This document shows positions 1 through 64,000 of a stretch of 64,000 bases of DNA, in pieces (position 1 is the stretch's first letter; each line of letters starts with the position of its first letter). Source of the stretch: an uncultured Aquimarina sp. (GTDB lineage Bacteria; Bacteroidota; Bacteroidia; Flavobacteriales; Flavobacteriaceae); NCBI RefSeq assembly GCF_947496855.1, contig NZ_CANMED010000002.1:1-64000 (forward strand). The letters are read 5' to 3'. The notes under the pieces were generated by a model. The model saw nothing but the letters and a program-made list of their open reading frames with translations, was not told where the DNA came from and did no database searches. The translations under genes were made by a program, and so were the position numbers.

Positions 1-2147
1 ACCACTGCAATATCAGGCGCAGGTACATCAGAAATACATGCTACAATAATTGATGTTGGATCGCTCGCAGTAGGATCCGTCGTATCATTTATGGTAATGG
101 TCTGAGTAACATTAATACTATTACCAGCTTCATCAGTTATACTGTAGGTTCTGATAATAATTTCCGGGTTACTATTCCCATTACTAACATCACTTTCAAA
201 AGCTACTGTTGGAGTAACTCCACTATTATCGGCCTCATCCGTAACTACCGCTATATCGGAGGCAGGTACATTTGCAGAACATTGAATATTAATTGGCAAG
301 GGATCGCTAGCAGTAGGATTTTCTGTATCAGAATTAGACAATGTAGTTACATCATTAATATGATAAATTTGCCCTTGATTTCCCACTCCATCTTCTAAGA
401 ATAGATATATATCATATGTGGTACTAGCGTTCAAAGAAGAAATCACTTCTTCTACATCTGTATTAGCTACATCCATTAAAAAATTTCCATTTTCTGTCGC
501 TCCTACTCCATTCAAAACATCATCATAATCAACAGTTCCAGAAAAATTACCTGGAAAAATTGCATAATGAATCGTTCCCGTTTCAGGACCATTAACAAGT
601 AAAGTAAACCCTGATATAGTTTCATCAATTGCTTGAGGATACCCATTATTTAAAGGCATTGCATAATGATCTCCCCCAAAAATAACGTAAGCTTCTCCTG
701 TTCTATCAGTACTCCCTTCTGGGGTTTCACCAGGACTTCCTACAATAAAATCAGAAATACCATCACCATTAAAATCTCCATCACCACTTACCGGCCTCCC
801 TATATTACTTGTTCTAAACCCTGGAATAACAAACCCGTTAACTCCGTTCAATGAACTTTCGTTTATAGGATTAGGAAATCCTGTTGTATTTCCAAATACT
901 ATATAAGCATTAGCATCTGGCCCAGATTCTGCTCGATATACGGAGATAAAATCATTTATACCATCTTGATTAACATCTCCTATAGAAGCCGAAGTTAAAC
1001 CGCCTGGCAAAATAAAACCATATGTACCATCTTGAACACTACTAAATGGAATATAAGCTGGAAAAGGATCCGTTGATTCTTTCCCAAAGATAGCAGCTGT
1101 TTCAGAAAAGAAATCATCAATACCATCTCCATTGATATCACCTAATGTTCCTGTAAATGCCAAAAAATTGCCTCCTGTATGATCTACTACAAAACCATTA
1201 CTCCCATCTAAAGAAGTAACATCGACCAGTGGGTCAAAGCTATTACGTCCAAAAATGACGTGAGTTCTTTCTATAAAAGAACTACCTGAAGTTATTGACC
1301 AATCACCTAATATAATATCATTAAACCCATCATTATTAATATCCCCTGTTCCACCAACAAGATATGCTTCTCGTAAACTATTGCTATATGAGCTGGTCCT
1401 AAAACCATTCATACCGTCTAGCCAAGAAGCATCAACACTAATTGGAAAATTTGAAGGTCTCCCAAAGAAAATCCAAGCGTCGCCGCCAATGGCTTTCCCT
1501 AATATAAAATCGTTTCGACCATCTCCATTTACATCACCCAAAGCTCCTATATCATTCATTTGTGTCGAAACACTATTGGTGATAATAGTAAATCCCTCGG
1601 AAAAACCTATATCATTTCTATTGATTACGGCATTGAACGGAGAAGATTTCCCATATAAAACAACGATTCCTGGTGAAAATCTACTTGCTCCGATAACAAC
1701 ATCATCAATACCATCTCCATTAATATCACCAACACCTTCAACAACCAATCCAATAGCTTCTGTTTGAGTTATTCCTTCAAAAACAAAACCATTAGAACCA
1801 TTTAATATATTTACATCGAACACGGAGGGAAAGCCAGTATCTGATCCAAAAATGATATATACAACTCCAGCTCCTACAACTCCTCCCCTTTCAGCACTAC
1901 TAAAAGAAATTGATATATCTTCTAAACCATCATTATTAATGTCTCCTATAAATTTAGTTTCTGCCCCAAACTGTGAACTTGCCTCTACACCAGGAATCCG
2001 AAAACCATTACTACCATTCAACGAAGTAATATCGAAATTGGCAGGATATAATTGATTTTGTGCTTGCGAAGTAGAACAATTTAAGTAACATAAAAAAATA
2101 AAAACAACATTCTTGATTATAAAAGTGACAATACTCTTATTCTTCAT
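1..2147 (-). CDS. FG-GAP repeat surface protein with HYR-like repeats, 3' end outside window
   Basis: The frame is open from an ATG at 2147 to the left edge, giving 715 codons without a stop. Residues 1-30 are a signal peptide ending near SQAQ. Residues about 31-496 hold seven FG-GAP (integrin-alpha type) repeats, each with a calcium-loop core such as DINGDGIDDV, DVNGDGRNDF or DFNGDGISDF. An Ig/Fn3-like domain follows (about 497-600), then at least two tandem domains of about 75 residues built on ASDP...VPAxDIAVV, resembling HYR or related repeats. FG-GAP blades form a beta-propeller used in adhesion. I infer a secreted or cell-surface protein, probably T9SS cargo, but the C-terminus that would carry the sorting domain is not visible. 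Confidence 0.85.
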   Translation of the reverse strand, partial: MKNKSIVTFIIKNVVFIFLCYLNCSTSQAQNQLYPANFDITSLNGSNGFRIPGVEASSQFGAETKFIGDINNDGLEDISISFSSAERGGVVGAGVVYIIFGSDTGFPSVFDVNILNGSNGFVFEGITQTEAIGLVVEGVGDINGDGIDDVVIGASRFSPGIVVLYGKSSPFNAVINRNDIGFSEGFTIITNSVSTQMNDIGALGDVNGDGRNDFILGKAIGGDAWIFFGRPSNFPISVDASWLDGMNGFRTSSYSNSLREAYLVGGTGDINNDGFNDIILGDWSITSGSSFIERTHVIFGRNSFDPLVDVTSLDGSNGFVVDHTGGNFLAFTGTLGDINGDGIDDFFSETAAIFGKESTDPFPAYIPFSSVQDGTYGFILPGGLTSASIGDVNQDGINDFISVYRAESGPDANAYIVFGNTTGFPNPINESSLNGVNGFVIPGFRTSNIGRPVSGDGDFNGDGISDFIVGSPGETPEGSTDRTGEAYVIFGGDHYAMPLNNGYPQAIDETISGFTLLVNGPETGTIHYAIFPGNFSGTVDYDDVLNGVGATENGNFLMDVANTDVEEVISSLNASTTYDIYLFLEDGVGNQGQIYHINDVTTLSNSDTENPTASDPLPINIQCSANVPASDIAVVTDEADNSGVTPTVAFESDVSNGNSNPEIIIRTYSITDEAGNSINVTQTITINDTTDPTASDPTSIIVACISDVPAPDIAV

Positions 2148-2166
2148 GATTCTAATTTTAGCAGAA

Positions 2167-2195
2167 CAAAATTATATAGAACATAAATATTTCAA
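2167..2195 (-). promoter_or_regulatory. Bacteroidetes-type promoter of the FG-GAP gene
   Basis: On the minus strand TTG (2195-2193) is followed after 18 nt by TAATTTTG (2174-2167), matching the Bacteroidetes consensus TTG-N17-23-TAnnTTTG. It lies 20 nt upstream of the ATG at 2147. Confidence 0.6.
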
Positions 2196-2231
2196 ATCAC
2201 CATAAACAGTGTTTTGAAAAAACAAGCACCT

Positions 2232-2300
2232 CCCTGTTTTCAGGGTATAGTTTTTCACATAAAAACGTGAGTATTCTATCTTAGATATATTGCATATTTG
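2232..2300 (+). promoter_or_regulatory. Palindrome plus promoter module, copy A (upstream of the DKNYY gene)
   Basis: A perfect palindrome CCCTG-TTTT-CAGGG (2232-2245) is followed by TTTTCAC, a GTG, AGATATAT and CAT-A-TTTGTA ending at 2302. The same blocks in the same order occur at 4219-4287, and the distance from CAGGGTA to TTTG is 56 nt in both. I read it as an activator or repressor operator plus the -7 region of the promoter for the gene at 2391. Confidence 0.55.
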
Positions 2301-2390
2301 TAAATTAATTTTAGAATTAAAATGTAGAAACAATTTTATTAGTAAGATTTTATAACATCAAATTTTGGATAAAACAACTAAGAGTTATAC

Positions 2391-3725
2391 ATGAAAACAC
2401 TACAAATCATTGGCATTATATTGGGAATTTTGATAGGCATTATTTTTGTCTATTATACTATAGTGATAGTACTTTTTTCATGGGTTTCATCTCCATCGAC
2501 CAATGGAGCCGTAGCTATCAATAACAATATTAGTAATCAATATTATTATAAAGAAAACGAAATTGTATACGTAAGTAATGCTAACTTTTTTAGTTTAGGA
2601 GCAAGAAAAATTGAAAAAGCAGATCGAACATCTTTTGAAGTAATAGCATATAACTTAGCTAAAGATAAAAATTACGTTTACTATAACGAGAAAATTCTTA
2701 TAGGTGCAGATCCAAAAACATTTGAACCGATCCTTGATACAGTTTCTGAGGAAAAATACACTTCCTACTACTACACCAAAGATGCTAATCATGTATTTTA
2801 TTTTTTTGACATTATAGAAGAAGCAAATCCAAGCACTTTTCAATATTTATGCGGTGATTTTTCAAAAGATGACAAAACTCTTTTTTACAACAAGAACAAA
2901 ATCCTCAATATCGATGAAATACCATTAGCAATAAAAAATGATACTGCTGGAAACTATTTAAAAATTGGAAATGCTATTTATTATAAAAATCATCTTTTAA
3001 AAGTTACCAATGCTGATCGTTTTGAAGTTATTAAAGGAGCTTTTGCTACAGATTCTCATGCTATCCATTTCCATAATAAAGTAATTAAGGATGTTGATGC
3101 TGCAACTTTTAAAATCATTAACAAAGACTATCAATCAGATAAAGACCATCTCTACTATAAGACCAAAGCATTACCAAATGGTGATCCAAATAGTTACAAG
3201 TTTATAGATCCGTTATTCTCTAAGGATAAAAATAACTTATATTATATCGGTAGCGTTGTAATGAATCCCAACGCTAAAGATTATAGTACCAAAAAAATTA
3301 ATCATTTAAATAACAACTACAATCTAAGATGGTTGAATTATGATGAAAACCATGTCATTTTTACTGATGAAAAAAACTTGAATAAAATCTCTGAGAGTCA
3401 CACACTCTTTGAAAATGAGATATACTGCTTCTCCAACCGAATTATTGATGCTGATTATAAAAGCTTTACGGTATACGAAAATTGCGAAGATAGATATGCA
3501 AGGGATCAAAATCACATTTTTTATATGGCATCAGTAATTAAAGATGCCGATTTTGATTCCTTTGAAACCATAAACGCTAGCTTCGCAAAAGACAAAAACC
3601 ACGTATACTTTTTTGAAAAACGTTTGCTCTATACGGATCCGGATACCTTTGTATATAAAGAAGGAATGTATGGAGAAACTATTGATGATCATACTGATAA
3701 ATTAATTTATACCCCTTTAAACTAA
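2391..3725 (+). CDS. DKNYY-repeat membrane-anchored protein
   Basis: The protein has 444 residues. Residues 5-30 form one hydrophobic segment, an uncleaved anchor or signal, and the rest is a tandem array of about ten imperfect units of roughly 35 residues with the pattern KDKNxVYYxxKxIxxADPxTFEVI. This is the signature of the DKNYY family, a repeat protein of unknown function, and each unit probably makes a small beta blade or solenoid turn. The repeats are presumably periplasmic. It shares an upstream promoter module with the operon starting at 4363, so the two are probably co-regulated. No catalytic motif is visible. Confidence 0.75.
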   Translation: MKTLQIIGIILGILIGIIFVYYTIVIVLFSWVSSPSTNGAVAINNNISNQYYYKENEIVYVSNANFFSLGARKIEKADRTSFEVIAYNLAKDKNYVYYNEKILIGADPKTFEPILDTVSEEKYTSYYYTKDANHVFYFFDIIEEANPSTFQYLCGDFSKDDKTLFYNKNKILNIDEIPLAIKNDTAGNYLKIGNAIYYKNHLLKVTNADRFEVIKGAFATDSHAIHFHNKVIKDVDAATFKIINKDYQSDKDHLYYKTKALPNGDPNSYKFIDPLFSKDKNNLYYIGSVVMNPNAKDYSTKKINHLNNNYNLRWLNYDENHVIFTDEKNLNKISESHTLFENEIYCFSNRIIDADYKSFTVYENCEDRYARDQNHIFYMASVIKDADFDSFETINASFAKDKNHVYFFEKRLLYTDPDTFVYKEGMYGETIDDHTDKLIYTPLN

Positions 3726-3738
3726 TGGTAATGAATTC

Positions 3739-4133
3739 TTATGAAAATTCATCCATCATCTTTACTCCAGGAAATTGAACAAACGAATGATTATCTTCAT
3801 TATAATATGTGGCTACAAGGTTCTATAACGTTAGAATTCTACTTTCAAACAGTCCCATATCTCCTGTTTTTAGTTGCGCTAATGTTATAAAAAAGCCGAA
3901 CACCTCTCTGGTTTTTTTATGTTCTTCATATCCTTGTCCCAATGTAGTAAAAACAAGAATATTTTATTTCTTTAGCTAATATATTAGAATCTTCAAAATA
4001 CTTTGTTTCTATTATTTCCGTTTGTTCGGATATTCCTGCACTTATAAGTAAGTACGTTTTTTTTTGATGCAATAAAATAATAATGACTCTTTTAATTTTC
4101 TTTAAGAGTAAGATGTTTTTCTAGGTCCTTCAT
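3739..4133 (-). pseudogene. Decayed gene, unknown family
   Basis: Read on the minus strand, three consecutive stretches of protein-like sequence are joined by lesions. The first begins MKDLEKHLTLKEN at 4133 and hits a stop. The second (YLLISAGISEQTEIIETKY and onward) is in another frame after a run of nine A. The third (LGQGYEEHKKTREVFGFF and onward, then a stop, then LVATYYNEDNHSFVQFPG) is in a further frame and ends at a TAA at 3739. At least two frameshifts and two in-frame stops are needed, so this is a degraded gene. I cannot name the parent family. Confidence 0.5.
3889..3918 (+). terminator. Possible intrinsic terminator downstream of the DKNYY gene
   Basis: AAAAAAGCC (3889-3897) pairs with GGTTTTTTT (3910-3918) across a 12-nt loop, with one G-U pair. 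It lies about 165 nt after the DKNYY stop and inside the decayed minus-strand gene, so it may be fortuitous. Confidence 0.3.
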
Positions 4134-4218
4134 TAGAATAAATATTTTCTTACTATTCACAATAGGTTATGACGCATTTATGATTTTAAAATAGGTTTTT
4201 AAAACAAAACTTTTTTCA

Positions 4219-4287
4219 CTGTTTTCAGGGTAGTCATTTTCACCAGAAAGGGTGTTCCGCACAGCTCAGATATATCACATCTTTGTA
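4219..4287 (+). promoter_or_regulatory. Palindrome plus promoter module, copy B (upstream of the SPFH/LipL32 operon)
   Basis: CTG-TTTT-CAG-GGTA is followed by TTTTCAC, GTG, AGATATAT and CAT-C-TTTGTA (ending 4287) at the same offsets as in copy A at 2232-2300. Between the blocks the two sequences have diverged, so the blocks look selected. It lies 76 nt before the first gene of the operon at 4363. Confidence 0.55.
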
Positions 4288-4362
4288 CTGTAGTTATTGA
4301 TAAACAATACATCAAGATTTACAGCATTAAACTAATTACTAACCCTATAAAACCATAAAGAT

Positions 4363-4785
4363 ATGATCTGGGGAATCTCATTAATTTTATTAAGTATTTT
4401 AGCAGTACCATCATTATTGCTTTCAAAAAAACCTAACGCCAAAGAACTTTTAGAAAAAATCGAACCATACCAAGGATGGATTGGACTTGTATTTTGTTTC
4501 TGGGGAGTTTGGGGAATTATTTCAGCTATCTTAAATCTTGGGTGGCTTACTACATACCCAATCTGGTGGGTGACATTATTAGCAGGTAACATTATTTCTG
4601 CAGTACTAGGATTTATGTTAGGTTTTGGACTTATCAATAAATTTTTCTTATCCAAAAATGAAGCAGCAAAAGAAAAAGCTAACGAACTAAGAGCAAAATT
4701 AGCTCCTAAACAAGGTAAACTTGGAGTATTTGGACTAATCGTTGGTGGATGGATGATTGTAGCATCATTCCTTTTCTTTACATAA
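4363..4785 (+). CDS. Small four-helix membrane protein
   Basis: The protein has 140 residues and four predicted membrane segments (about 1-22, 39-57, 67-90 and 118-140), separated by short basic or charged loops including a [19 protein letters not shown] linker. I recognise no family. It is the first gene of a seven-gene run (4363-9221) on one strand with a zinc-ribbon protein, a LipL32-family protein and an SPFH protein, which suggests a membrane-stress or envelope role. The start follows the module-B promoter by about 76 nt. Confidence 0.65.
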
Positions 4786-4791
4786 TATGTT

Positions 4792-4860
4792 AGTTAGTTG
4801 AAGAATGGGGAGAGAACGAAACCTTTCTTTAAGATTGAATTCTCTCTCCTATTCCTAACT
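4792..4860 (+). other. Intercistronic hairpin
   Basis: AGTTAG (4792-4797), GAAT (4803-4806) and GGGGAGAGAA (4807-4816) pair with TTCTCTCTCC (4840-4849), ATTC (4851-4854) and CTAACT (4855-4860). No T-run follows, so it looks like an RNA-processing or stability hairpin between the first two genes of the operon rather than a terminator. Confidence 0.4.
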
Positions 4861-4908
4861 CAAGTAAAGTTTCAAACTAAAAGAATATCTAACATACATT
4901 GATTTGCC

Positions 4909-5253
4909 ATGATTATATTCGGAACAAGTTCTTCTACCATACATCCTGCAAAACTTGATGGAGGTTGCTGTCCTTTTTGCAAAACAAAAAATCAGATGTG
5001 GATTCAGGGGTATAGAAAATACTTTCATGTATTCTGGATTCCGTTTTTCCCACTATGGAAAAAAATCTACTCAGTATGTAGTCACTGCAAAGGTGTTTTT
5101 GAAAAAAAAGAATTTAAAGACCAGGAATTGATCACTAGTTTCGAATACTTCGAAAACAATAAAATCAAAATTCCTTGGTATCACTTTACCGGTATTATCC
5201 TTGTATTATCATTGATTACGTTAATATTCATATTACCATTTTTAACTAAATAA
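4909..5253 (+). CDS. Zinc-ribbon protein with C-terminal membrane anchor
   Basis: The protein has 114 residues. The N-terminal half carries a zinc ribbon with CPFC (Cys21/Cys24) and CSHC (Cys57/Cys60); the arrangement, with an aromatic FHVFWIPFFPLWK stretch between the knuckles, matches the zinc-ribbon_15 type. Residues about 90-112 form one membrane segment. In Bacillus subtilis a zinc-ribbon membrane protein (YdjG) works with an SPFH protein (YdjI) to bind PspA at the membrane. The SPFH gene four genes downstream suggests a comparable partnership here, which is inference. Confidence 0.7.
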   Translation: MIIFGTSSSTIHPAKLDGGCCPFCKTKNQMWIQGYRKYFHVFWIPFFPLWKKIYSVCSHCKGVFEKKEFKDQELITSFEYFENNKIKIPWYHFTGIILVLSLITLIFILPFLTK

Positions 5254-5283
5254 ACAATTTTAAATTACGCAAATTATCAAATT

Positions 5284-5973
5284 ATGAAAACAAAGATTTT
5301 ATTTCTATTAAGCATTATAGCACTTGGAACTTCAGCAACATTACAAGCGCAAAAATTAAAAAAATTTGGAAGCTCAATCGAGAAAAAAATAGGTCCAAAA
5401 ACTATCAAAGTACCATATACAGAAGTAGTATCATATCTTGGATATGCAGCTCCAGGTAACGAAGATGAAGTAAAGGATGGAAAAAAATTCTACTACATTT
5501 ACGTATGGGTGCCACTTGCAGCTCCAGAATTAGGAGTGCGAATGATGTCTCCAGTGGGGAAAAATAAAATTAAAAAAGCTACAATGTCTAAGGCATACGA
5601 AGAGAATGCTAAATCCGCAGACTATTTTGATACGTATATTACACTAGAACGTTCAGATATTATTAGTACAGATAATATCAGTCAAGATGCTGTAGATAAT
5701 GCTAACTGGACTACTCTAGAACGTAATGATGATAGTGGAGAAATGCCAAAACAACCAAGTGGTAGTACTTATAACTCTTTGTTAAGATACAAAAGTGATA
5801 TTAATGATCCTTTAAAAGCACTGACTGTTGGGTTATACCGTATAGGTTTTACTACATATAAAACCGGAGAAGTAAAAGGTACTTTCGTAGCAGAAGTTGC
5901 TGCTCCAATAAAAATACCAGGTGTAGTAATGGCTAAAACCATTAAAGACCTAAAAACGGGACTTAGTAAATAA
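5284..5973 (+). CDS. LipL32-family secreted protein, copy 1
   Basis: The protein has 229 residues with a signal peptide cleaved near LQAQ (residues 20-23) and no lipobox cysteine. The mature part reads like Leptospira LipL32 (PF12103): PYTEVVSYLGY, an ELGVRMMSPVG block, and a GLYRIGFTTYKTGEVKG block near the C-terminus correspond to well-known LipL32 segments. The residues known from LipL32 to bind calcium (Asp132, Thr133, Asp164, Asp165, Tyr178) appear as Asp116, Thr117, Asp149, Asp150 and Tyr163 with almost the same spacing. It is therefore probably a calcium-binding envelope or secreted protein. LipL32 is a major surface lipoprotein of pathogenic leptospires; here the lipid anchor is missing. 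Copy 2 lies at 11290. Confidence 0.8.
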   Translation: MKTKILFLLSIIALGTSATLQAQKLKKFGSSIEKKIGPKTIKVPYTEVVSYLGYAAPGNEDEVKDGKKFYYIYVWVPLAAPELGVRMMSPVGKNKIKKATMSKAYEENAKSADYFDTYITLERSDIISTDNISQDAVDNANWTTLERNDDSGEMPKQPSGSTYNSLLRYKSDINDPLKALTVGLYRIGFTTYKTGEVKGTFVAEVAAPIKIPGVVMAKTIKDLKTGLSK

Positions 5974-6000
5974 TACATTCTTAACAAACAAAAACTGGAT

Positions 6001-6036
6001 AGTTATTCCTATGTCAACAAAAACATAGGGATAACT
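6001..6036 (+). terminator. Attenuator-like hairpin after LipL32 copy 1
   Basis: AGTTATTCCTATGT (6001-6014) pairs with ACATAGGGATAACT (6023-6036) across an 8-nt loop; 13 pairs are Watson-Crick and one is G-U. A short T-rich stretch follows. It lies inside the gene run, 28 nt after the LipL32-family stop, and could let that gene be expressed more highly than those downstream. Confidence 0.6.
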
Positions 6037-6079
6037 TTCTTTCACTTCTTCTTTCTAAAACAATTAATTCACTTACGTT

Positions 6080-6280
6080 ATGCAAGATGACGCGGAAAAA
6101 AATCAAAAAGAAAAAAAGAGTATTCTCGATGATATATTAGGCAATGCTATTTCTTCTACCAAGAAATACGAAGAAACAAACGCTGGTCTTGAGACGAAAA
6201 AATGTAAAAACTGTGGTGCTGCTAGACCAAGCGATACAGATCTTAAATACTGCGATTTCTGCGAAAATCAATTTTACTAA
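6080..6280 (+). CDS. Small zinc-ribbon protein
   Basis: The protein has 66 residues: a charged, helical N-terminus (1-38) and a C-terminal zinc ribbon with CKNC (Cys42/Cys45) and CDFC (Cys58/Cys61). There is no signal or membrane segment, so it should be cytoplasmic. Its gene ends 20 nt before the next one, which also carries a zinc ribbon. I infer an adaptor function within the SPFH operon; no specific family name is supported. Confidence 0.65.
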   Translation: MQDDAEKNQKEKKSILDDILGNAISSTKKYEETNAGLETKKCKNCGAARPSDTDLKYCDFCENQFY

Positions 6281-6300
6281 AACTTAACAAACCTATTAAG

Positions 6301-7068
6301 ATGTCTTTTACAGTCACACAAAATAGATGGAATACTTTTCTTACCAAAATTGAAGATCGATTTCACGAAGTACTGAGCAAAACAGAAGTTGTATTACCAT
6401 TATTATTTGAAGCTACTGATTTTGAAACTACAACTTTCCAAAATGCTTGGCAAGGGATATATTCACAAGCTTATGATTTGATTTCTAAAATAGAGGATAC
6501 TTGGTATAATAAAGTAGAAGACACCTTTTTAAACGTAGATTTAGATGATGACTCCATTCAATTAATCAAGGAACGAAATAAGGGGTTTCAACTTCAACAT
6601 AACCTAGATCAAGAATTAAAATCATATGAAGTTCGGATTTTCTCGGAAGCAGCAAAAAAACTACTGGCTATAGCAAAAGACACACTGTCTAAAGATTTTT
6701 CATGTACTCAATGTCAAGCAAAACTCCCTGTAAAAAATAATTTTTTCAGGTCTTATTACAGTACCTGCGATTATTGCCAAACTGTAAACACTTTCGAACC
6801 GGGAACCAAAGCAAGAAACATAGAACATTTTGCTATTGATGCCTTAGGACAAGCGGCAGCACTTGAGCATTATCTAAAATATGAAGAGCTTAAATTTCAA
6901 AACTACCTAAATGATCGAGATGTTTATGGAAAAGATGAGCTAGCAAACCAGTATCGAAAATACGTAGAAGCCTTTCTAAAGAAAAGGATCGAAATCATTC
7001 CGGATTATCAAGATAGATATGAAAAAGATCTCAACGCTAAAATGTCATTGATAATCGATTATTCATAA
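6301..7068 (+). CDS. Helical protein with internal zinc ribbon
   Basis: The protein has 255 residues and is predominantly alpha-helical, with a zinc ribbon inserted near the middle (CTQC at 135/138, CDYC at 156/159) and no signal peptide or membrane helix. The helical part on both sides is rich in aromatic and charged residues. I do not recognise the family. It lies between the 66-residue zinc-ribbon gene and the SPFH gene with short gaps (20 and 18 nt), so it is almost certainly co-transcribed with them. A role as a cytoplasmic partner of the SPFH protein, in the position occupied by YdjH in the Bacillus ydjFGHI operon, is conjecture. Confidence 0.65.
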   Translation: MSFTVTQNRWNTFLTKIEDRFHEVLSKTEVVLPLLFEATDFETTTFQNAWQGIYSQAYDLISKIEDTWYNKVEDTFLNVDLDDDSIQLIKERNKGFQLQHNLDQELKSYEVRIFSEAAKKLLAIAKDTLSKDFSCTQCQAKLPVKNNFFRSYYSTCDYCQTVNTFEPGTKARNIEHFAIDALGQAAALEHYLKYEELKFQNYLNDRDVYGKDELANQYRKYVEAFLKKRIEIIPDYQDRYEKDLNAKMSLIIDYS

Positions 7069-7086
7069 ATCAAAAAAAAGAAAAAT

Positions 7087-8112
7087 ATGGCTAATTCATT
7101 TAGTAATCAATTACGCTCCGTTATTGAGTGGCAAAATCCAACGTCCGATACTCTTTTTGAGAAATGGACTCAAAGTGGTGATGAAATTAAAAATGCATCA
7201 AAACTCATCGTCGGACCAGGACAAGGATGTCTTTTTGTATATGAAGGTAAGGTGGAAGGTTTTTTTGAAGAAGAAGGGTTATATGATCTTAAAACGGGCA
7301 ATATTCCTTTCTGGACGACCATCAAAAATATAATGTATAAATTTGAGTCTGCCCATAAAGTAGGAATCTATTTTTATCGAAAAGCAGAAATGCAAAATAT
7401 TCGTTGGGGCACTCCTTCTCCAATAACCTATAAAGATCCTGTATATAATTTTCCGGTTGGACTAGGTGCATTTGGTAATTTTTCATTTAAGATTACTAAA
7501 GCTATTGACTTTTTTACTAATGTAATTGCAGGTGAAGATTATTACCCAGTAAAAGCAATACAAAAAGTGATTTTATCAAGAATCACACAACCTATAAGTG
7601 ATTTTCTTGCCAAAGCATCCTTTAGTTATGTTGACATTGACAAGCATCGTATTGAGATTGCCGAATTTTCTAAAGCCTCATGCGAAAGCATCTTCAATGA
7701 ACTAGGTTTTGAACTACTAGATTTTAGAATAGAAGGAACCAGTTTTGATGAGGAAACAAGAACTAGAATCAGTAGAATAGCAGATATGAGTGCTGAAGCA
7801 CAAGCGATAAAAGAACTTGGTGTAAGCTATCAAGATTATCAACAGCTCGAAGCGCTTAAGAACATGGCAAAAAATGAAGGTGGTGGAAACTTAGGTATGC
7901 AAATGGGTGCTGGTCTTGGTATGGGACAAATGATGGGAAATATGATGAACGGTCAGAATCAACAACAACAGCAAAATACTCCTCCACCAACACAATCAAA
8001 CCCAGATGATCCTATGCAAAAATTAGAAAAACTAAAAAAAATGTTTGATGCTGGGTTTATTGATGAGCAAGAATACAAACAGAAAAAACAAGATATACTA
8101 TCTCAATTTTAA
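7087..8112 (+). CDS. SPFH-domain protein with C-terminal SHOCT (YdjI / virion-core type)
   Basis: The protein has 341 residues. Residues about 30-245 match the SPFH-type virion-core-protein/YdjI group: GQGCLFVYEGKVEGFFEEEG near the start, then a long beta-helix-beta section and a coiled-coil rich in alanine and glutamate. A Gly/Met/Gln-rich linker (264-305) leads to a SHOCT domain (about 308-341, with LKKMFDAGFIDEQEYKQKK). SPFH proteins form membrane-associated oligomers. In Bacillus, YdjI cooperates with zinc-ribbon YdjG and a PspA homologue in membrane stress. The neighbouring zinc-ribbon genes fit that theme. There is no transmembrane segment, so membrane contact would be peripheral or through partners. 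Confidence 0.85.
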   Translation: MANSFSNQLRSVIEWQNPTSDTLFEKWTQSGDEIKNASKLIVGPGQGCLFVYEGKVEGFFEEEGLYDLKTGNIPFWTTIKNIMYKFESAHKVGIYFYRKAEMQNIRWGTPSPITYKDPVYNFPVGLGAFGNFSFKITKAIDFFTNVIAGEDYYPVKAIQKVILSRITQPISDFLAKASFSYVDIDKHRIEIAEFSKASCESIFNELGFELLDFRIEGTSFDEETRTRISRIADMSAEAQAIKELGVSYQDYQQLEALKNMAKNEGGGNLGMQMGAGLGMGQMMGNMMNGQNQQQQQNTPPPTQSNPDDPMQKLEKLKKMFDAGFIDEQEYKQKKQDILSQF

Positions 8113-8141
8113 TAAAAATTAATTACAAAAACCAACATATC

Positions 8142-9221
8142 ATGAGCAACACAAATGAACTATATCAAAACGTTTCTGGAAAACAAAAAGATGAATATAA
8201 AGAATATCTAACAGTAATAGATCGAATGGATTGGCACAGTTATGATTATACTACCTGGCCTTGTGCAGATTTATCTTTCCGCGATATCGAAAAAGATGAA
8301 GCATGTGATTTATGGCCATTTAAACCTAATCTAAACGAGCCACATTGGGTAGATCTTAATAGTCAATTTAGATCAGGTATCAGGAGATACGGATACGCAA
8401 ACAGATTCGAAATGCCGGAACAAGTACAAGAGCTTTCTCATAGTATTGCTAAAGAAAAACTCTCAACTATTCAAGGACTTCAACATAGTAATCCAGATGA
8501 ATTTAATACTCAAATTAAACACTATGGTTTTTCTAATGAGAAACATTTTTCTTGGGGGATTTCACTATTAGATTCTGCAGAAGAACAAGCGATGGATGCT
8601 GCTGATGATTTTCTGAAGGAACAAAAGGCAAAACTTGATTCGCAAATGGATGCTCACATAGAAGCCGCTTCGGAAGGTGGATTACTAGATCCAATAAACG
8701 GAATTGATATGGAAACTTGGGCTGCTGCAAATGCAAAAATCGCAGGCGGTATGGATTTTGAAGATGTATTGAAAGTAGTTGAAACAGAAAAACCCATTTG
8801 GGATGAAGTTTCTGCAGAGTGGACCGCTAGAATGTCTCAGGATACTACGTTTGCAATTTCAAAAGTATATGGTGATGCATTTCTGAATTCTGATATTGGA
8901 AAATTTGCATCAACAGGAACCAATGAAACATCAGAAACAAGTGCTACTGCAAGTGGAAGTTCATTAGAAAAAGTTTCTGAAGATTTTGAATTATACATAA
9001 AAATTATGTGTCATCAAAACATGGGTGCTGCACAAGGAAAAGATGCTGCTTCTATACTTAATGAATATGGACTTAACGTTAGCGATTGGAGCTCTGTCGG
9101 AGCACAGTGGTCCACAAAAATGGCAACTGATACCCGCATGGCTTTAAAAATGGGAGAACTAATGGAAAAATACAATGCGGAGTTTGCTACAGCAGGAGCT
9201 GGAGACGATATAGATTTCTAG
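8142..9221 (+). CDS. Repeat-containing acidic protein (DUF6620-like)
   Basis: The protein has 359 residues, is acidic, and has no signal peptide or membrane helix. Two homologous modules of about 70 residues are visible: one around 190-255 containing WDEVSAEWTARMSQDTTFAI, and a second around 285-350 containing WSSVGAQWSTKMATDTRMAL. A low-complexity Ser/Thr/Ala linker (about 260-275) separates them. The N-terminal 120 residues contain several conserved-looking Trp and Tyr residues. From memory this resembles the DUF6620 group of uncharacterised Bacteroidetes proteins; I am unsure. It is the last gene of the SPFH/LipL32 operon and is followed by a long hairpin. Confidence 0.6.
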   Translation: MSNTNELYQNVSGKQKDEYKEYLTVIDRMDWHSYDYTTWPCADLSFRDIEKDEACDLWPFKPNLNEPHWVDLNSQFRSGIRRYGYANRFEMPEQVQELSHSIAKEKLSTIQGLQHSNPDEFNTQIKHYGFSNEKHFSWGISLLDSAEEQAMDAADDFLKEQKAKLDSQMDAHIEAASEGGLLDPINGIDMETWAAANAKIAGGMDFEDVLKVVETEKPIWDEVSAEWTARMSQDTTFAISKVYGDAFLNSDIGKFASTGTNETSETSATASGSSLEKVSEDFELYIKIMCHQNMGAAQGKDAASILNEYGLNVSDWSSVGAQWSTKMATDTRMALKMGELMEKYNAEFATAGAGDDIDF

Positions 9222-9242
9222 GGGTATTAGTTTCTAGATAAC

Positions 9243-9312
9243 AATGACCTGATGGTTATCAATAAATTCCATGACATTAGATATAGTTAATACTTGATAA
9301 AATCAGGTCATT
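9243..9312 (+). terminator. Long stem-loop closing the SPFH operon
   Basis: AATGACCTGAT (9243-9253) pairs perfectly with ATCAGGTCATT (9302-9312), and inside it TTATCAA (9256-9262) pairs with TTGATAA (9294-9300). The result is an 18-bp stem with a small internal loop and a 31-nt apical loop, followed by CGTTTTA. It is unusually long for an intrinsic terminator but sits 21 nt after the last stop codon of the operon. Confidence 0.5.
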
Positions 9313-9397
9313 CGTTTTATGAAATAGCAGTATATTTCTAATCCTTATGATCAACGCTAGAAAAAAAGAAGAAGAGTAATACAACTAATTCAAGAAA

Positions 9398-10057
9398 ATG
9401 AAATCAGTCCTTTTATTAATCACATTATGTATGCAAATGACATATTCTCAAAACACGAAGCCAAACGAAGAAGTAAAACGACTAGTTGAATTAGGAAGAG
9501 ATCATATTATCAAACTGGCTTTAAAAAAAATAGGAGAGCAAGAAACAGTAGAGATCAAAAAAGAGGATTTCCATTTCATTACTGTAAAAGCAAGTGATCA
9601 AAGAATATTAGTAGAACTGGGTTATAATGTTTTATACTTACCCAAGAATACTAGTCATTATTCGGGTATTTCGGTAGAGTTTCCATCTAAATTTATTTCC
9701 AAAAGCAGCGTAAATAATGATGGAAAAAACACTACTTTTTATCGACCAACATCAGAATACTTAAAAGTTATTAATTTCATAATGAATCCTGATGGAACAC
9801 GTACTGATATTTTTAACAAAGGAAAGAGATGGTCCCCAACGATTATTTATGAAAAAGAAAAACACTACTTAGTAGATTTTTCTGCAAGAGATCCTGAATT
9901 AGGAGGAGGGTTTTCTAAAGAAGAGATAGATAAAGAAACTGGAGAAGTACTCTCTACTCTGAGTGGTCATTATGCAAGAATGCCAGAAGATATGTTTCCG
10001 AGAGATTTATCAGGTGAAAAAATAGAACGAGAAGAATTTATTGAAATTAGCAATTGA
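9398..10057 (+). CDS. Secreted protein of unknown function
   Basis: The protein has 219 residues with a signal peptide (1-17, cleavage near TYSQ) and no lipobox. The mature part is a mix of charged helix (KPNEEVKRLVELGRDHIIKLALKK) and beta-rich sequence ending in an acidic tail. It contains no recognisable catalytic motif. It probably resides in the periplasm. It lies downstream of the SPFH operon on the same strand but is separated from it by the long hairpin at 9243-9312, so it is likely a separate transcription unit. I do not recognise a family. Confidence 0.6.
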   Translation: MKSVLLLITLCMQMTYSQNTKPNEEVKRLVELGRDHIIKLALKKIGEQETVEIKKEDFHFITVKASDQRILVELGYNVLYLPKNTSHYSGISVEFPSKFISKSSVNNDGKNTTFYRPTSEYLKVINFIMNPDGTRTDIFNKGKRWSPTIIYEKEKHYLVDFSARDPELGGGFSKEEIDKETGEVLSTLSGHYARMPEDMFPRDLSGEKIEREEFIEISN

Positions 10058-10225
10058 CTTCAAAATAGAGAAACTTGAGAATAAAATTATATTAATTTTT
10101 GGAGTCACAATAGAAACCAAAAATTAATAATAATCTTGTATCTAGTGTAAAACCTGATCTAAATTAAATTGATCATAATTATTAAAAAACACTTAAAATG
10201 CAGGAAACAAAATCGTAATAGTCAT

Positions 10226-10768
10226 ATGGTTAAAAAAGTATTTATTCTTCTAGTCTTAATTTTGAATAATCCAATGAAAGCACAAGAACCAAATTCGGAG
10301 ATGTATGTCACCGCGGTTGCCGAACTGATTGATATTTTTTCTACAGGAAAAAGACATAATTCTCATGTCTTTACTTTTAAAATTAAAAAAGTACTTTCAG
10401 GAAGTACGAACGATTCAATTTTCAAAACTCAAGAAATCTTTAATGATTTTGGTGCTTCCGACATATTTTTAAAAACTAAATCACACCTATACAATATTGA
10501 ACCTAAAGAAAGTACGGATGTAGTTATAAAATACACATCGAACGGTCGTCTAAAATGGATTGCAGAAAAGAATAGAAGATTTAGTTTAGAAAGCTTAGAG
10601 TTACTTTTAGAAACATATACTAAGAAAAATAATCAAAAATCTAATTTTAACATGCTCATCGAACGTGAAGGAAAATTATTTTTTAGTGATGATGGCAAAA
10701 ATCAGAAAATAGCAGTAGAATCCCGTACAGGTTACAGAAACTGGGTTATCGCAACAATTGACGAATAA
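10226..10768 (+). CDS. Secreted protein of unknown function
   Basis: I chose the ATG at 10226 (180 residues) because it gives a proper signal peptide (MVKKVFILLVLILNNPMKAQ); the frame could extend to a TTG at 10169 but that would bury the signal. The mature sequence is about 160 residues, basic, and beta-rich, with a segment KIKKVLSGSTNDSIFKTQEI that resembles exported proteins having a CbiA/NlpE-like beta fold, though not enough to name. It is preceded by an AT-rich gap of about 170 nt. Function unknown. Confidence 0.55.
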   Translation: MVKKVFILLVLILNNPMKAQEPNSEMYVTAVAELIDIFSTGKRHNSHVFTFKIKKVLSGSTNDSIFKTQEIFNDFGASDIFLKTKSHLYNIEPKESTDVVIKYTSNGRLKWIAEKNRRFSLESLELLLETYTKKNNQKSNFNMLIEREGKLFFSDDGKNQKIAVESRTGYRNWVIATIDE

Positions 10769-10807
10769 AAAAAATATTAAGAATAATTGCTCAGAAAAAA
10801 AGCCACT

Positions 10808-11117
10808 CTATGTGCGTCTATTACTTTTATGCTCCAAAGGCATCAATTCCTTTATCTTCTCTACTATATTATAAGCTGCAGGACAAACGACGATATTTTT
10901 GCATAGTTAAGTCAGAAATCTAATAAAACTTTTTTCGATCGGTATAAGGGAACTCTTTACAAGCTTTTGATCTTACATCATAAATCAAATAATAATTATC
11001 TGCATCCAAAAAAAGCATTAGATGTTTCTTGTAACACAAAATCTACATCCTCATCTTTTTTCAGATATTGATCTTCAAACTGAATAGATTTCATTTTTGA
11101 ATGCTTCGAAATTCGAA
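10808..11117 (-). pseudogene. Decayed 3' half of a YkgJ cysteine-cluster gene (duplicate of 12265-12783)
   Basis: On the minus strand this segment aligns almost base for base with 12265-12571, the C-terminal 100 codons of the intact YkgJ gene, including the stop position (TAG here, TAA there). It carries single-base indels and substitutions. For example the TGT codon for the cysteine in NYCLIYD has become TAT, and the segment that encoded EVPCAF is scrambled. No start or N-terminal half remains. It is the relic of a local duplication, now separated from the intact gene by the second LipL32-family gene. Confidence 0.8.
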
Positions 11118-11289
11118 TTTAAAACCATAATGACTCTCCAAAATATTTTTAAAAAAGTCATTAAAAAAAATTATGCAAAAAAAACGTTAAAAAAATACAG
11201 TTTATAATTAAAAAATATTCATATTTGATACTCTTTTTAACAAAAAATAAGTGTGTTTAATTTAATCAATAACTTCAATAACTAAAAAC

Positions 11290-11973
11290 ATGAAAATAAA
11301 AATTTTACTTTTACTAAGTATATTTACTTTAGGTAGTTCTGTTGACTCTCAAGCACAGAAATTAAAAAAATTCGGTAGTTCAATAGAAAAAAAGATTGGT
11401 CCAAAAACCATAAAAGTACCATATACAGAAGTTGTATCTTACCTTGGATATGCATCTCCTGGAAATGAAGATGAAGTAAAAGATGGGAAAAAGTTTTACT
11501 ACATATACATGTGGGTACCTGCTGTGGCAACAGAACTAGGTGTAAGAATGAAATCGCCAGTGGGAAAAACTAAAATAAAAAAGGCAACTAAGTCTAAAGC
11601 TTATGAAGAAAACGCAAGTTCTGATGAGTATTTTGACACCTATATTACTCTTGAACGATCAGATATTATTAGCAAAGATAATATTAGTGAAGACGCTGTA
11701 AAGAATGCTAACTGGACTACACTAGATCGTAATGATGATAGTAGTGAAATGCCAAAACAACCTAGCGGAAGTAGTTACAATTCTTTATTAAGATATAAAA
11801 GTGAAATTGGCGATCCGCTTAAGGCATTAACTATTGGTTTATATCGTATTGGATTCACAACTTATAAAAAAGGTGAAGTAAAAGGTACTTTTCTTGCAGA
11901 AGTTGCAGCTCCTATCAAACTACCAGGTGTAGCGATGGCAAAAACTATCGAAGAATTAAAAAAAGGATTATAA
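11290..11973 (+). CDS. LipL32-family secreted protein, copy 2
   Basis: The protein has 227 residues and is about 85% identical to copy 1 at 5284 (192 of 227 positions by hand count); most differences fall in the signal peptide and at surface-type positions. The signal peptide ends near SQAQ and there is no lipobox. The putative calcium ligands Asp116, Thr117, Asp149, Asp150 and Tyr163 are all kept. Unlike copy 1 it is a single-gene unit with its own terminator at 12001. About 60 nt upstream is an AT-rich region with CATATTTG that resembles the TTTG element of the module upstream of copy 1's operon, but no CAGGG palindrome is present, so regulation probably differs. Confidence 0.8.
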   Translation: MKIKILLLLSIFTLGSSVDSQAQKLKKFGSSIEKKIGPKTIKVPYTEVVSYLGYASPGNEDEVKDGKKFYYIYMWVPAVATELGVRMKSPVGKTKIKKATKSKAYEENASSDEYFDTYITLERSDIISKDNISEDAVKNANWTTLDRNDDSSEMPKQPSGSSYNSLLRYKSEIGDPLKALTIGLYRIGFTTYKKGEVKGTFLAEVAAPIKLPGVAMAKTIEELKKGL

Positions 11974-12000
11974 GATAAATACCTAAAACGCACTTATAAG

Positions 12001-12041
12001 TATCCCTGCATTTTAATAATAAAAGTGCGGGGATAATTTTT
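12001..12041 (+). terminator. Intrinsic terminator of LipL32 copy 2
   Basis: TATCCCTGCATTTT (12001-12014) pairs with AAAAGTGCGGGGATA (12021-12035) with one bulged base, and a T-run follows. It starts 28 nt after the stop codon, the same distance as the hairpin after copy 1. Confidence 0.75.
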
Positions 12042-12142
12042 TACAGCATAATAGTAAAAATCACACTTTCTAAGAAGGTGGCTTTATAAAATTCCCAAAA
12101 GAGGAAATGACCAACATATAAATTAGTTTCATATTGTGGGCC

Positions 12143-12175
12143 AGACCTGTCAGGTTTTAAAAACCTGACAGGTCT
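12143..12175. repeat. 33-bp interspersed palindrome
   Basis: AGACCTGTCAGGTTTT (12143-12158) is repeated in perfect inverted orientation at 12160-12175 around a single central base. Palindromes built on GACCTGnCAGG are, from memory, frequent interspersed elements in flavobacterial genomes. A related one lies at 32668-32699. It sits between convergent genes, where it may also work as a bidirectional terminator. Confidence 0.6.
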
Positions 12176-12264
12176 AAAACAGGCAAAGCAACGATAACAT
12201 GATCACCAGCTAAGCAGGTGGTTTTTTTAAAGTAAAATAAATAATTATTAAGGAGTACACGAGA

Positions 12265-12783
12265 TTATGCGCGTCTATTACTTTTATGCTCTAAAGGCAT
12301 TAACTCCTTCATTTTCTCTACTATATTATAAGCAGCTGGACAAACGGCTATATTTTGCATTGTTAAATCAGAAATTTGATGAAATTTTTTTCGATCTGTA
12401 TGTGGGAACTCTTTACAAGCTTTTGGTCTCACATCATAAATCAAACAATAATTATCCGCAGCCAAAAAAGCACAAGGCACTTCCTTCAAGACTAAATCAC
12501 CATCTCCATCTTTTTTCAAATATTGATCTTCAAACTGAATAGATTTCATTTTTAAATGCTTCGAAATTCGATCTACATCAATATCTGTAAACAAAGGTCC
12601 CGTGGTTTTGCAACAATTCGCACACTCTAAACAATCCGTTTTCTGAAATTCTTTGGTATGCAAATCCTGCATGAATGTATCCAAATTCTTTGGTGGTTTC
12701 TTTTTAAGCTTTGCAAAATACTTTTTATTCTCGTTCTGTGTATCTTTGGCCAGTTTCGGTAATTGATCTATGAATTCTTGCAT
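12265..12783 (-). CDS. YkgJ-family cysteine-cluster protein
   Basis: The protein has 172 residues. The cluster CLECANCC (Cys51, 54, 57, 58) is followed by Cys104 (VPCAF), Cys113 (NYCLIYD), Cys123 (KACKEFP) and Cys148 (VCPAA), which is the arrangement of the YkgJ / UPF0153 group thought to bind zinc or an iron-sulfur cluster. The molecular role is not established. There is no signal peptide. A TAATTTTG element (12795-12788 on the minus strand) sits only 4 nt before the ATG, so if it is used the mRNA would be nearly leaderless. A broken duplicate of the 3' half lies at 10808-11117. Confidence 0.85.
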   Translation of the reverse strand: MQEFIDQLPKLAKDTQNENKKYFAKLKKKPPKNLDTFMQDLHTKEFQKTDCLECANCCKTTGPLFTDIDVDRISKHLKMKSIQFEDQYLKKDGDGDLVLKEVPCAFLAADNYCLIYDVRPKACKEFPHTDRKKFHQISDLTMQNIAVCPAAYNIVEKMKELMPLEHKSNRRA

Positions 12784-12832
12784 AGAACAAAATTACGAAT
12801 TATGAATTACGAATTTCGAATTAAGAACTATA

Positions 12833-13543
12833 ATGATTAACAAAGATATTTTCGGAGAAGCGATTAAAGATTTTTATAACAAAAAGTACAGCGAAGATAT
12901 TATAGTACAGGCTCCGGATTTTGATGACGATATCATACCGATCCCTTATTTATTTCGAACTTATTCTGAAATGCCAAAAATTGAGCAAAAAGCATTGGAT
13001 CTTGCTTTTGGAGATGTTTTAGATGTAGGTTGTGGTGCCGGGAGTCATAGTTTATTCCTTCAGAAAGATAGAAAACTAAATGTGCACGCAATCGATATTT
13101 CTGAAGGAGCGATTAAAATATGTAAGGAAAGAGGAGTTGCCAATACATCTGTTCAGGATATTTTTAATCTTAAAGAAATACAGTACGATACTTTACTGTT
13201 TTTAATGAACGGAAGCGGAATCATAGGAAAACTTGCTAATATTGATAAATTTTTTTCCGACGTAAAAAACTTATTAAAAACTAACGGTCAAATCCTAATT
13301 GACTCTTCAGATATCTCCTATTTATTTGCTGAGGATGATGGAAGCTTTTGGGTAGATGCATCTACCGGATATTACGGAGAGATGCAGTATCGCCTGAAAT
13401 ACAAGAAACTTCAGTCTGATTGGTTTGATTGGTTATATATTGACTATAACACGTTACAGAATGCAGCAAACGCCCACGGTTTTATTTGTGAGTTAGTGCT
13501 AGAAGGAGAAAACAATGATTATTTAGCTAAGCTATCTATTTAA
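12833..13543 (+). CDS. Class I SAM-dependent methyltransferase
   Basis: The protein has 236 residues. Motif I (DVLDVGCGAG, residues 61-70) and an acidic residue after the second strand (HAIDIS) define a Rossmann-fold S-adenosylmethionine methyltransferase of the Methyltransf_11/25 type. The substrate cannot be read from the sequence. The gene is divergent from the YkgJ gene across a 49-nt gap made of AATTACGAA-like direct repeats, and its 3' end overlaps the convergent DUF2059 gene by 4 nt. Confidence 0.85.
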   Translation: MINKDIFGEAIKDFYNKKYSEDIIVQAPDFDDDIIPIPYLFRTYSEMPKIEQKALDLAFGDVLDVGCGAGSHSLFLQKDRKLNVHAIDISEGAIKICKERGVANTSVQDIFNLKEIQYDTLLFLMNGSGIIGKLANIDKFFSDVKNLLKTNGQILIDSSDISYLFAEDDGSFWVDASTGYYGEMQYRLKYKKLQSDWFDWLYIDYNTLQNAANAHGFICELVLEGENNDYLAKLSI

Positions 13544-14061
13544 TATCCTTTATTTTTCAGTTTATTAATCGTTTCGGTATACAAATCCCTACTCCATTGT
13601 TCACTGACTTCAGCAACCATTGTTCTTAATGAATTACTTTGATTTTGGACTTTTTTCCCTACTTCAGAATCATAGAAAGCGGATAATTTGCCTTTTTGAT
13701 TATCGCTAAGCTGAGTTCTATCCTTCACCATTTGCTGCCCAGTTTCAGATTCATAAAAAACAATAAGCTGTTTGATATCTTCATGTGAGAAATTGCTGCG
13801 ATACGCAGATACTAATAATGATTTAATAGTAGTCAATGCAGCTATTTTATCTCCTTTTAATTCTTCCCAAATTTTATCAGGTATACCCTGAGTACTATAC
13901 TGTTGTTTTAACAAAGTAAACATTTGATCTATTGCTGCGTCATATTGCTGTTCGGTTCCATTTAATTCAAAATATCGAATAGCATCTTGCTGGTACGATC
14001 TTTGTGACATGCAAACAGTACTTGTTAAAAATAAAGTTAAAGCAAAAACTATATCTCTCAT
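13540..14061 (-). CDS. DUF2059 secreted protein
   Basis: The protein has 173 residues with a signal peptide (1-19, ending near CMSQ). The DUF2059 pattern is clear: an FSHEDIKQLIVFYESETGQQM block followed by a second FYDSEVGKKV block. Proteins of this family are periplasmic helical proteins of unknown function. It is convergent with, and slightly overlaps, the methyltransferase gene, and is divergent from the lipoprotein metalloprotease gene at 14107, leaving 45 nt for both promoters. Confidence 0.8.
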   Translation of the reverse strand: MRDIVFALTLFLTSTVCMSQRSYQQDAIRYFELNGTEQQYDAAIDQMFTLLKQQYSTQGIPDKIWEELKGDKIAALTTIKSLLVSAYRSNFSHEDIKQLIVFYESETGQQMVKDRTQLSDNQKGKLSAFYDSEVGKKVQNQSNSLRTMVAEVSEQWSRDLYTETINKLKNKGY

Positions 14062-14106
14062 AAATTCGTTTATTTACTAACCATTACCTCTGGAAAATTA
14101 ATTTTT

Positions 14107-14877
14107 ATGCAAATTACAAAATTCTTAAGTATACTTTTATTTACATCGCTACTATTCGTGGGATGTTCTGATGATGATGAAAATACTTTTGTACCGGATA
14201 GCCAGTCTTCTAACAAACAACCATTAGGAGGTTCTGCCAGTGACTTGTTAAGTGATACTAATTTTAAAGGATTAACCATAGAAATTGTTTCTGTTCAGGG
14301 ATTTGAACCAACGACAGCTGCCATAAATACGTTTAGAAATTTTCTAGAAGAACGTCTTTTTAAACCAGATGGAATCACAATAAATCAACGTTCGGTTTCT
14401 TCTTCGGGATTAGCTCCATTTAATATCGAAAAAGTAAGACAAATTGAAACTACTACAAGAACCGAATTTAATGAAGGAGATGAAATAAAGGTATATATCT
14501 ATTTTGCAGATGGAACTAATGACAGCGATGAAGGCACCAGAGTAACATTAGGCACTGCTTACTTAAATACTTCTATTGTTATTTATGAGAATACACTCCG
14601 AAAATTAAGTAGTAACCCTAATGCACCGATGTTATCTACAGTTGAAGCTGCCGCATTGAATCACGAATTTGCACATCTATTAGGTCTGGTAAATATTGGT
14701 ACATCATTACAATCCCAGCATGAAGACACGGAATCTAGAGGTCATTGTAATGTAAAAAGCTGCTTAATGGAAGCCGCTATAGAATTCGAAACTGGAATGA
14801 TAAGTATGTTAAATAATGGAGTCCCGGAACTAGACTCACAATGCATTGCTGATTTACAGGCTAAAGGTGGACGATAA
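14107..14877 (+). CDS. Lipoprotein zinc metalloprotease (membrane metalloprotease type)
   Basis: The protein has 256 residues. The lipobox LFVGC puts the lipidated cysteine at residue 20, followed by SDDDE, a typical Bacteroidetes lipoprotein export signal, so it should be displayed on the outer membrane surface. Residues 186-193 read HEFAHLLG, the HExxHxxG zinc motif; the third ligand is probably His205 in the following QHED, and a Cys214/Cys219 pair may form a disulfide. The metzincin-like arrangement supports a peptidase. Bacteroidetes relatives are usually called membrane metalloprotease. Substrate unknown. Confidence 0.75.
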   Translation: MQITKFLSILLFTSLLFVGCSDDDENTFVPDSQSSNKQPLGGSASDLLSDTNFKGLTIEIVSVQGFEPTTAAINTFRNFLEERLFKPDGITINQRSVSSSGLAPFNIEKVRQIETTTRTEFNEGDEIKVYIYFADGTNDSDEGTRVTLGTAYLNTSIVIYENTLRKLSSNPNAPMLSTVEAAALNHEFAHLLGLVNIGTSLQSQHEDTESRGHCNVKSCLMEAAIEFETGMISMLNNGVPELDSQCIADLQAKGGR

Positions 14878-14998
14878 TTTATTAATTATTAATTATTAAT
14901 AAGTTAGACTAAGAAATCGACAATCTACAGTTTACAATAAAGAAAACGGGCAAACACTGCGCACCTACCACTGAATACCTAACACTTAAAATTCAAAA

Positions 14999-16624
14999 TT
15001 AGTACACCTTCTCTCCACCAAGATAGGTTGCATTTACTTTAATATTGGGAATTTTATCTTCCTCGATTTCCATGATATTTTCTTCCAGAATTACAAAATC
15101 AGCAAATTTACCAGCTGTAATACTTCCTTTTTCGCTTTCTTCAAAATTACTGAAGGCAGCCCAGATAGTCATTCCTTTTAAAGTTTCTTCTCTGGTTAAG
15201 GCATCTTGTTTTTGAAAACCTCCTTCTGGATACTGTTTTAGATCCTTACGGGCTACTGCAGCATAAAATGTATAAAATGGACTAACATTTTCCACAGGGT
15301 AATCAGTTCCTAACGCAATTTTACCTGTTCTCTCTAAGAGTTGTTTATACGCATATGCTCCTTTGATTCTTTCTTCTCCCAGTCGCTCATCTGCCCAATA
15401 CATATCGCTGGTAGCGTGTGTAGGTTGCACACTCATTACTAGATTATCATTAAGAATATCAAACTCTTCTGGAGATACTACTTGTGCATGTTCCACACGC
15501 CATCTTCTATCTGATTTATCTTTTAATACATCATAATAGGTATTCATCACTACAGCATTGGCAGAATCTCCAATGGCATGTGTATTCATCTGAAAAGGAG
15601 AACCTGCTAATCTTTTAGCTAATTCCTTAAATTCATCAACGCCAATCACCATTGCTCCATGATGATCTTCCTTATCAGAGTATGGTTTTTTAAGTACAGC
15701 TCCTCTAGACCCTAATGCACCATCTGCATAGACCTTAAAAGAAGACACATTCAATTTATCCGTTTTATGAACTCCTTTTTTCAGGTAATGGTCCACGTAT
15801 TCAGGAACGTTACTTACCATCACATACATTCTGATTTTTAACTGATCTGCTTTCTGTAAACTATCAATTACAGTAATAACCTCTGGACTTAATCCAGCAT
15901 CATCAACGGTTGTTAATCCATAACTGAAATTAATTTTCTCTGCATCCATTAATGCAGCTACTTTTTCATTATCCGTAGGTTGTGGAAAAATAGCTTCTAT
16001 AAGTTCCATCGGATTATCAATCAATACTCCCGTTAATTCTCCATCCTTCTGTAAAATCTCTCCTCCAGAAACTTTGGTATCAATAGTTATTTTTGCAAGA
16101 TCTAACGCTGTCTGATTTGCCAACATAGCGTGACCATCTACTCTAGTCACTGCAACCGGAGTTTCTGGAAACAGACTATCTAACTTTTCTTTAGTCGGGA
16201 ATTCTTTGATCTCCCAATCGTTTTGATCCCAACCGCGACCTGTAATAAATGGTACTTTCTTCTTTTTCTGAAAATCTACAATACGTGCCAGTACCTCATC
16301 ATAACTATTAGTGCCTATAAGATCTACTTTTTGTTGTTGTAATCCCAATCCATAAAAATGACAATGCGCATCAATCAAACCGGGTACAATAGTTTTGCCT
16401 CTAGCATCCACAGAATCTGTGAAAGAATATGTTTTACTTACTTCTTCCAGACTACCTACTGCTATAAATTTATCATCTCTGATAACAAAAGCTTCGACTT
16501 TTGGCTGACTATCATCTACAGTATATACATTAGCATTAAAAACTAGCAAGTCTGCTGTTTCTTTAGGTTGTTGACAAGAAATAAAAAGAAGTGTACAAAT
16601 CGTACCTAGAAGTACTTTTTTCAT
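14999..16624 (-). CDS. Lipoprotein amidohydrolase (YtcJ-like, amidohydrolase family 3)
   Basis: The protein has 541 residues. A lipobox ends at Cys17 (LLFISC). The metal-binding HxH is His88/His90 in DAHCHF, and later NTHAIGD, RVEHAQVV and ALGTDYPVE supply the remaining ligands and the catalytic aspartate expected of the metal-dependent amidohydrolase superfamily. Length and motif order fit the YtcJ/NfdA branch, which includes formamide-type and N-substituted amide hydrolases. Lipidation places it in the periplasm or on the surface. It appears to be a single-gene unit. Confidence 0.85.
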   Translation of the reverse strand: MKKVLLGTICTLLFISCQQPKETADLLVFNANVYTVDDSQPKVEAFVIRDDKFIAVGSLEEVSKTYSFTDSVDARGKTIVPGLIDAHCHFYGLGLQQQKVDLIGTNSYDEVLARIVDFQKKKKVPFITGRGWDQNDWEIKEFPTKEKLDSLFPETPVAVTRVDGHAMLANQTALDLAKITIDTKVSGGEILQKDGELTGVLIDNPMELIEAIFPQPTDNEKVAALMDAEKINFSYGLTTVDDAGLSPEVITVIDSLQKADQLKIRMYVMVSNVPEYVDHYLKKGVHKTDKLNVSSFKVYADGALGSRGAVLKKPYSDKEDHHGAMVIGVDEFKELAKRLAGSPFQMNTHAIGDSANAVVMNTYYDVLKDKSDRRWRVEHAQVVSPEEFDILNDNLVMSVQPTHATSDMYWADERLGEERIKGAYAYKQLLERTGKIALGTDYPVENVSPFYTFYAAVARKDLKQYPEGGFQKQDALTREETLKGMTIWAAFSNFEESEKGSITAGKFADFVILEENIMEIEEDKIPNIKVNATYLGGEKVY

Positions 16625-16813
16625 GATGTGTTGAGTTTGAAATGTGTTACTGGATAAAAATAAAGATAAAAATGATTATATCACGTTTTTATCACATTCT
16701 TAACTTTTGTAAAAAGTGTATCGGGTTATTCTAATGTTTTTATTCTGAAGCTTAATACCGTTTTTGTTTTGGTATTCTTCACAGTCATTATCACATTTTT
16801 TTTTACTTTTTAA

Positions 16814-17296
16814 TTATAAATCAATCACTCTTTTAAATATAATTCCTTCTAATCTATATACTACCATCACAACATTATCTCCATTTCGAGTATATATCTC
16901 CGGATCACTTGCTGTTTTCCAATCTATTTTTCTTTTCTCAATGATATCTTTCATCCACTGATCATCGTGATACTCAGGTTTCATCCTCATCATTCCGTTA
17001 GTCCATTTATCGATGTCTGAAGGATCAACCTTAACTATAAATTTATAATCCCATGAGGATGCACCGGGAATCGTAGTTCTACTATTTGAAAACCCATTTA
17101 CGTTAAATAATTCAAATTCTGCATTCTCAAAATCACTAAAATATTTGATTTCATTTTTTAGAATTGCTACCCGTTCTACTTTAGAAACATAATTATCGCT
17201 ATTCAATTTATTTAAATTTGACTTCGAATTTGATGAATTAAAACAGCTACTAAGTCCTAAAATTACTAGTAAAAGCAGAAGAGTTGATTTTTTCAT
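16814..17296 (-). CDS. Small lipoprotein, unknown function
   Basis: The protein has 160 residues with a lipobox (LGLSSC, Cys18) followed by a Ser/Asn-rich spacer. The mature domain, roughly 120 residues, is mixed alpha/beta with conserved-looking Trp residues (ASSWDYKF, DKWTNGM, DDQWM) and no catalytic motif. I recognise no family. It starts a minus-strand series of small lineage-specific genes that includes another lipoprotein at 17372. Confidence 0.6.
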   Translation of the reverse strand: MKKSTLLLLLVILGLSSCFNSSNSKSNLNKLNSDNYVSKVERVAILKNEIKYFSDFENAEFELFNVNGFSNSRTTIPGASSWDYKFIVKVDPSDIDKWTNGMMRMKPEYHDDQWMKDIIEKRKIDWKTASDPEIYTRNGDNVVMVVYRLEGIIFKRVIDL

Positions 17297-17371
17297 TTTA
17301 ATTTACGATTAGGGTTAATCATGAGCAATGATGTGGTATGAAGTATTATTTTTATACGCTTTTAGTAGTGT

Positions 17372-17803
17372 TCATTTTTTCTCTAATGTAGAAAAGGCAC
17401 TGGCTTTTCTACCGTCACTATTAATCCCATCATTATAAAAATAACTGTATAACACTAGATTTTTATCAATTTTGGAGAGAATTATGACACCTTTTTCTAT
17501 ACAAACCGTTGTGTTATTCTTAATTATTTCCCTGAATGTGGCTTGATTTTTTGAACACTTTATCAATTCCCACTCTCCAGAACATTTCAAGCTTGGATAT
17601 GAGATGTTATATATTTCTTTTTTCACATTAATTTCTAATTCAATCGTCCATTGATTATCCTCACTGAGATCAATTTGAAATGCAGTCCCAGTCCATTGGC
17701 CCTCTAACCAATGTTTATTTTTTATAACATTATTGTTCCCGACACCACAGCTAGCTATCAGAAAGAAGCTAAACATTACTACTATTAATTTAAACTTCAT
17801 CAT
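17372..17803 (-). CDS. Small lipoprotein, lipocalin-like
   Basis: The protein has 143 residues; the lipobox is LIASC with Cys19 counted from the first Met, and the second Met (17800) is an equally good start. The mature part contains WLEGQWTGTAFQ and alternating hydrophobic strands (WTIELEINV, YNISYPSL), the look of a small lipocalin or related beta-barrel. That is inference from pattern. Probably outer-membrane anchored. Confidence 0.6.
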   Translation of the reverse strand: MMKFKLIVVMFSFFLIASCGVGNNNVIKNKHWLEGQWTGTAFQIDLSEDNQWTIELEINVKKEIYNISYPSLKCSGEWELIKCSKNQATFREIIKNNTTVCIEKGVIILSKIDKNLVLYSYFYNDGINSDGRKASAFSTLEKK

Positions 17804-17869
17804 ATGGATTTAATACTCTTTAAGAAGCATCGTATAATTAAAGATGACATAAAAATAATCAACTCATCT

Positions 17870-18337
17870 TTAATTATTCAAAATATCTTTTCGATGTGAT
17901 CTTATTTGGATGTCATCATCAGCAAGTTTCAGAAATTGAGTCTTGTTCATGATTACTAAATTGATATCCGTTAATCCATTTGGGCCATAATTGTTTTCGG
18001 TTATAAATTTTCCGTTATCCAACTCAAGTATTGCGCTTGAATCTTTAAAATGCTCGTTATCTAAAAACCTAAAATGTATATCTTTTATCTGTTTATTTCT
18101 AAACATTAACCTTGATGTTAGTCCGTATCTTTGAGCTTTCTCAAAGGTCACACTTTTATTATTTGAATAATCTTCAATTAAATCAATGTTATCATCAGGA
18201 TACTTCGGTAATAATACAATCTTACCGTTTGACAATCTAATTTGAGATTGAAATTCCTGCATTCCATTTTCATTTTCGAACTTATAATTAAATCGAATTT
18301 TTGATATTTTTTCATCAATTAAATCAGATAATTTCAT
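17870..18337 (-). CDS. Hypothetical cytoplasmic protein
   Basis: The protein has 155 residues with no signal peptide or membrane helix. It is beta-rich at the N-terminus (IRFNYKFENENGMQEFQSQIRL) and ends in a basic tail. A repeated theme of NGKxxLLPKYPDDN and NGKFITENNYGPNG suggests two related beta-hairpin units. I do not recognise the family. The upstream 290 nt (18338-18627) contain no credible gene. Confidence 0.5.
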   Translation of the reverse strand: MKLSDLIDEKISKIRFNYKFENENGMQEFQSQIRLSNGKIVLLPKYPDDNIDLIEDYSNNKSVTFEKAQRYGLTSRLMFRNKQIKDIHFRFLDNEHFKDSSAILELDNGKFITENNYGPNGLTDINLVIMNKTQFLKLADDDIQIRSHRKDILNN

Positions 18338-18627
18338 GACGTAGCGTACTATTAGTTAATGACTTGTATGTAAACGTAGTTTGCTTAAATATAACAAATT
18401 TTCAGATGAACATATAACTAAGTTTTGCGCCTTTCTCACATATTCTTCTTAAATACTAAATGATATGTCCGAAAAGTCCATTCTGCTATCTATCTTGAGA
18501 AAGTAAATAAAAATTGTAAGAGACCCAATTGCGTCAATAGGTTTTATTGCATCTACATATCATCAAAAGACGGACAAACTAATCTTATCAAGCGCTATGA
18601 TTCCATACCTCATATTAGCTATGCTTT

Positions 18628-19665
18628 TTAGAGGTTCTGTTTAAAAAAAGCTATTGCCAATCCCAACGTTTTTTCGTGTATTTCTTTTCGGTTTACATTG
18701 GGATGGTCTATGGTTAAAGCGGGGATTATCTGTTTCCCAAATTCTGTAGCTTCGTTTAGGAAAACGTAATGATCAACGTTTTCATCAAAAAGATGGATTT
18801 GGCTACTTTTTATTAAACTATGGTAATTCAGTGCATTGTATTCAATTAGTGTATTCGTATCACCTTTCCCGGCAATAATAAAAATTGGAGCGGTGATTTT
18901 TTTTGTTTGTTCTTGAGAATGGAATCCGAATCCAATTGCAGGAGCCATCACGAAAAAGGCTTTAACCCTGTCGTCTTTTACTTGATTTTTGTATTTCTGA
19001 TACGATGAAACTATAAGGCTATCATTTTCTAAATCAATAATTTCGTCTGTTTTAGGAAATTCGGCAGGCAGTTCTCTCCCATTCTCTTTCTGATTTCCCC
19101 TTGGAGATCTATCAACATATCCTCCAGCCAACGCAATATTTGTATAACCGCCCAATGAGAAACCAACTCCACCTATTTTTGAAGTGTCTATTTTTATTCC
19201 AATTCCCTTGTGGTTAAGGACTTCTGTTAATACATATTTTATGTCAATTGCCCTTTCCCACCATTTAACAAATTCTCTTGGTATTTTGTTGAAAGTGGAA
19301 TTCCCAAAATGGTCAACAGAAACAACGATATATCCTTCTTTTACCATTCTTTGGACAAACCAAGTCAGTGAAAATCTATTTCCACCAGTACCGTGAGAAA
19401 TCAGTAGTAATGGAAATTTTTTATTCGCAATACTTGCATTTGGTATTGTTTCGATAGTTTCGAAGAGTTCTTTTTGCTCCGAGACAGTATCGTCTTTAGT
19501 CAATAAATCATAAGTCGGATACCATATTTCTGTCTCCAAAGGACGATTTCGAGATTCATCTACATAAGTGATTGATTTTTGCCCTATTCTAAATTCGGTT
19601 TCTTTTTGTGAAAAACAAGAAATACAAAAAATTAATGCAGCTATTAATATCAGGTACTTTTTCAT
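18628..19665 (-). CDS. Lipoprotein alpha/beta hydrolase (PAF-acetylhydrolase / dienelactone hydrolase type)
   Basis: The protein has 345 residues. A signal with a possible lipobox (IFCISC, Cys17) leads to an alpha/beta hydrolase fold: the oxyanion loop SHGTGG (90-95), the nucleophile elbow GFSLGG with Ser170, an acid in IAGKGD and the catalytic His in VDHYVF. The architecture resembles platelet-activating-factor acetylhydrolase isoform II and predicted dienelactone hydrolases. The substrate is probably an ester or lactone in the periplasm; this is inference. Confidence 0.8.
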   Translation of the reverse strand: MKKYLILIAALIFCISCFSQKETEFRIGQKSITYVDESRNRPLETEIWYPTYDLLTKDDTVSEQKELFETIETIPNASIANKKFPLLLISHGTGGNRFSLTWFVQRMVKEGYIVVSVDHFGNSTFNKIPREFVKWWERAIDIKYVLTEVLNHKGIGIKIDTSKIGGVGFSLGGYTNIALAGGYVDRSPRGNQKENGRELPAEFPKTDEIIDLENDSLIVSSYQKYKNQVKDDRVKAFFVMAPAIGFGFHSQEQTKKITAPIFIIAGKGDTNTLIEYNALNYHSLIKSSQIHLFDENVDHYVFLNEATEFGKQIIPALTIDHPNVNRKEIHEKTLGLAIAFFKQNL

Positions 19666-19904
19666 CTATTGAGTTAATCTTTTCAATGTATAGATAGATA
19701 TCGAATTAATATGTTACACTTTTACCTAAAATTATGGTTCATCTTTTGTTTATGATTAATTGCCCGTAAAAAGACACTAATTTTTCGGATTAACTTAGAG
19801 CCGAATTTTTATGTTTGATAACTTACCAAAATGACCAAATTATATTTTCAACAATGATTTACGTAATTTCTTTGTTATACAAAGGCTTTACTCGTTTTTG
19901 ATTA

Positions 19905-20555
19905 TTAAATCCATCCATAATAAATATATACTAAAGCAATAGTGTCAAAAAAACCGTGAACAGCAATATTAAACCACAAATCGTTTTTACGAACATGAAA
20001 AATAATGGCTAAGAACATACCAACTATACCTGTTGTAATTTGACCACTTATGCCTTGATATGCGTGTAACCACCCAAAAATAAATCCAAATAATAAAATA
20101 TTTATTACAATACTTATTGTGCTGGATCCAAATAACTTAGTAAACTGTCTCATTAGATATCCTCTAAATACAATTTCCTCACCGAATGCAGCTGCTACCC
20201 ATATAAGAACAAATAAGCTCAATATTGCAGACAGATTACCTTTATAGGGTTCGAACACAGAATAGTCCATAGATTGCCCTGTAAGATAAGTAACACCTGG
20301 CACCAATATGTAGGAATAAAATACAAAAGAAACAATTCCAAATAATGGTGCCGTGATTAACAGACTTTTTACTCTTATTTTTTTGCGTTGAAAACCTAGA
20401 GATTTAAATAGATCTTTTCTATATTCTATAGCACTTGCTATTATCATTAATACAGCTACTATAATCATTTGAAAATATCCGGACAGGTATAAAAAGCAGC
20501 AAAGAAGGATAGTGATTATAGGAATCAATTTTGCTTTTAAAAAAGTTTTGTTCAT
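19905..20555 (-). CDS. CPBP-family intramembrane glutamic endopeptidase (Abi)
   Basis: The protein has 216 residues and about six membrane helices. The CPBP signature is present: EEIVFRG (Glu126, Glu127, Arg131), a second motif with His164 in GWLHAYQG, and His200 in AVHGFFD. The family includes eukaryotic CAAX prenyl proteases and bacterial bacteriocin-immunity and regulatory proteases. The LytTR gene just upstream on the same strand (20670-21596) may be functionally linked, because such pairs are common in Bacteroidetes. Confidence 0.85.
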   Translation of the reverse strand: MNKTFLKAKLIPIITILLCCFLYLSGYFQMIIVAVLMIIASAIEYRKDLFKSLGFQRKKIRVKSLLITAPLFGIVSFVFYSYILVPGVTYLTGQSMDYSVFEPYKGNLSAILSLFVLIWVAAAFGEEIVFRGYLMRQFTKLFGSSTISIVINILLFGFIFGWLHAYQGISGQITTGIVGMFLAIIFHVRKNDLWFNIAVHGFFDTIALVYIYYGWI

Positions 20556-20669
20556 TTTTTATCGTTTTAAATTTTAAACGAAGTAACGATAGTGAAGCGA
20601 GAAAAATAATAGAGAATCAGAGATTTTTACTGAATGGTATTAAAAGAATAGCTGAATAACCAGCCTAAC

Positions 20670-21596
20670 TTACAGTTTGCTTTCAAACCAATCCATAAAC
20701 GATTGTCTCTTATATCTACTAATGTTTATCTGAAAAGGTTTTTGATCAAAAATTGTTGGTTTGAGTAGTACAGATAGTTTCCCATTCTCGATAGATTGTA
20801 CTTGTTCAATAGAATGGGAATGAAGAATAATTTGTCGGTTAGCTCTAAAAAAACTTTGTTCGCTGATTTTACTTTCAACCTCATTTAAAGTGAAATCTGT
20901 AATAATTCTAGTTGCATCAGTCTTTACAATATATACTATTTTATTTTCACTGTATATAAAGGCAATTTCAGGATACTTAATTATGGTTATTTTTCCACCT
21001 TGTTGAACTTTAAGTATACCCTTTACGGAGATAAGTTTATGAAGTTTATAAATATCAGTTGAAAATAGAAGAGTAATTCCAAGAGCGCTAATTAGTAGGT
21101 TGATTGAAAGTCCCGTTAGTAAATGATAAAGACTGTATGAATCAATTCCATTAACCAAACCGTTTAAACCATAATATAAAGCGAAATATAGTAAAGTAAT
21201 ATATCCTAAAGTTGAAAAAAGGAAACGTAATAGTATTTGCATGTTAATTTTTTTAGTAAAGTATTTGTTTCTAAAATATTCAAAATTAAATCTGGCGATA
21301 AGAATTATTACACATCCTGAGATAATTGAAACACTAATAGGAAATAAAGGAAATTTATAGTCTTTATTAAGTGGAAAATTTTCTGGCTCAGTAAGATGGT
21401 TTGATAGAATAGAAAGTATTAAAAGTATAAAACCATTTCTAACCCAAAAATTTGAAAAACTAATATAATTTTTAAAAAAAGTAATTATTGATTTCATTGA
21501 AAACTCTAATCTATCGTCTTGGTTTTTCAAACTTATATTTAACATCTCGTATAGAAATGTAAAGCAGATGATAAACAATCTGTTTCGAATTGGCAC
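20670..21596 (-). CDS. Membrane-anchored LytTR transcriptional regulator
   Basis: The protein has 308 residues from the first Met; Met34 (MKSIITFFKN) is a plausible alternative start, since the first 33 residues are unusual. Four membrane helices (about 50-70, 85-105, 125-147 and 158-182) are followed by a LytTR DNA-binding domain (about 203-300), recognisable from YPEIAFIYSENKIVYIV and FFRANRQIILH. This is the common Bacteroidetes design in which the sensor membrane part is fused directly to LytTR without a receiver domain. Confidence 0.8.
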   Translation of the reverse strand: MPIRNRLFIICFTFLYEMLNISLKNQDDRLEFSMKSIITFFKNYISFSNFWVRNGFILLILSILSNHLTEPENFPLNKDYKFPLFPISVSIISGCVIILIARFNFEYFRNKYFTKKINMQILLRFLFSTLGYITLLYFALYYGLNGLVNGIDSYSLYHLLTGLSINLLISALGITLLFSTDIYKLHKLISVKGILKVQQGGKITIIKYPEIAFIYSENKIVYIVKTDATRIITDFTLNEVESKISEQSFFRANRQIILHSHSIEQVQSIENGKLSVLLKPTIFDQKPFQINISRYKRQSFMDWFESKL

Positions 21597-21723
21597 TAAG
21601 TTAAATATAATATTTTGCTTTTATCTTTTTTCTTGAAAATACCAAATTTTGTATTTGGCTACTTTGTAAACAAACACAGATTTTTAAATTAAAACTAAAC
21701 CAGCCTATATTTTTTTATGCCGC

Positions 21724-21733
21724 GTTGTAGCAC
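21724..21733 (+). repeat. Left arm of a 10-bp inverted repeat flanking the hydrolase/TetR pair
   Basis: GTTGTAGCAC here is the exact reverse complement of GTGCTACAAC at 23353-23362. The two arms lie 4 nt beyond the stop codon of the hydrolase gene (21738) and 1 nt beyond that of the TetR gene (23351), so they bracket exactly the divergent pair. Confidence 0.5.
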
Positions 21734-21737
21734 GTTT

Positions 21738-22592
21738 TTATTGCATCATTTCTTTTTCAATCATTTCATTATGTACTTTATTTTGAACATGCCTAGAGTT
21801 TTCTAATAATTTACTTTTTTTCAATGATGGAAATATTTTTGATGCTCGTTTAATCATTTTCTTTCCTGGAAATAGAATGTCATTTTTTGCCCCGAAAATT
21901 GTAATTGGTGTTTCGATTATCCTTGCATCTTTAGAGTCAATAACCGGTAAAGGTGTAAAATCCATATTGAATTCTAAAAATACTTTTGAAAGGTATTTGA
22001 TTGCAAATTCGTCACGTTCAGTAAAGACCTCAGATAAAAATTTCTCTACATACTTTCGTTTTTTAGTTTTCATATATCTTTTCATTGGTATGAAAACCTT
22101 GAATAAAGTTTTTAATGGATTCCCATTTACAATGTAGGCTGGAGATGATAAAAACACTTCTTTTATTTTACTTTCATCAAATTCAAGTGTTTTCAAAATA
22201 ACTAACCCACCAAATGAAAAACCTACCATTGTTACATTTTTAATGTTTAATTTATTGATAATTTCATTTATCCATTTTCCATATGATTCGTCTTTCATAC
22301 TTAGTCTAGTCTCCGCACTTTTATTAGGTTGAGATAGTACGTCAATTGCATAAACTCTAAAAGATTTGTTTAGATTAGGGTAAGTCTCTAACGCTATTGG
22401 TGCACATCCATTTGAACCATGAACAATTATAAGTGGTGGATTAGAAGAATTACCAGTTACAATAATGTTAGTTTTTCCAAAACTTGTATTTAAACATCTG
22501 TAATCATATTTAATATTTAAATCTTTTAATTTATCATCATAGAGATTTAGAATATCAACTTTCCCTTGTTCAGTCTTATATAATGATTGCAT
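21738..22592 (-). CDS. Alpha/beta hydrolase
   Basis: The protein has 284 residues without a signal peptide. The oxyanion segment is HGSNG (58-62), the nucleophile elbow is GFSFGG with Ser126, an acidic residue lies in FGAKND, and the catalytic His is probably in NSRHVQN near the C-terminus. This is an ordinary esterase/lipase-like alpha/beta hydrolase of unknown substrate. It is divergently transcribed from a TetR regulator, and two direct repeats lie in the shared intergenic region, so it is probably controlled by that regulator. Confidence 0.8.
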   Translation of the reverse strand: MQSLYKTEQGKVDILNLYDDKLKDLNIKYDYRCLNTSFGKTNIIVTGNSSNPPLIIVHGSNGCAPIALETYPNLNKSFRVYAIDVLSQPNKSAETRLSMKDESYGKWINEIINKLNIKNVTMVGFSFGGLVILKTLEFDESKIKEVFLSSPAYIVNGNPLKTLFKVFIPMKRYMKTKKRKYVEKFLSEVFTERDEFAIKYLSKVFLEFNMDFTPLPVIDSKDARIIETPITIFGAKNDILFPGKKMIKRASKIFPSLKKSKLLENSRHVQNKVHNEMIEKEMMQ

Positions 22593-22675
22593 ACGTATTG
22601 TTTGTTTTCAAATAGATTTCATTTTGGTTACTATAATAAGTATAAAAATTGCTATTTGATTGAAATGATTCATAT

Positions 22676-22722
22676 ATTAGGACAAACTTACTAAAAATTA
22701 TAAAATAGGACAAGTTTACTAA
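22676..22722 (+). promoter_or_regulatory. Paired direct repeats, probable TetR operator
   Basis: ATTAGGACAAACTTACTAA (22676-22694) recurs as AATAGGACAAGTTTACTAA (22704-22722) with a period of 28 bp. Each unit has partial dyad symmetry (TTAG-N10-CTAA in the first). The second unit overlaps the ATG of the TetR gene, a position suited to autorepression and to control of the divergent hydrolase. Confidence 0.45.
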
Positions 22723-23351
22723 TGAGTAAAACAAGATTAAGAATATTGTCAGTTTCCAGGAATTTGTTTAACGAAAACGGCTTTAGTAATGTGACAATTA
22801 GAATGATTGCTTTAAAATTAAAAATGAGTTCAGGTAATTTAAATTATCATTTTAAAAAAAGAGAACATATTTTAGAAGCTCTTTATTTTGAGATGGTAGA
22901 AGTATTTGATATCAGAATTAAACAATTAGACAATAAAGAAATTACACTGGAAATAGTAAAAGAAAATGTATTTCTAAGTTTAAAAAGAATGATTGAGTAT
23001 CGTTTTTTCTGGACTGACTTATACAATTTATTGAACTTAAATGTAAAGATAAAGAATCATTTCGAAAATGCTTATAAAGAGCGGTTTAAAGGATATGAGT
23101 TATTATTTAAAATATTAAATGAAAAGGAAATTTTGAGCAATTTTGAGTTTAGTAGAGAAAGTCATTTTTTAATAGAAAGAATGATTGGTTTTAGTAATAC
23201 GTGGCTTTATAATTCTTTTATTTATAACTTAGAAATTGATAACGATTATATAGAATCTCAAGCGGAAAACTTGTTAGGAATGCTTTATCCTTATTTTACT
23301 GACTTAGGCAAAAGTCAATATAAAAATGTATTCCCTAAGTTTTTTGAGTAA
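22722..23351 (+). CDS. TetR/AcrR family transcriptional regulator
   Basis: The protein has 209 residues. The N-terminal 60 residues form the TetR helix-turn-helix (NGFSNVTIRMIALKLKMSSG, then NLNYHFKKREHILEAL), and the rest is the all-helical ligand-binding and dimerisation domain with no recognisable ligand motif. The start ATG overlaps a repeat that is probably its operator. It is divergent from the alpha/beta hydrolase at 21738, the likely target gene. Confidence 0.85.
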   Translation: MSKTRLRILSVSRNLFNENGFSNVTIRMIALKLKMSSGNLNYHFKKREHILEALYFEMVEVFDIRIKQLDNKEITLEIVKENVFLSLKRMIEYRFFWTDLYNLLNLNVKIKNHFENAYKERFKGYELLFKILNEKEILSNFEFSRESHFLIERMIGFSNTWLYNSFIYNLEIDNDYIESQAENLLGMLYPYFTDLGKSQYKNVFPKFFE

Positions 23352-23352
23352 A

Positions 23353-23362
23353 GTGCTACAAC
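23353..23362 (+). repeat. Right arm of a 10-bp inverted repeat flanking the hydrolase/TetR pair
   Basis: GTGCTACAAC is the exact inverted copy of GTTGTAGCAC at 21724-21733. A small CGTGT/ACACG hairpin follows at about 23374-23387. Confidence 0.5.
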
Positions 23363-23567
23363 CTTTACTATACGTGTCGTAACACGGTACAACTTTACCT
23401 AACTATCCACTTATCTGGACAGATTCCATAACCTATTCATCATAAAATATTTGAGTCTTACTAAAAATATAAAAACCACCTTCTAAGATATAATTGCTAT
23501 GATCATATACTTGGTGTTAGTATATGTTCTTTTTCCATTCTAAATATTTACGATTTCTTTTCTCAAG

Positions 23568-23700
23568 ATTTTGTTAACGGTTTTGCTTATGATTCCGTTG
23601 CGTGTTTCAGTAACTAAATTAGAAAATACAAACCAAATAGAAAATCCGTGAGGATTTTCGGAAGCAGACTAGTATTAGCAATGAATTATACACTTTATTA
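23568..23700 (+). repeat. Structured intergenic element with a GTGA-capped hairpin
   Basis: The 360 nt between the TetR gene and the decayed hydrolase carry no gene. At 23640-23659 GAAAATCC-GTGA-GGATTTTC forms a perfect 8-bp stem with a GNRA-type tetraloop. Flanking blocks such as GTTGCGTGTTTCAG and ATTAGCAATGAATTATACAC recall, from memory, an interspersed element common between lineage-specific genes of Flavobacteriia. A CATATAC/GTATATG inverted repeat lies at about 23513-23535. Confidence 0.4.
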
Positions 23701-23711
23701 TAATCAATATT

Positions 23712-24601
23712 TCACTTTTTCAAGAAATCAGAAACAGCTTTTTTAACTAATTCGACATCACAAAATGTAGCAACGTGACCACAATCCCCTTTTAGCTCCA
23801 AAATATCACAATCTAATACTTTTGATAATTCTTTAGAATATATTGGATTAACTACGTGGTCTCGTTCTGCTATAATTATAAAGATTTTTGTTTTCACTAA
23901 TTACAATAAGTTTTCTGGACGTATTTTACTGTTTTTACAAATATTGTGTTCGAGAATTGCTTTCGATTGTACTAATTGATTAAATGAAGAACTCTTCTGA
24001 TTATATTTTTTTGTTTTGAATTCCTCAAAGTTTTCTTTTTCATAGGTTTTTGACACGTAACAAGGTGAGGTACCTGTCAGTAATTTAATATCTTGAACTC
24101 TTTTCATCGCATATTCCATTGCTTCTTGGTCATTTCCAGCAACTTCAATTAACGTTACTATTGTATTCCACCCATTGACACTCCAACTAATAATTCTAAA
24201 TGGTCAATCTTTAGATGACTCACTAAAAGATTGTATTTAGAACTCACCATATCTCGAATACTTATCTTGTCAAAATATTGATAATTAGATGGTTAATAAG
24301 AAATTCCATTTCCTAAAGCATCGACCACAATTACATATTTTCCATTGATACCCATAATACTTTCCGAATAGTCTAAATTATCTTCACTTGTTCCTAAATG
24401 CAAAGTAGGCATAAAAACGAAATTGCTCTTATCTTCATTCAAATTACCAAAAGTTCTATATCCAATTTTACAATCCTTTATTGTATCATTTGCAGTTGTT
24501 ATTAAATTTTCAATATTTTGAATTTGTAATTCCGATTGTCCCAAAGCCGTCATAGCGGAAACGTACAGTATAAATAGCGGTGCTATTTTCTTCAATGTCA
24601 T
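23712..24601 (-). pseudogene. Decayed homoserine O-acetyltransferase (MetX)-like alpha/beta hydrolase
   Basis: The gene starts at 24601 with a good signal peptide and about 100 residues resembling the MetX N-terminus (IGYRTFGNLNEDKSNFVF), then stops at 24293. Protein-like sequence continues past the stop: ISIRDMV, then LLVGVSMGGIQ, which holds the nucleophile elbow. After a frameshift EVAGNDQEAMEYAMKRVQDI continues to 23901, and a final fragment (IFIIIAERDHVVNP, then GDCGHVATF, with the Asp and His of the triad) ends at 23712. Several frameshifts and stops make it non-functional. The signal peptide marks it as a secreted MetX-like hydrolase, not methionine biosynthesis. Confidence 0.75.
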
Positions 24602-24850
24602 TCGTTTCTTATATTGGTTACAATGATAGGTGTAAGATGAGCGTTAGCGCAGTAAACTAAATCGTTTTGCGTAGCAATAGCAGAGGCAAATTTTTTAATC
24701 AATACAATCTTATATAATATTGTCTACTGTTTTATTTTAATTTTCTCTTTTACTATTAAATCAAAAGATTCGCGGACTTGGTTTAAAGCTCTAAACTCTG
24801 TGTTAAGTAACAAAACCCGTATTAATTATAAGCATTATTATGTATTCGTT

Positions 24851-25771
24851 CTAATTTGGTATTTCAATTACCACATTTCCCTTTTTTCGTCCTTGGTCAA
24901 CATATTCATGAGCTTTTACTATTTCATCAAGTTTGAAAGATTTATCAATGAAAGGAATTAACTTTCCTTTTTCAACCATTTCTTTTATCAACTTAAGATG
25001 TTCATCCTTCTCCTTTGTTAGCATTCTCACTGAAACGAAGATCCCTCTATTTTTAAGTATCTTTTTTGCTTTTGATTTTGTTGTCTTTCCTACGGCATCA
25101 AAAACTATATCGAATTTTTCATCGCCTTCGGAATAATCATATTTTTTATAATCTATCAAACTTTCGGCACCTAATGATTTTACCATTTCAAAATTTGAAG
25201 TTGTACATACACCTATTACTCTTGAACCTCTTTGATTAGCAAATTGCACAGCATAGCTTCCAACACTTCCAGAAGCACCATAAATCAATACAGTTTGTCC
25301 ATTTTTCAAATTGGCTTTTTCTAAAAGGTAAATTGCTGTCATGGCTCCAATTGGTAATGCTGCTGCTTCTTGGTAATTCAAGTTTTCTGGTTTCAATTCA
25401 ACAACACCATGTTTCCATTTTTGAGGAAGGCAAATATATTCGGCATATGATCCTGCATTTAGCATGGTAGTAGTACCAAATACCTTATCGCCAACATTGA
25501 ATTCAGTAACACTTTTTCCTATTTCTTTAACTATTCCAGCCAATTCATGTCCCAAAATTTTCTTTTTGGGTTTAAAAAGTCCAAAAATTAATCGAGCAGG
25601 AAGCCAGAATAAAGGTGGAAAATCAGAACTTCGAAGTTTTACATCTCCCGAAGTAACAGTAGCAGCTAATATTTTTACCAGAATCTCATCATCTTTAGGT
25701 TTGGGTTTTTCTATATTCTTTAGTTTAAGTACTTCTGGTGGGCCATATTTTTCATAAACTACTGCTTTCAT
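24851..25771 (-). CDS. Zinc-independent MDR oxidoreductase (quinone-reductase-like)
   Basis: The protein has 306 residues. It has the MDR N-terminal GroES-like domain (GPPEVLKLKNIEKPKP, then LGHELAGIVKEIG) and a Rossmann domain with YGASGSVGSYA (164-174), ending in HEYVDQGRKKGNVV. The structural-zinc cysteines of classical alcohol dehydrogenases are absent, so it belongs with NAD(P)H quinone-oxidoreductase-like enzymes. It probably reduces quinones or enones; the real substrate is unknown. Confidence 0.85.
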   Translation of the reverse strand: MKAVVYEKYGPPEVLKLKNIEKPKPKDDEILVKILAATVTSGDVKLRSSDFPPLFWLPARLIFGLFKPKKKILGHELAGIVKEIGKSVTEFNVGDKVFGTTTMLNAGSYAEYICLPQKWKHGVVELKPENLNYQEAAALPIGAMTAIYLLEKANLKNGQTVLIYGASGSVGSYAVQFANQRGSRVIGVCTTSNFEMVKSLGAESLIDYKKYDYSEGDEKFDIVFDAVGKTTKSKAKKILKNRGIFVSVRMLTKEKDEHLKLIKEMVEKGKLIPFIDKSFKLDEIVKAHEYVDQGRKKGNVVIEIPN

Positions 25772-25940
25772 ATATACTACTTTTTAGGCATTCTGAAAAT
25801 GACACATAACATATACATATATCACACGCACCATATTTCTATTTTATTGCCGTTTACAACTATGTCCAAATGCTTTCTAAAGAAAAGTAAATTTCTCCAA
25901 ATAAAAAACCAGTAAGACGTATTTACTGATTTTGGTAGAT

Positions 25941-25980
25941 TTTGTGGTTACATAATTCACCCTTCGACTTCACTTAGGAT
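25941..25980 (+). repeat. Interspersed repeat, copy 1
   Basis: About 40 nt beginning TTTGTGGTTACATAATTCAC and containing CACCCTTCGACTTCACTTAG match 27061-27100. A third partial copy (CACCTTTCGACTGCATTCAA) lies at 27004-27023. CCCTTCGACT followed by a CTCAGG-like end is, from memory, a frequent flavobacterial intergenic repeat. Confidence 0.5.
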
Positions 25981-26062
25981 TCGATATTTTCCAGAACTCT
26001 AATTCAGCAAGCTCAGTATTCGTGAAATCGAAGTCTGGTTTGTTTAATGATTCATAGAAATA

Positions 26063-26854
26063 TTACTGTATAGTAGAAGTAAATATTTTTTCAAATCTTT
26101 GAGTAAATTCATCTTTAAAACACACCTTTTTATGTGTAAATGGATGTATAAAACTCAACGAATACGCATGTAAATACAATCCCTTGCCTTTTAAAATTAA
26201 ATGGGCCATTCCATATGCTTTATCTCCCAGTATTGGATTGCATATACTGAACAGGTGTTTGCGTAATTGATGCCGCCTTCCTGTTTGAGGTTTCAACTTG
26301 ACCAGATTCAATTTTCCAAATCTCTTGGAGAAAACCGATTCGATCACTCTATAATTAGATTGTGATTTCTTACCCTCAATTTCTGATGTGATTTTTCCTC
26401 CACTATTCATTTCACCAATAGTAATCGCATAATATGTTTTCTCGATCTTTTTATCTTCAAACATTTTATTTAAAATTCGAATACTACCACTCGTTTTCCC
26501 AACCAACAAAATACCAGTTGTGGCATAATCTAATCGATGAACAGGCTGTGGTTTTGTAGCATCAGGAAGATTACTTTGCTGAATGTTTTGAACTAAGGCA
26601 TTCGTAATAGTTTTAAATTTATTACCACTTACCAAAATACCGGCAGGTTTATGAATCACCGCTAAGTGATCATCCTCAAATAAAACCTTTAACGGGAAGA
26701 TCAATCTATTAGGAATACTAACCTCATCTGGGATACATAAGCGTATGCATTCACCGCCTTGTAACATAATACCAGAAGTAGCAATAACATCATTAACGGT
26801 AATGAAACGTTTCTTTATCGCTTTTTTTAGTGCTGATTTTGTGATAGCTCCCAT
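26063..26854 (-). CDS. RluA-family pseudouridine synthase
   Basis: The protein has 263 residues. A short S4-like N-terminal part (IKKRFITVNDVIATSGIMLQ) precedes the catalytic domain, whose motif HRLDYATTGILLVGK contains the catalytic Asp109, followed by the later GRRHQLRKHL motif. It converts uridine to pseudouridine in rRNA or tRNA; the exact site cannot be assigned (RluA, RluC, RluD and TruC share these motifs). It lies between copies of an intergenic repeat at 25941 and 27061. Confidence 0.85.
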   Translation of the reverse strand: MGAITKSALKKAIKKRFITVNDVIATSGIMLQGGECIRLCIPDEVSIPNRLIFPLKVLFEDDHLAVIHKPAGILVSGNKFKTITNALVQNIQQSNLPDATKPQPVHRLDYATTGILLVGKTSGSIRILNKMFEDKKIEKTYYAITIGEMNSGGKITSEIEGKKSQSNYRVIESVFSKRFGKLNLVKLKPQTGRRHQLRKHLFSICNPILGDKAYGMAHLILKGKGLYLHAYSLSFIHPFTHKKVCFKDEFTQRFEKIFTSTIQ

Positions 26855-27003
26855 AAAAATACCAACACCATATTCTTGTAATCGAATTGGAGAAGGTATC
26901 GCAGGAACAATATGAGTTTCGGTTGGGTTAATGCTATTTTATTTTTACACACTTATTTGTAAAGGTACGATACCAAATAGGATTTAAAAACCTGTTCTTG
27001 ATA

Positions 27004-27100
27004 CACCTTTCGACTGCATTCAAGATTCAGTACACAAGGGCTGAACGCAGTTAAAGTTCCTTTGTGGTTCTGCTATTTCACCCTTCGACTACGCTCAAGG
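27004..27100 (+). repeat. Interspersed repeat, copies 2 and 3
   Basis: A partial copy (27004-27028) and a full copy (27061-27100, CACCCTTCGACTACGCTCAA) of the repeat at 25941 lie in the same orientation. Together with the first copy they flank the RluA-type gene as direct repeats about 1.1 kb apart. Confidence 0.5.
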
Positions 27101-27108
27101 TTTTAGTC

Positions 27109-28818
27109 TTATTTAATAATTGCTGGCAGTACGTATTTCTCTAGTATGCTTTCTGGTTGTTGCAGTAATTTTCGACTTCTATAATTTCCAGAGGTAATCA
27201 CTACTACAGATTTTAGCTCTGGAATCACACAAATATATTGCCCACCAGCACCTCTTGCTTCTATAGATGACACCTTCTTCTCTCCTACTGTATACGTTTT
27301 ATGCCACCATAAATATCCATATTCATTTTTGTCTGGTACATCTTGTAATCGTCTATATTTTTTAAAGGATGCTACTACCCAACTCTCTGATAGAATCTGT
27401 TTTCCTTTCCACTTACCTTTATCCAGATATAATTGTCCAAACTTTAGCATATCTCTCGGTGTTAAGTACATACCTCCTCCAAAATAAGGTGTAGTAGCTG
27501 TATTTTCTGTCTGGATGATATAATTAGTGATACCAAGAGGAGCAAACAACTTTTCTTCCATATATAACTCTAATGGAGATTGTAATTGTTGATCTAAACT
27601 CACACCCAATAAAAATGGATTGGCAGAACCATAATTAGCACCTGTTCCTGGCTCTTGTACTATTTTTGCTTCTAGCGTTGTTTTTAACCAATCATCAGAA
27701 CTCTGATAGTTATTTTCTGATGCGTCTCCATCTACATCCAACCCAGAACTCATTGTTAATAAATCTTCAAAACTTATTTTAGATTTCAAAGTATCTTTTG
27801 TGTATTGAAATTCTTTGGGTATAAATTCATATAATTTTTGATCTACTCCTGTCAGAATTTTATCTTCAATAGCGATCCCAATCATCGCAGAAGAGATACT
27901 TTTGGATGCCGATCGTTGATCGTGAGAAATATGAGGATTGTATCCATCAAAATAGGCTTCAAAAACCAATTTCCCTTCTTTGGCAATAAGAACGCTGTGT
28001 GTATTAGGTAATTCATTTTTATTCACTTCATCAATCAACTTGGATAAAAAAGTGTTTGTCGCACCAACATCCACAGTACTTGCTGTAATCCAGCCGTCAT
28101 TTAGCGTTACCGGTTTATGTACGTTTTGATTTTTAGGACCACTCGGCTTTAAGGATGATAAATCAATATCAGAACGTTTAAAATCCGTAACCGTTATAGT
28201 TTGCTTACCTAATAAAATTTCAAGTTCAATAGTATCTTCTAGAAGTTTAGCTCTAAACCTAAGGCCTGTTTTGTAATCCTTAAACACAATAGATTCTCCT
28301 TCTTTTTCACTGCCATTGACCCACGTTCCTGTGAATCGTTGATCACCAAAAAACGAATACATCCCAAGACTACCATCTTGATTATTTTCTACACCTAAAT
28401 ACATTGCTTGTGATTGAAGGCTATCCACCATAAATGGATTCCAAATACCGCTATAAGCATTATCGCTTGTCTTTTGTAAAGTAAGGTGATACATTAAAAT
28501 TCCGGATTTTATATATCCTGTGGCTGCTGTTTTATCTGATGTAAAAGAAAAATCAAAATGAATATCATCATCAATACTTCCTTTTAGACGCTTATTATTG
28601 GTAACTACTAACTTTTCTTTTATTATAGATTCAGGATTGGTAATCGTTAAATCATATGAACTAGTTGATAGTTCTTCTAAAACGATACTAAACCTTAAGA
28701 TATTCGTATTTGCTAGTTTCCCTTCCCAGTTTCCTTGATATTTGTTTGCTGCCTCTTGTGAACAACCTGTTAGAATGGATACAAAAAGAAGTACTGCTGT
28801 CATTACATTTTTAAACAT
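27109..28818 (-). CDS. Lipoprotein serine hydrolase (class C beta-lactamase fold)
   Basis: The protein has 569 residues. The lipobox ILTGC puts the lipidated Cys at residue 19. Residues about 25-215 form a beta-rich domain with two similar halves. The C-terminal domain (about 240-565) is a class C beta-lactamase-like serine hydrolase with Ser303-x-x-Lys306 (SASK), a YGSAN motif as the Tyr element, and GAGGQYICVIPE near the third motif. It is more probably an esterase or D-aminopeptidase-type enzyme than a true beta-lactamase. A TACCTTTG promoter element (28851-28844) lies 26 nt upstream of the ATG. Confidence 0.85.
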   Translation of the reverse strand: MFKNVMTAVLLFVSILTGCSQEAANKYQGNWEGKLANTNILRFSIVLEELSTSSYDLTITNPESIIKEKLVVTNNKRLKGSIDDDIHFDFSFTSDKTAATGYIKSGILMYHLTLQKTSDNAYSGIWNPFMVDSLQSQAMYLGVENNQDGSLGMYSFFGDQRFTGTWVNGSEKEGESIVFKDYKTGLRFRAKLLEDTIELEILLGKQTITVTDFKRSDIDLSSLKPSGPKNQNVHKPVTLNDGWITASTVDVGATNTFLSKLIDEVNKNELPNTHSVLIAKEGKLVFEAYFDGYNPHISHDQRSASKSISSAMIGIAIEDKILTGVDQKLYEFIPKEFQYTKDTLKSKISFEDLLTMSSGLDVDGDASENNYQSSDDWLKTTLEAKIVQEPGTGANYGSANPFLLGVSLDQQLQSPLELYMEEKLFAPLGITNYIIQTENTATTPYFGGGMYLTPRDMLKFGQLYLDKGKWKGKQILSESWVVASFKKYRRLQDVPDKNEYGYLWWHKTYTVGEKKVSSIEARGAGGQYICVIPELKSVVVITSGNYRSRKLLQQPESILEKYVLPAIIK

Positions 28819-28843
28819 GGTTTTTTCTACTTTTTATGAAAGT

Positions 28844-28851
28844 CAAAGGTA
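28844..28851 (-). promoter_or_regulatory. -7 element of the serine hydrolase promoter
   Basis: TACCTTTG on the minus strand fits TAnnTTTG exactly; a TTG about 14 nt further upstream is somewhat too close for the ideal -33 element. Confidence 0.45.
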
Positions 28852-28888
28852 CTTTCTTACTCCTTCAAAAAATTGTATCAGATTAACA

Positions 28889-29701
28889 TCATGAATTTTT
28901 ATAGAGATTCTTTCTGTAAAAACTAGGATTCATTTCAAAATAAGATTTAAAAACGCGATTAAAATGACTTTGATCTGAAAAGCCTGTTTGATAAGCAATT
29001 TCAGTTAGCGAGTTTGATGAGTCCAAGATCAGAGGAATTGCTTTTTTAATTTTATGTTGCCTGATATATTCGCCCAGACTGGCAGAAAGATATTTTGGTG
29101 CAGATCGAGATATATGTACTGGATGTATATTTAATTGATCAGAAAGATATTTAAGACTTAGTTCCGAGGTATCATAGTGTAACAGTTCTTGTAGTCCAAT
29201 GATCCAGTCGGGAATATTTTTACTATCGTTTTCTTTAATTTCCCCTAACGCCTCACTGATTTGCAACAGTAATAGTTCTACTGAGACTTCACTATATTGA
29301 TCTGATAATACAAATTCGTGATATAGTTTTGCAAAAAGGAAATGTACCTTAGGGTTTTCGATTAACCGACTTCCTTCTAGTAAATTAATATCAATTCCTT
29401 TGTTTTGAAACCAGTCTTGCTGAAATTCTAAATGAAATCCACTTGCTATTTCAGAGTGCTTAGAACCATAATGGGCTTCCTGCCAATTATTGAACATAAT
29501 ACTCCCTGATGGACATAAAGTTTTTACTTTGGTATTACAATCCATCATATTACCTTGTAACACAAACATGAAATACGGATTCTCATGATAATGCCATGCC
29601 GTCTTTTCCACGGTATACTTGTACTGCGATATTAGAATACCATTAAAAGAAACTTCTGAGTTTTGTTTTCCGTAATAAGTTCCTTTTGTTAATATTTTCA
29701 T
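28889..29701 (-). CDS. AraC-family transcriptional regulator
   Basis: The protein has 270 residues. The N-terminal half is a cupin-like sensor (WHYHENPYFMFVLQG, residues about 36-50), and the C-terminal 100 residues hold the double helix-turn-helix, ending in the AraC signature SLTEIAYQTGFSDQSHFNRV. GAGGA lies a few bases before the ATG on the minus strand, a good ribosome binding site for this lineage. It sits just upstream of the serine hydrolase gene on the same strand, and may regulate it. Confidence 0.85.
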   Translation of the reverse strand: MKILTKGTYYGKQNSEVSFNGILISQYKYTVEKTAWHYHENPYFMFVLQGNMMDCNTKVKTLCPSGSIMFNNWQEAHYGSKHSEIASGFHLEFQQDWFQNKGIDINLLEGSRLIENPKVHFLFAKLYHEFVLSDQYSEVSVELLLLQISEALGEIKENDSKNIPDWIIGLQELLHYDTSELSLKYLSDQLNIHPVHISRSAPKYLSASLGEYIRQHKIKKAIPLILDSSNSLTEIAYQTGFSDQSHFNRVFKSYFEMNPSFYRKNLYKNS

Positions 29702-29857
29702 TCCTCGTTAAGCTTGCTAAGATATCATCAAATATCTAATATAAAAATTTCACGATTTTCTAAGATAACAAAATACATTGAATTCCAAGTTTGATAAGAA
29801 ATAAGAATATAATAATAATCATCTGTTCCATTATGAATTACCTTACTCTTCTAAAGA

Positions 29858-30004
29858 TTAAGTTTTCAGAATGTTTGAGAAACGAGCTCTATTAGAAAAC
29901 CAGCTGTTTCCAATACTTTGATATGAAACGTATGGATGTCTAATTGTACCAGTGGTTAAGATTTTCTTAATACAGAAGTTGATGATTTTTCTATAACCAA
30001 ACAT
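29858..30004 (-). CDS. Possible small protein, 48 residues
   Basis: The 322-nt gap between the M23 peptidase and AraC genes contains one credible short frame, starting ATG at 30004, 20 nt after the M23 stop, so it could be on the same transcript. The product is basic (MFGYRKIINFCIKKILTTG at its start) and ends FSNILKT. It has no recognisable domain and could be the tail of a vanished gene. Otherwise I see nothing in the gap. Confidence 0.25.
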   Translation of the reverse strand: MFGYRKIINFCIKKILTTGTIRHPYVSYQSIGNSWFSNRARFSNILKT

Positions 30005-30023
30005 CGTAAAAAGTTCACGTATA

Positions 30024-30842
30024 TTAATAACTTTTTGAATACTTTTTCTTTTCTTCTAACTGAGTTACTTGCTTACCGTTGCCTATTAGAAAATTTGTAG
30101 GTAATGTTTCTCTATCTCTGAATCGTTGTAGAAATACAATAAAGTGTAAATGCGGTCCGGTAGACCACCCTACATTACCACTATAACCAATATGTTGCCC
30201 CTTTTTTATCATTTCTCCAGGTTCCACTTTAGCGCCACCCTTTTTAATATGGGTGTATTCTGCAAAAGTTCCGTCAGAATGATATACTAATATGTAATTA
30301 TTAAATTTGGCACAATCTTGCTCTGTACAAGTTTTATTAAAGCTTTGTTCTACAAGTACTACCTTTCCATCTCTTGCAGCATATATAGGAGTTCCTATCG
30401 GCATTCTGAAATCTAAGGCATACTCGTTATGATGAGAGACTACCCCATTATATCCTTGCGTTACCATATACTCGGCTCCTTTTTTAAAAGGTAAATAATA
30501 TGCATAATCTTTGTCGTAAGAAGTCTGTAAATGACTACCGTGATTATATCTTACACTAAATCCCAGTCTAAGGGCTTTTCTTCTGTCTACAACCGTAAGA
30601 TCTGCTATGTGAAATTTGGTAATTTGCGCTGGTACTTCTATAATCTTAATGTCTCCAATACTCGATGAAAGATTCTCTATTCTAAAATCAATCTCAACAG
30701 AAACTGGGCAAAACTCACCATTATCTGCATAAATTTTATAGCCATTCTCATTTTCTTCGTAATACACCTTAAAATTTTCCTGTGCAAAGGTGGATATAGA
30801 TAGTAGACCACATATCCAAAAGATAATCCTATTCATATTCAA
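30024..30842 (-). CDS. M23-family metallopeptidase (LytM-type)
   Basis: The protein has 272 residues with a signal peptide (cleavage near TFAQ, residue 21). An N-terminal beta domain (22-125) precedes the M23 catalytic domain: His138 and Asp144 in HHNEYALDF and His231-x-His233 in GPHLHF, the standard zinc-ligand set. M23 enzymes cleave peptidoglycan peptide bridges; with all ligands present it should be active, in the periplasm or outside the cell. A cysteine pair (172/177) sits in an insertion after the second strand. Confidence 0.85.
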   Translation of the reverse strand: MNMNRIIFWICGLLSISTFAQENFKVYYEENENGYKIYADNGEFCPVSVEIDFRIENLSSSIGDIKIIEVPAQITKFHIADLTVVDRRKALRLGFSVRYNHGSHLQTSYDKDYAYYLPFKKGAEYMVTQGYNGVVSHHNEYALDFRMPIGTPIYAARDGKVVLVEQSFNKTCTEQDCAKFNNYILVYHSDGTFAEYTHIKKGGAKVEPGEMIKKGQHIGYSGNVGWSTGPHLHFIVFLQRFRDRETLPTNFLIGNGKQVTQLEEKKKYSKSY

Positions 30843-30939
30843 TTCATTTCCAATTACTAGAATAAAATACTGTTTTTTAATATATAATTCCTTATCAGAA
30901 ATGTTTTTAACTAAATCTCTTAATGAACTCTTTCTAAGT

Positions 30940-32727
30940 TTAATAATTAAACTTATACGTTATGCCTCCTAACACTTGTATTCCTTGTACAGGGAAGTTA
31001 GACCAGCGTTCGTAGTTTTCACCAGCAAGATTGTTTCCTTTTACAAAAACAGATAGTTTATCATTAAATCGATATCCAAAGTTTACGTTTGCATCAAAAT
31101 AGCTATCTAATGTTACGGTGGCTTCTGGCGTTGGCGGAGTAAAAGCAACGGCTGTATTGATATCCTTTCGTTCTCCAACGTGAAATATCTGAGCTCCAGC
31201 AAACCATTTATCTGTTATTTGATAATCTAACAATGCAGCTACTTTTACATCTGGTAAGTTCCAGGCTTCCTGTTCATCTTCTGTATCATAATTAAAATAC
31301 TCTGCAGAGACACCTAATTTAAACTTCTTGTTAATATTAAAATTCAATTCTCCATATCCACTTAATGTTAGTATGTCATCATAGCGATAGGTAAAAGAGT
31401 TCCCGTAATCGTAGCCTTCTAATTGTAGTGTCTGCGGTCTGTTATTAACGAATAAAGCTCTATCATTTTCGGAAGCATAGCCACCTCTAAAATTGTAACT
31501 TACCACATCAGAGATTTTACCTTTTAATCCTACATAAGCATCAAATTGATTATGCGTAGGTGTTAATACCAACGTTGGGGACACATACGGATTTGCTTGT
31601 ACTGCATCTCTATAGGTATTTTGTTTTAATCCTCCTTCTAAACCTCCATAAGCAATTATGGCTTCATCTAATAATCTATAAGACGCTGTAACCTTAGGAT
31701 AGATAAAAAAGTCATTATCATTATTCTGGCTATCAATGCTATAAAAAACTGAAGCGCCCAGGTTTAAAGTCAAATTATCTCTTAGTACCACAAGACTTGG
31801 TTGTATTCCTAGATTAAGAATACTAAAATCATTTGGAGTTTGTAATACCTGATCCAATGGTCTATCAAAACTTCCTCCTAGATAATCAATGATAAAATCT
31901 GTGGTGATTAATTCATCTACAATTTCAAACTCGAATGTAGGAGTAAAAACTGCGTGATGTTCTGCAGTGCTCAATGCATCTCCAAAATATCGATAGTTTA
32001 AGGAAGCTCTTTTGAAATATAAATCATCAAATTGCAATTTGCCCCCCAACTTGGCCCCAAAATAATTCTGTTGAGGGTCAATTGCATCAATTTCTGCTTG
32101 TGTAAGTACAGGAGTTTCTGGTAAGCCATACCAGTTATATAATTGGTGCTCTGCTCCTACTTCTATTCCGTATGTAAAATCTTTAGTACGTGATGTATAA
32201 TTAAGATCTAAGAATGTATTATAGAACTTATCATCTAGTTCTACATCTTCTATTCCTCCTTGGGAGGAGTTATGGTGTAAATACAATCCAATATTATCGG
32301 TACGATTTACTTGAAAATTACTATAAAATTCCGCCAATACGGAAGTAAAATTACCAAACCCTAAGGTTGCATAATTATCGTATAATGGTATTTTTTTTGG
32401 CTTATCAATATTAGCCGCCCTACCTTTTTCAGGAGTAAATGTAGATGCTACAGGAACTGAAAAAATACTATAGCGTATCTGCTTTTTCTTTTGGGTAACC
32501 GAATCATTTAGTATCGGTGTAGATTTCAATTTAAAAGCATCACTGATCGTTGGTGTATACGTCTTCACAATAACCACTCGTTCGGTTTCTATTGTTTCTT
32601 CTTCTTTTTCCTGTGCAAAGGTATTACTCATTATTGTAACACTTATACATAAAAACAATATTACTTTAGACCTCACAGGTCCCAGAGACCTGCGAGGCTT
32701 TCTTAATTTCTTGATATATCTCGACAT
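30940..32727 (-). CDS. TonB-dependent-receptor-like outer membrane beta-barrel
   Basis: The protein has 595 residues. Residues 1-39 are a signal peptide with an abnormally long basic n-region; positions about 10-20 of it (KPRRSLGPVRS) are encoded by a palindromic repeat inserted at 32668-32699. A short periplasmic stretch (VVIVKTYTPTISDAFK) precedes a barrel of alternating beta strands ending in the aromatic-tailed ITYKFNY typical of outer membrane proteins. There is no plug domain, so TonB dependence is doubtful. It is preceded by the TPR gene with a 27-nt gap, a pairing that recurs in Flavobacteriia. Confidence 0.8.
   Translation of the reverse strand: MSRYIKKLRKPRRSLGPVRSKVILFLCISVTIMSNTFAQEKEEETIETERVVIVKTYTPTISDAFKLKSTPILNDSVTQKKKQIRYSIFSVPVASTFTPEKGRAANIDKPKKIPLYDNYATLGFGNFTSVLAEFYSNFQVNRTDNIGLYLHHNSSQGGIEDVELDDKFYNTFLDLNYTSRTKDFTYGIEVGAEHQLYNWYGLPETPVLTQAEIDAIDPQQNYFGAKLGGKLQFDDLYFKRASLNYRYFGDALSTAEHHAVFTPTFEFEIVDELITTDFIIDYLGGSFDRPLDQVLQTPNDFSILNLGIQPSLVVLRDNLTLNLGASVFYSIDSQNNDNDFFIYPKVTASYRLLDEAIIAYGGLEGGLKQNTYRDAVQANPYVSPTLVLTPTHNQFDAYVGLKGKISDVVSYNFRGGYASENDRALFVNNRPQTLQLEGYDYGNSFTYRYDDILTLSGYGELNFNINKKFKLGVSAEYFNYDTEDEQEAWNLPDVKVAALLDYQITDKWFAGAQIFHVGERKDINTAVAFTPPTPEATVTLDSYFDANVNFGYRFNDKLSVFVKGNNLAGENYERWSNFPVQGIQVLGGITYKFNY
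32668..32699. repeat. Palindromic repeat inside the signal-peptide codons
   Basis: AGACCTCACAGGTC (32668-32681) and GACCTGCGAGGCT (32687-32699) form an imperfect inverted repeat around CCAGA. Its core resembles the palindrome at 12143-12175. It lies within the first 20 codons of the outer membrane protein gene without breaking the frame. Confidence 0.55.
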
Positions 32728-32754
32728 AAATAGTTAAGAGTTTATAACTGATGA

Positions 32755-35700
32755 TTATTGTTCGGTTTGGATGGATGAATTTGTTTTAGCTTCTTCGGCT
32801 TTTATTTTTTTGAGTTCAAATCGTGCTTCGTCAATCACATCCTGATAATCAGTGAAATTTTTGATAACACTTTCTAAAATATAGGTAGCTTGGTAAGCAT
32901 CTTCTAATCCATAGAAGTTTTTAGCCATTAGCACAAGACCTTTGGCTCCATACAATTTATACCCTGAATAATCTTTGGCTAGTTTTTGTACAGTTTCGTT
33001 TGATATTTTATAACCACCTTCTTTGTTTTTAAAATAAGCATCATAATACAAAGCTTCCGCTGCTAACTCTCCTGTAGCAATTTTTCTAACTTCGGCATAT
33101 GCTCTTTTAGCTCTGGCATCATCTGCAGTTTGTAACGCTGCACGCGCAATAAAAATTTGCGCATCACTTTTTACGTCATTTTGGATTTTTGGATTACCCA
33201 ATACTTTTTCTGCATATGCTATAGTTTCTTGATAATGTACTAATTGATAATGTGACTTCATCAAATTAGATTGCGCGAATATGATATTCTGAGGAAAATC
33301 TGCAGCTGTTTCTAAACGTTCTAGCACAGGAATAGCTTTATTATAATTACGATTCTCCAAATGAATCTGAGATAATCTTGCTAATGCTTGTTCTGTGAAT
33401 TCTGTCCTGTCTTTTTGTAATACATATTCATAATGTGGAATTGTAGCTTGCTTATCTCCTTTCTTGAAGAATAATTGTGCTAAGTAGAAATGACTTTTTA
33501 ATGCATTAAGCCCGTCAGGAAATTCATCAAGATATTTCTGAAAACCTGTAATCGCAGCGTTTTCGTTGTTCTCTAAAAATTGTTTTTCTGCAGCTTCATA
33601 AGATGTATTATCCAAATCTGCATCCGTAACATCCACAAAGCTTAACCCTTTTACCCAACTAGAATATTCATCGGTTCTACCTAAATCAACATAGATCAAC
33701 CTAGCCGTGTTCACTGCTTGCACAGCCTCATCCGTTCCTGGGTAATCGGCAACTACTCTTTTAAACTTGGTTAATGCTCTATTTCCCTGATCACCATTAT
33801 AGTAAATCAATCCTTGTTTTAATAATGCTTTTGGCACATAAGAACTACTAGGCACTTCTTTAACCAACCGATCATACGCTGCAATCCCTTTTTGGGTTTC
33901 ATTTTCTGCTATATAGGTATTTCCTAAAGCAAACATTGCATCATCACGATAGGTAGATCGGGTATATTGTTTGATAAACATCTCCAAATCACTTATTTTC
34001 TTATCATTCTTTTTGACAAAGCCATAACTGATGGCTTTCTGATAATGTGCGTAGTCTGAATCTGGCCCACCATTTTTGATCGCCTTATTATAAGCCTCCA
34101 TAGCTGGCCAATACTTACTAGAAATAAAATGACTATCTCCTAATCGTAGATATGTATCTGTCAATCGTATTTCATCAACACCTCTTTTCTTAGAATAGGT
34201 GTCAAAAAAACCTGCCGCTTGTGGGTATTGTTTTAGTTTAAAATATGTATACCCAATATTATAATCTATTTCAGCATATTCATTGGTTGCTGAAGCACCT
34301 TCATTTCCCTTAAACAGTTTAAAACCAATAAGGGCTTCCTGAAAATTATTCTGCAGATAATCGCATTCTGATTTCCAATAAATAGCTTTAGCTGTAAATT
34401 TTGGATCTGTTTGCTGCGCCAAAGATTTATCAAAATATACTTTTGCTTCCGCATAATTACTTTCATTATACAATTCTATTCCACGGAAATATGCTACTTT
34501 TTGATAAACTACTTTATCGTCAAAATTACGACTGCCTTCTAACAAGTCCATAGCCTCTTTATAATTCTTAGAGGTAATATATGAACTGATCAATAATTCT
34601 TGTATTTCTTCTTTAAATTCGGAATTAGGATAGGCTTCTGCATAAGATAATAACACTTTTGGTGTACTCTCATATGAATTACCAATCTCATAACTCAATT
34701 TCGCATAATTATATAATGCATCTTCTTTAATCTTAGCTTCAAAATCCATTTCCGAAGCATTTTTAAAGGCATTCAGTGCTTGTTGTTTTTGATCTGTCTT
34801 TAAATAAGATTCTGCCAAATGATAATAAGCATTCTGAGCAGTTGCATTACGGCCATCTACTATTTTATTAAATTCTGAAATAGCATTAGTATAATCACCA
34901 CCTTTATAATACGCATATCCTAACTGGTAATAATCAGTATTGTTCCATTTTCCTTTTCGACCTTTGTATGCTTTAAGATGTGGTATTGCTTTATCGTATT
35001 GGCCAAGATTAAAATAACTCTCACCAATAATTTTGTTAAGCTCTGATTTTTCTGAAGGTTTAGATCTAGAAAGTTGCCCTAATCCATCGTTGATAGCATC
35101 CTGAAATTTTCCAGATTTAAAATTCATATCACTCTGGAAATATGATAAATTTTTATTGTATTTATCTAAATCCTTTACCTCATCAAACAGTTTATCTGCT
35201 TCCTGATAATTATCTCCTTCGTAGGCTATAAAACCTAGATAATATTTTGCTTGCGCTCCATATGTATCGCTCTCTTCTACTTTAGTTAAAAACTTTTTCG
35301 CTTCATTAAACCGTTGAATTTTAAAATACGCATACCCATTATTGAAATTGAATTTTTCTTTTTCGGTACGGCTCATATTACCTTCATCTACCTTATCATA
35401 CCATTTGCGGGCATAGGCATATTTACCGTTATCAAAATAATAATTAGCTACATCAAGATATGCTGCATTACGCTTAATACTGGTAGGATATTGTACCACA
35501 AACTCTTCCATCAATGTATCCGCTCCTTTTTGATTAAGCCATACCGCGCAATTAGCTATATAATAGGTGCATTCTGCATCAATATTTTCGTCATCTACAG
35601 CATCTCTAACTTTATCAAACAAATTCTGAGCTGCCAGAAACTGCTTATTATTATAAAGTTCTAAAGCCTGATTATACAGTACTAATTCGTTAGTGTAAAT

Positions 35701-35772
35701 TGCAGATTGTTGCGCAGAAATCTTCGAAGATAGGATCGCAACAAAAAGCATCAAAGTGATGTATTTGTTCAT
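32755..35772 (-). CDS. TPR-repeat secreted protein
   Basis: I place the start at the ATG at 35772 (1005 residues), because it gives a normal signal peptide (MNKYITLMLFVAILSSKISAQ); the frame extends 22 codons further upstream. The mature protein is a continuous array of TPR/Sel1-like helical pairs (for example YAYARKWYDKVDEG, SYFNLGQYDKAIPHLKAYKG), roughly two dozen, over its whole length. TPR superhelices bind other proteins. The 27-nt distance to the barrel gene downstream makes an operon, and the TPR protein may be its periplasmic partner. Confidence 0.85.
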   Translation of the reverse strand: MNKYITLMLFVAILSSKISAQQSAIYTNELVLYNQALELYNNKQFLAAQNLFDKVRDAVDDENIDAECTYYIANCAVWLNQKGADTLMEEFVVQYPTSIKRNAAYLDVANYYFDNGKYAYARKWYDKVDEGNMSRTEKEKFNFNNGYAYFKIQRFNEAKKFLTKVEESDTYGAQAKYYLGFIAYEGDNYQEADKLFDEVKDLDKYNKNLSYFQSDMNFKSGKFQDAINDGLGQLSRSKPSEKSELNKIIGESYFNLGQYDKAIPHLKAYKGRKGKWNNTDYYQLGYAYYKGGDYTNAISEFNKIVDGRNATAQNAYYHLAESYLKTDQKQQALNAFKNASEMDFEAKIKEDALYNYAKLSYEIGNSYESTPKVLLSYAEAYPNSEFKEEIQELLISSYITSKNYKEAMDLLEGSRNFDDKVVYQKVAYFRGIELYNESNYAEAKVYFDKSLAQQTDPKFTAKAIYWKSECDYLQNNFQEALIGFKLFKGNEGASATNEYAEIDYNIGYTYFKLKQYPQAAGFFDTYSKKRGVDEIRLTDTYLRLGDSHFISSKYWPAMEAYNKAIKNGGPDSDYAHYQKAISYGFVKKNDKKISDLEMFIKQYTRSTYRDDAMFALGNTYIAENETQKGIAAYDRLVKEVPSSSYVPKALLKQGLIYYNGDQGNRALTKFKRVVADYPGTDEAVQAVNTARLIYVDLGRTDEYSSWVKGLSFVDVTDADLDNTSYEAAEKQFLENNENAAITGFQKYLDEFPDGLNALKSHFYLAQLFFKKGDKQATIPHYEYVLQKDRTEFTEQALARLSQIHLENRNYNKAIPVLERLETAADFPQNIIFAQSNLMKSHYQLVHYQETIAYAEKVLGNPKIQNDVKSDAQIFIARAALQTADDARAKRAYAEVRKIATGELAAEALYYDAYFKNKEGGYKISNETVQKLAKDYSGYKLYGAKGLVLMAKNFYGLEDAYQATYILESVIKNFTDYQDVIDEARFELKKIKAEEAKTNSSIQTEQ

Positions 35773-35952
35773 GTATATATTTCTTTCAAAGTTTAGATTC
35801 TGGATTATCCCAGAATACCAGTTTAATAGAAATCTCAAGGTTACCCCTTGACCAATTTTTCTTAAAGTAAATATCGCTTCCCGTGAATAAATTTTGTGTT
35901 AAAGATACCCTAATCTTCATCTTAATAACGAAATATTTTGGAGATAATTACA

Positions 35953-36882
35953 TCAATCATCATTTTTCGGATCAGATATGATTGCATTTATGATTTTTGT
36001 ATACTTTTTGGCTCCTTTATGATTCAAATGATCAGGATCGTATAAATCGGATTCTTCTAATTTACTATCTTTTCTAAGATTTATGTAAAACACATTCCTA
36101 TTATTAGTTGCTAAATCATTGCAGGACTTCGTTATTTTATCAAGTTTATTTGAATCAAGTAATTCTAAATACCCATTATAAACAGGCATATCTACCAAAT
36201 AGACATTACAATTTACCTTTTTACAATACGCTATAATGGATTGTAGTCTAGTGATATTTTCTTTAAAATTGAATAAAAAATCTTCGTGTCGTTCTGCTGT
36301 AGCTTTGCTTTCTGTATCCAAAAGCACTCCGCTTGTATTTTCATAAAAGCTTCCCCAACCATTAGCATCACATCCTATTATCGTTCCTTTCTCTAAATAT
36401 TCCTGAATCAAAAAAACAGATTTATCAAACCGTCGTGTCATTGATAAACTATACTTTTTTAAATCAAATAAACTAATAATTGGCACATCTAACTTCATCT
36501 GACTGCGATAAAAGTATTTTCGCCATAGATCTTCTTTAGTGTTTTTTAATTGACTCAAACTATAATAACCAATGGTAATGATAACATTCTGTATGTTAGG
36601 AAGACTATCCCTATGTTTCTCGAATAGCAATTGATCAAAATATAAACTTTGGCTTATGTTTGATATATTAAATGCCTTTCCATCTAGGTATATAGGATTA
36701 ATCCCAAAAAAAGCATGAGAATCACCTAAGATCAGAGTTTCTATATCTTCATAATTCTGCGTAACCATCTTATGCTTATAAGAATAATTAGATTCTGTAG
36801 TTTTATAGAAATATTCTAAGCCTCCCCAAATGATTAGAACAGGTATTAGAAAAACGAATATTTTTTTAATAAAAACCCTCAT
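35953..36882 (-). CDS. SGNH/AlgX-like O-acyltransferase partner
   Basis: The protein has 309 residues. One N-terminal membrane anchor (about 5-22) is followed by an SGNH-like domain: GDSH at 53-56 with Ser55 as nucleophile, and DPDHLNHKGA near the C-terminus with the Asp and His of the triad. It ends 2 nt from the MBOAT gene. The MBOAT moves the acyl group across the membrane, and the SGNH protein transfers it to a polysaccharide, as AlgI and AlgJ/X do for alginate. Here the acceptor is probably a surface polysaccharide. Confidence 0.75.
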   Translation of the reverse strand: MRVFIKKIFVFLIPVLIIWGGLEYFYKTTESNYSYKHKMVTQNYEDIETLILGDSHAFFGINPIYLDGKAFNISNISQSLYFDQLLFEKHRDSLPNIQNVIITIGYYSLSQLKNTKEDLWRKYFYRSQMKLDVPIISLFDLKKYSLSMTRRFDKSVFLIQEYLEKGTIIGCDANGWGSFYENTSGVLLDTESKATAERHEDFLFNFKENITRLQSIIAYCKKVNCNVYLVDMPVYNGYLELLDSNKLDKITKSCNDLATNNRNVFYINLRKDSKLEESDLYDPDHLNHKGAKKYTKIINAIISDPKNDD

Positions 36883-36884
36883 AA

Positions 36885-38306
36885 TTAAAACTGAAAATAT
36901 ATAAAGGTTTGTAAATCTCCTGCATAATAAAACACTAAAAACACAGTGGTATAATAAATCAAATATCTAACTGATTTTAAAGATATATGTTGAATATCCA
37001 ATAAATGTTCTCTTCTTTTCTGAAACCATTCAATTAATAAATACCCCATCAACAAAACCAAAAACAACTTATTACCTTGAGGTATAGAAAAAAAGGATAC
37101 AGAAAAAATCCGATTTATGTATCCAAAAGCTTCAGTAATGGTTTCCGCTCTAAAAAACACCCAAGCAACGGTAACTATAAAAAATGTGACCCCTATTCTA
37201 AAAAAATCAATAACTACGGATTTTTGATCATCAACAAAAACGTTAAGTTTACTATACTTACCTACAAAAACTGTGCATATCAATGCACCCCCGTGAATCA
37301 ATCCCCAAAATAAAAAAGTAAGATTGGCGCCATGCCATAAACCACTTAATAAGAAAACAATTAGAATATTAAAGATCAATCTAGAATTTGAAACTCGATT
37401 CCCTCCCAAAGGGATGTATATATAATCTCTGAACCAGGTAGAAAGCGAAATATGCCATCGTCTCCAAAACTCAATCAGATTCTTTGATAAATACGGAAAG
37501 TTAAAATTTTTCATTAGATCAAATCCTAACAATCGCGCAGAGCCAATAGCAATATCAGAATAACCAGAAAAATCGCCATAAATCTGAAAGCCAAAAAATA
37601 TAGCGCCACAAAACAAAGTGCTACCTGAATATTCCGTATAATTTTCGAATAGATTATTAACGATTAACGCGCAGTTATCTGCTATTACCATCTTCTTAAA
37701 CAAACCGCCAAGAATTAATCGCAATCCATCTATACTTTTATGATAATTAAATATTCTGGTTTTCTGAAACTGCGGTAAAAGGTTCGAAGCTCTCTCGATA
37801 GGTCCAGCAACTAATTGAGGGAAAAATGAAACATATGTAAAAAATGAAACAACATCATCTGTATTATGTATCCGTCTTCTATATACATCTATGGTATAAC
37901 TCAATGTCTGAAAAGTATAAAAACTAATCCCTACAGGAAGAATAAATTGCATCGAACTGTAAGATATAGGCTTTCCGAATAACAAAAAGGTCTCTGTAAA
38001 CGTTTCTATAAAAAAATTAAAGTATTTAAAAATAAAAAGTGCACCAAGATTAAAAAATAAACTAATTCCAAATAATACTTTTCTCTGATTACCTAACGAA
38101 GATTTCAATTGTCTGGCAACTAAAAAGTCAATCAGAGAACTTAAAAATATTAATGATAAAAATCGCCAATCCCAAAAAGAATAAAACAGGTAACTTACTA
38201 TAAGGAGAAAAACATTTTGAATCCTTACCGACCGATTAAACACGAACCAATACAACACAAAAACGATTGGAAAAAACAACGCAAAATCGATAGTATTAAA
38301 TTGCAA
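36885..38306 (-). CDS. MBOAT-family O-acyltransferase (AlgI/DltB-like)
   Basis: The protein has 473 residues and about 10-11 membrane helices. The MBOAT hallmarks are the invariant His in SGLWHGANLTF, and LIEFWRRWHISLSTWFRDYIY. Family members transfer acyl groups, usually acetyl, to extracytoplasmic polysaccharides. It forms a tight operon with the SGNH protein at 35953. The polysaccharide locus beginning 1 kb further on may supply the acceptor; that connection is inferred from position only. Confidence 0.85.
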   Translation of the reverse strand: MQFNTIDFALFFPIVFVLYWFVFNRSVRIQNVFLLIVSYLFYSFWDWRFLSLIFLSSLIDFLVARQLKSSLGNQRKVLFGISLFFNLGALFIFKYFNFFIETFTETFLLFGKPISYSSMQFILPVGISFYTFQTLSYTIDVYRRRIHNTDDVVSFFTYVSFFPQLVAGPIERASNLLPQFQKTRIFNYHKSIDGLRLILGGLFKKMVIADNCALIVNNLFENYTEYSGSTLFCGAIFFGFQIYGDFSGYSDIAIGSARLLGFDLMKNFNFPYLSKNLIEFWRRWHISLSTWFRDYIYIPLGGNRVSNSRLIFNILIVFLLSGLWHGANLTFLFWGLIHGGALICTVFVGKYSKLNVFVDDQKSVVIDFFRIGVTFFIVTVAWVFFRAETITEAFGYINRIFSVSFFSIPQGNKLFLVLLMGYLLIEWFQKRREHLLDIQHISLKSVRYLIYYTTVFLVFYYAGDLQTFIYFQF

Positions 38307-38435
38307 AATGTATGTGATATGAATTCTTTGGAAAAGTACTTAAAATCAACGTGGATAAAAAAACATTTTTAATAAATACATTATTGCATAAACTTTTTAC
38401 TTTTACTAAAATTAATAAATTCAGAATCTCATATT

Positions 38436-39119
38436 ATGTCCGAACCGGTTTTAAGCCTTAAAAACGCATCCATTTATCAACGCGAAAACCTAATCCTGTC
38501 TGATGTTAACGTAGAAGTTAACAAAGGGGATTTTGTATATCTGATCGGAAAAACAGGTACCGGGAAAAGTAGTTTTATGAAAACACTTTATGGGGATATC
38601 CCTTTGATAGAAGGAGAAGGAAGTATTGTAGATTTTAATCTAAGTACCTTAAAAGAAAATCAGATCCCTTTTCTTAGAAGAAAATTAGGAATTGTTTTTC
38701 AGGATTTCAAACTACTTAATGATAGAACTGTAAAGGATAATTTGGTATTTGTACTAAAAGCTACTGGTTGGACTGATCAAAAAGCCATGGATAGTAAGAT
38801 TGATAATGTACTGGATAAAGTGGGGATGAAAACTAAGGATTTCAAGTTCCCTTATCAATTATCTGGAGGAGAACAACAACGAATCGCTATAGCCAGAGCA
38901 TTACTTAATGATCCTGAACTCATTCTTGCGGATGAGCCAACTGGAAATCTGGATCCGCAAACTTCTGTAGAAGTAATGGAAGTATTACAGGATATTAATA
39001 AAAATGGTAATACCATCTTAATGGCCACTCACGATTATGCTTTGTTACTTAAATATCCTTCAAAAACATTGAAATGCGAAGGGAATAAAGTTTTTGAAGT
39101 AGTACAACGAAAAGGGTAA
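38436..39119 (+). CDS. ftsE: Cell division ATP-binding protein FtsE
   Basis: The protein has 227 residues. Walker A is GKTGTGKSS (38-46), the signature LSGGEQQR is at 142-149, and Walker B LILADE at 162-167 leads into EPTGNLDP. Sequence and length fit FtsE, the ATPase of the FtsEX complex that controls peptidoglycan hydrolysis at division. No ftsX follows; in Bacteroidetes the two are commonly separated. A LolD-type ABC ATPase is the alternative, but the MKTLYGDIP and IVFQDFKLL blocks favour FtsE. Confidence 0.85.
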   Translation: MSEPVLSLKNASIYQRENLILSDVNVEVNKGDFVYLIGKTGTGKSSFMKTLYGDIPLIEGEGSIVDFNLSTLKENQIPFLRRKLGIVFQDFKLLNDRTVKDNLVFVLKATGWTDQKAMDSKIDNVLDKVGMKTKDFKFPYQLSGGEQQRIAIARALLNDPELILADEPTGNLDPQTSVEVMEVLQDINKNGNTILMATHDYALLLKYPSKTLKCEGNKVFEVVQRKG

Positions 39120-39355
39120 TTCTCTAAGATTACAAACCATGCACATCTAATTATTCTAAAGAATATTATAGAAGATTATATTAAGAGAATCAAAAGTGCC
39201 TTTTTAATGAATTAGATATTCAATATGAAAGTTGATGAATTATACCAAAAAATTTATCAATGTTGGAACAAGCTTTTTAAATTTTGAAGATTAATACTTA
39301 AAAGAAAATTCAATCGCCTTTGTATTTGGGATTTATAAAAATAAAGTAAGCCAAC

Positions 39356-40189
39356 TCATTTAGAATCGTCTTTCTTATAAACATGAGGATTTTCTCGAAT
39401 CCCTTTTTTGAATATTTTCCGCACTCCCATGCGAAGAGATGAATCTAGTTTTAGTATTGTATCTTTAAAAAATTGACCAGGTCTCCCCCTAAATGTAGTT
39501 ACGTGAAATGATGTTTTAGTATCTACAGATTCTGTAGAAAAATAATAATTGGAAACACAACATCGTACTTGATCTTCTTTTACCTTACTAACAGAATGCC
39601 AAGAGTTCTTGTGAGTTACCATAACCACTAATCTATTGAACTTTGAGTTTATCGATACAGGCTCGCTTTTTAATCCATTTGGCCATAATTCCAGATTCCC
39701 TCCACTACTATGCTCCCAATTTGGCGTAACATAATATAATAAATTGAGTACACGCCATAGCTTTACGTCCTTATCATGAGAATTATCTAAATGCGGATTT
39801 AAGTAATTCCCTTTCCCCATCATGGAAATTCCTCCAGCATAAAGGTTTTTATCAGGCACTACGTTATTATGACTACAAATCGTAGCAATAAGGTCGACAA
39901 TTCTATGATCTTGAAAAGCAAATATAATCTCTTCTAACAATGGATGATACTTGTTCATCTGAGCAGCTACATACTTATATTCCCGGATACTTTTCTTTAC
40001 TTTTACATCTTCGGTTCTTGGAAATTTATCAAATATGTTTCTGACCAAATCATCTGGTAGCAGATCATCTAAATAAAAATAACCAATACCTCGACTTGTC
40101 TCACGAAAGTGATTCTTTAAAACTTCTTCATTATCTTTGAGTTTTAAAAAAATAAGATCGGCTATTTTATCTCTATTGAGGTGACTCAT
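39356..40189 (-). CDS. 2-oxoglutarate/Fe(II) oxygenase (prolyl-4-hydroxylase type)
   Basis: The protein has 277 residues. The facial triad is visible: His133-x-Asp135 (PHLDNSH) and His198 (NSWHSV), with Arg209 a candidate for 2-oxoglutarate binding. The surrounding NLLYYVTPNW and SGGNLELWPNG are typical of the P4Hc/2OG-FeII_Oxy_3 group. In Bacteroidetes such enzymes often sit in polysaccharide or natural-product loci. It is divergent from the first glycosyltransferase gene at 40249, which is consistent with a role in that locus. Confidence 0.8.
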   Translation of the reverse strand: MSHLNRDKIADLIFLKLKDNEEVLKNHFRETSRGIGYFYLDDLLPDDLVRNIFDKFPRTEDVKVKKSIREYKYVAAQMNKYHPLLEEIIFAFQDHRIVDLIATICSHNNVVPDKNLYAGGISMMGKGNYLNPHLDNSHDKDVKLWRVLNLLYYVTPNWEHSSGGNLELWPNGLKSEPVSINSKFNRLVVMVTHKNSWHSVSKVKEDQVRCCVSNYYFSTESVDTKTSFHVTTFRGRPGQFFKDTILKLDSSLRMGVRKIFKKGIRENPHVYKKDDSK

Positions 40190-40248
40190 CTATCCAATTA
40201 CAATTTTGACCTAAAAATAATTATAAACTTCTAGTAAAACATATTTAA

Positions 40249-41127
40249 ATGTTATCAATTTTGATCCCGGTTTATAATTACAATGTTATTCCTTTAATTA
40301 AGGAAATTCATCGACAAGTTTCTTCATGCAATATACTTTTTGAAATAATCGTGCTAGACGATCAATCAGAGCTTCATTCTGAGGAAAATGATACTATCAA
40401 TAACATATCAGGATGTACATTTAAAAAATTATCGAAAAATATAGGTCGAAGTGCTATCAGAAATCTATTAGCTTCTAACTCTTCATATGATTCCCTTTTA
40501 TTTATTGATGCAGGAACATTTCCAAAGGATAAGAACTTTATTAGGACCTATTTAGATAATATAGATCAAAAAGTAGTAACCGGAGGAATGACTTATCTGA
40601 AAGAACCTCCGATAAAACCTTTTAAACTGCGCTGGGTTTACACCAAAAAAAGAGAGTCCCTGTCTCAAAATCAAGAAAACAAACGACCTGTTGTTTGTTC
40701 TTCTAATTTTTTAATCAATAAAGAAATTTTTGAAACTATAAAGTTTGACGAATCCCTGCAAAAATACGGATGTGAGGATGTTGTCTTTTTTGATGCAATT
40801 GTTAAAAAAGGAGTTCCAATTAAATATATCAATAATCCTGTAGTTCACGATGCCAATGACGACGCAGAAACTTTTATAAGAAAAACTGAATTTGCCGTTG
40901 AAAATTTAATTGAGTTAATCAATACTAATAAACTTCAATATGACCGATACCAGGTATCTAGTTTATACTATAAAATGAATAAAATGAAAGTTGATAAAAT
41001 GATTTCTCTAATTTTTAGAATCTCAAGAAATCTACTCAAAAGAAATTTCAATTCATCTTATCCATCTATTTTATGTTATGATTTCTATCGTTTGGGTTAC
41101 TTTTGTTTAACTAAAAATAAAACCTAG
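40249..41127 (+). CDS. GT2-family glycosyltransferase
   Basis: The protein has 292 residues. It starts MLSILIPVYNYN, with a nucleotide-binding LDDQS and the GT-A pattern NIGRSAIRN followed by FIDAGTFP, where DxD would be expected. A catalytic acidic motif is in YGCEDVVFFD. It probably adds one sugar in a surface-polysaccharide repeat. Its stop codon overlaps the GTG start of the next glycosyltransferase by one base. Confidence 0.85.
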   Translation: MLSILIPVYNYNVIPLIKEIHRQVSSCNILFEIIVLDDQSELHSEENDTINNISGCTFKKLSKNIGRSAIRNLLASNSSYDSLLFIDAGTFPKDKNFIRTYLDNIDQKVVTGGMTYLKEPPIKPFKLRWVYTKKRESLSQNQENKRPVVCSSNFLINKEIFETIKFDESLQKYGCEDVVFFDAIVKKGVPIKYINNPVVHDANDDAETFIRKTEFAVENLIELINTNKLQYDRYQVSSLYYKMNKMKVDKMISLIFRISRNLLKRNFNSSYPSILCYDFYRLGYFCLTKNKT

Positions 41128-42077
41128 TGCCTTTTTTCTCCATTATAATTCCGCTTTACAACAAAGAGAATAGCATTGCTAAAACCTTACAATCCGTTCT
41201 TAACCAAACCTATACCGATTATGAGATTGTAATTATTAATGATGGCTCTACAGATCGTAGTGAAGGGATTGTTAACGGATATAATGATAAAAGAGTACAT
41301 TGCTTTTCTACAAAAAACAACGGTGTTTCTAAAGCTAGAAACCTAGGTGTAGAAAAAGCTAAAGGAAAGCTTATTGCTTTTCTTGACGCAGATGATTATT
41401 GGTATCCGAATCATCTTGAGATAATATTCCGATTATATCAAAAATTTCCAAATGCAGGTTTATTTACTACTTCTTATGAAAAAAGATTTAATGCGCAATC
41501 TACCTTTTTAGCTAATTTCAAAAATATCGATGCAAACGGTAACGTTTTAATAATGGTTGATGACTTTTTTGAATCCAGCACTATTGACACTATTGCCTGG
41601 ACTTCTGCTTGTGCTGTTCCTAAAAAAACACTGGACACTATTGGAGTTTTTGACACCTCTATTACACACGGAGCTGGAGAAGACACGGATCTCTGGATAA
41701 GAATTGCTCTTAAATACAAAGTTGCTCTGGCGACCTATATTACTGCCACATATAATTTAGATGCAAATAATAGAATTTCAAATACAGATACACTTAAAAG
41801 AAACTTTCAAGATTTAAGTAAGTTCAAAAAAGAAGAGAAAACCAATCCAAGTTTAAAAAACTATTTAGATCAAAACAGATATGCGATTTCTTTGCTCTAT
41901 AAATCCGCTGGAGATTCTAAAACTGCTAAAAAGTATAAAGAAGAGATTGATTATAAAAACCTTAATACGAAACAGAAAATATTATTAGCTACTCCTAAAT
42001 TTCTTTACCACTTTTTTAAAATTATTAGGAACAAACTAATTTTAAATGCGGGTATCAAATTATCCGCGTTTGAATAA
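41127..42077 (+). CDS. GT2-family glycosyltransferase
   Basis: The protein has 316 residues from a GTG at 41127 that overlaps the previous stop codon by one base (TAGTG), implying translational coupling. Hallmarks are FSIIIPLYNKENSI, NDGSTDRS and the metal-binding DADD, then GAGEDTDLW for the catalytic base. The C-terminus ends convergently with, and overlaps by 18 nt, the FdtA-like gene on the other strand. Acceptor and donor are unknown. Confidence 0.85.
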   Translation: MPFFSIIIPLYNKENSIAKTLQSVLNQTYTDYEIVIINDGSTDRSEGIVNGYNDKRVHCFSTKNNGVSKARNLGVEKAKGKLIAFLDADDYWYPNHLEIIFRLYQKFPNAGLFTTSYEKRFNAQSTFLANFKNIDANGNVLIMVDDFFESSTIDTIAWTSACAVPKKTLDTIGVFDTSITHGAGEDTDLWIRIALKYKVALATYITATYNLDANNRISNTDTLKRNFQDLSKFKKEEKTNPSLKNYLDQNRYAISLLYKSAGDSKTAKKYKEEIDYKNLNTKQKILLATPKFLYHFFKIIRNKLILNAGIKLSAFE

Positions 42078-42503
42078 TGAAAAATCGTTAAAATTTCTGA
42101 TATAATCTTCTTCTTCAAAAACTTCGGAAGCCAATACTAGGCAAACTGAACCGGAAGAAAAATTCTCTAACCCTCTCCATATTCCCGATTTAATCAATAA
42201 TCCTTTATTTGGTTTATTAAGGGTAACTTTCTTTTCCTTTTTACCATCTTGTAAAATCACATCGAAACTTCCGCTTAATGCTATAAGAAATTGACACAAG
42301 TTTTTATGCGCGTGACCTCCTCTACTTGCATCACTAGGAACGTCATACAAATAATACACTCGTTTTGTTTCAAAAGGGATAACATCTTTCTCTACCACCG
42401 CTATGTTTCCTCTTGGATCTTTTATCTTAGGAATCTCAATAATCTTACAATCCTCAACGGTATTTGTGTTTTTTATCTTTTGCACGGAAGTATTGCTTGC
42501 CAT
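42060..42503 (-). CDS. FdtA/QdtA-type dTDP-4-keto-6-deoxyglucose 3,4-ketoisomerase
   Basis: The protein has 147 residues with a cupin fold: PRGNIAVVEK, RVYYLYDVPS and RGGHAHKNLCQFLIALSGSF are the FdtA (WxcM-like) signatures. FdtA-type enzymes move the keto group of dTDP-4-keto-6-deoxyglucose from C4 to C3 so that an aminotransferase can act at C3. That fits the DegT-family aminotransferase three genes upstream (44974). Its 5' end overlaps the GT4 gene by 31 nt. The product stereochemistry (galacto- or gluco-) cannot be told from sequence. Confidence 0.8.
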   Translation of the reverse strand: MASNTSVQKIKNTNTVEDCKIIEIPKIKDPRGNIAVVEKDVIPFETKRVYYLYDVPSDASRGGHAHKNLCQFLIALSGSFDVILQDGKKEKKVTLNKPNKGLLIKSGIWRGLENFSSGSVCLVLASEVFEEEDYIRNFNDFSLFKRG

Positions 42504-43579
42504 TCTGAAATTATATTTTCTATTCTAAATTTGCATACACTAGTGATCGTTCCTTCTTTACACCGTTTGTAAAAGTCCTGATCTTCTATCATTTTATTCA
42601 AAGCCTCAGTATAAGCCTGTTCATCTTTGAACGGCACTAAGATACCATTCTTACCTGTAACTATAACCTCTGAAGGACCGGATTTACAATCCACCGAAAC
42701 TACAGGTGTCCTCATAGCCAAAGATTCTATCAGAACCATTGGAAAACCTTCATAATTACTGGTCAAAGTAGTAAACAATGCGTGTTTTACATATGGAAAA
42801 GGATTTTCTAAAAATTCTTTAAAAACTATATATTCTTGTATCCCGCATGAATTAACCAGGTTTTGAATCTTTGTTTTATCTGGTCCATCACCAACTATAA
42901 AAAGTTTTATGCCTTTTTTAGGTAAGTCTGATTGCGCATATGTCCTGATTAAAAAGCTATAATTTTTAGACTCATCTAAAATTCTACCATAGGATAATAT
43001 ATACGGTTCTTCTAATATATCAACTTTAGCTTTTGATAACATATCCCAATGAGCTTCATCAAATGCATTATATATACACCTTCCTTGCTCCAGACCATAT
43101 TTTTCTTTAAAATGAATTACCGAATCCTTAGAAACCCCTACCAATTCGTATGAATTTTTATATAAATATTTACCTAAAACCTTATTATCAGGAAAATAAC
43201 TATTTAGGTTATAATTATGGACTACAAATACAGTATCTGTTTTTTGGTATACAAAAGTATTAATAAACCATTGTTTAAACCATAACGGCCGTGATGCTGC
43301 GTCAATTATATAATCAAATTGATTATTACTCAGTAGCTTTCTACTAATAATAAACTTACGCCAGCGTTTTCGTAATCCCCTATAAGCTGAAGTTAGTGAT
43401 TCGAGATTTATCAAGTTTCCTTTATAATCATATACAATATCATCCAGAATACTAATTATGGTTACATCATAACCTAAACTTACTAACATCTTTGATAAAA
43501 TAGCGCTGGATCTTTCTGCTCCTCCTACTCCTAAAGAAGAAACTACTATGCAAACTTTTATGTTATTTTTTTGAGTCAT
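42473..43579 (-). CDS. GT4-family glycosyltransferase
   Basis: The protein has 368 residues with a GT-B fold: the N-terminal SSLGVGGAERSS loop, and the nucleotide-sugar motif SNYEGFPMVLIES, where the E-x7-E pair lies, then PVVSVDCKSGPSEVI. It belongs to the large GT4 group common in capsule and O-antigen loci. The overlap of 31 nt with the ketoisomerase gene places both in one mRNA. Confidence 0.85.
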   Translation of the reverse strand: MTQKNNIKVCIVVSSLGVGGAERSSAILSKMLVSLGYDVTIISILDDIVYDYKGNLINLESLTSAYRGLRKRWRKFIISRKLLSNNQFDYIIDAASRPLWFKQWFINTFVYQKTDTVFVVHNYNLNSYFPDNKVLGKYLYKNSYELVGVSKDSVIHFKEKYGLEQGRCIYNAFDEAHWDMLSKAKVDILEEPYILSYGRILDESKNYSFLIRTYAQSDLPKKGIKLFIVGDGPDKTKIQNLVNSCGIQEYIVFKEFLENPFPYVKHALFTTLTSNYEGFPMVLIESLAMRTPVVSVDCKSGPSEVIVTGKNGILVPFKDEQAYTEALNKMIEDQDFYKRCKEGTITSVCKFRIENIISEWQAILPCKR

Positions 43580-43673
43580 TCTATAGCTAACACCTCCAAG
43601 TAAATTGGTAAGATGTGTTTAAAAAAATTCTATTTTCGAGATAACCTCGAGGAATTACAACCTCAATAAACGA

Positions 43674-44969
43674 CTAAATGCTCCTATCTGGTCCAAAAAA
43701 TGATTTTCTGAATACCAGCATCAATAATAAAAAATAAAAGACATAATTAAAAAAATACGCCATAGAAGCACCTATAAAACCAAATTGATTTATCAAATAA
43801 ACACTTGACAGATATAAAAACCCAAACGAAATGATCTCTGTAATTATATAATACCAAAACATTCTTTTAGCCAAGAACTGGTATGCTATTACTAAAGAAG
43901 TTATTTTGAAAAAATCTCCAAACAATTGCCACAAGAACAAAGGCTCCATAGCTATAAAATCATTAGAAAAAAGAATTTTTATTATAATATTTCTTAGAAA
44001 ATAGATAATCAAGAACCCAATAACAAATACAGGTAAGATAGTCTTATAAAAATTTATGACCTCCATTCTAAAATCTTTACTCCTCCTTATTTCTGCTAAT
44101 CTAGGGAGCAGATAAATCGTTAATAAAGTTGTTATAAAAAACATATATTGGCTACTTATACTTTGTATAGCCTCCCAATATCCTGCTTCTTTTGCTCCTT
44201 CTGTATTAATAATGGTATTTCTAATTCTAATAAGAATTGCGGGTAAAACTGTAGCAGATATCAAAGCCATTATAGCATAAGAACTTAATCTTTTCATGTA
44301 TTTAAAAGAAACCTTTGTAAACTGTAAAGGTTTAATGAAATTTTTGAGTTTAGTTATAACTATTATTGTTATTATAAGTGAAACTGCTGGATTTATTATG
44401 ATCGCAATAAATGCTCCTTCCAACCTATACTCCCATACCAAAAAGATAGTAACTAATAAACCTATCAGACTACTAGCTATATTAATTCCTATATATATCT
44501 TATATTTAGAATAGCCATTGATCATTGCCAGACATAATGTATTGATCGAATAAAAAGGTAACGCGATTGCTATAGCTTCAAAAATAAAGCTATAGTCATA
44601 TTGATTTCCAAAAATCAGATCATTCCAAAAACTTGGATCGAAATATAACCAAGCGGATAAAATCACAGTAATTGTAAGACAAAACAAATACGTAGTTGAT
44701 AACATTGCTGTTAACTCTTCTTTATTACTTTTAAATTCTGCTATATATTTCACAACGCCATTATACAATCCTAAGGTACCTACAGATTGTATTGAAGTTA
44801 AAACATTACGAAGATTCCCCATTAAAGCCAACCCTTCAGGACCTAAGAATATCGCTACCACTTTTAGACTTATAACACCAGTAATCATTTTTACAAAAAC
44901 ACCAATCGCATTAAAAGAGCTAACTTTAATTAAGACATTGCTTTTCAATTTTTCAAAGTAGGAATTCAC
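43674..44969 (-). CDS. Wzx-type oligosaccharide flippase
   Basis: The protein has 431 residues and about 12 membrane helices with few charged residues inside the membrane, typical of the polysaccharide transport (PST/MOP) family. Segments such as ISLKVVAIFLGPEGLALMGN and FIKPLQF are characteristic of O-antigen translocases (RfbX/WzxE-like). It should move an undecaprenyl-linked oligosaccharide from the inner to the outer leaflet of the inner membrane. It begins 5 nt after the aminotransferase gene ends. Confidence 0.85.
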   Translation of the reverse strand: MNSYFEKLKSNVLIKVSSFNAIGVFVKMITGVISLKVVAIFLGPEGLALMGNLRNVLTSIQSVGTLGLYNGVVKYIAEFKSNKEELTAMLSTTYLFCLTITVILSAWLYFDPSFWNDLIFGNQYDYSFIFEAIAIALPFYSINTLCLAMINGYSKYKIYIGINIASSLIGLLVTIFLVWEYRLEGAFIAIIINPAVSLIITIIVITKLKNFIKPLQFTKVSFKYMKRLSSYAIMALISATVLPAILIRIRNTIINTEGAKEAGYWEAIQSISSQYMFFITTLLTIYLLPRLAEIRRSKDFRMEVINFYKTILPVFVIGFLIIYFLRNIIIKILFSNDFIAMEPLFLWQLFGDFFKITSLVIAYQFLAKRMFWYYIITEIISFGFLYLSSVYLINQFGFIGASMAYFFNYVFYFLLLMLVFRKSFFGPDRSI

Positions 44970-44973
44970 TTTA

Positions 44974-46092
44974 TTAATATTGATTTAGTATCATAATTAT
45001 TTGCTCGACTTGGTGATTTTCTAATCCTATATTGAGAGGAATACTTACTACCTCTTCATGTATTCTTTCTGTAATTGGTAATGAAAGGTCAGAAAACTGT
45101 TTTAAGGCGTTTTGGTTATGCGGAGGAATTGGATAATGTATAAGGTATCCTATCCCAGATTTTTCTAAATAATCACAAAATTCAAGACGATTTGCTACTC
45201 TTATTACAAAAAGATGAAACACATGATTTTCTGAACCATCCCAAAATGGTAATTGAATTTTTTTATTTTTAATTTCTAACAAATATTTTTTTGCTATTTG
45301 TCTTCGTAGTTGGTTATCTTGCTCTAAGTCTTTTAGTTTTTCTAACAAAAATGAAGCCTGTAATTCATCCAATCTAGAGTTCACGCCTAAATAATTATTC
45401 TCATACTTTTTTGACGAACCATAATTACCTAGACTTCTTACAATAGCTGCTAATGCTCCATCATTAGTAGTCACAGCACCTGCATCTCCAAATGCTCCCA
45501 AGTTTTTAGCTGGATAAAAACTAAAAGAAGCAGCATCTCCAAGATTTCCTACAGATATTCCACTGTCGCTTTTTGCTCCGTGTGCCTGAGCTGCGTCACT
45601 AATCACTAATAAATTATTCTTCTTTGCTATTTTATTAATTTCTTTCATCTGTGCTAATTGACCGTACAAATGTGTTGGAAGAATTACTTTAGTTTTATTA
45701 GTAATATAATGCTCTATTAGATGAACATCAAGGTTAAATTCTTTTATATCTGGTTCTACTAGTACAGGCTTAAGTCCTGAGTATTTAATAGACAAAATAG
45801 TTGCTATAAAAGTATTTGCTGCTACCAATACCTCATCACCGGTATTTATTTTACCTAATTCTATATACCCCCTCAGAATAAGTGTAAGCGCATCCAAACC
45901 ATTCCCCACTCCAACACAGTATTTTGTACCGCAAAACTGGGCATAGGCATGCTCAAATTTGGTTACAAAACCTCCTCTAATATAAGTTCCTGAATCTAAG
46001 AAATCAGAAAAACGTTTTTTTAGTTTTTCGTGATAACGACCATTAATCTTATACAGATCTAAAAAAGGAATCGACGGTTTATGGTTTGTCAT
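44974..46092 (-). CDS. DegT/DnrJ/EryC1-family sugar aminotransferase (FdtB-like)
   Basis: I place the start at the ATG at 46092 (372 residues; [13 protein letters not shown]), the usual start position of the family; the frame opens 14 codons earlier at 46134. The PLP lysine is Lys196 in [16 protein letters not shown]. The sequence is closest in type to FdtB/QdtB-like enzymes, which aminate dTDP-3-keto-6-deoxyhexose, in keeping with the FdtA-like enzyme in the same run. A TATCTTTG promoter lies about 100 nt upstream. Confidence 0.85.
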
Positions 46093-46191
46093 TATCAAAA
46101 AATATCTAACTACACTTATTAATCTTTTGCGCACAAAAGGATTCGATAAGATTCTGTTTTAATTATTAAAGTATTAAAAATACCTTTACGA

Positions 46192-46199
46192 CAAAGATA
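46192..46199 (-). promoter_or_regulatory. -7 element upstream of the aminotransferase-flippase run
   Basis: TATCTTTG on the minus strand matches TAnnTTTG; no clear TTG is seen at -33. It would drive the four-gene run from 46092 down to 42060. Confidence 0.4.
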
Positions 46200-46274
46200 T
46201 TTTTTTTTGTGTAAGCCCCTAAAAAGGTGAGATAATTTTTTTAGAGTCTTTAGTAAAGGTTTAATATTGCTTTA

Positions 46275-47420
46275 ATGAAAATATTACTAGTAGGAGAATA
46301 TAGTCGGTTACATAATTCGCTTAAAGAAGGCTTGATAAAAAACGGGCATCAGGTTACTCTTGTTGGTAATGGGGATGTTTTTAAAAAATATCCTGTAGAC
46401 ATTAATATTGATGGAAGATCAATAAAAAACAATTTTCTTCTCAATAAAATCCGGCATTTAATCTTTAAACTTACTTCTATTGATATTGCATCGATTGAGG
46501 CTTTTATTAGATTTAAGAGAAATCAAACATCTCTAGAGAACTACGATTTCGTACAATTGATTAACGAAACTCCTTTTAATATTGGATCATATTTTGAAAA
46601 AAAACTCTTAACATTTCTATTTCAAAAGAATAAAAATGTCTTTTTACTTGCTTGTGGAGATGACTATAGGTATATATCATATTTACTTTCTGGAAAATTT
46701 CCTTATAGCACAGTTAGCCCTTTATTAGATAATCCGACTTTAAAAAAAGCATATCGGTACACGCTAAAATTTGTATCTGAAAAACAAAAAAAAATTCACG
46801 ATTTCGTATTTGAGAATATCAAAGGTGTTATACCAGTAAGTGTAGAGTATCGTATTGCATATGTAAACACATTAAAAACATTACCTCTTATCCCTAATCC
46901 AGTAAATGTTGATAAAATTGAGATTGTTCCCTTTGTAAATAATGGAAAAATAAAAATATTACACGGAATTAATAGTGCAAATTACATGAAGAAAGGAAAC
47001 AAGTATTTTAAAGAAGCATTAGATATCATTACCAAAAAGTATTCGAATAAAATTGAAGTGATTACTACCAAAGATCTGGCATATAAAGAATATATAAAAC
47101 ATTTTTTATCTGCTCATATCATATTGGATCAAGCACAAGCTCACGACCAAGGTTATAACGCTTTAGAAGCTATGGCTATGGGAAAAGTAGTTTTTACCGG
47201 TGCGGGAAATGCTTTTAAAAAACACTATAACTTAAAAGATATTGTAGCTATCGATACATTTCCTGATAGTGCTAAAATTGCGGAAAACCTCGAGCAGCTT
47301 ATTCTTAATCCTAATCAGATTTATGAAATAGGGAAAAATGCTAGAGCATTTATAGAAAAAGAACATCACTACATCTCCATTGCAAAAAAGTACACAGAAA
47401 CCTGGAAAACGAATTGTTAG
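46275..47420 (+). CDS. GT4-like glycosyltransferase
   Basis: The protein has 381 residues with the GT-B layout: an N-terminal MKILLVGEYSRLHNSLKEGL, and a C-terminal DQAQAHDQGYNALEAMAMGK, where the conserved acidic residue contacts the nucleotide sugar. It is divergent from the aminotransferase gene and convergent with the acyltransferase gene at 47423, from which it is 2 nt away. Likely part of the polysaccharide locus. Confidence 0.8.
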   Translation: MKILLVGEYSRLHNSLKEGLIKNGHQVTLVGNGDVFKKYPVDINIDGRSIKNNFLLNKIRHLIFKLTSIDIASIEAFIRFKRNQTSLENYDFVQLINETPFNIGSYFEKKLLTFLFQKNKNVFLLACGDDYRYISYLLSGKFPYSTVSPLLDNPTLKKAYRYTLKFVSEKQKKIHDFVFENIKGVIPVSVEYRIAYVNTLKTLPLIPNPVNVDKIEIVPFVNNGKIKILHGINSANYMKKGNKYFKEALDIITKKYSNKIEVITTKDLAYKEYIKHFLSAHIILDQAQAHDQGYNALEAMAMGKVVFTGAGNAFKKHYNLKDIVAIDTFPDSAKIAENLEQLILNPNQIYEIGKNARAFIEKEHHYISIAKKYTETWKTNC

Positions 47421-47422
47421 GG

Positions 47423-48355
47423 CTAAAGGTCTAATCTATAGAAATCTTGCATATAGATTTCACATCCTAATTCTTCTTTTTGTTTAAGTAACCCAAAATT
47501 ATTATCCGTTACAGTACCCATATCAAAAAACTTATATCCTTCTTCTCTGTATCTATGAATCAAGGATATAAAAAGAAAATCAAGTGCCCTATGTTTTTCT
47601 CCCTGATCCGTAATAGCACCATATTGAGACTTTACTACATCTCTTGTTTTAAAAATAGTAATTCCTGCTAGAATTTTGTTATCTAAACTAATAACGAATT
47701 GTATAATGGATTCTGGAAATTTCTTTTTCAGCAACTGTATCTCTTCTAGAGTATGGACCGGTTTAGTATTGTGTTTTTTTGATAATCTTGGAGTTAATAC
47801 TTCATTCCAAAAATTAGTAAGATTATCAACCTCCTCTATTTGAAAACCAATATCTTTTCTTTTTTCATAATGCTTAAGCTTACTTTTATGAATACTAGCC
47901 GGTATACTATAATCTATCGCAAGATTAAGATCTTTATGATAAAGCTCTGCTCCAGTATCAGAGAGGAAAAAAGTATACTCATTAGACGGTTTTTGATGAT
48001 AAAAAATCGGTATTGATTTAATATATAAATTACTGATTTTTTGAGAACGAAGAAAATAAACCAAATCTAAAAGAATATTTCTTATCTTTTCTCCTCCTAT
48101 ACTATTTCCTAACACCAACCCTCCATAGGTAAGTCCTTGATGAGAATATACTTTTTCATCCTTTACATTCGAAGGAAAAACAGCTATTAATTTTTTTTCA
48201 TCATAAATTAATAAAGAAAAATCCTGAAATCGATCCGAATGATATTCCATGAAATCTCGATGAAATAGAAATGTACCATTTTTAGAATTATCAATAAAAC
48301 TATTCCATAAAGCATAATCATCTTTATGATATCTCTTAATCGTATACGTTTGCAA
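47423..48355 (-). CDS. FemAB/GNAT-like N-acyltransferase
   Basis: The protein has 310 residues with a double GNAT fold like the FemAB (lipid II:glycine glycyltransferase) and peptidoglycan-bridge-like enzymes: WNSFIDNSKNGTFLFHRDFM near the start and FMSLIHRY-like, YKFFDMGTVTDNNFGL near the end. In polysaccharide loci such proteins often acylate an amino sugar. If so, this would be the missing step after the FdtA-like and DegT-like enzymes, since no separate acetyltransferase is seen. That is inference. Confidence 0.75.
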   Translation of the reverse strand: MQTYTIKRYHKDDYALWNSFIDNSKNGTFLFHRDFMEYHSDRFQDFSLLIYDEKKLIAVFPSNVKDEKVYSHQGLTYGGLVLGNSIGGEKIRNILLDLVYFLRSQKISNLYIKSIPIFYHQKPSNEYTFFLSDTGAELYHKDLNLAIDYSIPASIHKSKLKHYEKRKDIGFQIEEVDNLTNFWNEVLTPRLSKKHNTKPVHTLEEIQLLKKKFPESIIQFVISLDNKILAGITIFKTRDVVKSQYGAITDQGEKHRALDFLFISLIHRYREEGYKFFDMGTVTDNNFGLLKQKEELGCEIYMQDFYRLDL

Positions 48356-48738
48356 AATAATTATTTAGGAAAGTGAAAATACTTAATTTGTTTGAGTATT
48401 CGGAATATTAGTCTTATTTTTAAGGTGTAAGAATAATAATCAGGTTTATTTTCTTACAAAATGACACTAAAAATTTATACTTAGATTGTTAAGTTAGTAA
48501 CGATAAATTAAGTAACACCTCGTAAATTATAAAAGTCACACCCTACAGTATTTATAAGATAAAGTTTTTGATGTTACGTATTAAAAAGGATATGAGAACT
48601 ATAAATGACATGAAATTCCTTATTAGTCTACTTTTGAAACTTTTATCTAAGAAAACAAGTAAATGCATTTTATCGACAAAATAAGTATTTTACCGTTATT
48701 TTAAACGATTTTACAAGTTTTACATTTTTTTAAGTCTT
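48356..48738. other. Gene-free AT-rich gap
   Basis: No credible gene was found. The only frame worth noting is a 37-codon one at 48571-48684, discussed under rejected items. The right part of the gap leads into the promoter-like element at 48739. Confidence 0.5.
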
Positions 48739-48862
48739 TACATTTGCCGGAAGAAAAAAATATTGAAGATAAATAAATTACCCCCTCAAAAACGAATTGA
48801 TCCCAAAACCATAATTACCCCAAAAATTTCAAAAAAAATCCCGAGTTTCCTCGGGATTTTTT
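48739..48862 (+). ncRNA. Candidate small RNA between promoter-like element and terminator
   Basis: TACATTTG (48739-48746) matches TAnnTTTG on the plus strand. About 85 nt later AAAAAAAATCCCGAG-TTTC-CTCGGGATTTTTT (48831-48862) forms a strong intrinsic terminator. No open frame lies between, so a transcript of about 110 nt is possible. The same terminator also serves typA from the other side, and the -33 TTG is not clear, so the case is weak. Confidence 0.25.
48831..48862. terminator. Bidirectional terminator downstream of typA
   Basis: An 11-bp stem (ATCCCGAG / CTCGGGAT plus flanking A-T pairs) with a TTTC loop and A- and T-runs on either side. It begins 26 nt after the typA stop codon. Confidence 0.85.
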
Positions 48863-48887
48863 AATTGTATATTAATTGGAAATTAGA

Positions 48888-50687
48888 TTATACGATCTTA
48901 TTTCTTTTACGTTCTACTTCTGTTAAGAATACTTTTCTTAATCTTAAATGATTAGGAGTCACTTCTACATATTCATCCTTCTGAATATATTCTAAAGCTT
49001 CTTCTAAGGAAAATTTGATTGCGGGAACAATCTTAGCCTTATCATCAGCACCAGAAGAACGTACATTACTTAATTTCTTAGTCTTAGTAATATTTACAGC
49101 CATATCATCTCCACGAGAATTCTCTCCAATCACCTGTCCTTCATAAATATCTTCTCCAGGATCTACAAAAAACTTACCTCTATCCTGTAGTTTATCAATT
49201 GAATAAGGTATCGCAGAACCTTTCTCCATAGAAACCAATGAACCATTTATACGGCCTGGGATATCTCCTTTAAGTGGTTGATATTCTTTAAAACGGTGTG
49301 CCATAATTGCTTCACCTGCAGTAGCGGTCAATAATTGATTACGCAACCCAATAATACCTCTTGACGGAACCATAAATTCACAAACCATACGGTCTCCTTT
49401 AGCTTCCATGCTTAGCATTTCTCCTTTTCTCATAGTCACCATCTCCACAGCTTTACCCGACACATTTTCTGGTAAATCAATAGTTAACTCCTCAATCGGC
49501 TCGCACTTTACACCATCAATTTCCTTAATAATTACCTGTGGCTGTCCGATCTGTAACTCATACCCTTCTCGACGCATCGTTTCGATCAAAACGGATAAGT
49601 GAAGTACGCCTCTACCAAATACTATAAATTTATCAGCACTATCTGTTTTATTAACTCTAAGTGCTAAATTTTTCTCTAATTCTTTCTCTAATCTTTCCTT
49701 AATATGTCTTGATGTAACAAATTTTCCATCTTTTCCAAAAAACGGAGAATCATTAATCGTAAATAACATACTCATCGTAGGCTCATCAATCGCAATTGCC
49801 TTTAATCCTTCAGGGTTTTCTATATCAGCAACTGTATCACCAATTTCAAATCCTTCTATACCAACCAATGCACAAATATCTCCAGCCTCTACTTGATCAA
49901 CTTTCATTCTTCCTAAACCTTCAAAAGTATGAAGCTCTTTTATCTTAGTCTTCTTAATAGAACCATCACGTTTCACTAATGAAACCTGCATACCTTCTTT
50001 CAATGTACCCCTTTGCAAACGGCCAATTGCGATACGACCTGTAAATGATGAGAAATCCAAAGATGTAATTAACATCTGTAATGTTCCTTCTTCAATCTTT
50101 GGCGCAGGAATATGTTCCATTACCATATCTAATAATGGCTCAATATTATCCGTTTCATTTTGCCAGTCGTCACTCATCCAGTTGTTCTTAGCAGAACCAT
50201 ATACCGTAGGGAAATCCAACTGCCATTCCTCTGCTCCTAATTCGAACATCAAATCGAACACTTTTTCGTGTACTTCGTCTGGAGTACAGTTTTCTTTATC
50301 TACTTTATTTATAACCACACAAGGTTTTAAACCAAGATCAATTGCTTTTTGTAATACAAAACGTGTTTGTGGCATTGGTCCTTCAAAAGCATCAACCAAT
50401 AGCAATACTCCATCGGCCATATTTAATACACGCTCTACTTCTCCTCCGAAATCGGCGTGACCTGGTGTATCAATAATATTGATTTTTGTTCCCTTATAAG
50501 TAACAGAAACATTCTTAGAAGTTATTGTAATTCCTCTTTCGCGCTCCAGATCGTTATTATCCAAAATCAAGTCTCCTGTATTTTCGTTTTCACGAAACAA
50601 TTGACAGTGATACATAATTTTGTCTACCAAGGTAGTTTTACCGTGATCTACGTGAGCAATAATAGCAATGTTTTTTATAGCAGTCAT
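48888..50687 (-). CDS. typA: Translational GTPase TypA/BipA
   Basis: The protein has 599 residues, the usual length. G1 is AHVDHGKTT, G3 is DTPGHADFGG, G4 is NKVDK and G5 lies near VYGSAKN. EF-G-like domains and a BipA-specific C-terminal domain with YVEVTPNHLRLRK follow. TypA is a ribosome-associated GTPase of stress adaptation and ribosome assembly. Upstream on the minus strand TACATTTG (50716-50709) is a good promoter element. Confidence 0.97.
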   Translation of the reverse strand: MTAIKNIAIIAHVDHGKTTLVDKIMYHCQLFRENENTGDLILDNNDLERERGITITSKNVSVTYKGTKINIIDTPGHADFGGEVERVLNMADGVLLLVDAFEGPMPQTRFVLQKAIDLGLKPCVVINKVDKENCTPDEVHEKVFDLMFELGAEEWQLDFPTVYGSAKNNWMSDDWQNETDNIEPLLDMVMEHIPAPKIEEGTLQMLITSLDFSSFTGRIAIGRLQRGTLKEGMQVSLVKRDGSIKKTKIKELHTFEGLGRMKVDQVEAGDICALVGIEGFEIGDTVADIENPEGLKAIAIDEPTMSMLFTINDSPFFGKDGKFVTSRHIKERLEKELEKNLALRVNKTDSADKFIVFGRGVLHLSVLIETMRREGYELQIGQPQVIIKEIDGVKCEPIEELTIDLPENVSGKAVEMVTMRKGEMLSMEAKGDRMVCEFMVPSRGIIGLRNQLLTATAGEAIMAHRFKEYQPLKGDIPGRINGSLVSMEKGSAIPYSIDKLQDRGKFFVDPGEDIYEGQVIGENSRGDDMAVNITKTKKLSNVRSSGADDKAKIVPAIKFSLEEALEYIQKDEYVEVTPNHLRLRKVFLTEVERKRNKIV

Positions 50688-50708
50688 ATACGCCTGAATT
50701 TAAGGCTG

Positions 50709-50716
50709 CAAATGTA
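50709..50716 (-). promoter_or_regulatory. -7 element of the typA promoter
   Basis: TACATTTG on the minus strand matches TAnnTTTG and lies 21 nt before the typA ATG. Confidence 0.5.
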
Positions 50717-50759
50717 CGTTATATTTCGACAGGTTGTATGTTAAATTAAAAATATTAAA

Positions 50760-50802
50760 AAAGCTTCAAAATCAGACACTTAAATACCTCTTTTGAAGCT
50801 TT
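50760..50802. other. Stem-loop between typA and kdsA
   Basis: AAAGCTTCAAAA (50760-50771) pairs perfectly with TTTTGAAGCTTT (50791-50802) across a 19-nt loop. It lies between the two divergent promoters and has no T-run beyond the stem; its function is unclear. Confidence 0.5.
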
Positions 50803-50951
50803 ACATATTTTCAAGTATTATACTTGTAAGACAAAGCTATTTACCTATAATACAACTAACTGAGCACCCAATAATTGAAGCTCTAAAATTATTTTGATTA
50901 TAAAATTTCTTATTGAATGATTTAAACTTTTCATACGATTATTAAAACGCA

Positions 50952-50959
50952 TATCTTTG
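50952..50959 (+). promoter_or_regulatory. -7 element of the kdsA promoter
   Basis: TATCTTTG matches TAnnTTTG and lies 18 nt before the kdsA ATG. Confidence 0.5.
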
Positions 50960-50977
50960 CTTTTTTAAAATATAGAT

Positions 50978-51796
50978 ATGGAACTTTCTAAGATCAAAAA
51001 TCTAAAAAACCTTGATGCAAATAATTTTTTCCTTCTTGCTGGACCATGTGCCATTGAGGGAGAAGAAATGGCATTGCGAATTGCTGAAAAAGTAGTAGAG
51101 ATCACTGCTAAGTTAAAAATTCCGTATGTTTTTAAAGGTTCTTTTAAGAAAGCGAATCGTAGTCGTATTGATAGCTTTACAGGAATTGGAAACGAAAAGG
51201 CTTTGAAGATTTTACGTAAAGTCGGAGAAACTTTTGATGTTCCAACAGTAACAGATATTCATGAGAATGAAGATGCTGCACTGGCGGCAGAATATGTTGA
51301 TATTTTGCAAATCCCTGCATTTCTAGTACGACAAACAGATTTGGTTGTAGCTGCCGCAAAAACTGGAAAAACTGTAAATCTCAAAAAAGGACAATTTATG
51401 AGTCCTGAAGCAATGCAGCACGCCGTTAGAAAAGTAAAAGATAGTGGTAGTGACTTGGCGATGATAACAGATAGAGGGACTATGTTTGGATATCAAGATA
51501 TGATCGTAGATTTTAGAGGAATCCCTACTATGAAGGAGTATGCAACTACCGTACTGGATGTAACACATTCACTACAACAACCTAATCAATCTAGTGGAGT
51601 AACGGGTGGTAGACCCGATATGATAGAAACTATTGCGCGAGCAGGAGTTGTAACAGGTGTAGATGGTCTATTTATTGAGACTCATTTTGATCCTGCCAAT
51701 GCAAAAAGTGATGGAGCGAACATGTTAGATCTTCAATATTTAGAAAAACTATTAAGTAATCTGGTTACTATCAGACAGACCGTAAATAAACTATAG
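50978..51796 (+). CDS. kdsA: 3-deoxy-8-phosphooctulonate synthase
   Basis: The protein has 272 residues. LLAGPCAIEGEEMALRIAEK, FKGSFKKANRSR and the C-terminal THFDPANAKSDGANML are the KdsA fingerprints. It condenses phosphoenolpyruvate with arabinose 5-phosphate to make KDO 8-phosphate for lipopolysaccharide. The start follows its own promoter by 18 nt. No KDO-transfer or cytidylyltransferase gene is nearby. Confidence 0.97.
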   Translation: MELSKIKNLKNLDANNFFLLAGPCAIEGEEMALRIAEKVVEITAKLKIPYVFKGSFKKANRSRIDSFTGIGNEKALKILRKVGETFDVPTVTDIHENEDAALAAEYVDILQIPAFLVRQTDLVVAAAKTGKTVNLKKGQFMSPEAMQHAVRKVKDSGSDLAMITDRGTMFGYQDMIVDFRGIPTMKEYATTVLDVTHSLQQPNQSSGVTGGRPDMIETIARAGVVTGVDGLFIETHFDPANAKSDGANMLDLQYLEKLLSNLVTIRQTVNKL

Positions 51797-52119
51797 TTAC
51801 TTCTATTAAAACTATACCATTCTAGCATCTATTCTGTTTACCTAAATCAAAACAGTTTCATTTAAATATGTTACCAGAAAAATTAATCATTGAGATACAT
51901 TTCGTCTCAAGATATAATAATTTGTATTTATAGGCTTTCGACTTCATATCAAAAAAATTATAGCTAATCTCGATCCTCAATCGTTTACTAAATATACAAC
52001 CAACAGACAACTTGCTACTAATCTTCAACAATATAGTCAGAAATTAGTGTATTTTTATAGTAAAGCAACGTGCTGTAACACCTGTTTTTTTTAGGTGATT
52101 TTTAGCAAAAAACAACACC
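51797..52119. other. Gene-free region upstream of the Cry-like gene, with a stem-loop
   Basis: No gene was found. At 52079-52097 CACCT and AGGTG flank a T-rich loop, forming a 5-bp stem that ends 22 nt before the ATG of the next gene. It could be a weak leader hairpin; the short stem makes it uncertain. Confidence 0.35.
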
Positions 52120-53520
52120 ATGTCCAGTAAAGTTCATATCGTATTTAACACTATAAATGATAAAGATAATTTTGAAGATTACGTAAACGAAAAAATATGC
52201 AAACCCTTGCATATTAAGACAACTACTTTTTCTGACATCGATGATCAAATCAGAACCTTAAAAATCAAAGAGATGGTACAAACCCTTTCTTCTGATCGTA
52301 AAGCAACTTCAGAACCAAAGGTTGCCACCACCGAAAATGTACCAAACGGATTGGAGATACAGCAAAAACTGAAACTGCAAATTGATTGCTTTCTTCAAGA
52401 AACTGACGCGATCTTACCATTAGGCATAAATGAACAAATAATACCGAATGGTCAAACCTCTTCTTATTTGTTAGAAGATTGGAAAAACTACAAAAAAGGA
52501 ACTCCTTTTGTAAAACGAATTACTAATAAATCTACGCTGTACTTTTTCCGCCCCGATTTGATTGTCGAGAATGGAGAACTAAAAGATATTTCTGCAGATA
52601 CCATTGAACTACCTTCTGATTTAATAAACTTACCCCTTTTATCAGGACAAAACTACGCAATAGATGCTGATTGGACCTCTGGAGTAAAGGTTTTACTTGA
52701 TGCACTTATGGGAGCGGCTCCTCCTCCACTAAATGTATTAGGAGCCGCTTTACTCGCAATGATATGGCCTAATGGCGCAAATACCAATTGGGAAGTAATT
52801 TATGATAATATCCGTAAAATTATTATCGAAGAACTGGACAAAAAGACACTTACAGATACATACGCAGAACTTAGCGGAGTACTTGATTATATTTCCGGTG
52901 AGTATATAAATCTCGCTGAAGATCCAAAAACCCCTAAAGAAACACTGCAATCTAAGCTTGAATTTTACAATCATACGCTGTACACCAAAATCCTATCTAT
53001 ATTTCAGGATAAACGTTATGCAAATGCAGCATTAGGAAACTTTTTAATTGCCGCAAGTACACATCTCACTATATTCCAAGAGAGAGCATTTCAAGACCCT
53101 AATCACACTAATCATCCTTCAGCCTCTCCATATGCTAAAACCTTATCCCAAAAAGCCATAGAATATGCAGCTCACGTGGAAGCCGTGATCCCTAAACTTG
53201 TAGCGTCCCGAGTTAAAGAAATTGGTAGTTTAAAGATTAAAAAAGATTGCACTGTATCTAGTATTGGAGATTTAATTTGTTCTTATAGCTATCATTATAT
53301 TGACGGAAAAACCGGAAAGCAATCTAAGGACATCGGTAGAGAAGGTGGAGAAAAAGCGTTAGAAAAAAAATGTAAAACCAAAGCTGAAAAACATAGAAAC
53401 GACTATATAAAATCGGTTAAAGACACTACAAATAAAAAACTACAAGAAACTGCCGGAGAGGTATCAAAAAAGTGGAGAAAATTAGCTAAAAATCCAATTC
53501 CAATTATTGAAATATCTTAG
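52120..53520 (+). CDS. Protein with a Cry delta-endotoxin domain-I-like helical bundle
   Basis: The protein has 466 residues and no signal peptide. Residues about 185-365 read like domain I of insecticidal delta-endotoxins (endotoxin_N): a hydrophobic GAALLAMIWPNGANTNWEVI start, then IRKIIIEELDKKTLTDTYAEL, GVLDYISGEY, a FYNHTLYTKILSIFQ helix and NFLIAASTHLTIFQERAF, in the same order as in Cry toxins. Domains II and III are absent; a Lys-rich C-terminal 90 residues with three cysteines takes their place. Domain I forms the pore in Cry toxins. I infer a pore-forming or toxin-like protein; relatives in Flavobacteriia are, from memory, labelled Cry8Ea1-family. Confidence 0.6.
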   Translation: MSSKVHIVFNTINDKDNFEDYVNEKICKPLHIKTTTFSDIDDQIRTLKIKEMVQTLSSDRKATSEPKVATTENVPNGLEIQQKLKLQIDCFLQETDAILPLGINEQIIPNGQTSSYLLEDWKNYKKGTPFVKRITNKSTLYFFRPDLIVENGELKDISADTIELPSDLINLPLLSGQNYAIDADWTSGVKVLLDALMGAAPPPLNVLGAALLAMIWPNGANTNWEVIYDNIRKIIIEELDKKTLTDTYAELSGVLDYISGEYINLAEDPKTPKETLQSKLEFYNHTLYTKILSIFQDKRYANAALGNFLIAASTHLTIFQERAFQDPNHTNHPSASPYAKTLSQKAIEYAAHVEAVIPKLVASRVKEIGSLKIKKDCTVSSIGDLICSYSYHYIDGKTGKQSKDIGREGGEKALEKKCKTKAEKHRNDYIKSVKDTTNKKLQETAGEVSKKWRKLAKNPIPIIEIS

Positions 53521-53542
53521 TAACTCTGCTGCAAGGAGATTA

Positions 53543-53905
53543 TTAATTCGTTATAAATTTTTCGTTTCTGTAGGTATATGCCTGTTGAAGAATTGTTACA
53601 AAGATTTGTTCATCTATCTCTTCTGATTTTCGATAACGAAAAGATTTCACATACTTTCTTTTGTCAGCCACTAGTTTATCAACGTGAGATGTAAAATATT
53701 GAGCTCCCCAAAAACCAACATCGACATATCCTTTTGTTACATTTAGATAACAAATTGGACTCTTACCGACATAATAAAAAGGCACTCTCCATTTAAACAA
53801 CAACTCAACTTCTGGTAACGTAGCCTCAATAATTACTTGTAAGTGAAGTAACATCGATTTAAATGGTTCTGTCTGATTTAAAATATACTCTTCTGCTGGT
53901 TTCAA
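53543..53905 (-). CDS. DUF1801 protein
   Basis: The protein has 120 residues. The KPAEEYILNQTEPFKSML start, WRVPFYYVGKSPICYLN and VDVGFWGAQYF match the DUF1801 (YdhG-like) fold, a small alpha/beta domain of unknown function found in many bacteria. There is no signal peptide. It is divergent from the gene at 53968 with only 62 nt between the starts. Confidence 0.8.
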   Translation of the reverse strand: MKPAEEYILNQTEPFKSMLLHLQVIIEATLPEVELLFKWRVPFYYVGKSPICYLNVTKGYVDVGFWGAQYFTSHVDKLVADKRKYVKSFRYRKSEEIDEQIFVTILQQAYTYRNEKFITN

Positions 53906-53967
53906 TAAAAAATGGTATTTTTAGAATAGATAATTTACAATTAGTAACCCTAAGATATCTAATCACA

Positions 53968-55452
53968 TTGAAACTTCAAAACCTAGTACAGTCCTTTTTG
54001 TTTTATCTACTCTTCCTTGGATTTGGAAACATACAATCTTATGCTCAAAAAAACAAACAAGGAACTTACACAATAGAAGCTACCATTTTTGATAAAGACA
54101 CTAAAGATCCATTACCTTTTACAAATGTTTTGATTAAAGGAACTTCTATAGGAACTATAACTAATGAAGAAGGAAAATTCGAACTAACACTTAGTAAAAA
54201 ATACGAATCTTCGGTAGTTATTGTCTCTTTTGTAGGCTATAAAAACAATAGTATCTCTGTTAAAAAACTAAAAGATTCTTCTAAAAAAATATTTCTAAAA
54301 TCTGTTTCTACGTCATTAGATGAAATTGTAGTTACCACAAAAAATAAATATAAAGAGCTGATCGATCAGGCTATTTCTTTAATTCCTGAGAATTATGCCC
54401 AACAACCTGTAAAACTAGAAACATATTATAGGGAATTGACTAAAATAGATGATAGCTACACCAAGTTTTCTGATGCGGCAAGTACTATCTATTATACCCC
54501 ATATGACGCCAATTTTGATTATCTATTATCCAACACTAATTATATACAATTTAATCGCTTAGAACAAAACATTAATAAGGTACCTTTTCCGGAACCAAAA
54601 GAGTTTGTTGCTGATACTAGAGACCAGACTAGAATAATTGCTTTGAGGAAAAGTAACAACTTACAAGATTTTAAAATTATGGAGCAATCTAAAAAATTAA
54701 AATCAATAGATACCTCTAATTTAAAATGGTTAGAAAACAATGAAATAGGTGGCGGTCCCTTAAGACTAACTGGTGCTGATAAAGTAAAAAGACAAGAAGA
54801 TTTTTTAGATCCAAAAATTAATAGTAAATATCTTTTTACGCTCTATGGTAGAAGTGTATATGACAATAAACCTGTTTATATTATCTCTTTTAAACCTAAA
54901 GACTCTAACAATGTAGCTATACGCTACACAGGCGAAATAACCATAGAAGAAGACAGTAAAGCGATTATTGCATATAAATATAGACTTACAAAAAAGGCGA
55001 AGAAAAAATTAAATCAACGATTTGCCACACAACTAAAAACTCCAAAAATTATAGAAGAAAAATTTAAAAAGATTTTTCTTACTCGTATCACTAGTCTCAA
55101 AGACTATATAGTTCAAGTCAACTTTTCTAACTATAAAGGTAAATGGTATCTCAAAAGAATTAAGTCTATTAATCACTATAATAATACAGGTGACTTATTC
55201 GACGCATACAATGTAACTACAGAGTCCGAATTAATAATAAACACTGTTAACACAAAGAATACCTCTCCTTTCTCCAATGAAAAAGTTTTTAGAAATAATT
55301 TTTCTAATGCCTTGTTTAACTACCCTCTTCCCTACGAAGTTGAGTTTTGGAAAAACTACAGCACCCTTGTTGCTACCGGTATTATAGGAAAAGCTCTTAA
55401 GGATCTTGAAGCAAAAGGCAGTTTAGAATCACAATTTAAAAGCAAAAATTAA
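53968..55452 (+). CDS. Carboxypeptidase-regulatory-like domain protein, TTG start
   Basis: I chose the TTG at 53968 (495 codons), because it gives a signal peptide (KLQNLVQSFLFYLLFLGFGN, then SYAQ); the frame also opens further upstream, but that would overlap the divergent gene. Residues about 35-120 are a CarboxypepD_reg-like beta domain (IEATIFDKDTKDPLPFTNVL, then SIGTITNEEGKFEL). The remaining 370 residues resemble the uncharacterised DUF5686-like C-terminal part of such proteins, with a lipoprotein-like beta pattern. It is probably secreted to the outer membrane; function unknown. Confidence 0.75.
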   Translation: MKLQNLVQSFLFYLLFLGFGNIQSYAQKNKQGTYTIEATIFDKDTKDPLPFTNVLIKGTSIGTITNEEGKFELTLSKKYESSVVIVSFVGYKNNSISVKKLKDSSKKIFLKSVSTSLDEIVVTTKNKYKELIDQAISLIPENYAQQPVKLETYYRELTKIDDSYTKFSDAASTIYYTPYDANFDYLLSNTNYIQFNRLEQNINKVPFPEPKEFVADTRDQTRIIALRKSNNLQDFKIMEQSKKLKSIDTSNLKWLENNEIGGGPLRLTGADKVKRQEDFLDPKINSKYLFTLYGRSVYDNKPVYIISFKPKDSNNVAIRYTGEITIEEDSKAIIAYKYRLTKKAKKKLNQRFATQLKTPKIIEEKFKKIFLTRITSLKDYIVQVNFSNYKGKWYLKRIKSINHYNNTGDLFDAYNVTTESELIINTVNTKNTSPFSNEKVFRNNFSNALFNYPLPYEVEFWKNYSTLVATGIIGKALKDLEAKGSLESQFKSKN

Positions 55453-55498
55453 TTTCATTTTTACTATAAAAAATTTGCGAGAATGGAATTTTTAATTT

Positions 55499-55517
55499 TA
55501 CTTTGTATTTCAAAGTA
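55499..55517 (+). promoter_or_regulatory. Palindromic operator, copy 1
   Basis: TACTTTGTATTTCAAAGTA has 7-bp arms (TACTTTG / CAAAGTA) around TATTT. It recurs with one change at 57034-57052, and both copies continue as CTTTTAA. It lies 8 nt before the ATG of the first gene. The winged-helix regulator encoded in this operon is the obvious candidate to bind it. Confidence 0.65.
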
Positions 55518-55525
55518 CTTTTAAT

Positions 55526-56128
55526 ATGAGCACAGAAGATTATTTAAAAGATATTACAGAGATTAAAGATCTGATGAATAAGTCATCACGCTTTTTTTCT
55601 CTAAGCGGGTTATCCGGAATCCTAGCAGGAATCTATGCTATTATAGGTGCTGCTGTTGCTTATTACCTTGTGAGCATTAGTGGCAGGGAATATTTAATTC
55701 TTCACGGAAAAATTTTTAATTACATCTTAATTGATTTAGTAGTCATTGCCTTTCTAAGCATTGTAACAGCGGCTATCCTGAGTAGTAGAAAAGCAAAAAA
55801 AAATAATGAGACTTTGTGGAATGGTACTTCTAAAAGATTACTCACCGCCTTTTTAGTGCCATTAATTACAGGCGGGATTTATATTATGATCAAAATCTTT
55901 AGTAATCATTATGGTTTAACAGGTTCTTTAATGCTTATTTTTTATGGACTTGCGCTGGTGAATGCTTCAAAATATACTATCGGTAATGTAAAATATTTAG
56001 GATATGCAGAGATTATTTTAGGTTTGATTTGTGCAATATATCCAGGTTTTGGATTTTGGTTTTGGGTTCTTGGTTTTGGTGTAATGCATATTATATATGG
56101 AAGTTTAATTTACTTTACACATGATTAA
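55526..56128 (+). CDS. Membrane protein of the CreD operon
   Basis: The protein has 200 residues and six membrane helices. A cytoplasmic N-terminus (MSTEDYLKDITEIKDLMNKS) precedes the first helix, and KKNNETLWNGTSKRLLTAFL lies between helices three and four. I do not recognise a named family, but such proteins are, from memory, usual companions of a winged-helix regulator and CreD in Flavobacteriia. The ATG follows operator copy 1 by 8 nt. The end overlaps the next gene by 8 nt. Confidence 0.75.
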   Translation: MSTEDYLKDITEIKDLMNKSSRFFSLSGLSGILAGIYAIIGAAVAYYLVSISGREYLILHGKIFNYILIDLVVIAFLSIVTAAILSSRKAKKNNETLWNGTSKRLLTAFLVPLITGGIYIMIKIFSNHYGLTGSLMLIFYGLALVNASKYTIGNVKYLGYAEIILGLICAIYPGFGFWFWVLGFGVMHIIYGSLIYFTHD

Positions 56129-56645
56129 TCTAATAGATAATAATAATATGATGATACTCGATCTCAATCAAATAGAAATAAACAAACAATCTAAAGCAAG
56201 AGAAACTTTTGTGGAAAATTTAAAAATATTCATTGCCATTAAACCATTGCAATATTTGTTTCAATCTAAAAGTCAAGTAAAATTACATGAATTGCGTTTA
56301 TTACCAGAAGGAACAATTGGAAAAGATGTTTTTAAAATGCTTAATAGTCGTCATCTAAAAATCATTCCAAAATTTGAAGAACATGACATGAAACATATTA
56401 TATTAGGATACAGTATGTCATCCATTGATGAAATAAGAATGCAAGCCTATTTATTTGGAAATGGTAATTATAATATATTTTGTCTTTTATTTTTAGCATC
56501 AGGTATAATGTTTCCAGAGTATTGGAATACTTTTTACAAAGATTATAAAAAAGGCAAAAATGCTATATCCATGTCAAATTTAACTTTCGAAAAGTGTAAG
56601 ATGAAATTGTCAAAAGATCTAAAAACTATTTATTGCAAAAAATAA
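56121..56645 (+). CDS. Coq4-like protein 1
   Basis: The protein has 174 residues (the ATG at 56148 is an alternative start). The Coq4 zinc motif HDxxHx11E is complete: His88, Asp89, His92 and Glu104 (HDMKHIILGY onward), preceded by LPEGTIGKDVFKML, typical of Coq4. Coq4 acts in ubiquinone biosynthesis as the C1-modifying enzyme or scaffold. Since Bacteroidetes make menaquinone, a different substrate or role is likely. A second Coq4-like protein follows at 57068. Confidence 0.7.
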   Translation: MINLIDNNNMMILDLNQIEINKQSKARETFVENLKIFIAIKPLQYLFQSKSQVKLHELRLLPEGTIGKDVFKMLNSRHLKIIPKFEEHDMKHIILGYSMSSIDEIRMQAYLFGNGNYNIFCLLFLASGIMFPEYWNTFYKDYKKGKNAISMSNLTFEKCKMKLSKDLKTIYCKK

Positions 56646-56720
56646 AAACATAGATGATTCACTAAAGAAACAATAGCTAGAAAACAAGTATAAAATCCTA
56701 AACTAATTTTGGGGCACCGA

Positions 56721-57014
56721 ATGAAAAACATAATTAACAACATAAATAAAGCATTTGATCATAGGATTCGATTAGGGATTATGTCTATTCTTATGGTTAA
56801 TGAATATGCCGATTTTAAAATGTTGAAAGAACTTTTGGGGGCAACTGATGGAAACTTGGCTAGCCACACAAAAGCTTTAGAAAAAGAGGAATATATAATA
56901 GTCGAGAAATCATTTATCGGCAGAAAACCTAACACACGTTATAGTGCCACTAAAAAAGGGCGTGAAGCTTTTAAAAAACACGTAGAAGCTATTGAAAAAT
57001 TATTAAAGCAATAG
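56721..57014 (+). CDS. Winged-helix transcriptional regulator
   Basis: I chose the ATG at 56721 (97 residues); the frame could also begin at a TTG at 56709. The helix-turn-helix is FDHRIRLGIMSILMVNEYAD followed by TDGNLASHTKALEKEEYIIV, and the wing is RKPNTRYSATKKGREAF, as in the small ArsR/MarR-like winged-helix regulators found beside creD. It probably binds the palindrome TACTTTGnATTTCAAAGTA, present 8 nt before the first gene of the operon and 15 nt before the gene after this one, giving autoregulation. Confidence 0.85.
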   Translation: MKNIINNINKAFDHRIRLGIMSILMVNEYADFKMLKELLGATDGNLASHTKALEKEEYIIVEKSFIGRKPNTRYSATKKGREAFKKHVEAIEKLLKQ

Positions 57015-57033
57015 CTATATTTTTTTATCAACT

Positions 57034-57052
57034 TACTTTGAATTTCAAAGTA
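57034..57052 (+). promoter_or_regulatory. Palindromic operator, copy 2
   Basis: TACTTTGAATTTCAAAGTA differs from copy 1 (55499-55517) in one central base. It lies between the regulator's stop and the second Coq4-like gene, 15 nt before that ATG, which implies an internal regulated promoter. Confidence 0.65.
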
Positions 57053-57067
57053 CTTTTAAAAAACTAA

Positions 57068-57535
57068 ATGAGATCAATTTTATTAGAAATTTTATACGAG
57101 TGGAGCAAAATTCCATATCAGAAATGGTTCAAAAAAGATGAACCTTGGGATATATCGGTATCACAATTGTTGAAATATCCTAAAACAAGTCTTGGATTTC
57201 ATCTAGGAAGTTTTTTGCTACAGCACGATTTCACACCTCAACCTAAACTAGAAAATCATGACGTGTTTCACGTCTTAACAAAAACAGGAATTACTGTGCC
57301 TGAAGAAATATCCATGCAGTATTATCTTTTCGGTAATGGTAAGAAAAGTTCATACTTGTATACTGTAATTTTTATTGGAACCCTATTCTATCCAGATAAA
57401 TTCAAGATGTTCAGAACATCTTATACAAAAGGCCGCAATGCTTACACATTCCATCAATTAGATTTCAAAAAGCTATTAGATCAATCATTATCCACTATAC
57501 AAACCACATTTTTAATTTCTACATCATGCAAATAA
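57068..57535 (+). CDS. Coq4-like protein 2
   Basis: The protein has 155 residues. The Coq4 motif HDxxHx11E is complete: His64, Asp65, His68 and Glu80 (NHDVFHVLTKTGITVPEE). It shares with protein 1 the following QYYLFGNG (QAYLFGNG in protein 1) and FPDKFKMFRTSYTKGRNA-like sequence, so the two are distant paralogues. It has its own operator copy immediately upstream. A zinc-binding enzyme of lipid or quinone-like substrates is possible. There is no signal peptide. Confidence 0.7.
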   Translation: MRSILLEILYEWSKIPYQKWFKKDEPWDISVSQLLKYPKTSLGFHLGSFLLQHDFTPQPKLENHDVFHVLTKTGITVPEEISMQYYLFGNGKKSSYLYTVIFIGTLFYPDKFKMFRTSYTKGRNAYTFHQLDFKKLLDQSLSTIQTTFLISTSCK

Positions 57536-57840
57536 TACAACCTGTTAACAGAAATGCGCTAATTATTGCAACTTTTAGTTTTTTACTAGGCACCATTATT
57601 TTGTTATTACATCTTATCACTTATTGGGATCAAGTAATAATCATTGGGTTGTTTTATGTATTAATCACTGCAGTTCTTAATGGTATCACTTTTATTGGAC
57701 TATTAGCTAATACAATTATAAACCGTCATTATTACAAAGAAAATCTAACAACCATATCGATATTCTTGCTCAATATTCCGATCGCCATTGGATACTTTGT
57801 AATTGTAGTCAACAATCCTTTTCATAATACTTTCATATAA
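57526..57840 (+). CDS. Small membrane protein
   Basis: The protein has 104 residues with three membrane helices (about 10-29, 33-58 and 76-96). It overlaps the preceding gene by 10 nt and shares its last base with the start of the following one, so it is translationally coupled with both. I recognise no family. Confidence 0.65.
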   Translation: MQIIQPVNRNALIIATFSFLLGTIILLLHLITYWDQVIIIGLFYVLITAVLNGITFIGLLANTIINRHYYKENLTTISIFLLNIPIAIGYFVIVVNNPFHNTFI

Positions 57841-58493
57841 TGAACATAATTCACAAACAATTACCTTTTATTAAAGGTTTCAGCATCGCTGTTGCATTTA
57901 GCATCATACTTCTATTTATAAGAATAACGAAGGTAGAATCTAATTTTTTCCTATTCTTAGTTTGGAATTTGTTCTTAGCCTGTATTCCTTATGGAATAAC
58001 AACAATATTAAGTTTCAGTAAAATACACAAGAATAGATTTTTGTTTGGAATAGGATTTATCTTTTGGCTAGCGTTTCTTCCTAACGCTCCATATATCCTT
58101 ACCGATCTACAACACATCCGTCTCAGCTCTTTACAATCTGTATGGTTCGATGTATTGCTTATTCTCTCTTTTGCCATCAATGGGTTGATTGTAGGGTTTG
58201 CTTCATTACGCACTATGCAAAAGCTGCTTCGAGAACACTTTTCTAAAAAGACAACAAATTTCATAACACACCTCATATTATTATTATGTGGATTTGGGAT
58301 TTATATGGGAAGAATATTACGATGGAATAGCTGGGATCTTCTCCAAAATCCAATGAACATTCTAGGAGATATATTTCAGAGAATAATATTTCCAATAGAA
58401 CATATAAACACTTGGGCATTTACCATTGGTTTTGGCGGTTTTTTAATCATTACCTATCATCTATTCTATCATTACAACAAAGAAAATAACTAA
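57840..58493 (+). CDS. DUF1361 membrane protein
   Basis: The protein has 217 residues and six membrane helices. WNLFLACIPYGITT, FWLAFLPNAPYILTDLQHI and GIYMGRILRWNSWDLL are DUF1361 hallmarks. The function of the family is unknown. It overlaps the previous stop codon by one base and is 29 nt from creD, which suggests a role in the envelope-stress response associated with CreD. Confidence 0.8.
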   Translation: MNIIHKQLPFIKGFSIAVAFSIILLFIRITKVESNFFLFLVWNLFLACIPYGITTILSFSKIHKNRFLFGIGFIFWLAFLPNAPYILTDLQHIRLSSLQSVWFDVLLILSFAINGLIVGFASLRTMQKLLREHFSKKTTNFITHLILLLCGFGIYMGRILRWNSWDLLQNPMNILGDIFQRIIFPIEHINTWAFTIGFGGFLIITYHLFYHYNKENN

Positions 58494-58522
58494 AAAGACA
58501 ATCACTATAAATTTCAGAAAAT

Positions 58523-59884
58523 ATGGAAACTCAAAAACAAAAAAAATCTTTCGGACAATGGATAAAAACTTCAATTACCGTTCGTATGCTAATGGTTGGA
58601 ATACTAATCTTAGTATTACTAATCCCTCTTTCATATATCAAAAATTTGATACAAGAAAGAGCCTACAGACAAGAGGAGGTGGTTAGTGAGATTAATCAAA
58701 AATGGGGAAATGAAGTTTTGTTATACGGACCTATTCTGAAAATTCCTTACCAAACTCATAAACTCAAAAAAATCTGGGATGAAAAAACAAAATCCTACTT
58801 CCAAGAAGATATCATCTCTGTTCATCAGGCTTTCTTTTTTCCGAATACACTAGATATAAATACCTCTGTAGAATCCGAGAATTTAGGAAGAAGTATTTAC
58901 GAATCGGTTGTGTATACTGCAGATATGAAAATTAAAGGGTCTTTCACTATACCTAATTTCGAAATTCAAGATATTAAAGAAGAAGATATATTATGGAATA
59001 AAGCTACCGTTATAGTAAATTCTACAAACTCTAAAGGAATTAGAAGTAATTTAGAATTAAAAATTGGATCTGAAAATTACCCATTACAATCTAGATATAC
59101 TCAAAATTCCAACACTAATAGATTTGAAACAAAATTCCTTAAAGACGCTGCTTTACCTAAAAAAAACCAGATCAATTTTGAAATGGATCTAAAAGTGAAT
59201 GGTAGTGAGCAATTGCGATTTATTCCTGTAGGAAGGGAAACCAATGTCGCAATGACTTCTAACTGGGCTTCACCTAGCTTTAATGGTAATTATTTACCTG
59301 ATACCAAGACCAAAGAAATTACCGAAAATGGGTTTAAAGCAAACTGGAAGGTATTACAAATAAATAGAGAATTCGAACAAGAGTTTTTTGGAGAACTACC
59401 TCATATAAACTCATCAGCTTTTGGAGTTAAGTTATTAATCCCTGTAGATGAATATCAAAAAAGTGAGCGTGCTGCTAAATATGGATACCTTGTAATTGCC
59501 TTAACTTTTTTAGTATTCTTTTTGATACAAACTGTTAGTAAGATTACTATTCATCCGTTTCAATATTTAATGATCGGATTGGCACTTACTATGTTTTATA
59601 CTTTATTGATCTCGATTTCCGAGCACTCTAGTTTTCTTTACGCATACGGGATTGCAGGAACTGCAGTTGTATTACTAATATCTATTTACTCTAAAGCTAT
59701 TCTTAGAAGCTTTAAATTTATGGGATTGATTGCTGCTTCACTTGCTGCTTTATATACTTTCATTTTTGTCATTATTCAATTAGAAAATTACGCATTATTA
59801 GTAGGAAGCATTGGATTGTTTTTAATACTAGGAACCATTATGATGATATCCAGAAAGATTGATTGGGTAAATGATGGGGTTTAA
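58523..59884 (+). CDS. creD: Cell envelope integrity protein CreD
   Basis: The protein has 453 residues: one N-terminal membrane helix (about 20-40), a large extracytoplasmic beta-rich domain (about 45-315), then five or six C-terminal helices. VRMLMVGILILVLLIPLSYI and the RFIPVGRETNVAMTSNWASP block are typical of CreD. In Enterobacteria CreD belongs to the CreBC regulon and is linked to envelope integrity and colicin E2 tolerance. Here it closes an operon with its own regulator. A terminator follows at 59961. Confidence 0.9.
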   Translation: METQKQKKSFGQWIKTSITVRMLMVGILILVLLIPLSYIKNLIQERAYRQEEVVSEINQKWGNEVLLYGPILKIPYQTHKLKKIWDEKTKSYFQEDIISVHQAFFFPNTLDINTSVESENLGRSIYESVVYTADMKIKGSFTIPNFEIQDIKEEDILWNKATVIVNSTNSKGIRSNLELKIGSENYPLQSRYTQNSNTNRFETKFLKDAALPKKNQINFEMDLKVNGSEQLRFIPVGRETNVAMTSNWASPSFNGNYLPDTKTKEITENGFKANWKVLQINREFEQEFFGELPHINSSAFGVKLLIPVDEYQKSERAAKYGYLVIALTFLVFFLIQTVSKITIHPFQYLMIGLALTMFYTLLISISEHSSFLYAYGIAGTAVVLLISIYSKAILRSFKFMGLIAASLAALYTFIFVIIQLENYALLVGSIGLFLILGTIMMISRKIDWVNDGV

Positions 59885-59960
59885 TTATTAGTATCAAGTA
59901 AATTTAAAATTCTGAATTTGTAATTCATAATTCCTCAAAATGCTGGTTAGTTAGTTGAGA

Positions 59961-59999
59961 AAAGTCGTGCTTCAGATTTTTGAAGTGCGGCTTTTTTTT
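59961..59999 (+). terminator. Terminator of the creD operon
   Basis: AAAGTCGTGCTTCA (59961-59974) pairs with TGAAGTGCGGCTTT (59981-59994), using three G-U pairs, and a run of eight T follows. It lies about 76 nt after the creD stop codon. Confidence 0.8.
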
Positions 60000-60134
60000 A
60001 ACAAAGATTTGTCGTTTTCTAAATTGCGTTCAAAAATAAAACCATTAATTTCCGATTCTAAATAGATTCTACGAGCTACATTCACTAAAGTTCCAGTAGA
60101 CAAATAGATCGCGATTTTTAAAAAGAAAAGAATA

Positions 60135-60629
60135 ATGAAAAAGAATATTTTTATAATACTTATAACAGTTTTTACTTTATCTGTTTTTTCTTGTAAAAAG
60201 GAGAACGATAAGAAGATTATTACTGAAGAAATAAAATTCACCAAAGAAGGAGAACTTTCTATTTATAGCATAGGAGATTCTATCCCTAAACAAGTTGTAG
60301 CTTTAGATATTGAAATAGCAGATAATGAATACGAAAGAGAGACTGGATTAATGTATCGTAAATCTATGGAAGAAAAAAAAGGAATGTTGTTTGTTCAAGA
60401 AAATTTTAGACCGCAGAGTTTTTATATGAAAAACACTTTGATCCCTTTGGATATTATCTACATAGATGATAAGTTTAGAATTGTTAGTTTTCAGAAAAAT
60501 GCAAAACCATTAGACGAAACATCTTTACCATCAGGAAAACCAGCAAAATATATTTTAGAAATCAATGCCGGATTATCCAATCAATGGAATCTAAAAGTTG
60601 GAGATTCCATCTATTTTAAGAAAAACTAA
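60135..60629 (+). CDS. DUF192 lipoprotein
   Basis: The protein has 164 residues. The lipobox VFSC puts the lipidated cysteine at residue 20, followed by KKENDKK. The DUF192 pattern is complete: ETGLMYRKSMEEKKGMLF, FYMKNTLIPLDIIYID and ILEINAG. The family is widespread and uncharacterised. It is convergent with the GH57 gene. Confidence 0.85.
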   Translation: MKKNIFIILITVFTLSVFSCKKENDKKIITEEIKFTKEGELSIYSIGDSIPKQVVALDIEIADNEYERETGLMYRKSMEEKKGMLFVQENFRPQSFYMKNTLIPLDIIYIDDKFRIVSFQKNAKPLDETSLPSGKPAKYILEINAGLSNQWNLKVGDSIYFKKN

Positions 60630-60650
60630 ACTTATTTCTATAAAGTAAAA

Positions 60651-60682
60651 ACCCCTAAAAAAATTATTCTTTTTAGGGGGTT
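60651..60682. terminator. Bidirectional terminator between DUF192 and GH57 genes
   Basis: ACCCCTAAAAA (60651-60661) pairs with TTTTTAGGGG (60670-60679) across an 8-nt loop, with A- and T-rich flanks. It lies between two convergent genes. Confidence 0.75.
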
Positions 60683-60705
60683 ATCTAGGGATATAATTGG
60701 GGAAT

Positions 60706-63700
60706 TTATTTAATAACTTTCACAACCTTATTAATAGTCTTATTACTTAATTTTACAAAATATATTCCTTTTGTAACATTAAGAGGTATTGCTATTGTTC
60801 CATTCTCACTAGATACGGTATCGGAGTAATACAATGCTCCTTTCACGTCTCTAACAGTAATATTGAGAGATTTAACTTCTCCTAATAGATTAAAATTAAT
60901 TTCATTCTGAAAAGGATTAGGGTACGGTGAAGAAATTAAAGTTGTAGTTGCCTCAGGTGCTTTATTTAATGAATTAATTACCCAACCATTATCATACCTT
61001 CCTTCTCCACAAATTTCTAAATCTTCTGTCTGTTGTCCTCCATTTGTACTAAAAATAACTTTTGCACATTCTACACCTGATAACGTATATTCATACCACC
61101 CATCTCCATCTGCATCTGTCATTGAAACGCCAGGCCAAGAAGTAGTTAAAGATCCAGGAGTTGTTTCCCAATAATACAGTGTTACAGGGTTCCAATTTGT
61201 ATTGTTATTATTATAATGGATTATCAATTCATTACCAGAAACTTCACCTGGGCAAGCAGTTGGACACAAATCATACCATTGATTGGTGGATGGATCATAC
61301 CACCCATCTACTGTTCTAGTTAAATCATCTGATTGACCTCCATTGTTATTATTATTAAAAACAATGCCAAGCTCTAGAGTTTCTTCAATTAAAAATGAAT
61401 ACCACTGAGAAGATTGTTCTCTATTCATTGATTTACCTGGCCAACTCCATCCAGGCAATGGCTGGTTTGTGTTTTTATCATATAAATAGACATAGACATC
61501 ATTCCAATTGGATATATTTCGATAATGAATAGTGTACGATTGTACTTCTGTAATAGTATAAGTCTCAGAAATAATCGCAGACTGGCCACTACTATTATAC
61601 GCAATAGCTTTTAAAGTTGTATTTTCAGTAAAAGTTATTTCATCTTGATATAAACTACTTGAATCAGAAGGTTCCGTTCCATCTGTAGTATAATAAATTA
61701 CTCCCTGATTAGTTGCAGTTAAATTAACTGATACATTTCCTTGATACGATCCTCCTGGAATAGTAACCGATACTTCTGGTAATCCCAAAACTCCCGGACA
61801 ATCCGAAGGGCATTCATCATACCACATATTTTCTGAATACACATACCAGCCGTCTACGTTTCTAAACTGATCATCAGACTGTTCTCCATTTCCATTTGTA
61901 AAAACAAGACCAACTTCTACAGATTCTGCTATGGTAGCAATATACCATGGCGAATCTTGCTCTTTAGCCATTGACTTACCCGGCCAATTCCATCCTGATA
62001 GTGCTTCATTATTACTTTTATCAAATGCATACACAAATACTTGATTCCAGTTAGAAGTATTCTTAAAATGAATATCGTAAGAAGGTAAATCACCAAATGT
62101 ATAATTTCTAGTAATTACCTCCGATGCATTTCCATCAGCATCGTACGCTATCACTTTTAATTTGATTGGTTCACTATTGCTATTTCCAATGTCAAAAGAA
62201 GTTATATACTTCATACTTGCTTGATTTGGCATTGATCCATCTAGAGTGTAATAAATTTCTACCCCGCCAATATCGGCAGTTGTTGAAGCTTCCATCTCTA
62301 CAACAATAGCATCATCGTAATTTCCAGGATCTGGAGTAACAGTAAGCGTTACTTCATCACTACTATTAAACCCGCCGACATAAACATGTTGAATAGGCGT
62401 CTTAAATACATTACCCTTAGTATCTACGACTTCTACGTAATAATCTACTAATACATCAGACAATCCCTTAATCTCCGCATAGCATAAATCTGCAATAGCC
62501 GTTGGTTCTATAAAGAAATCGATTTCTGGATCTTGTGTTATATTTCCTTTAGGAAATTGTTTTTGGGTCATTGATTGGCTATTCCATGAACTTACACCTT
62601 CTCCTCCCGAATATGTATCATTAATATTGTCAGAGATAGGATTCTTACCATCATTATCCGTTCTGTATTTTAATTCTACTGACGCCAATCCACTTACATC
62701 ATAGGCAAATGTCCAAACATGAAAATCAGAAGTATTCTGAACTTCTTGATATGCATATATAGGTCCAAAACCTTTACCTCCTGGATTGTACGGAAAACGC
62801 TGCGGTATAAATACAGAAGGTGCTGTATTATCTTGATTTGGTGTATCTCCTATTTCAGCTTTTGCATGTTCTATTGCAATATTACCTGCTAAAGTTTGCT
62901 TTACTTCCATGTCAATTGCCTTTCCGTAATACATATAACCACTGGTCAAAGATGGTAAGAAAAAATGCCAAGCTTTTTCTGCATTAGAAGCTCCGAAAGA
63001 AGGGTCAATGACTTTAGCTATATCTACTCCATCACTATTGTCTTCTGCTGTTAATACATAATTTTCTGCAGCTGTAATTACAGCCCAGTTTCTAGCATCT
63101 TCTGTCCACCCATTAGGATTAAACTTATAGTCTACGGTATCATATAACGGCCATAGCCAATTAATAAATTGAGGATGACCCCAATCATTTGCTGCATTAA
63201 CCCAAGATCCATCTTCTACTTTTACAATATCATTTTCTGGAACTGGATAAGAATTTAAGAATTGCTGGATTGTAGTAGGGTCATACCCTTTAGAAGCTGC
63301 TGCATTAGCAAAACCAGGTACTGATTCCTGGTAATAGCTATCTCCACCTCCCCAAGCATTATCACCATCGTGAGCAAGTAGTACCATTGATGGTTGACTA
63401 GAATTACTAAAAGGAGCGATATTAGCATCGATTTCTCCTGTTCCCATAGAACTAAATCCATTCTGATAACTCAACAAATCCGCCATCGGAACTACATCCA
63501 TTTTATATGCTTGACCAGTTTCTGGATCAACATATTGTGCTTTGTGCGCTTGATAACAATATGGAGCGGCGAAAGTACCCCCTCTTCCATCAATCTGACC
63601 TTTCCACCAATTCTGACCATTTGTAGCTACTTTATCAGCTGCATTAGGCGGATCAATATTAACTCCAGATGTACCATAATCTAATGGATAATCGTTCAGC

Positions 63701-64000
63701 GTACGAGATAAATGGCTATTAGCAATAACAGACCACTGAAAACCTTCTTCTACCAAAACTTTAATAATTCTTTCCGAAAATGAACATTCTGCTGGCCAAA
63801 AACCTTTAGAATATTCACCTCCAAAAGTTTCTGTCATTATTAATTTATGAGTTTTTAATTCCATTCTCAAGGCTCGTTCACTTATTAATGGAGCTAAGGC
63901 ATGATGAAATGTAAATCCCGTAAGGTCCATCCTAGGCTGACCCCCGGATGTTTTCCAGTTTTTAGCTTCTATAAAATTATTTTCCCAACCTTGACTATAC
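60706..64000 (-). CDS. GH57-type amylase with starch-binding modules and T9SS sorting domain, 5' end outside window
   Basis: The frame is open from 63999 to the TAA at 60706, about 1097 codons; the start lies beyond the right edge, and the first Met in the window (63930) is internal. The first 390 residues are a GH57-type catalytic segment with GFWPAECSFSERII and EGFQWSVIANSHL. An Ig-like linker follows. Two CHB_HEX_C-like domains (VEIYYTLDGSMPNQ; VIYYTTDGTEPSDS) alternate with CBM26-like modules containing SGWNWPGKSMAKE, PGWSWPGKSMNRE and SWPGVSMTDADGDGWYEYT, three in all. The last 75 residues (SPYPNPFQNEINFN to NKVVKVIK) are a type A T9SS sorting domain. It should hydrolyse alpha-glucans outside the cell. 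Confidence 0.85.
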   Translation of the reverse strand, partial: YSQGWENNFIEAKNWKTSGGQPRMDLTGFTFHHALAPLISERALRMELKTHKLIMTETFGGEYSKGFWPAECSFSERIIKVLVEEGFQWSVIANSHLSRTLNDYPLDYGTSGVNIDPPNAADKVATNGQNWWKGQIDGRGGTFAAPYCYQAHKAQYVDPETGQAYKMDVVPMADLLSYQNGFSSMGTGEIDANIAPFSNSSQPSMVLLAHDGDNAWGGGDSYYQESVPGFANAAASKGYDPTTIQQFLNSYPVPENDIVKVEDGSWVNAANDWGHPQFINWLWPLYDTVDYKFNPNGWTEDARNWAVITAAENYVLTAEDNSDGVDIAKVIDPSFGASNAEKAWHFFLPSLTSGYMYYGKAIDMEVKQTLAGNIAIEHAKAEIGDTPNQDNTAPSVFIPQRFPYNPGGKGFGPIYAYQEVQNTSDFHVWTFAYDVSGLASVELKYRTDNDGKNPISDNINDTYSGGEGVSSWNSQSMTQKQFPKGNITQDPEIDFFIEPTAIADLCYAEIKGLSDVLVDYYVEVVDTKGNVFKTPIQHVYVGGFNSSDEVTLTVTPDPGNYDDAIVVEMEASTTADIGGVEIYYTLDGSMPNQASMKYITSFDIGNSNSEPIKLKVIAYDADGNASEVITRNYTFGDLPSYDIHFKNTSNWNQVFVYAFDKSNNEALSGWNWPGKSMAKEQDSPWYIATIAESVEVGLVFTNGNGEQSDDQFRNVDGWYVYSENMWYDECPSDCPGVLGLPEVSVTIPGGSYQGNVSVNLTATNQGVIYYTTDGTEPSDSSSLYQDEITFTENTTLKAIAYNSSGQSAIISETYTITEVQSYTIHYRNISNWNDVYVYLYDKNTNQPLPGWSWPGKSMNREQSSQWYSFLIEETLELGIVFNNNNNGGQSDDLTRTVDGWYDPSTNQWYDLCPTACPGEVSGNELIIHYNNNNTNWNPVTLYYWETTPGSLTTSWPGVSMTDADGDGWYEYTLSGVECAKVIFSTNGGQQTEDLEICGEGRYDNGWVINSLNKAPEATTTLISSPYPNPFQNEINFNLLGEVKSLNITVRDVKGALYYSDTVSSENGTIAIPLNVTKGIYFVKLSNKTINKVVKVIK

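What the first reader, a model, noticed from the sequence alone, without database searches (positions are those of the whole stretch)
5284..11973. Two LipL32-family proteins in a flavobacterium, with the calcium site kept
The products of 5284-5973 and 11290-11973 read along most of their length like Leptospira LipL32. The LipL32 calcium ligands (Asp132, Thr133, Asp164, Asp165, Tyr178 from established structures, as I recall) correspond to Asp116, Thr117, Asp149, Asp150 and Tyr163; the second Asp to Tyr spacing is identical and the others differ by one residue. Both have a plain signal peptide and lack the lipobox, so they are secreted or periplasmic, not lipidated. One copy is in an SPFH/zinc-ribbon operon, the other stands alone. 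A major leptospiral surface protein fold in a free-living bacterium suggests a general envelope or calcium-dependent role.
Basis: partly seen in the sequence, partly recalled or inferred. Interest (0 to 1): 0.8.

Follow-up and report, generated by a model that had tools for sequence, protein, structure and literature searches.

The report
LipL32 relatives in a signalling regulon
Two genes of a marine flavobacterium encode unlipidated relatives of LipL32, the very abundant and still unexplained protein of Leptospira; such relatives were already known, but one copy here proves to be the last gene of a unit behind a conserved control site that seems to belong to a two-component sensor system, which makes the protein's job testable.

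Summary
Both proteins match Pfam LipL32 (PF12103) over all 179 positions (E about 1e-80); copy A also matches LipL32 crystal sequences (E 2e-28) and, as a predicted fold, LipL32 structures. The five calcium ligands are invariant in 52 of 52 aligned relatives; no lipobox was found. The nearest relatives are Aquimarina. LipL32 relatives in flavobacteria were published in 2014 (PMC4080168), so that part is not new.

What appears new is the regulatory setting. In 48 of 87 examined genes LipL32 lies downstream of an uncharacterised membrane protein (TM140), whose promoter carries a conserved 70-bp element. A profile trained only on TM140 sites also finds it directly before LipL32 in 9 loci, and in other genomes before SIMPL, zinc-ribbon and TPR-kinase genes. 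A kinase plus LuxR-type regulator pair lies within 6 kb of LipL32 in 38 of 75 sources. In the window the element precedes TM140-zinc ribbon-LipL32 (4217) and a DKNYY gene (2232); copy B has none. A hairpin after LipL32 suggests that the SPFH genes are a separate unit.

Best reading: a periplasmic calcium-binding member of an envelope-response regulon. Regulator binding, location and function are inferred.

The parts
4217..4286 (+). operator-promoter element of the TM140-zinc ribbon-LipL32 unit: inverted repeat CACTG-TTTT-CAGGG, second repeat CACC-AGAAAG-GGTG, then TTTG of a flavobacterial -7 box (the box name is recalled)
   Evidence: profile R1: window 4219-4286, E 1.2e-14, G000:C2:4217-4286, E 2.0e-14; this site is one of the 23 training sites
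4363..4785 (+). TM140: 140-aa membrane protein without a known family, four long helices in the model
   Evidence: no Pfam match over its cut-off, no NCBIfam match; alignment of 22 rows, mean column identity 80%; model pLDDT 82.4; no PDB fold match with E <= 0.001
4909..5253 (+). zinc-ribbon membrane protein (Zn_ribbon_15)
   Evidence: PF17032 E 2.9e-7, over its cut-off; relatives behind the same element in two other genomes
5284..5973 (+). LipL32-family protein, copy A; signal peptide by eye, no lipobox
   Evidence: PF12103 E 1.2e-80; crystal sequences E 2.1e-28; fold E 3.1e-17 to 2wfk_C
6001..6036 (+). terminator-like hairpin after copy A
   Evidence: 14 pairs; -19.3 kcal/mol against a best of -6.7 in 20 shuffles
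2232..2301 (+). second operator-promoter element, before the DKNYY gene
   Evidence: R1 E 9.2e-10, 3.6e-9 genome-wide; not in the training set
2391..3725 (+). DKNYY-repeat protein, proposed member of the same regulon
   Evidence: PF13644 E 3.4e-40
11290..11973 (+). LipL32-family protein, copy B; no R1 site upstream
   Evidence: PF12103 E 9e-81; no R1 site; different clade from copy A in a quick tree
12001..12035 (+). terminator-like hairpin after copy B
   Evidence: 14 pairs; -19.0 kcal/mol against a best of -10.9 in 20 shuffles
6080..6280 (+). 66-aa ORF with a CxxC...CxxC pattern, first gene of the neighbouring module; not assigned to the LipL32 unit
   Evidence: sequence; no Pfam family
6301..9221 (+). 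neighbouring module: unknown 255-aa protein, SPFH/Band_7_1 protein with SHOCT end, DUF6620 protein; probably a separate unit

Best explanation
Both products are true members of the LipL32 family. They are exported by a plain signal peptide, are not lipidated, and most likely fold in the periplasm around a calcium ion. Copy A is the last gene of a short unit, TM140 - zinc-ribbon membrane protein - LipL32. A LuxR-type response regulator, phosphorylated by a TPR sensor histidine kinase (in this genome at contig C11, not next to LipL32), most likely binds the two inverted repeats ahead of the -7 box and switches the unit on as part of a small envelope-response regulon (TM140, SIMPL, zinc-ribbon, DKNYY, small lipoproteins, LipL32). 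Shown here by sequence: family, fold, ligand residues, absence of a lipobox, the shared element at linked and unlinked genes, the hairpin at the 3' end. Inferred: that this regulator binds the element, the signal, the periplasmic place, calcium binding and the protective role.
For: Family and fold. Ligands. No T9SS or other extra domain seen by Pfam at E <= 1. TM140 within 6 kb of LipL32 in 56 sources (75 sources given); kinase-regulator pair within 6 kb in 38, upstream, downstream or divergent. LipL32 and TM140 co-occur: 11 of 16 LipL32 genomes have TM140 against 32 of 381 others, p 2e-8 without correction for kinship. R1, trained on 23 TM140 sites only: 71 hits with E <= 0.01 in 1.49 Mb, of which 54 precede TM140, 9 LipL32, 3 DKNYY, 1 another gene, 4 none; among the 48 not used in training 31, 9, 3, 1 and 4. 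In 17 of 19 TM140 loci of genomes without LipL32 the element is also there, 8 of these 19 with an adjacent kinase-regulator pair. Where both genes exist but lie apart (G412, G414, G628, G723), 3 of 4 have the element 107-354 bp before LipL32. The kinase gene itself has it in G412 and G712. In this genome only four sites pass E 1e-4, two of them in the window.
Against: No binding, expression or location data. 30 of 87 LipL32 genes have no site by this test: 23 of 48 Aquimarina genes, copy B among them, and 7 of 39 others (L057 counted as having one at 354 bp, L045 with a site 1.5 kb upstream counted as none). G414 has both genes and no site; the five LipL32 genomes without TM140 have none; TM140 of G723 has none. 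In this genome the kinase promoter carries only the first repeat (CCCTGTTTTCAGGG exact at C11:38629; R1 E 0.11). Sites before LipL32 in Maribacter and some Cellulophaga are weak (E 1.8e-4 to 0.01). Six genomes with a site lack TM140, and several sites elsewhere precede genes of no evident relation. In 9 of 19 TM140 loci the nearby regulator sits by DnaG- and NadE-type genes without a kinase and may be unrelated (Pfam on one locus). 'Envelope response' rests on neighbours' families alone.
Confidence: 0.6

Rival explanations
1. The proteins are secreted or surface adhesins for algae and other hosts, as proposed for the Pseudoalteromonas tunicata relative, and the control system only times their production.
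For: P. tunicata without ptlL32 bound less to ECM and to the alga (abstract of PMC4080168). Many genomes with the gene carry names of alga-, sponge- or coral-linked strains (titles).
Against: No lipobox and no T9SS end domain seen by Pfam, so no known route to the surface was found. Leptospira LipL32 itself was reported to be mostly or wholly subsurface (abstract of PMC3544172). The co-regulated neighbours are membrane and periplasmic families, not adhesins.
Confidence: 0.25
2. LipL32 is an accessory of the SPFH/zinc-ribbon/DUF6620 membrane module next to it.
For: The module lies just downstream of LipL32 in 20 sources, same strand in the window.
Against: Those sources bear only two labels, Aquimarina and one unnamed MAG; a hairpin separates the two; in other genera LipL32 has TM140 and no such module.
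Confidence: 0.07
3. The neighbourhood is old synteny without function; LipL32 simply stayed where it was.
For: Sources are related, half of the genes examined are from Aquimarina, and the statistics are not corrected for kinship.
Against: Gene order varies (upstream, downstream, divergent, 4-5 kb away, unlinked), and the element follows LipL32 to unlinked places.
Confidence: 0.05

Closest known systems
LipL32 of Leptospira (PF12103; PDB 2zz8, 3frl, 2wfk)
   Same: whole-domain sequence match, predicted fold, all five calcium ligands
   Different: about 44% identical over the 192-residue stretch aligned, shorter loops, no lipidated cysteine; below the cut-off of the NCBI equivalog model
PtlL32 of Pseudoalteromonas tunicata and the flavobacterial orthologs listed in PMC4080168
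   Same: same family outside Leptospira, marine hosts, flavobacterial members already listed
   Different: in the parts I read, no control system, operon or promoter element is described; I could not fetch the Pseudoalteromonas genome to compare neighbours
LuxR-type two-component envelope systems such as LiaSR or VraSR (recalled)
   Same: HisKA_3 kinase plus GerE regulator, inverted-repeat element ahead of the promoter, membrane protein gene beside it
   Different: kinase has an N-terminal TPR region; its NCBIfam hits, LiaS among them, are all far below their cut-offs; TM140 has no known family; signal unknown

Membership tests
LipL32 family (PF12103) | profile match over the curated cut-off | tested here: met
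   269.7 and 270.2 bits against 25, positions 1-179 of 179
LipL32 family (PF12103) | LipL32 fold | tested here: met
   model pLDDT 79.5; the eight Foldseek hits with E <= 0.001 are all LipL32 chains, TM-scores 0.58-0.66; next hit E 2.1e-3
LipL32 family (PF12103) | five calcium ligands | tested here: met
   by alignment only: D116, T117, D149, D150, Y163, invariant in 52 of 52
LipL32 family (PF12103) | binds calcium | not testable with these tools
   needs purified protein
LipL32 of Leptospira (equivalog sense) | score over the NCBI equivalog cut-off (NF038394) | tested here: not met
   115.6 bits against 300
LipL32 of Leptospira (equivalog sense) | lipobox and lipidated cysteine | tested here: not met
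   no lipobox-like pattern in 87 of 87 ORFs
LipL32 of Leptospira (equivalog sense) | outer-membrane place, high abundance, matrix binding | not testable with these tools
   needs bench work
T9SS-secreted surface proteins | C-terminal secretion domain | tested here: not met
   no such Pfam domain at E <= 1
LuxR-type two-component regulon | kinase and regulator genes of that class beside the target | tested here: met
   HisKA_3, HATPase_c, Response_reg, GerE in L063; pair within 6 kb in 38 of 75 sources; in the window's genome it is present on another contig
LuxR-type two-component regulon | shared element at unlinked targets | tested here: met
LuxR-type two-component regulon | regulator binds the element | not testable with these tools
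   needs a binding or expression assay

The most novel reading that the evidence does not exclude
LipL32-family proteins are not host adhesins by origin but periplasmic, calcium-binding effectors of a so far undescribed envelope-response system of marine Bacteroidota (TPR kinase, LuxR-type regulator, TM140, SIMPL, zinc-ribbon protein, small lipoproteins); the mostly subsurface, dispensable and very abundant LipL32 of Leptospira is a lipidated, constitutively expressed descendant of such an effector.
Probability: 0.3. Interest if true: 0.8.

Novelty: new variant of a known kind. Interest (0 to 1): 0.6.

Why it matters
[quoted passage not shown] A setting in which relatives of the protein are switched on together with a defined set of membrane and periplasmic proteins gives the first concrete handle that I know of for asking what the fold does, in harmless and culturable marine bacteria: which signal, which partners, which defect without it.

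Tried and rejected
Viral contigs and plasmids: no relative of copy A. PADLOC: no defence family for five proteins of the locus. TM140 fold search: no PDB hit with E <= 0.001. sigma-70-type promoter scan of 2000-13600: 55 found against 56.8 in shuffles, so uninformative; terminators 4 against 4.7, so only the energies speak for the hairpins. A phylum-wide draw found the family in 1 of 395 genomes, this one. The tree is the quick one (careful search unfinished), its Leptospira row has a meaningless length; I use it only for the separate clades of copies A and B. I rejected 'SPFH operon' and 'surprising because unknown in flavobacteria'. The gap-free form of the training alignment is partly selection: 51 of 63 TM140 genes showed the element with up to 7 mismatches, and I took 23, leaving out for example L056 and L064 with a spacer one base longer; 12 of 63 showed none at that setting, mostly second TM140 copies, some of them seen twice through overlapping loci. 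The exact first repeat, up to 2 mismatches, gave 31 places in this genome against 7 for the reversed control; most of the 31 lack the rest of the element.
Full report
WHAT WAS CLAIMED. Two LipL32-family proteins at 5284-5973 and 11290-11973, with the calcium site kept, no lipobox, one in an SPFH/zinc-ribbon operon.

CHECK. Both ORFs are intact. Both match PF12103 over 179 of 179 positions, E 1.2e-80 and 9e-81. Copy A matches the three LipL32 crystal sequences at E 2.1e-28 to 3.6e-28. Its AlphaFold2 model, made from 52 aligned proteins of the window and fetched loci, has mean pLDDT 79.5; all eight PDB hits with E <= 0.001 are LipL32 chains (best 2wfk_C, E 3.1e-17, TM-score 0.64) and the next hit has E 2.1e-3. 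The TM-scores are moderate (0.58-0.66). These are invariant in 52 of 52 relatives. None of 87 family ORFs shows a lipobox-like pattern in its first 40 residues; 28 have a cysteine there, but not in that pattern. The NCBI equivalog model for LipL32 proper scores 115.6 bits against a cut-off of 300: a family member, not an equivalog.

WHERE. The nearest named relatives are Aquimarina isolates, 97% identical. This genome has two copies. In a draw of 397 genomes of the same family 16 have the gene, in a draw of 395 from the phylum only this one. The genome-contig scan gave 176 relatives, of which the best 80 places, 74 loci, were kept; all counts on loci below are on these 74 plus the window (75 sources, 87 LipL32 ORFs) and lean towards Aquimarina (48 of 87).

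ALREADY KNOWN. Gardiner et al. 2014 (PMC4080168; abstract, passages and section 12 seen) report orthologs in eleven other species, among them Cellulophaga algicola, C. lytica, Formosa agariphila and Ulvibacter, and reduced attachment of a P. tunicata mutant. So the family in flavobacteria is not new.

NEIGHBOURS. A clustering of ORFs around LipL32 gave four recurrent partners: TM140 (56 sources), a LuxR-type response regulator (40), a TPR histidine kinase (38) and a SIMPL protein (33). Pfam on the Algibacter set (L063): TPR, HisKA_3, HATPase_c; Response_reg, GerE; SIMPL; TM140 without a family. An adjacent kinase-regulator pair lies within 6 kb of LipL32 in 38 of 75 sources under 20 genus labels, some of them unnamed isolates or MAGs. 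It is upstream in most, downstream in Flavivirga (L065) and divergent in two Cyclobacteriaceae MAGs (L083, L085). In the window the pair is missing, but a tandem kinase-kinase-regulator set of the same type is on contig C11: best kinase match 79% identical to that beside LipL32 in A. amphilecti, regulator 98% to a LipL32-linked one.

TM140 AND LIPL32 TRAVEL TOGETHER. In the 397 genomes 43 have TM140. 11 of the 16 LipL32 genomes have it against 32 of 381 others (p 2e-8, no correction for kinship). In 7 of the 11 the two lie within 6 kb (coordinates). In 19 fetched TM140 loci from genomes without LipL32, TM140 has an adjacent kinase-regulator pair in 8 and a SIMPL-like gene near it in most; in 9 others the nearby regulator sits beside DnaG- and NadE-like genes and may be unrelated.

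THE ELEMENT. Upstream of TM140 stands a conserved stretch: CCCTGTTTTCAGGG, six bases, TTTTCACTAnAAAnGGnGTT, about 25 bases, TTTG. 51 of 63 TM140 genes show it with up to 7 mismatches. I aligned 23 of these (gap-free over 70 columns, TTTG invariant) and built a sequence-only profile, R1. Over the 75 sources (1.49 Mb) R1 gives 71 hits with E <= 0.01: 54 before TM140, 9 before LipL32, 3 before DKNYY genes, 1 before another gene, 4 before none; without the 23 training sites 31, 9, 3, 1 and 4. The nine LipL32 sites: Winogradskyella L067 (1e-14), L070 (1.4e-12), L066 (2.6e-10); an unnamed isolate L057 (3e-12, 354 bp away); Cellulophaga L072 (8.6e-6), L076 (1.8e-4), L071 (0.0067), L058 (0.01); Maribacter L061 (0.009). 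The last three are weak. Per gene: 48 of 87 LipL32 genes are downstream of TM140 with the element, 9 have it directly (one beyond my 350-bp limit), 30 have none; the 30 include 23 of 48 Aquimarina genes, copy B among them. The profile E-values are rough by the tool's own statement.

INDEPENDENT GENOMES. In the 397 genomes R1 (E <= 0.001) rings in 35, 29 of them with TM140 and 6 without. Ten of the 16 LipL32 genomes have a site, each directly before LipL32 or before a linked TM140. Of the four genomes in which both genes exist but lie apart, three (G412, G628, G723) have a site 354, 107 and 149 bp before LipL32; G414 has none. The five LipL32 genomes without TM140 have none. In 17 of 19 TM140 loci without LipL32 the element is before TM140. 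In this genome only four sites pass 1e-4: TM140 (window 4217), DKNYY (window 2232), a lipoprotein gene on C1 and a MORN_2 protein gene on C8. Of the remaining sites I fetched regions around 22 and one LipL32 site; several were not fetched. They precede, among others, a TPR kinase 83% identical to the LipL32-linked one of Flavivirga (G412), another kinase-regulator pair (G712), a SIMPL protein (G694), a lipoprotein followed by a protein of the window's zinc-ribbon family (G712, G539), and a relative of the C1 lipoprotein (G530, 48%); others precede genes of no evident relation. The element before the kinase is what best ties it to this two-component system. In the window's own genome the kinase promoter carries only the first repeat, exact, with R1 at E 0.11.

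WHERE THE UNIT ENDS. After LipL32 a stable hairpin follows in 81 of 87 genes (below -8 kcal/mol and below all of 20 shuffles), in the window at 6001-6036 and 12001-12035. So LipL32 is likely the last gene of its unit, and the SPFH module, next to LipL32 only under the labels Aquimarina and one MAG, is likely separate.

HOW IT LIKELY WORKS. The kinase senses an unknown envelope state, the regulator binds the repeats, TM140 and the zinc-ribbon or SIMPL proteins act at the inner membrane and in the periplasm, and LipL32 is exported and folds around calcium in the periplasm. A subsurface place was reported for Leptospira LipL32 (abstract of PMC3544172). Every step after the DNA element is inference.

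PRINT. In the held library I found no paper that links LipL32 to a response regulator in flavobacteria (listings only), and the 14-base repeat occurs in one unrelated paper. Subscription papers are mostly missing from that library.

VERDICT. Observation confirmed; family membership known in kind; the control element and regulon appear new and make the role of the fold testable. Interest 0.6.

Noticed in passing
window 2232-3725: A DKNYY-repeat gene with its own strong copy of the element (E 9.2e-10); the same pairing in L019 and L023.
   Followed up: partly
window 6080-9221: A 66-aa CxxC protein, an unknown 255-aa protein, an SPFH/Band_7_1 protein with SHOCT end and a DUF6620 protein follow LipL32 in 20 sources, nearly all Aquimarina.
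   Followed up: partly
window 12265-12783: A CxxCxxCC (YkgJ-like) gene, opposite strand, follows copy B and many Aquimarina second copies.
   Followed up: no
window 5284-5973 and 11290-11973: Copies A and B fall in separate clades, each with copies in the same place in related isolates, so the duplication is older than these species (quick tree).
   Followed up: partly
L082 9687-10367, L084 10001-10681: A third, divergent LipL32-family clade in two Aquimarina, in other surroundings and without the element.
   Followed up: no
L149 (G000 contig C5, about 180863-181279): A second TM140 gene of this genome (E 1.3e-78) without the element or the partners.
   Followed up: partly
L083, L085 upstream of LipL32: Cyclobacteriaceae MAGs show a variant, CACCATTTTCAG(G/T)G, then a TTCTACC...GGG-like part, between the divergent kinase and LipL32; seen by eye, not scored by R1.
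   Followed up: no
G000 contig C8, 90064-90133 (L183): Element (E 1.6e-5) before a secreted MORN_2-repeat protein.
   Followed up: no
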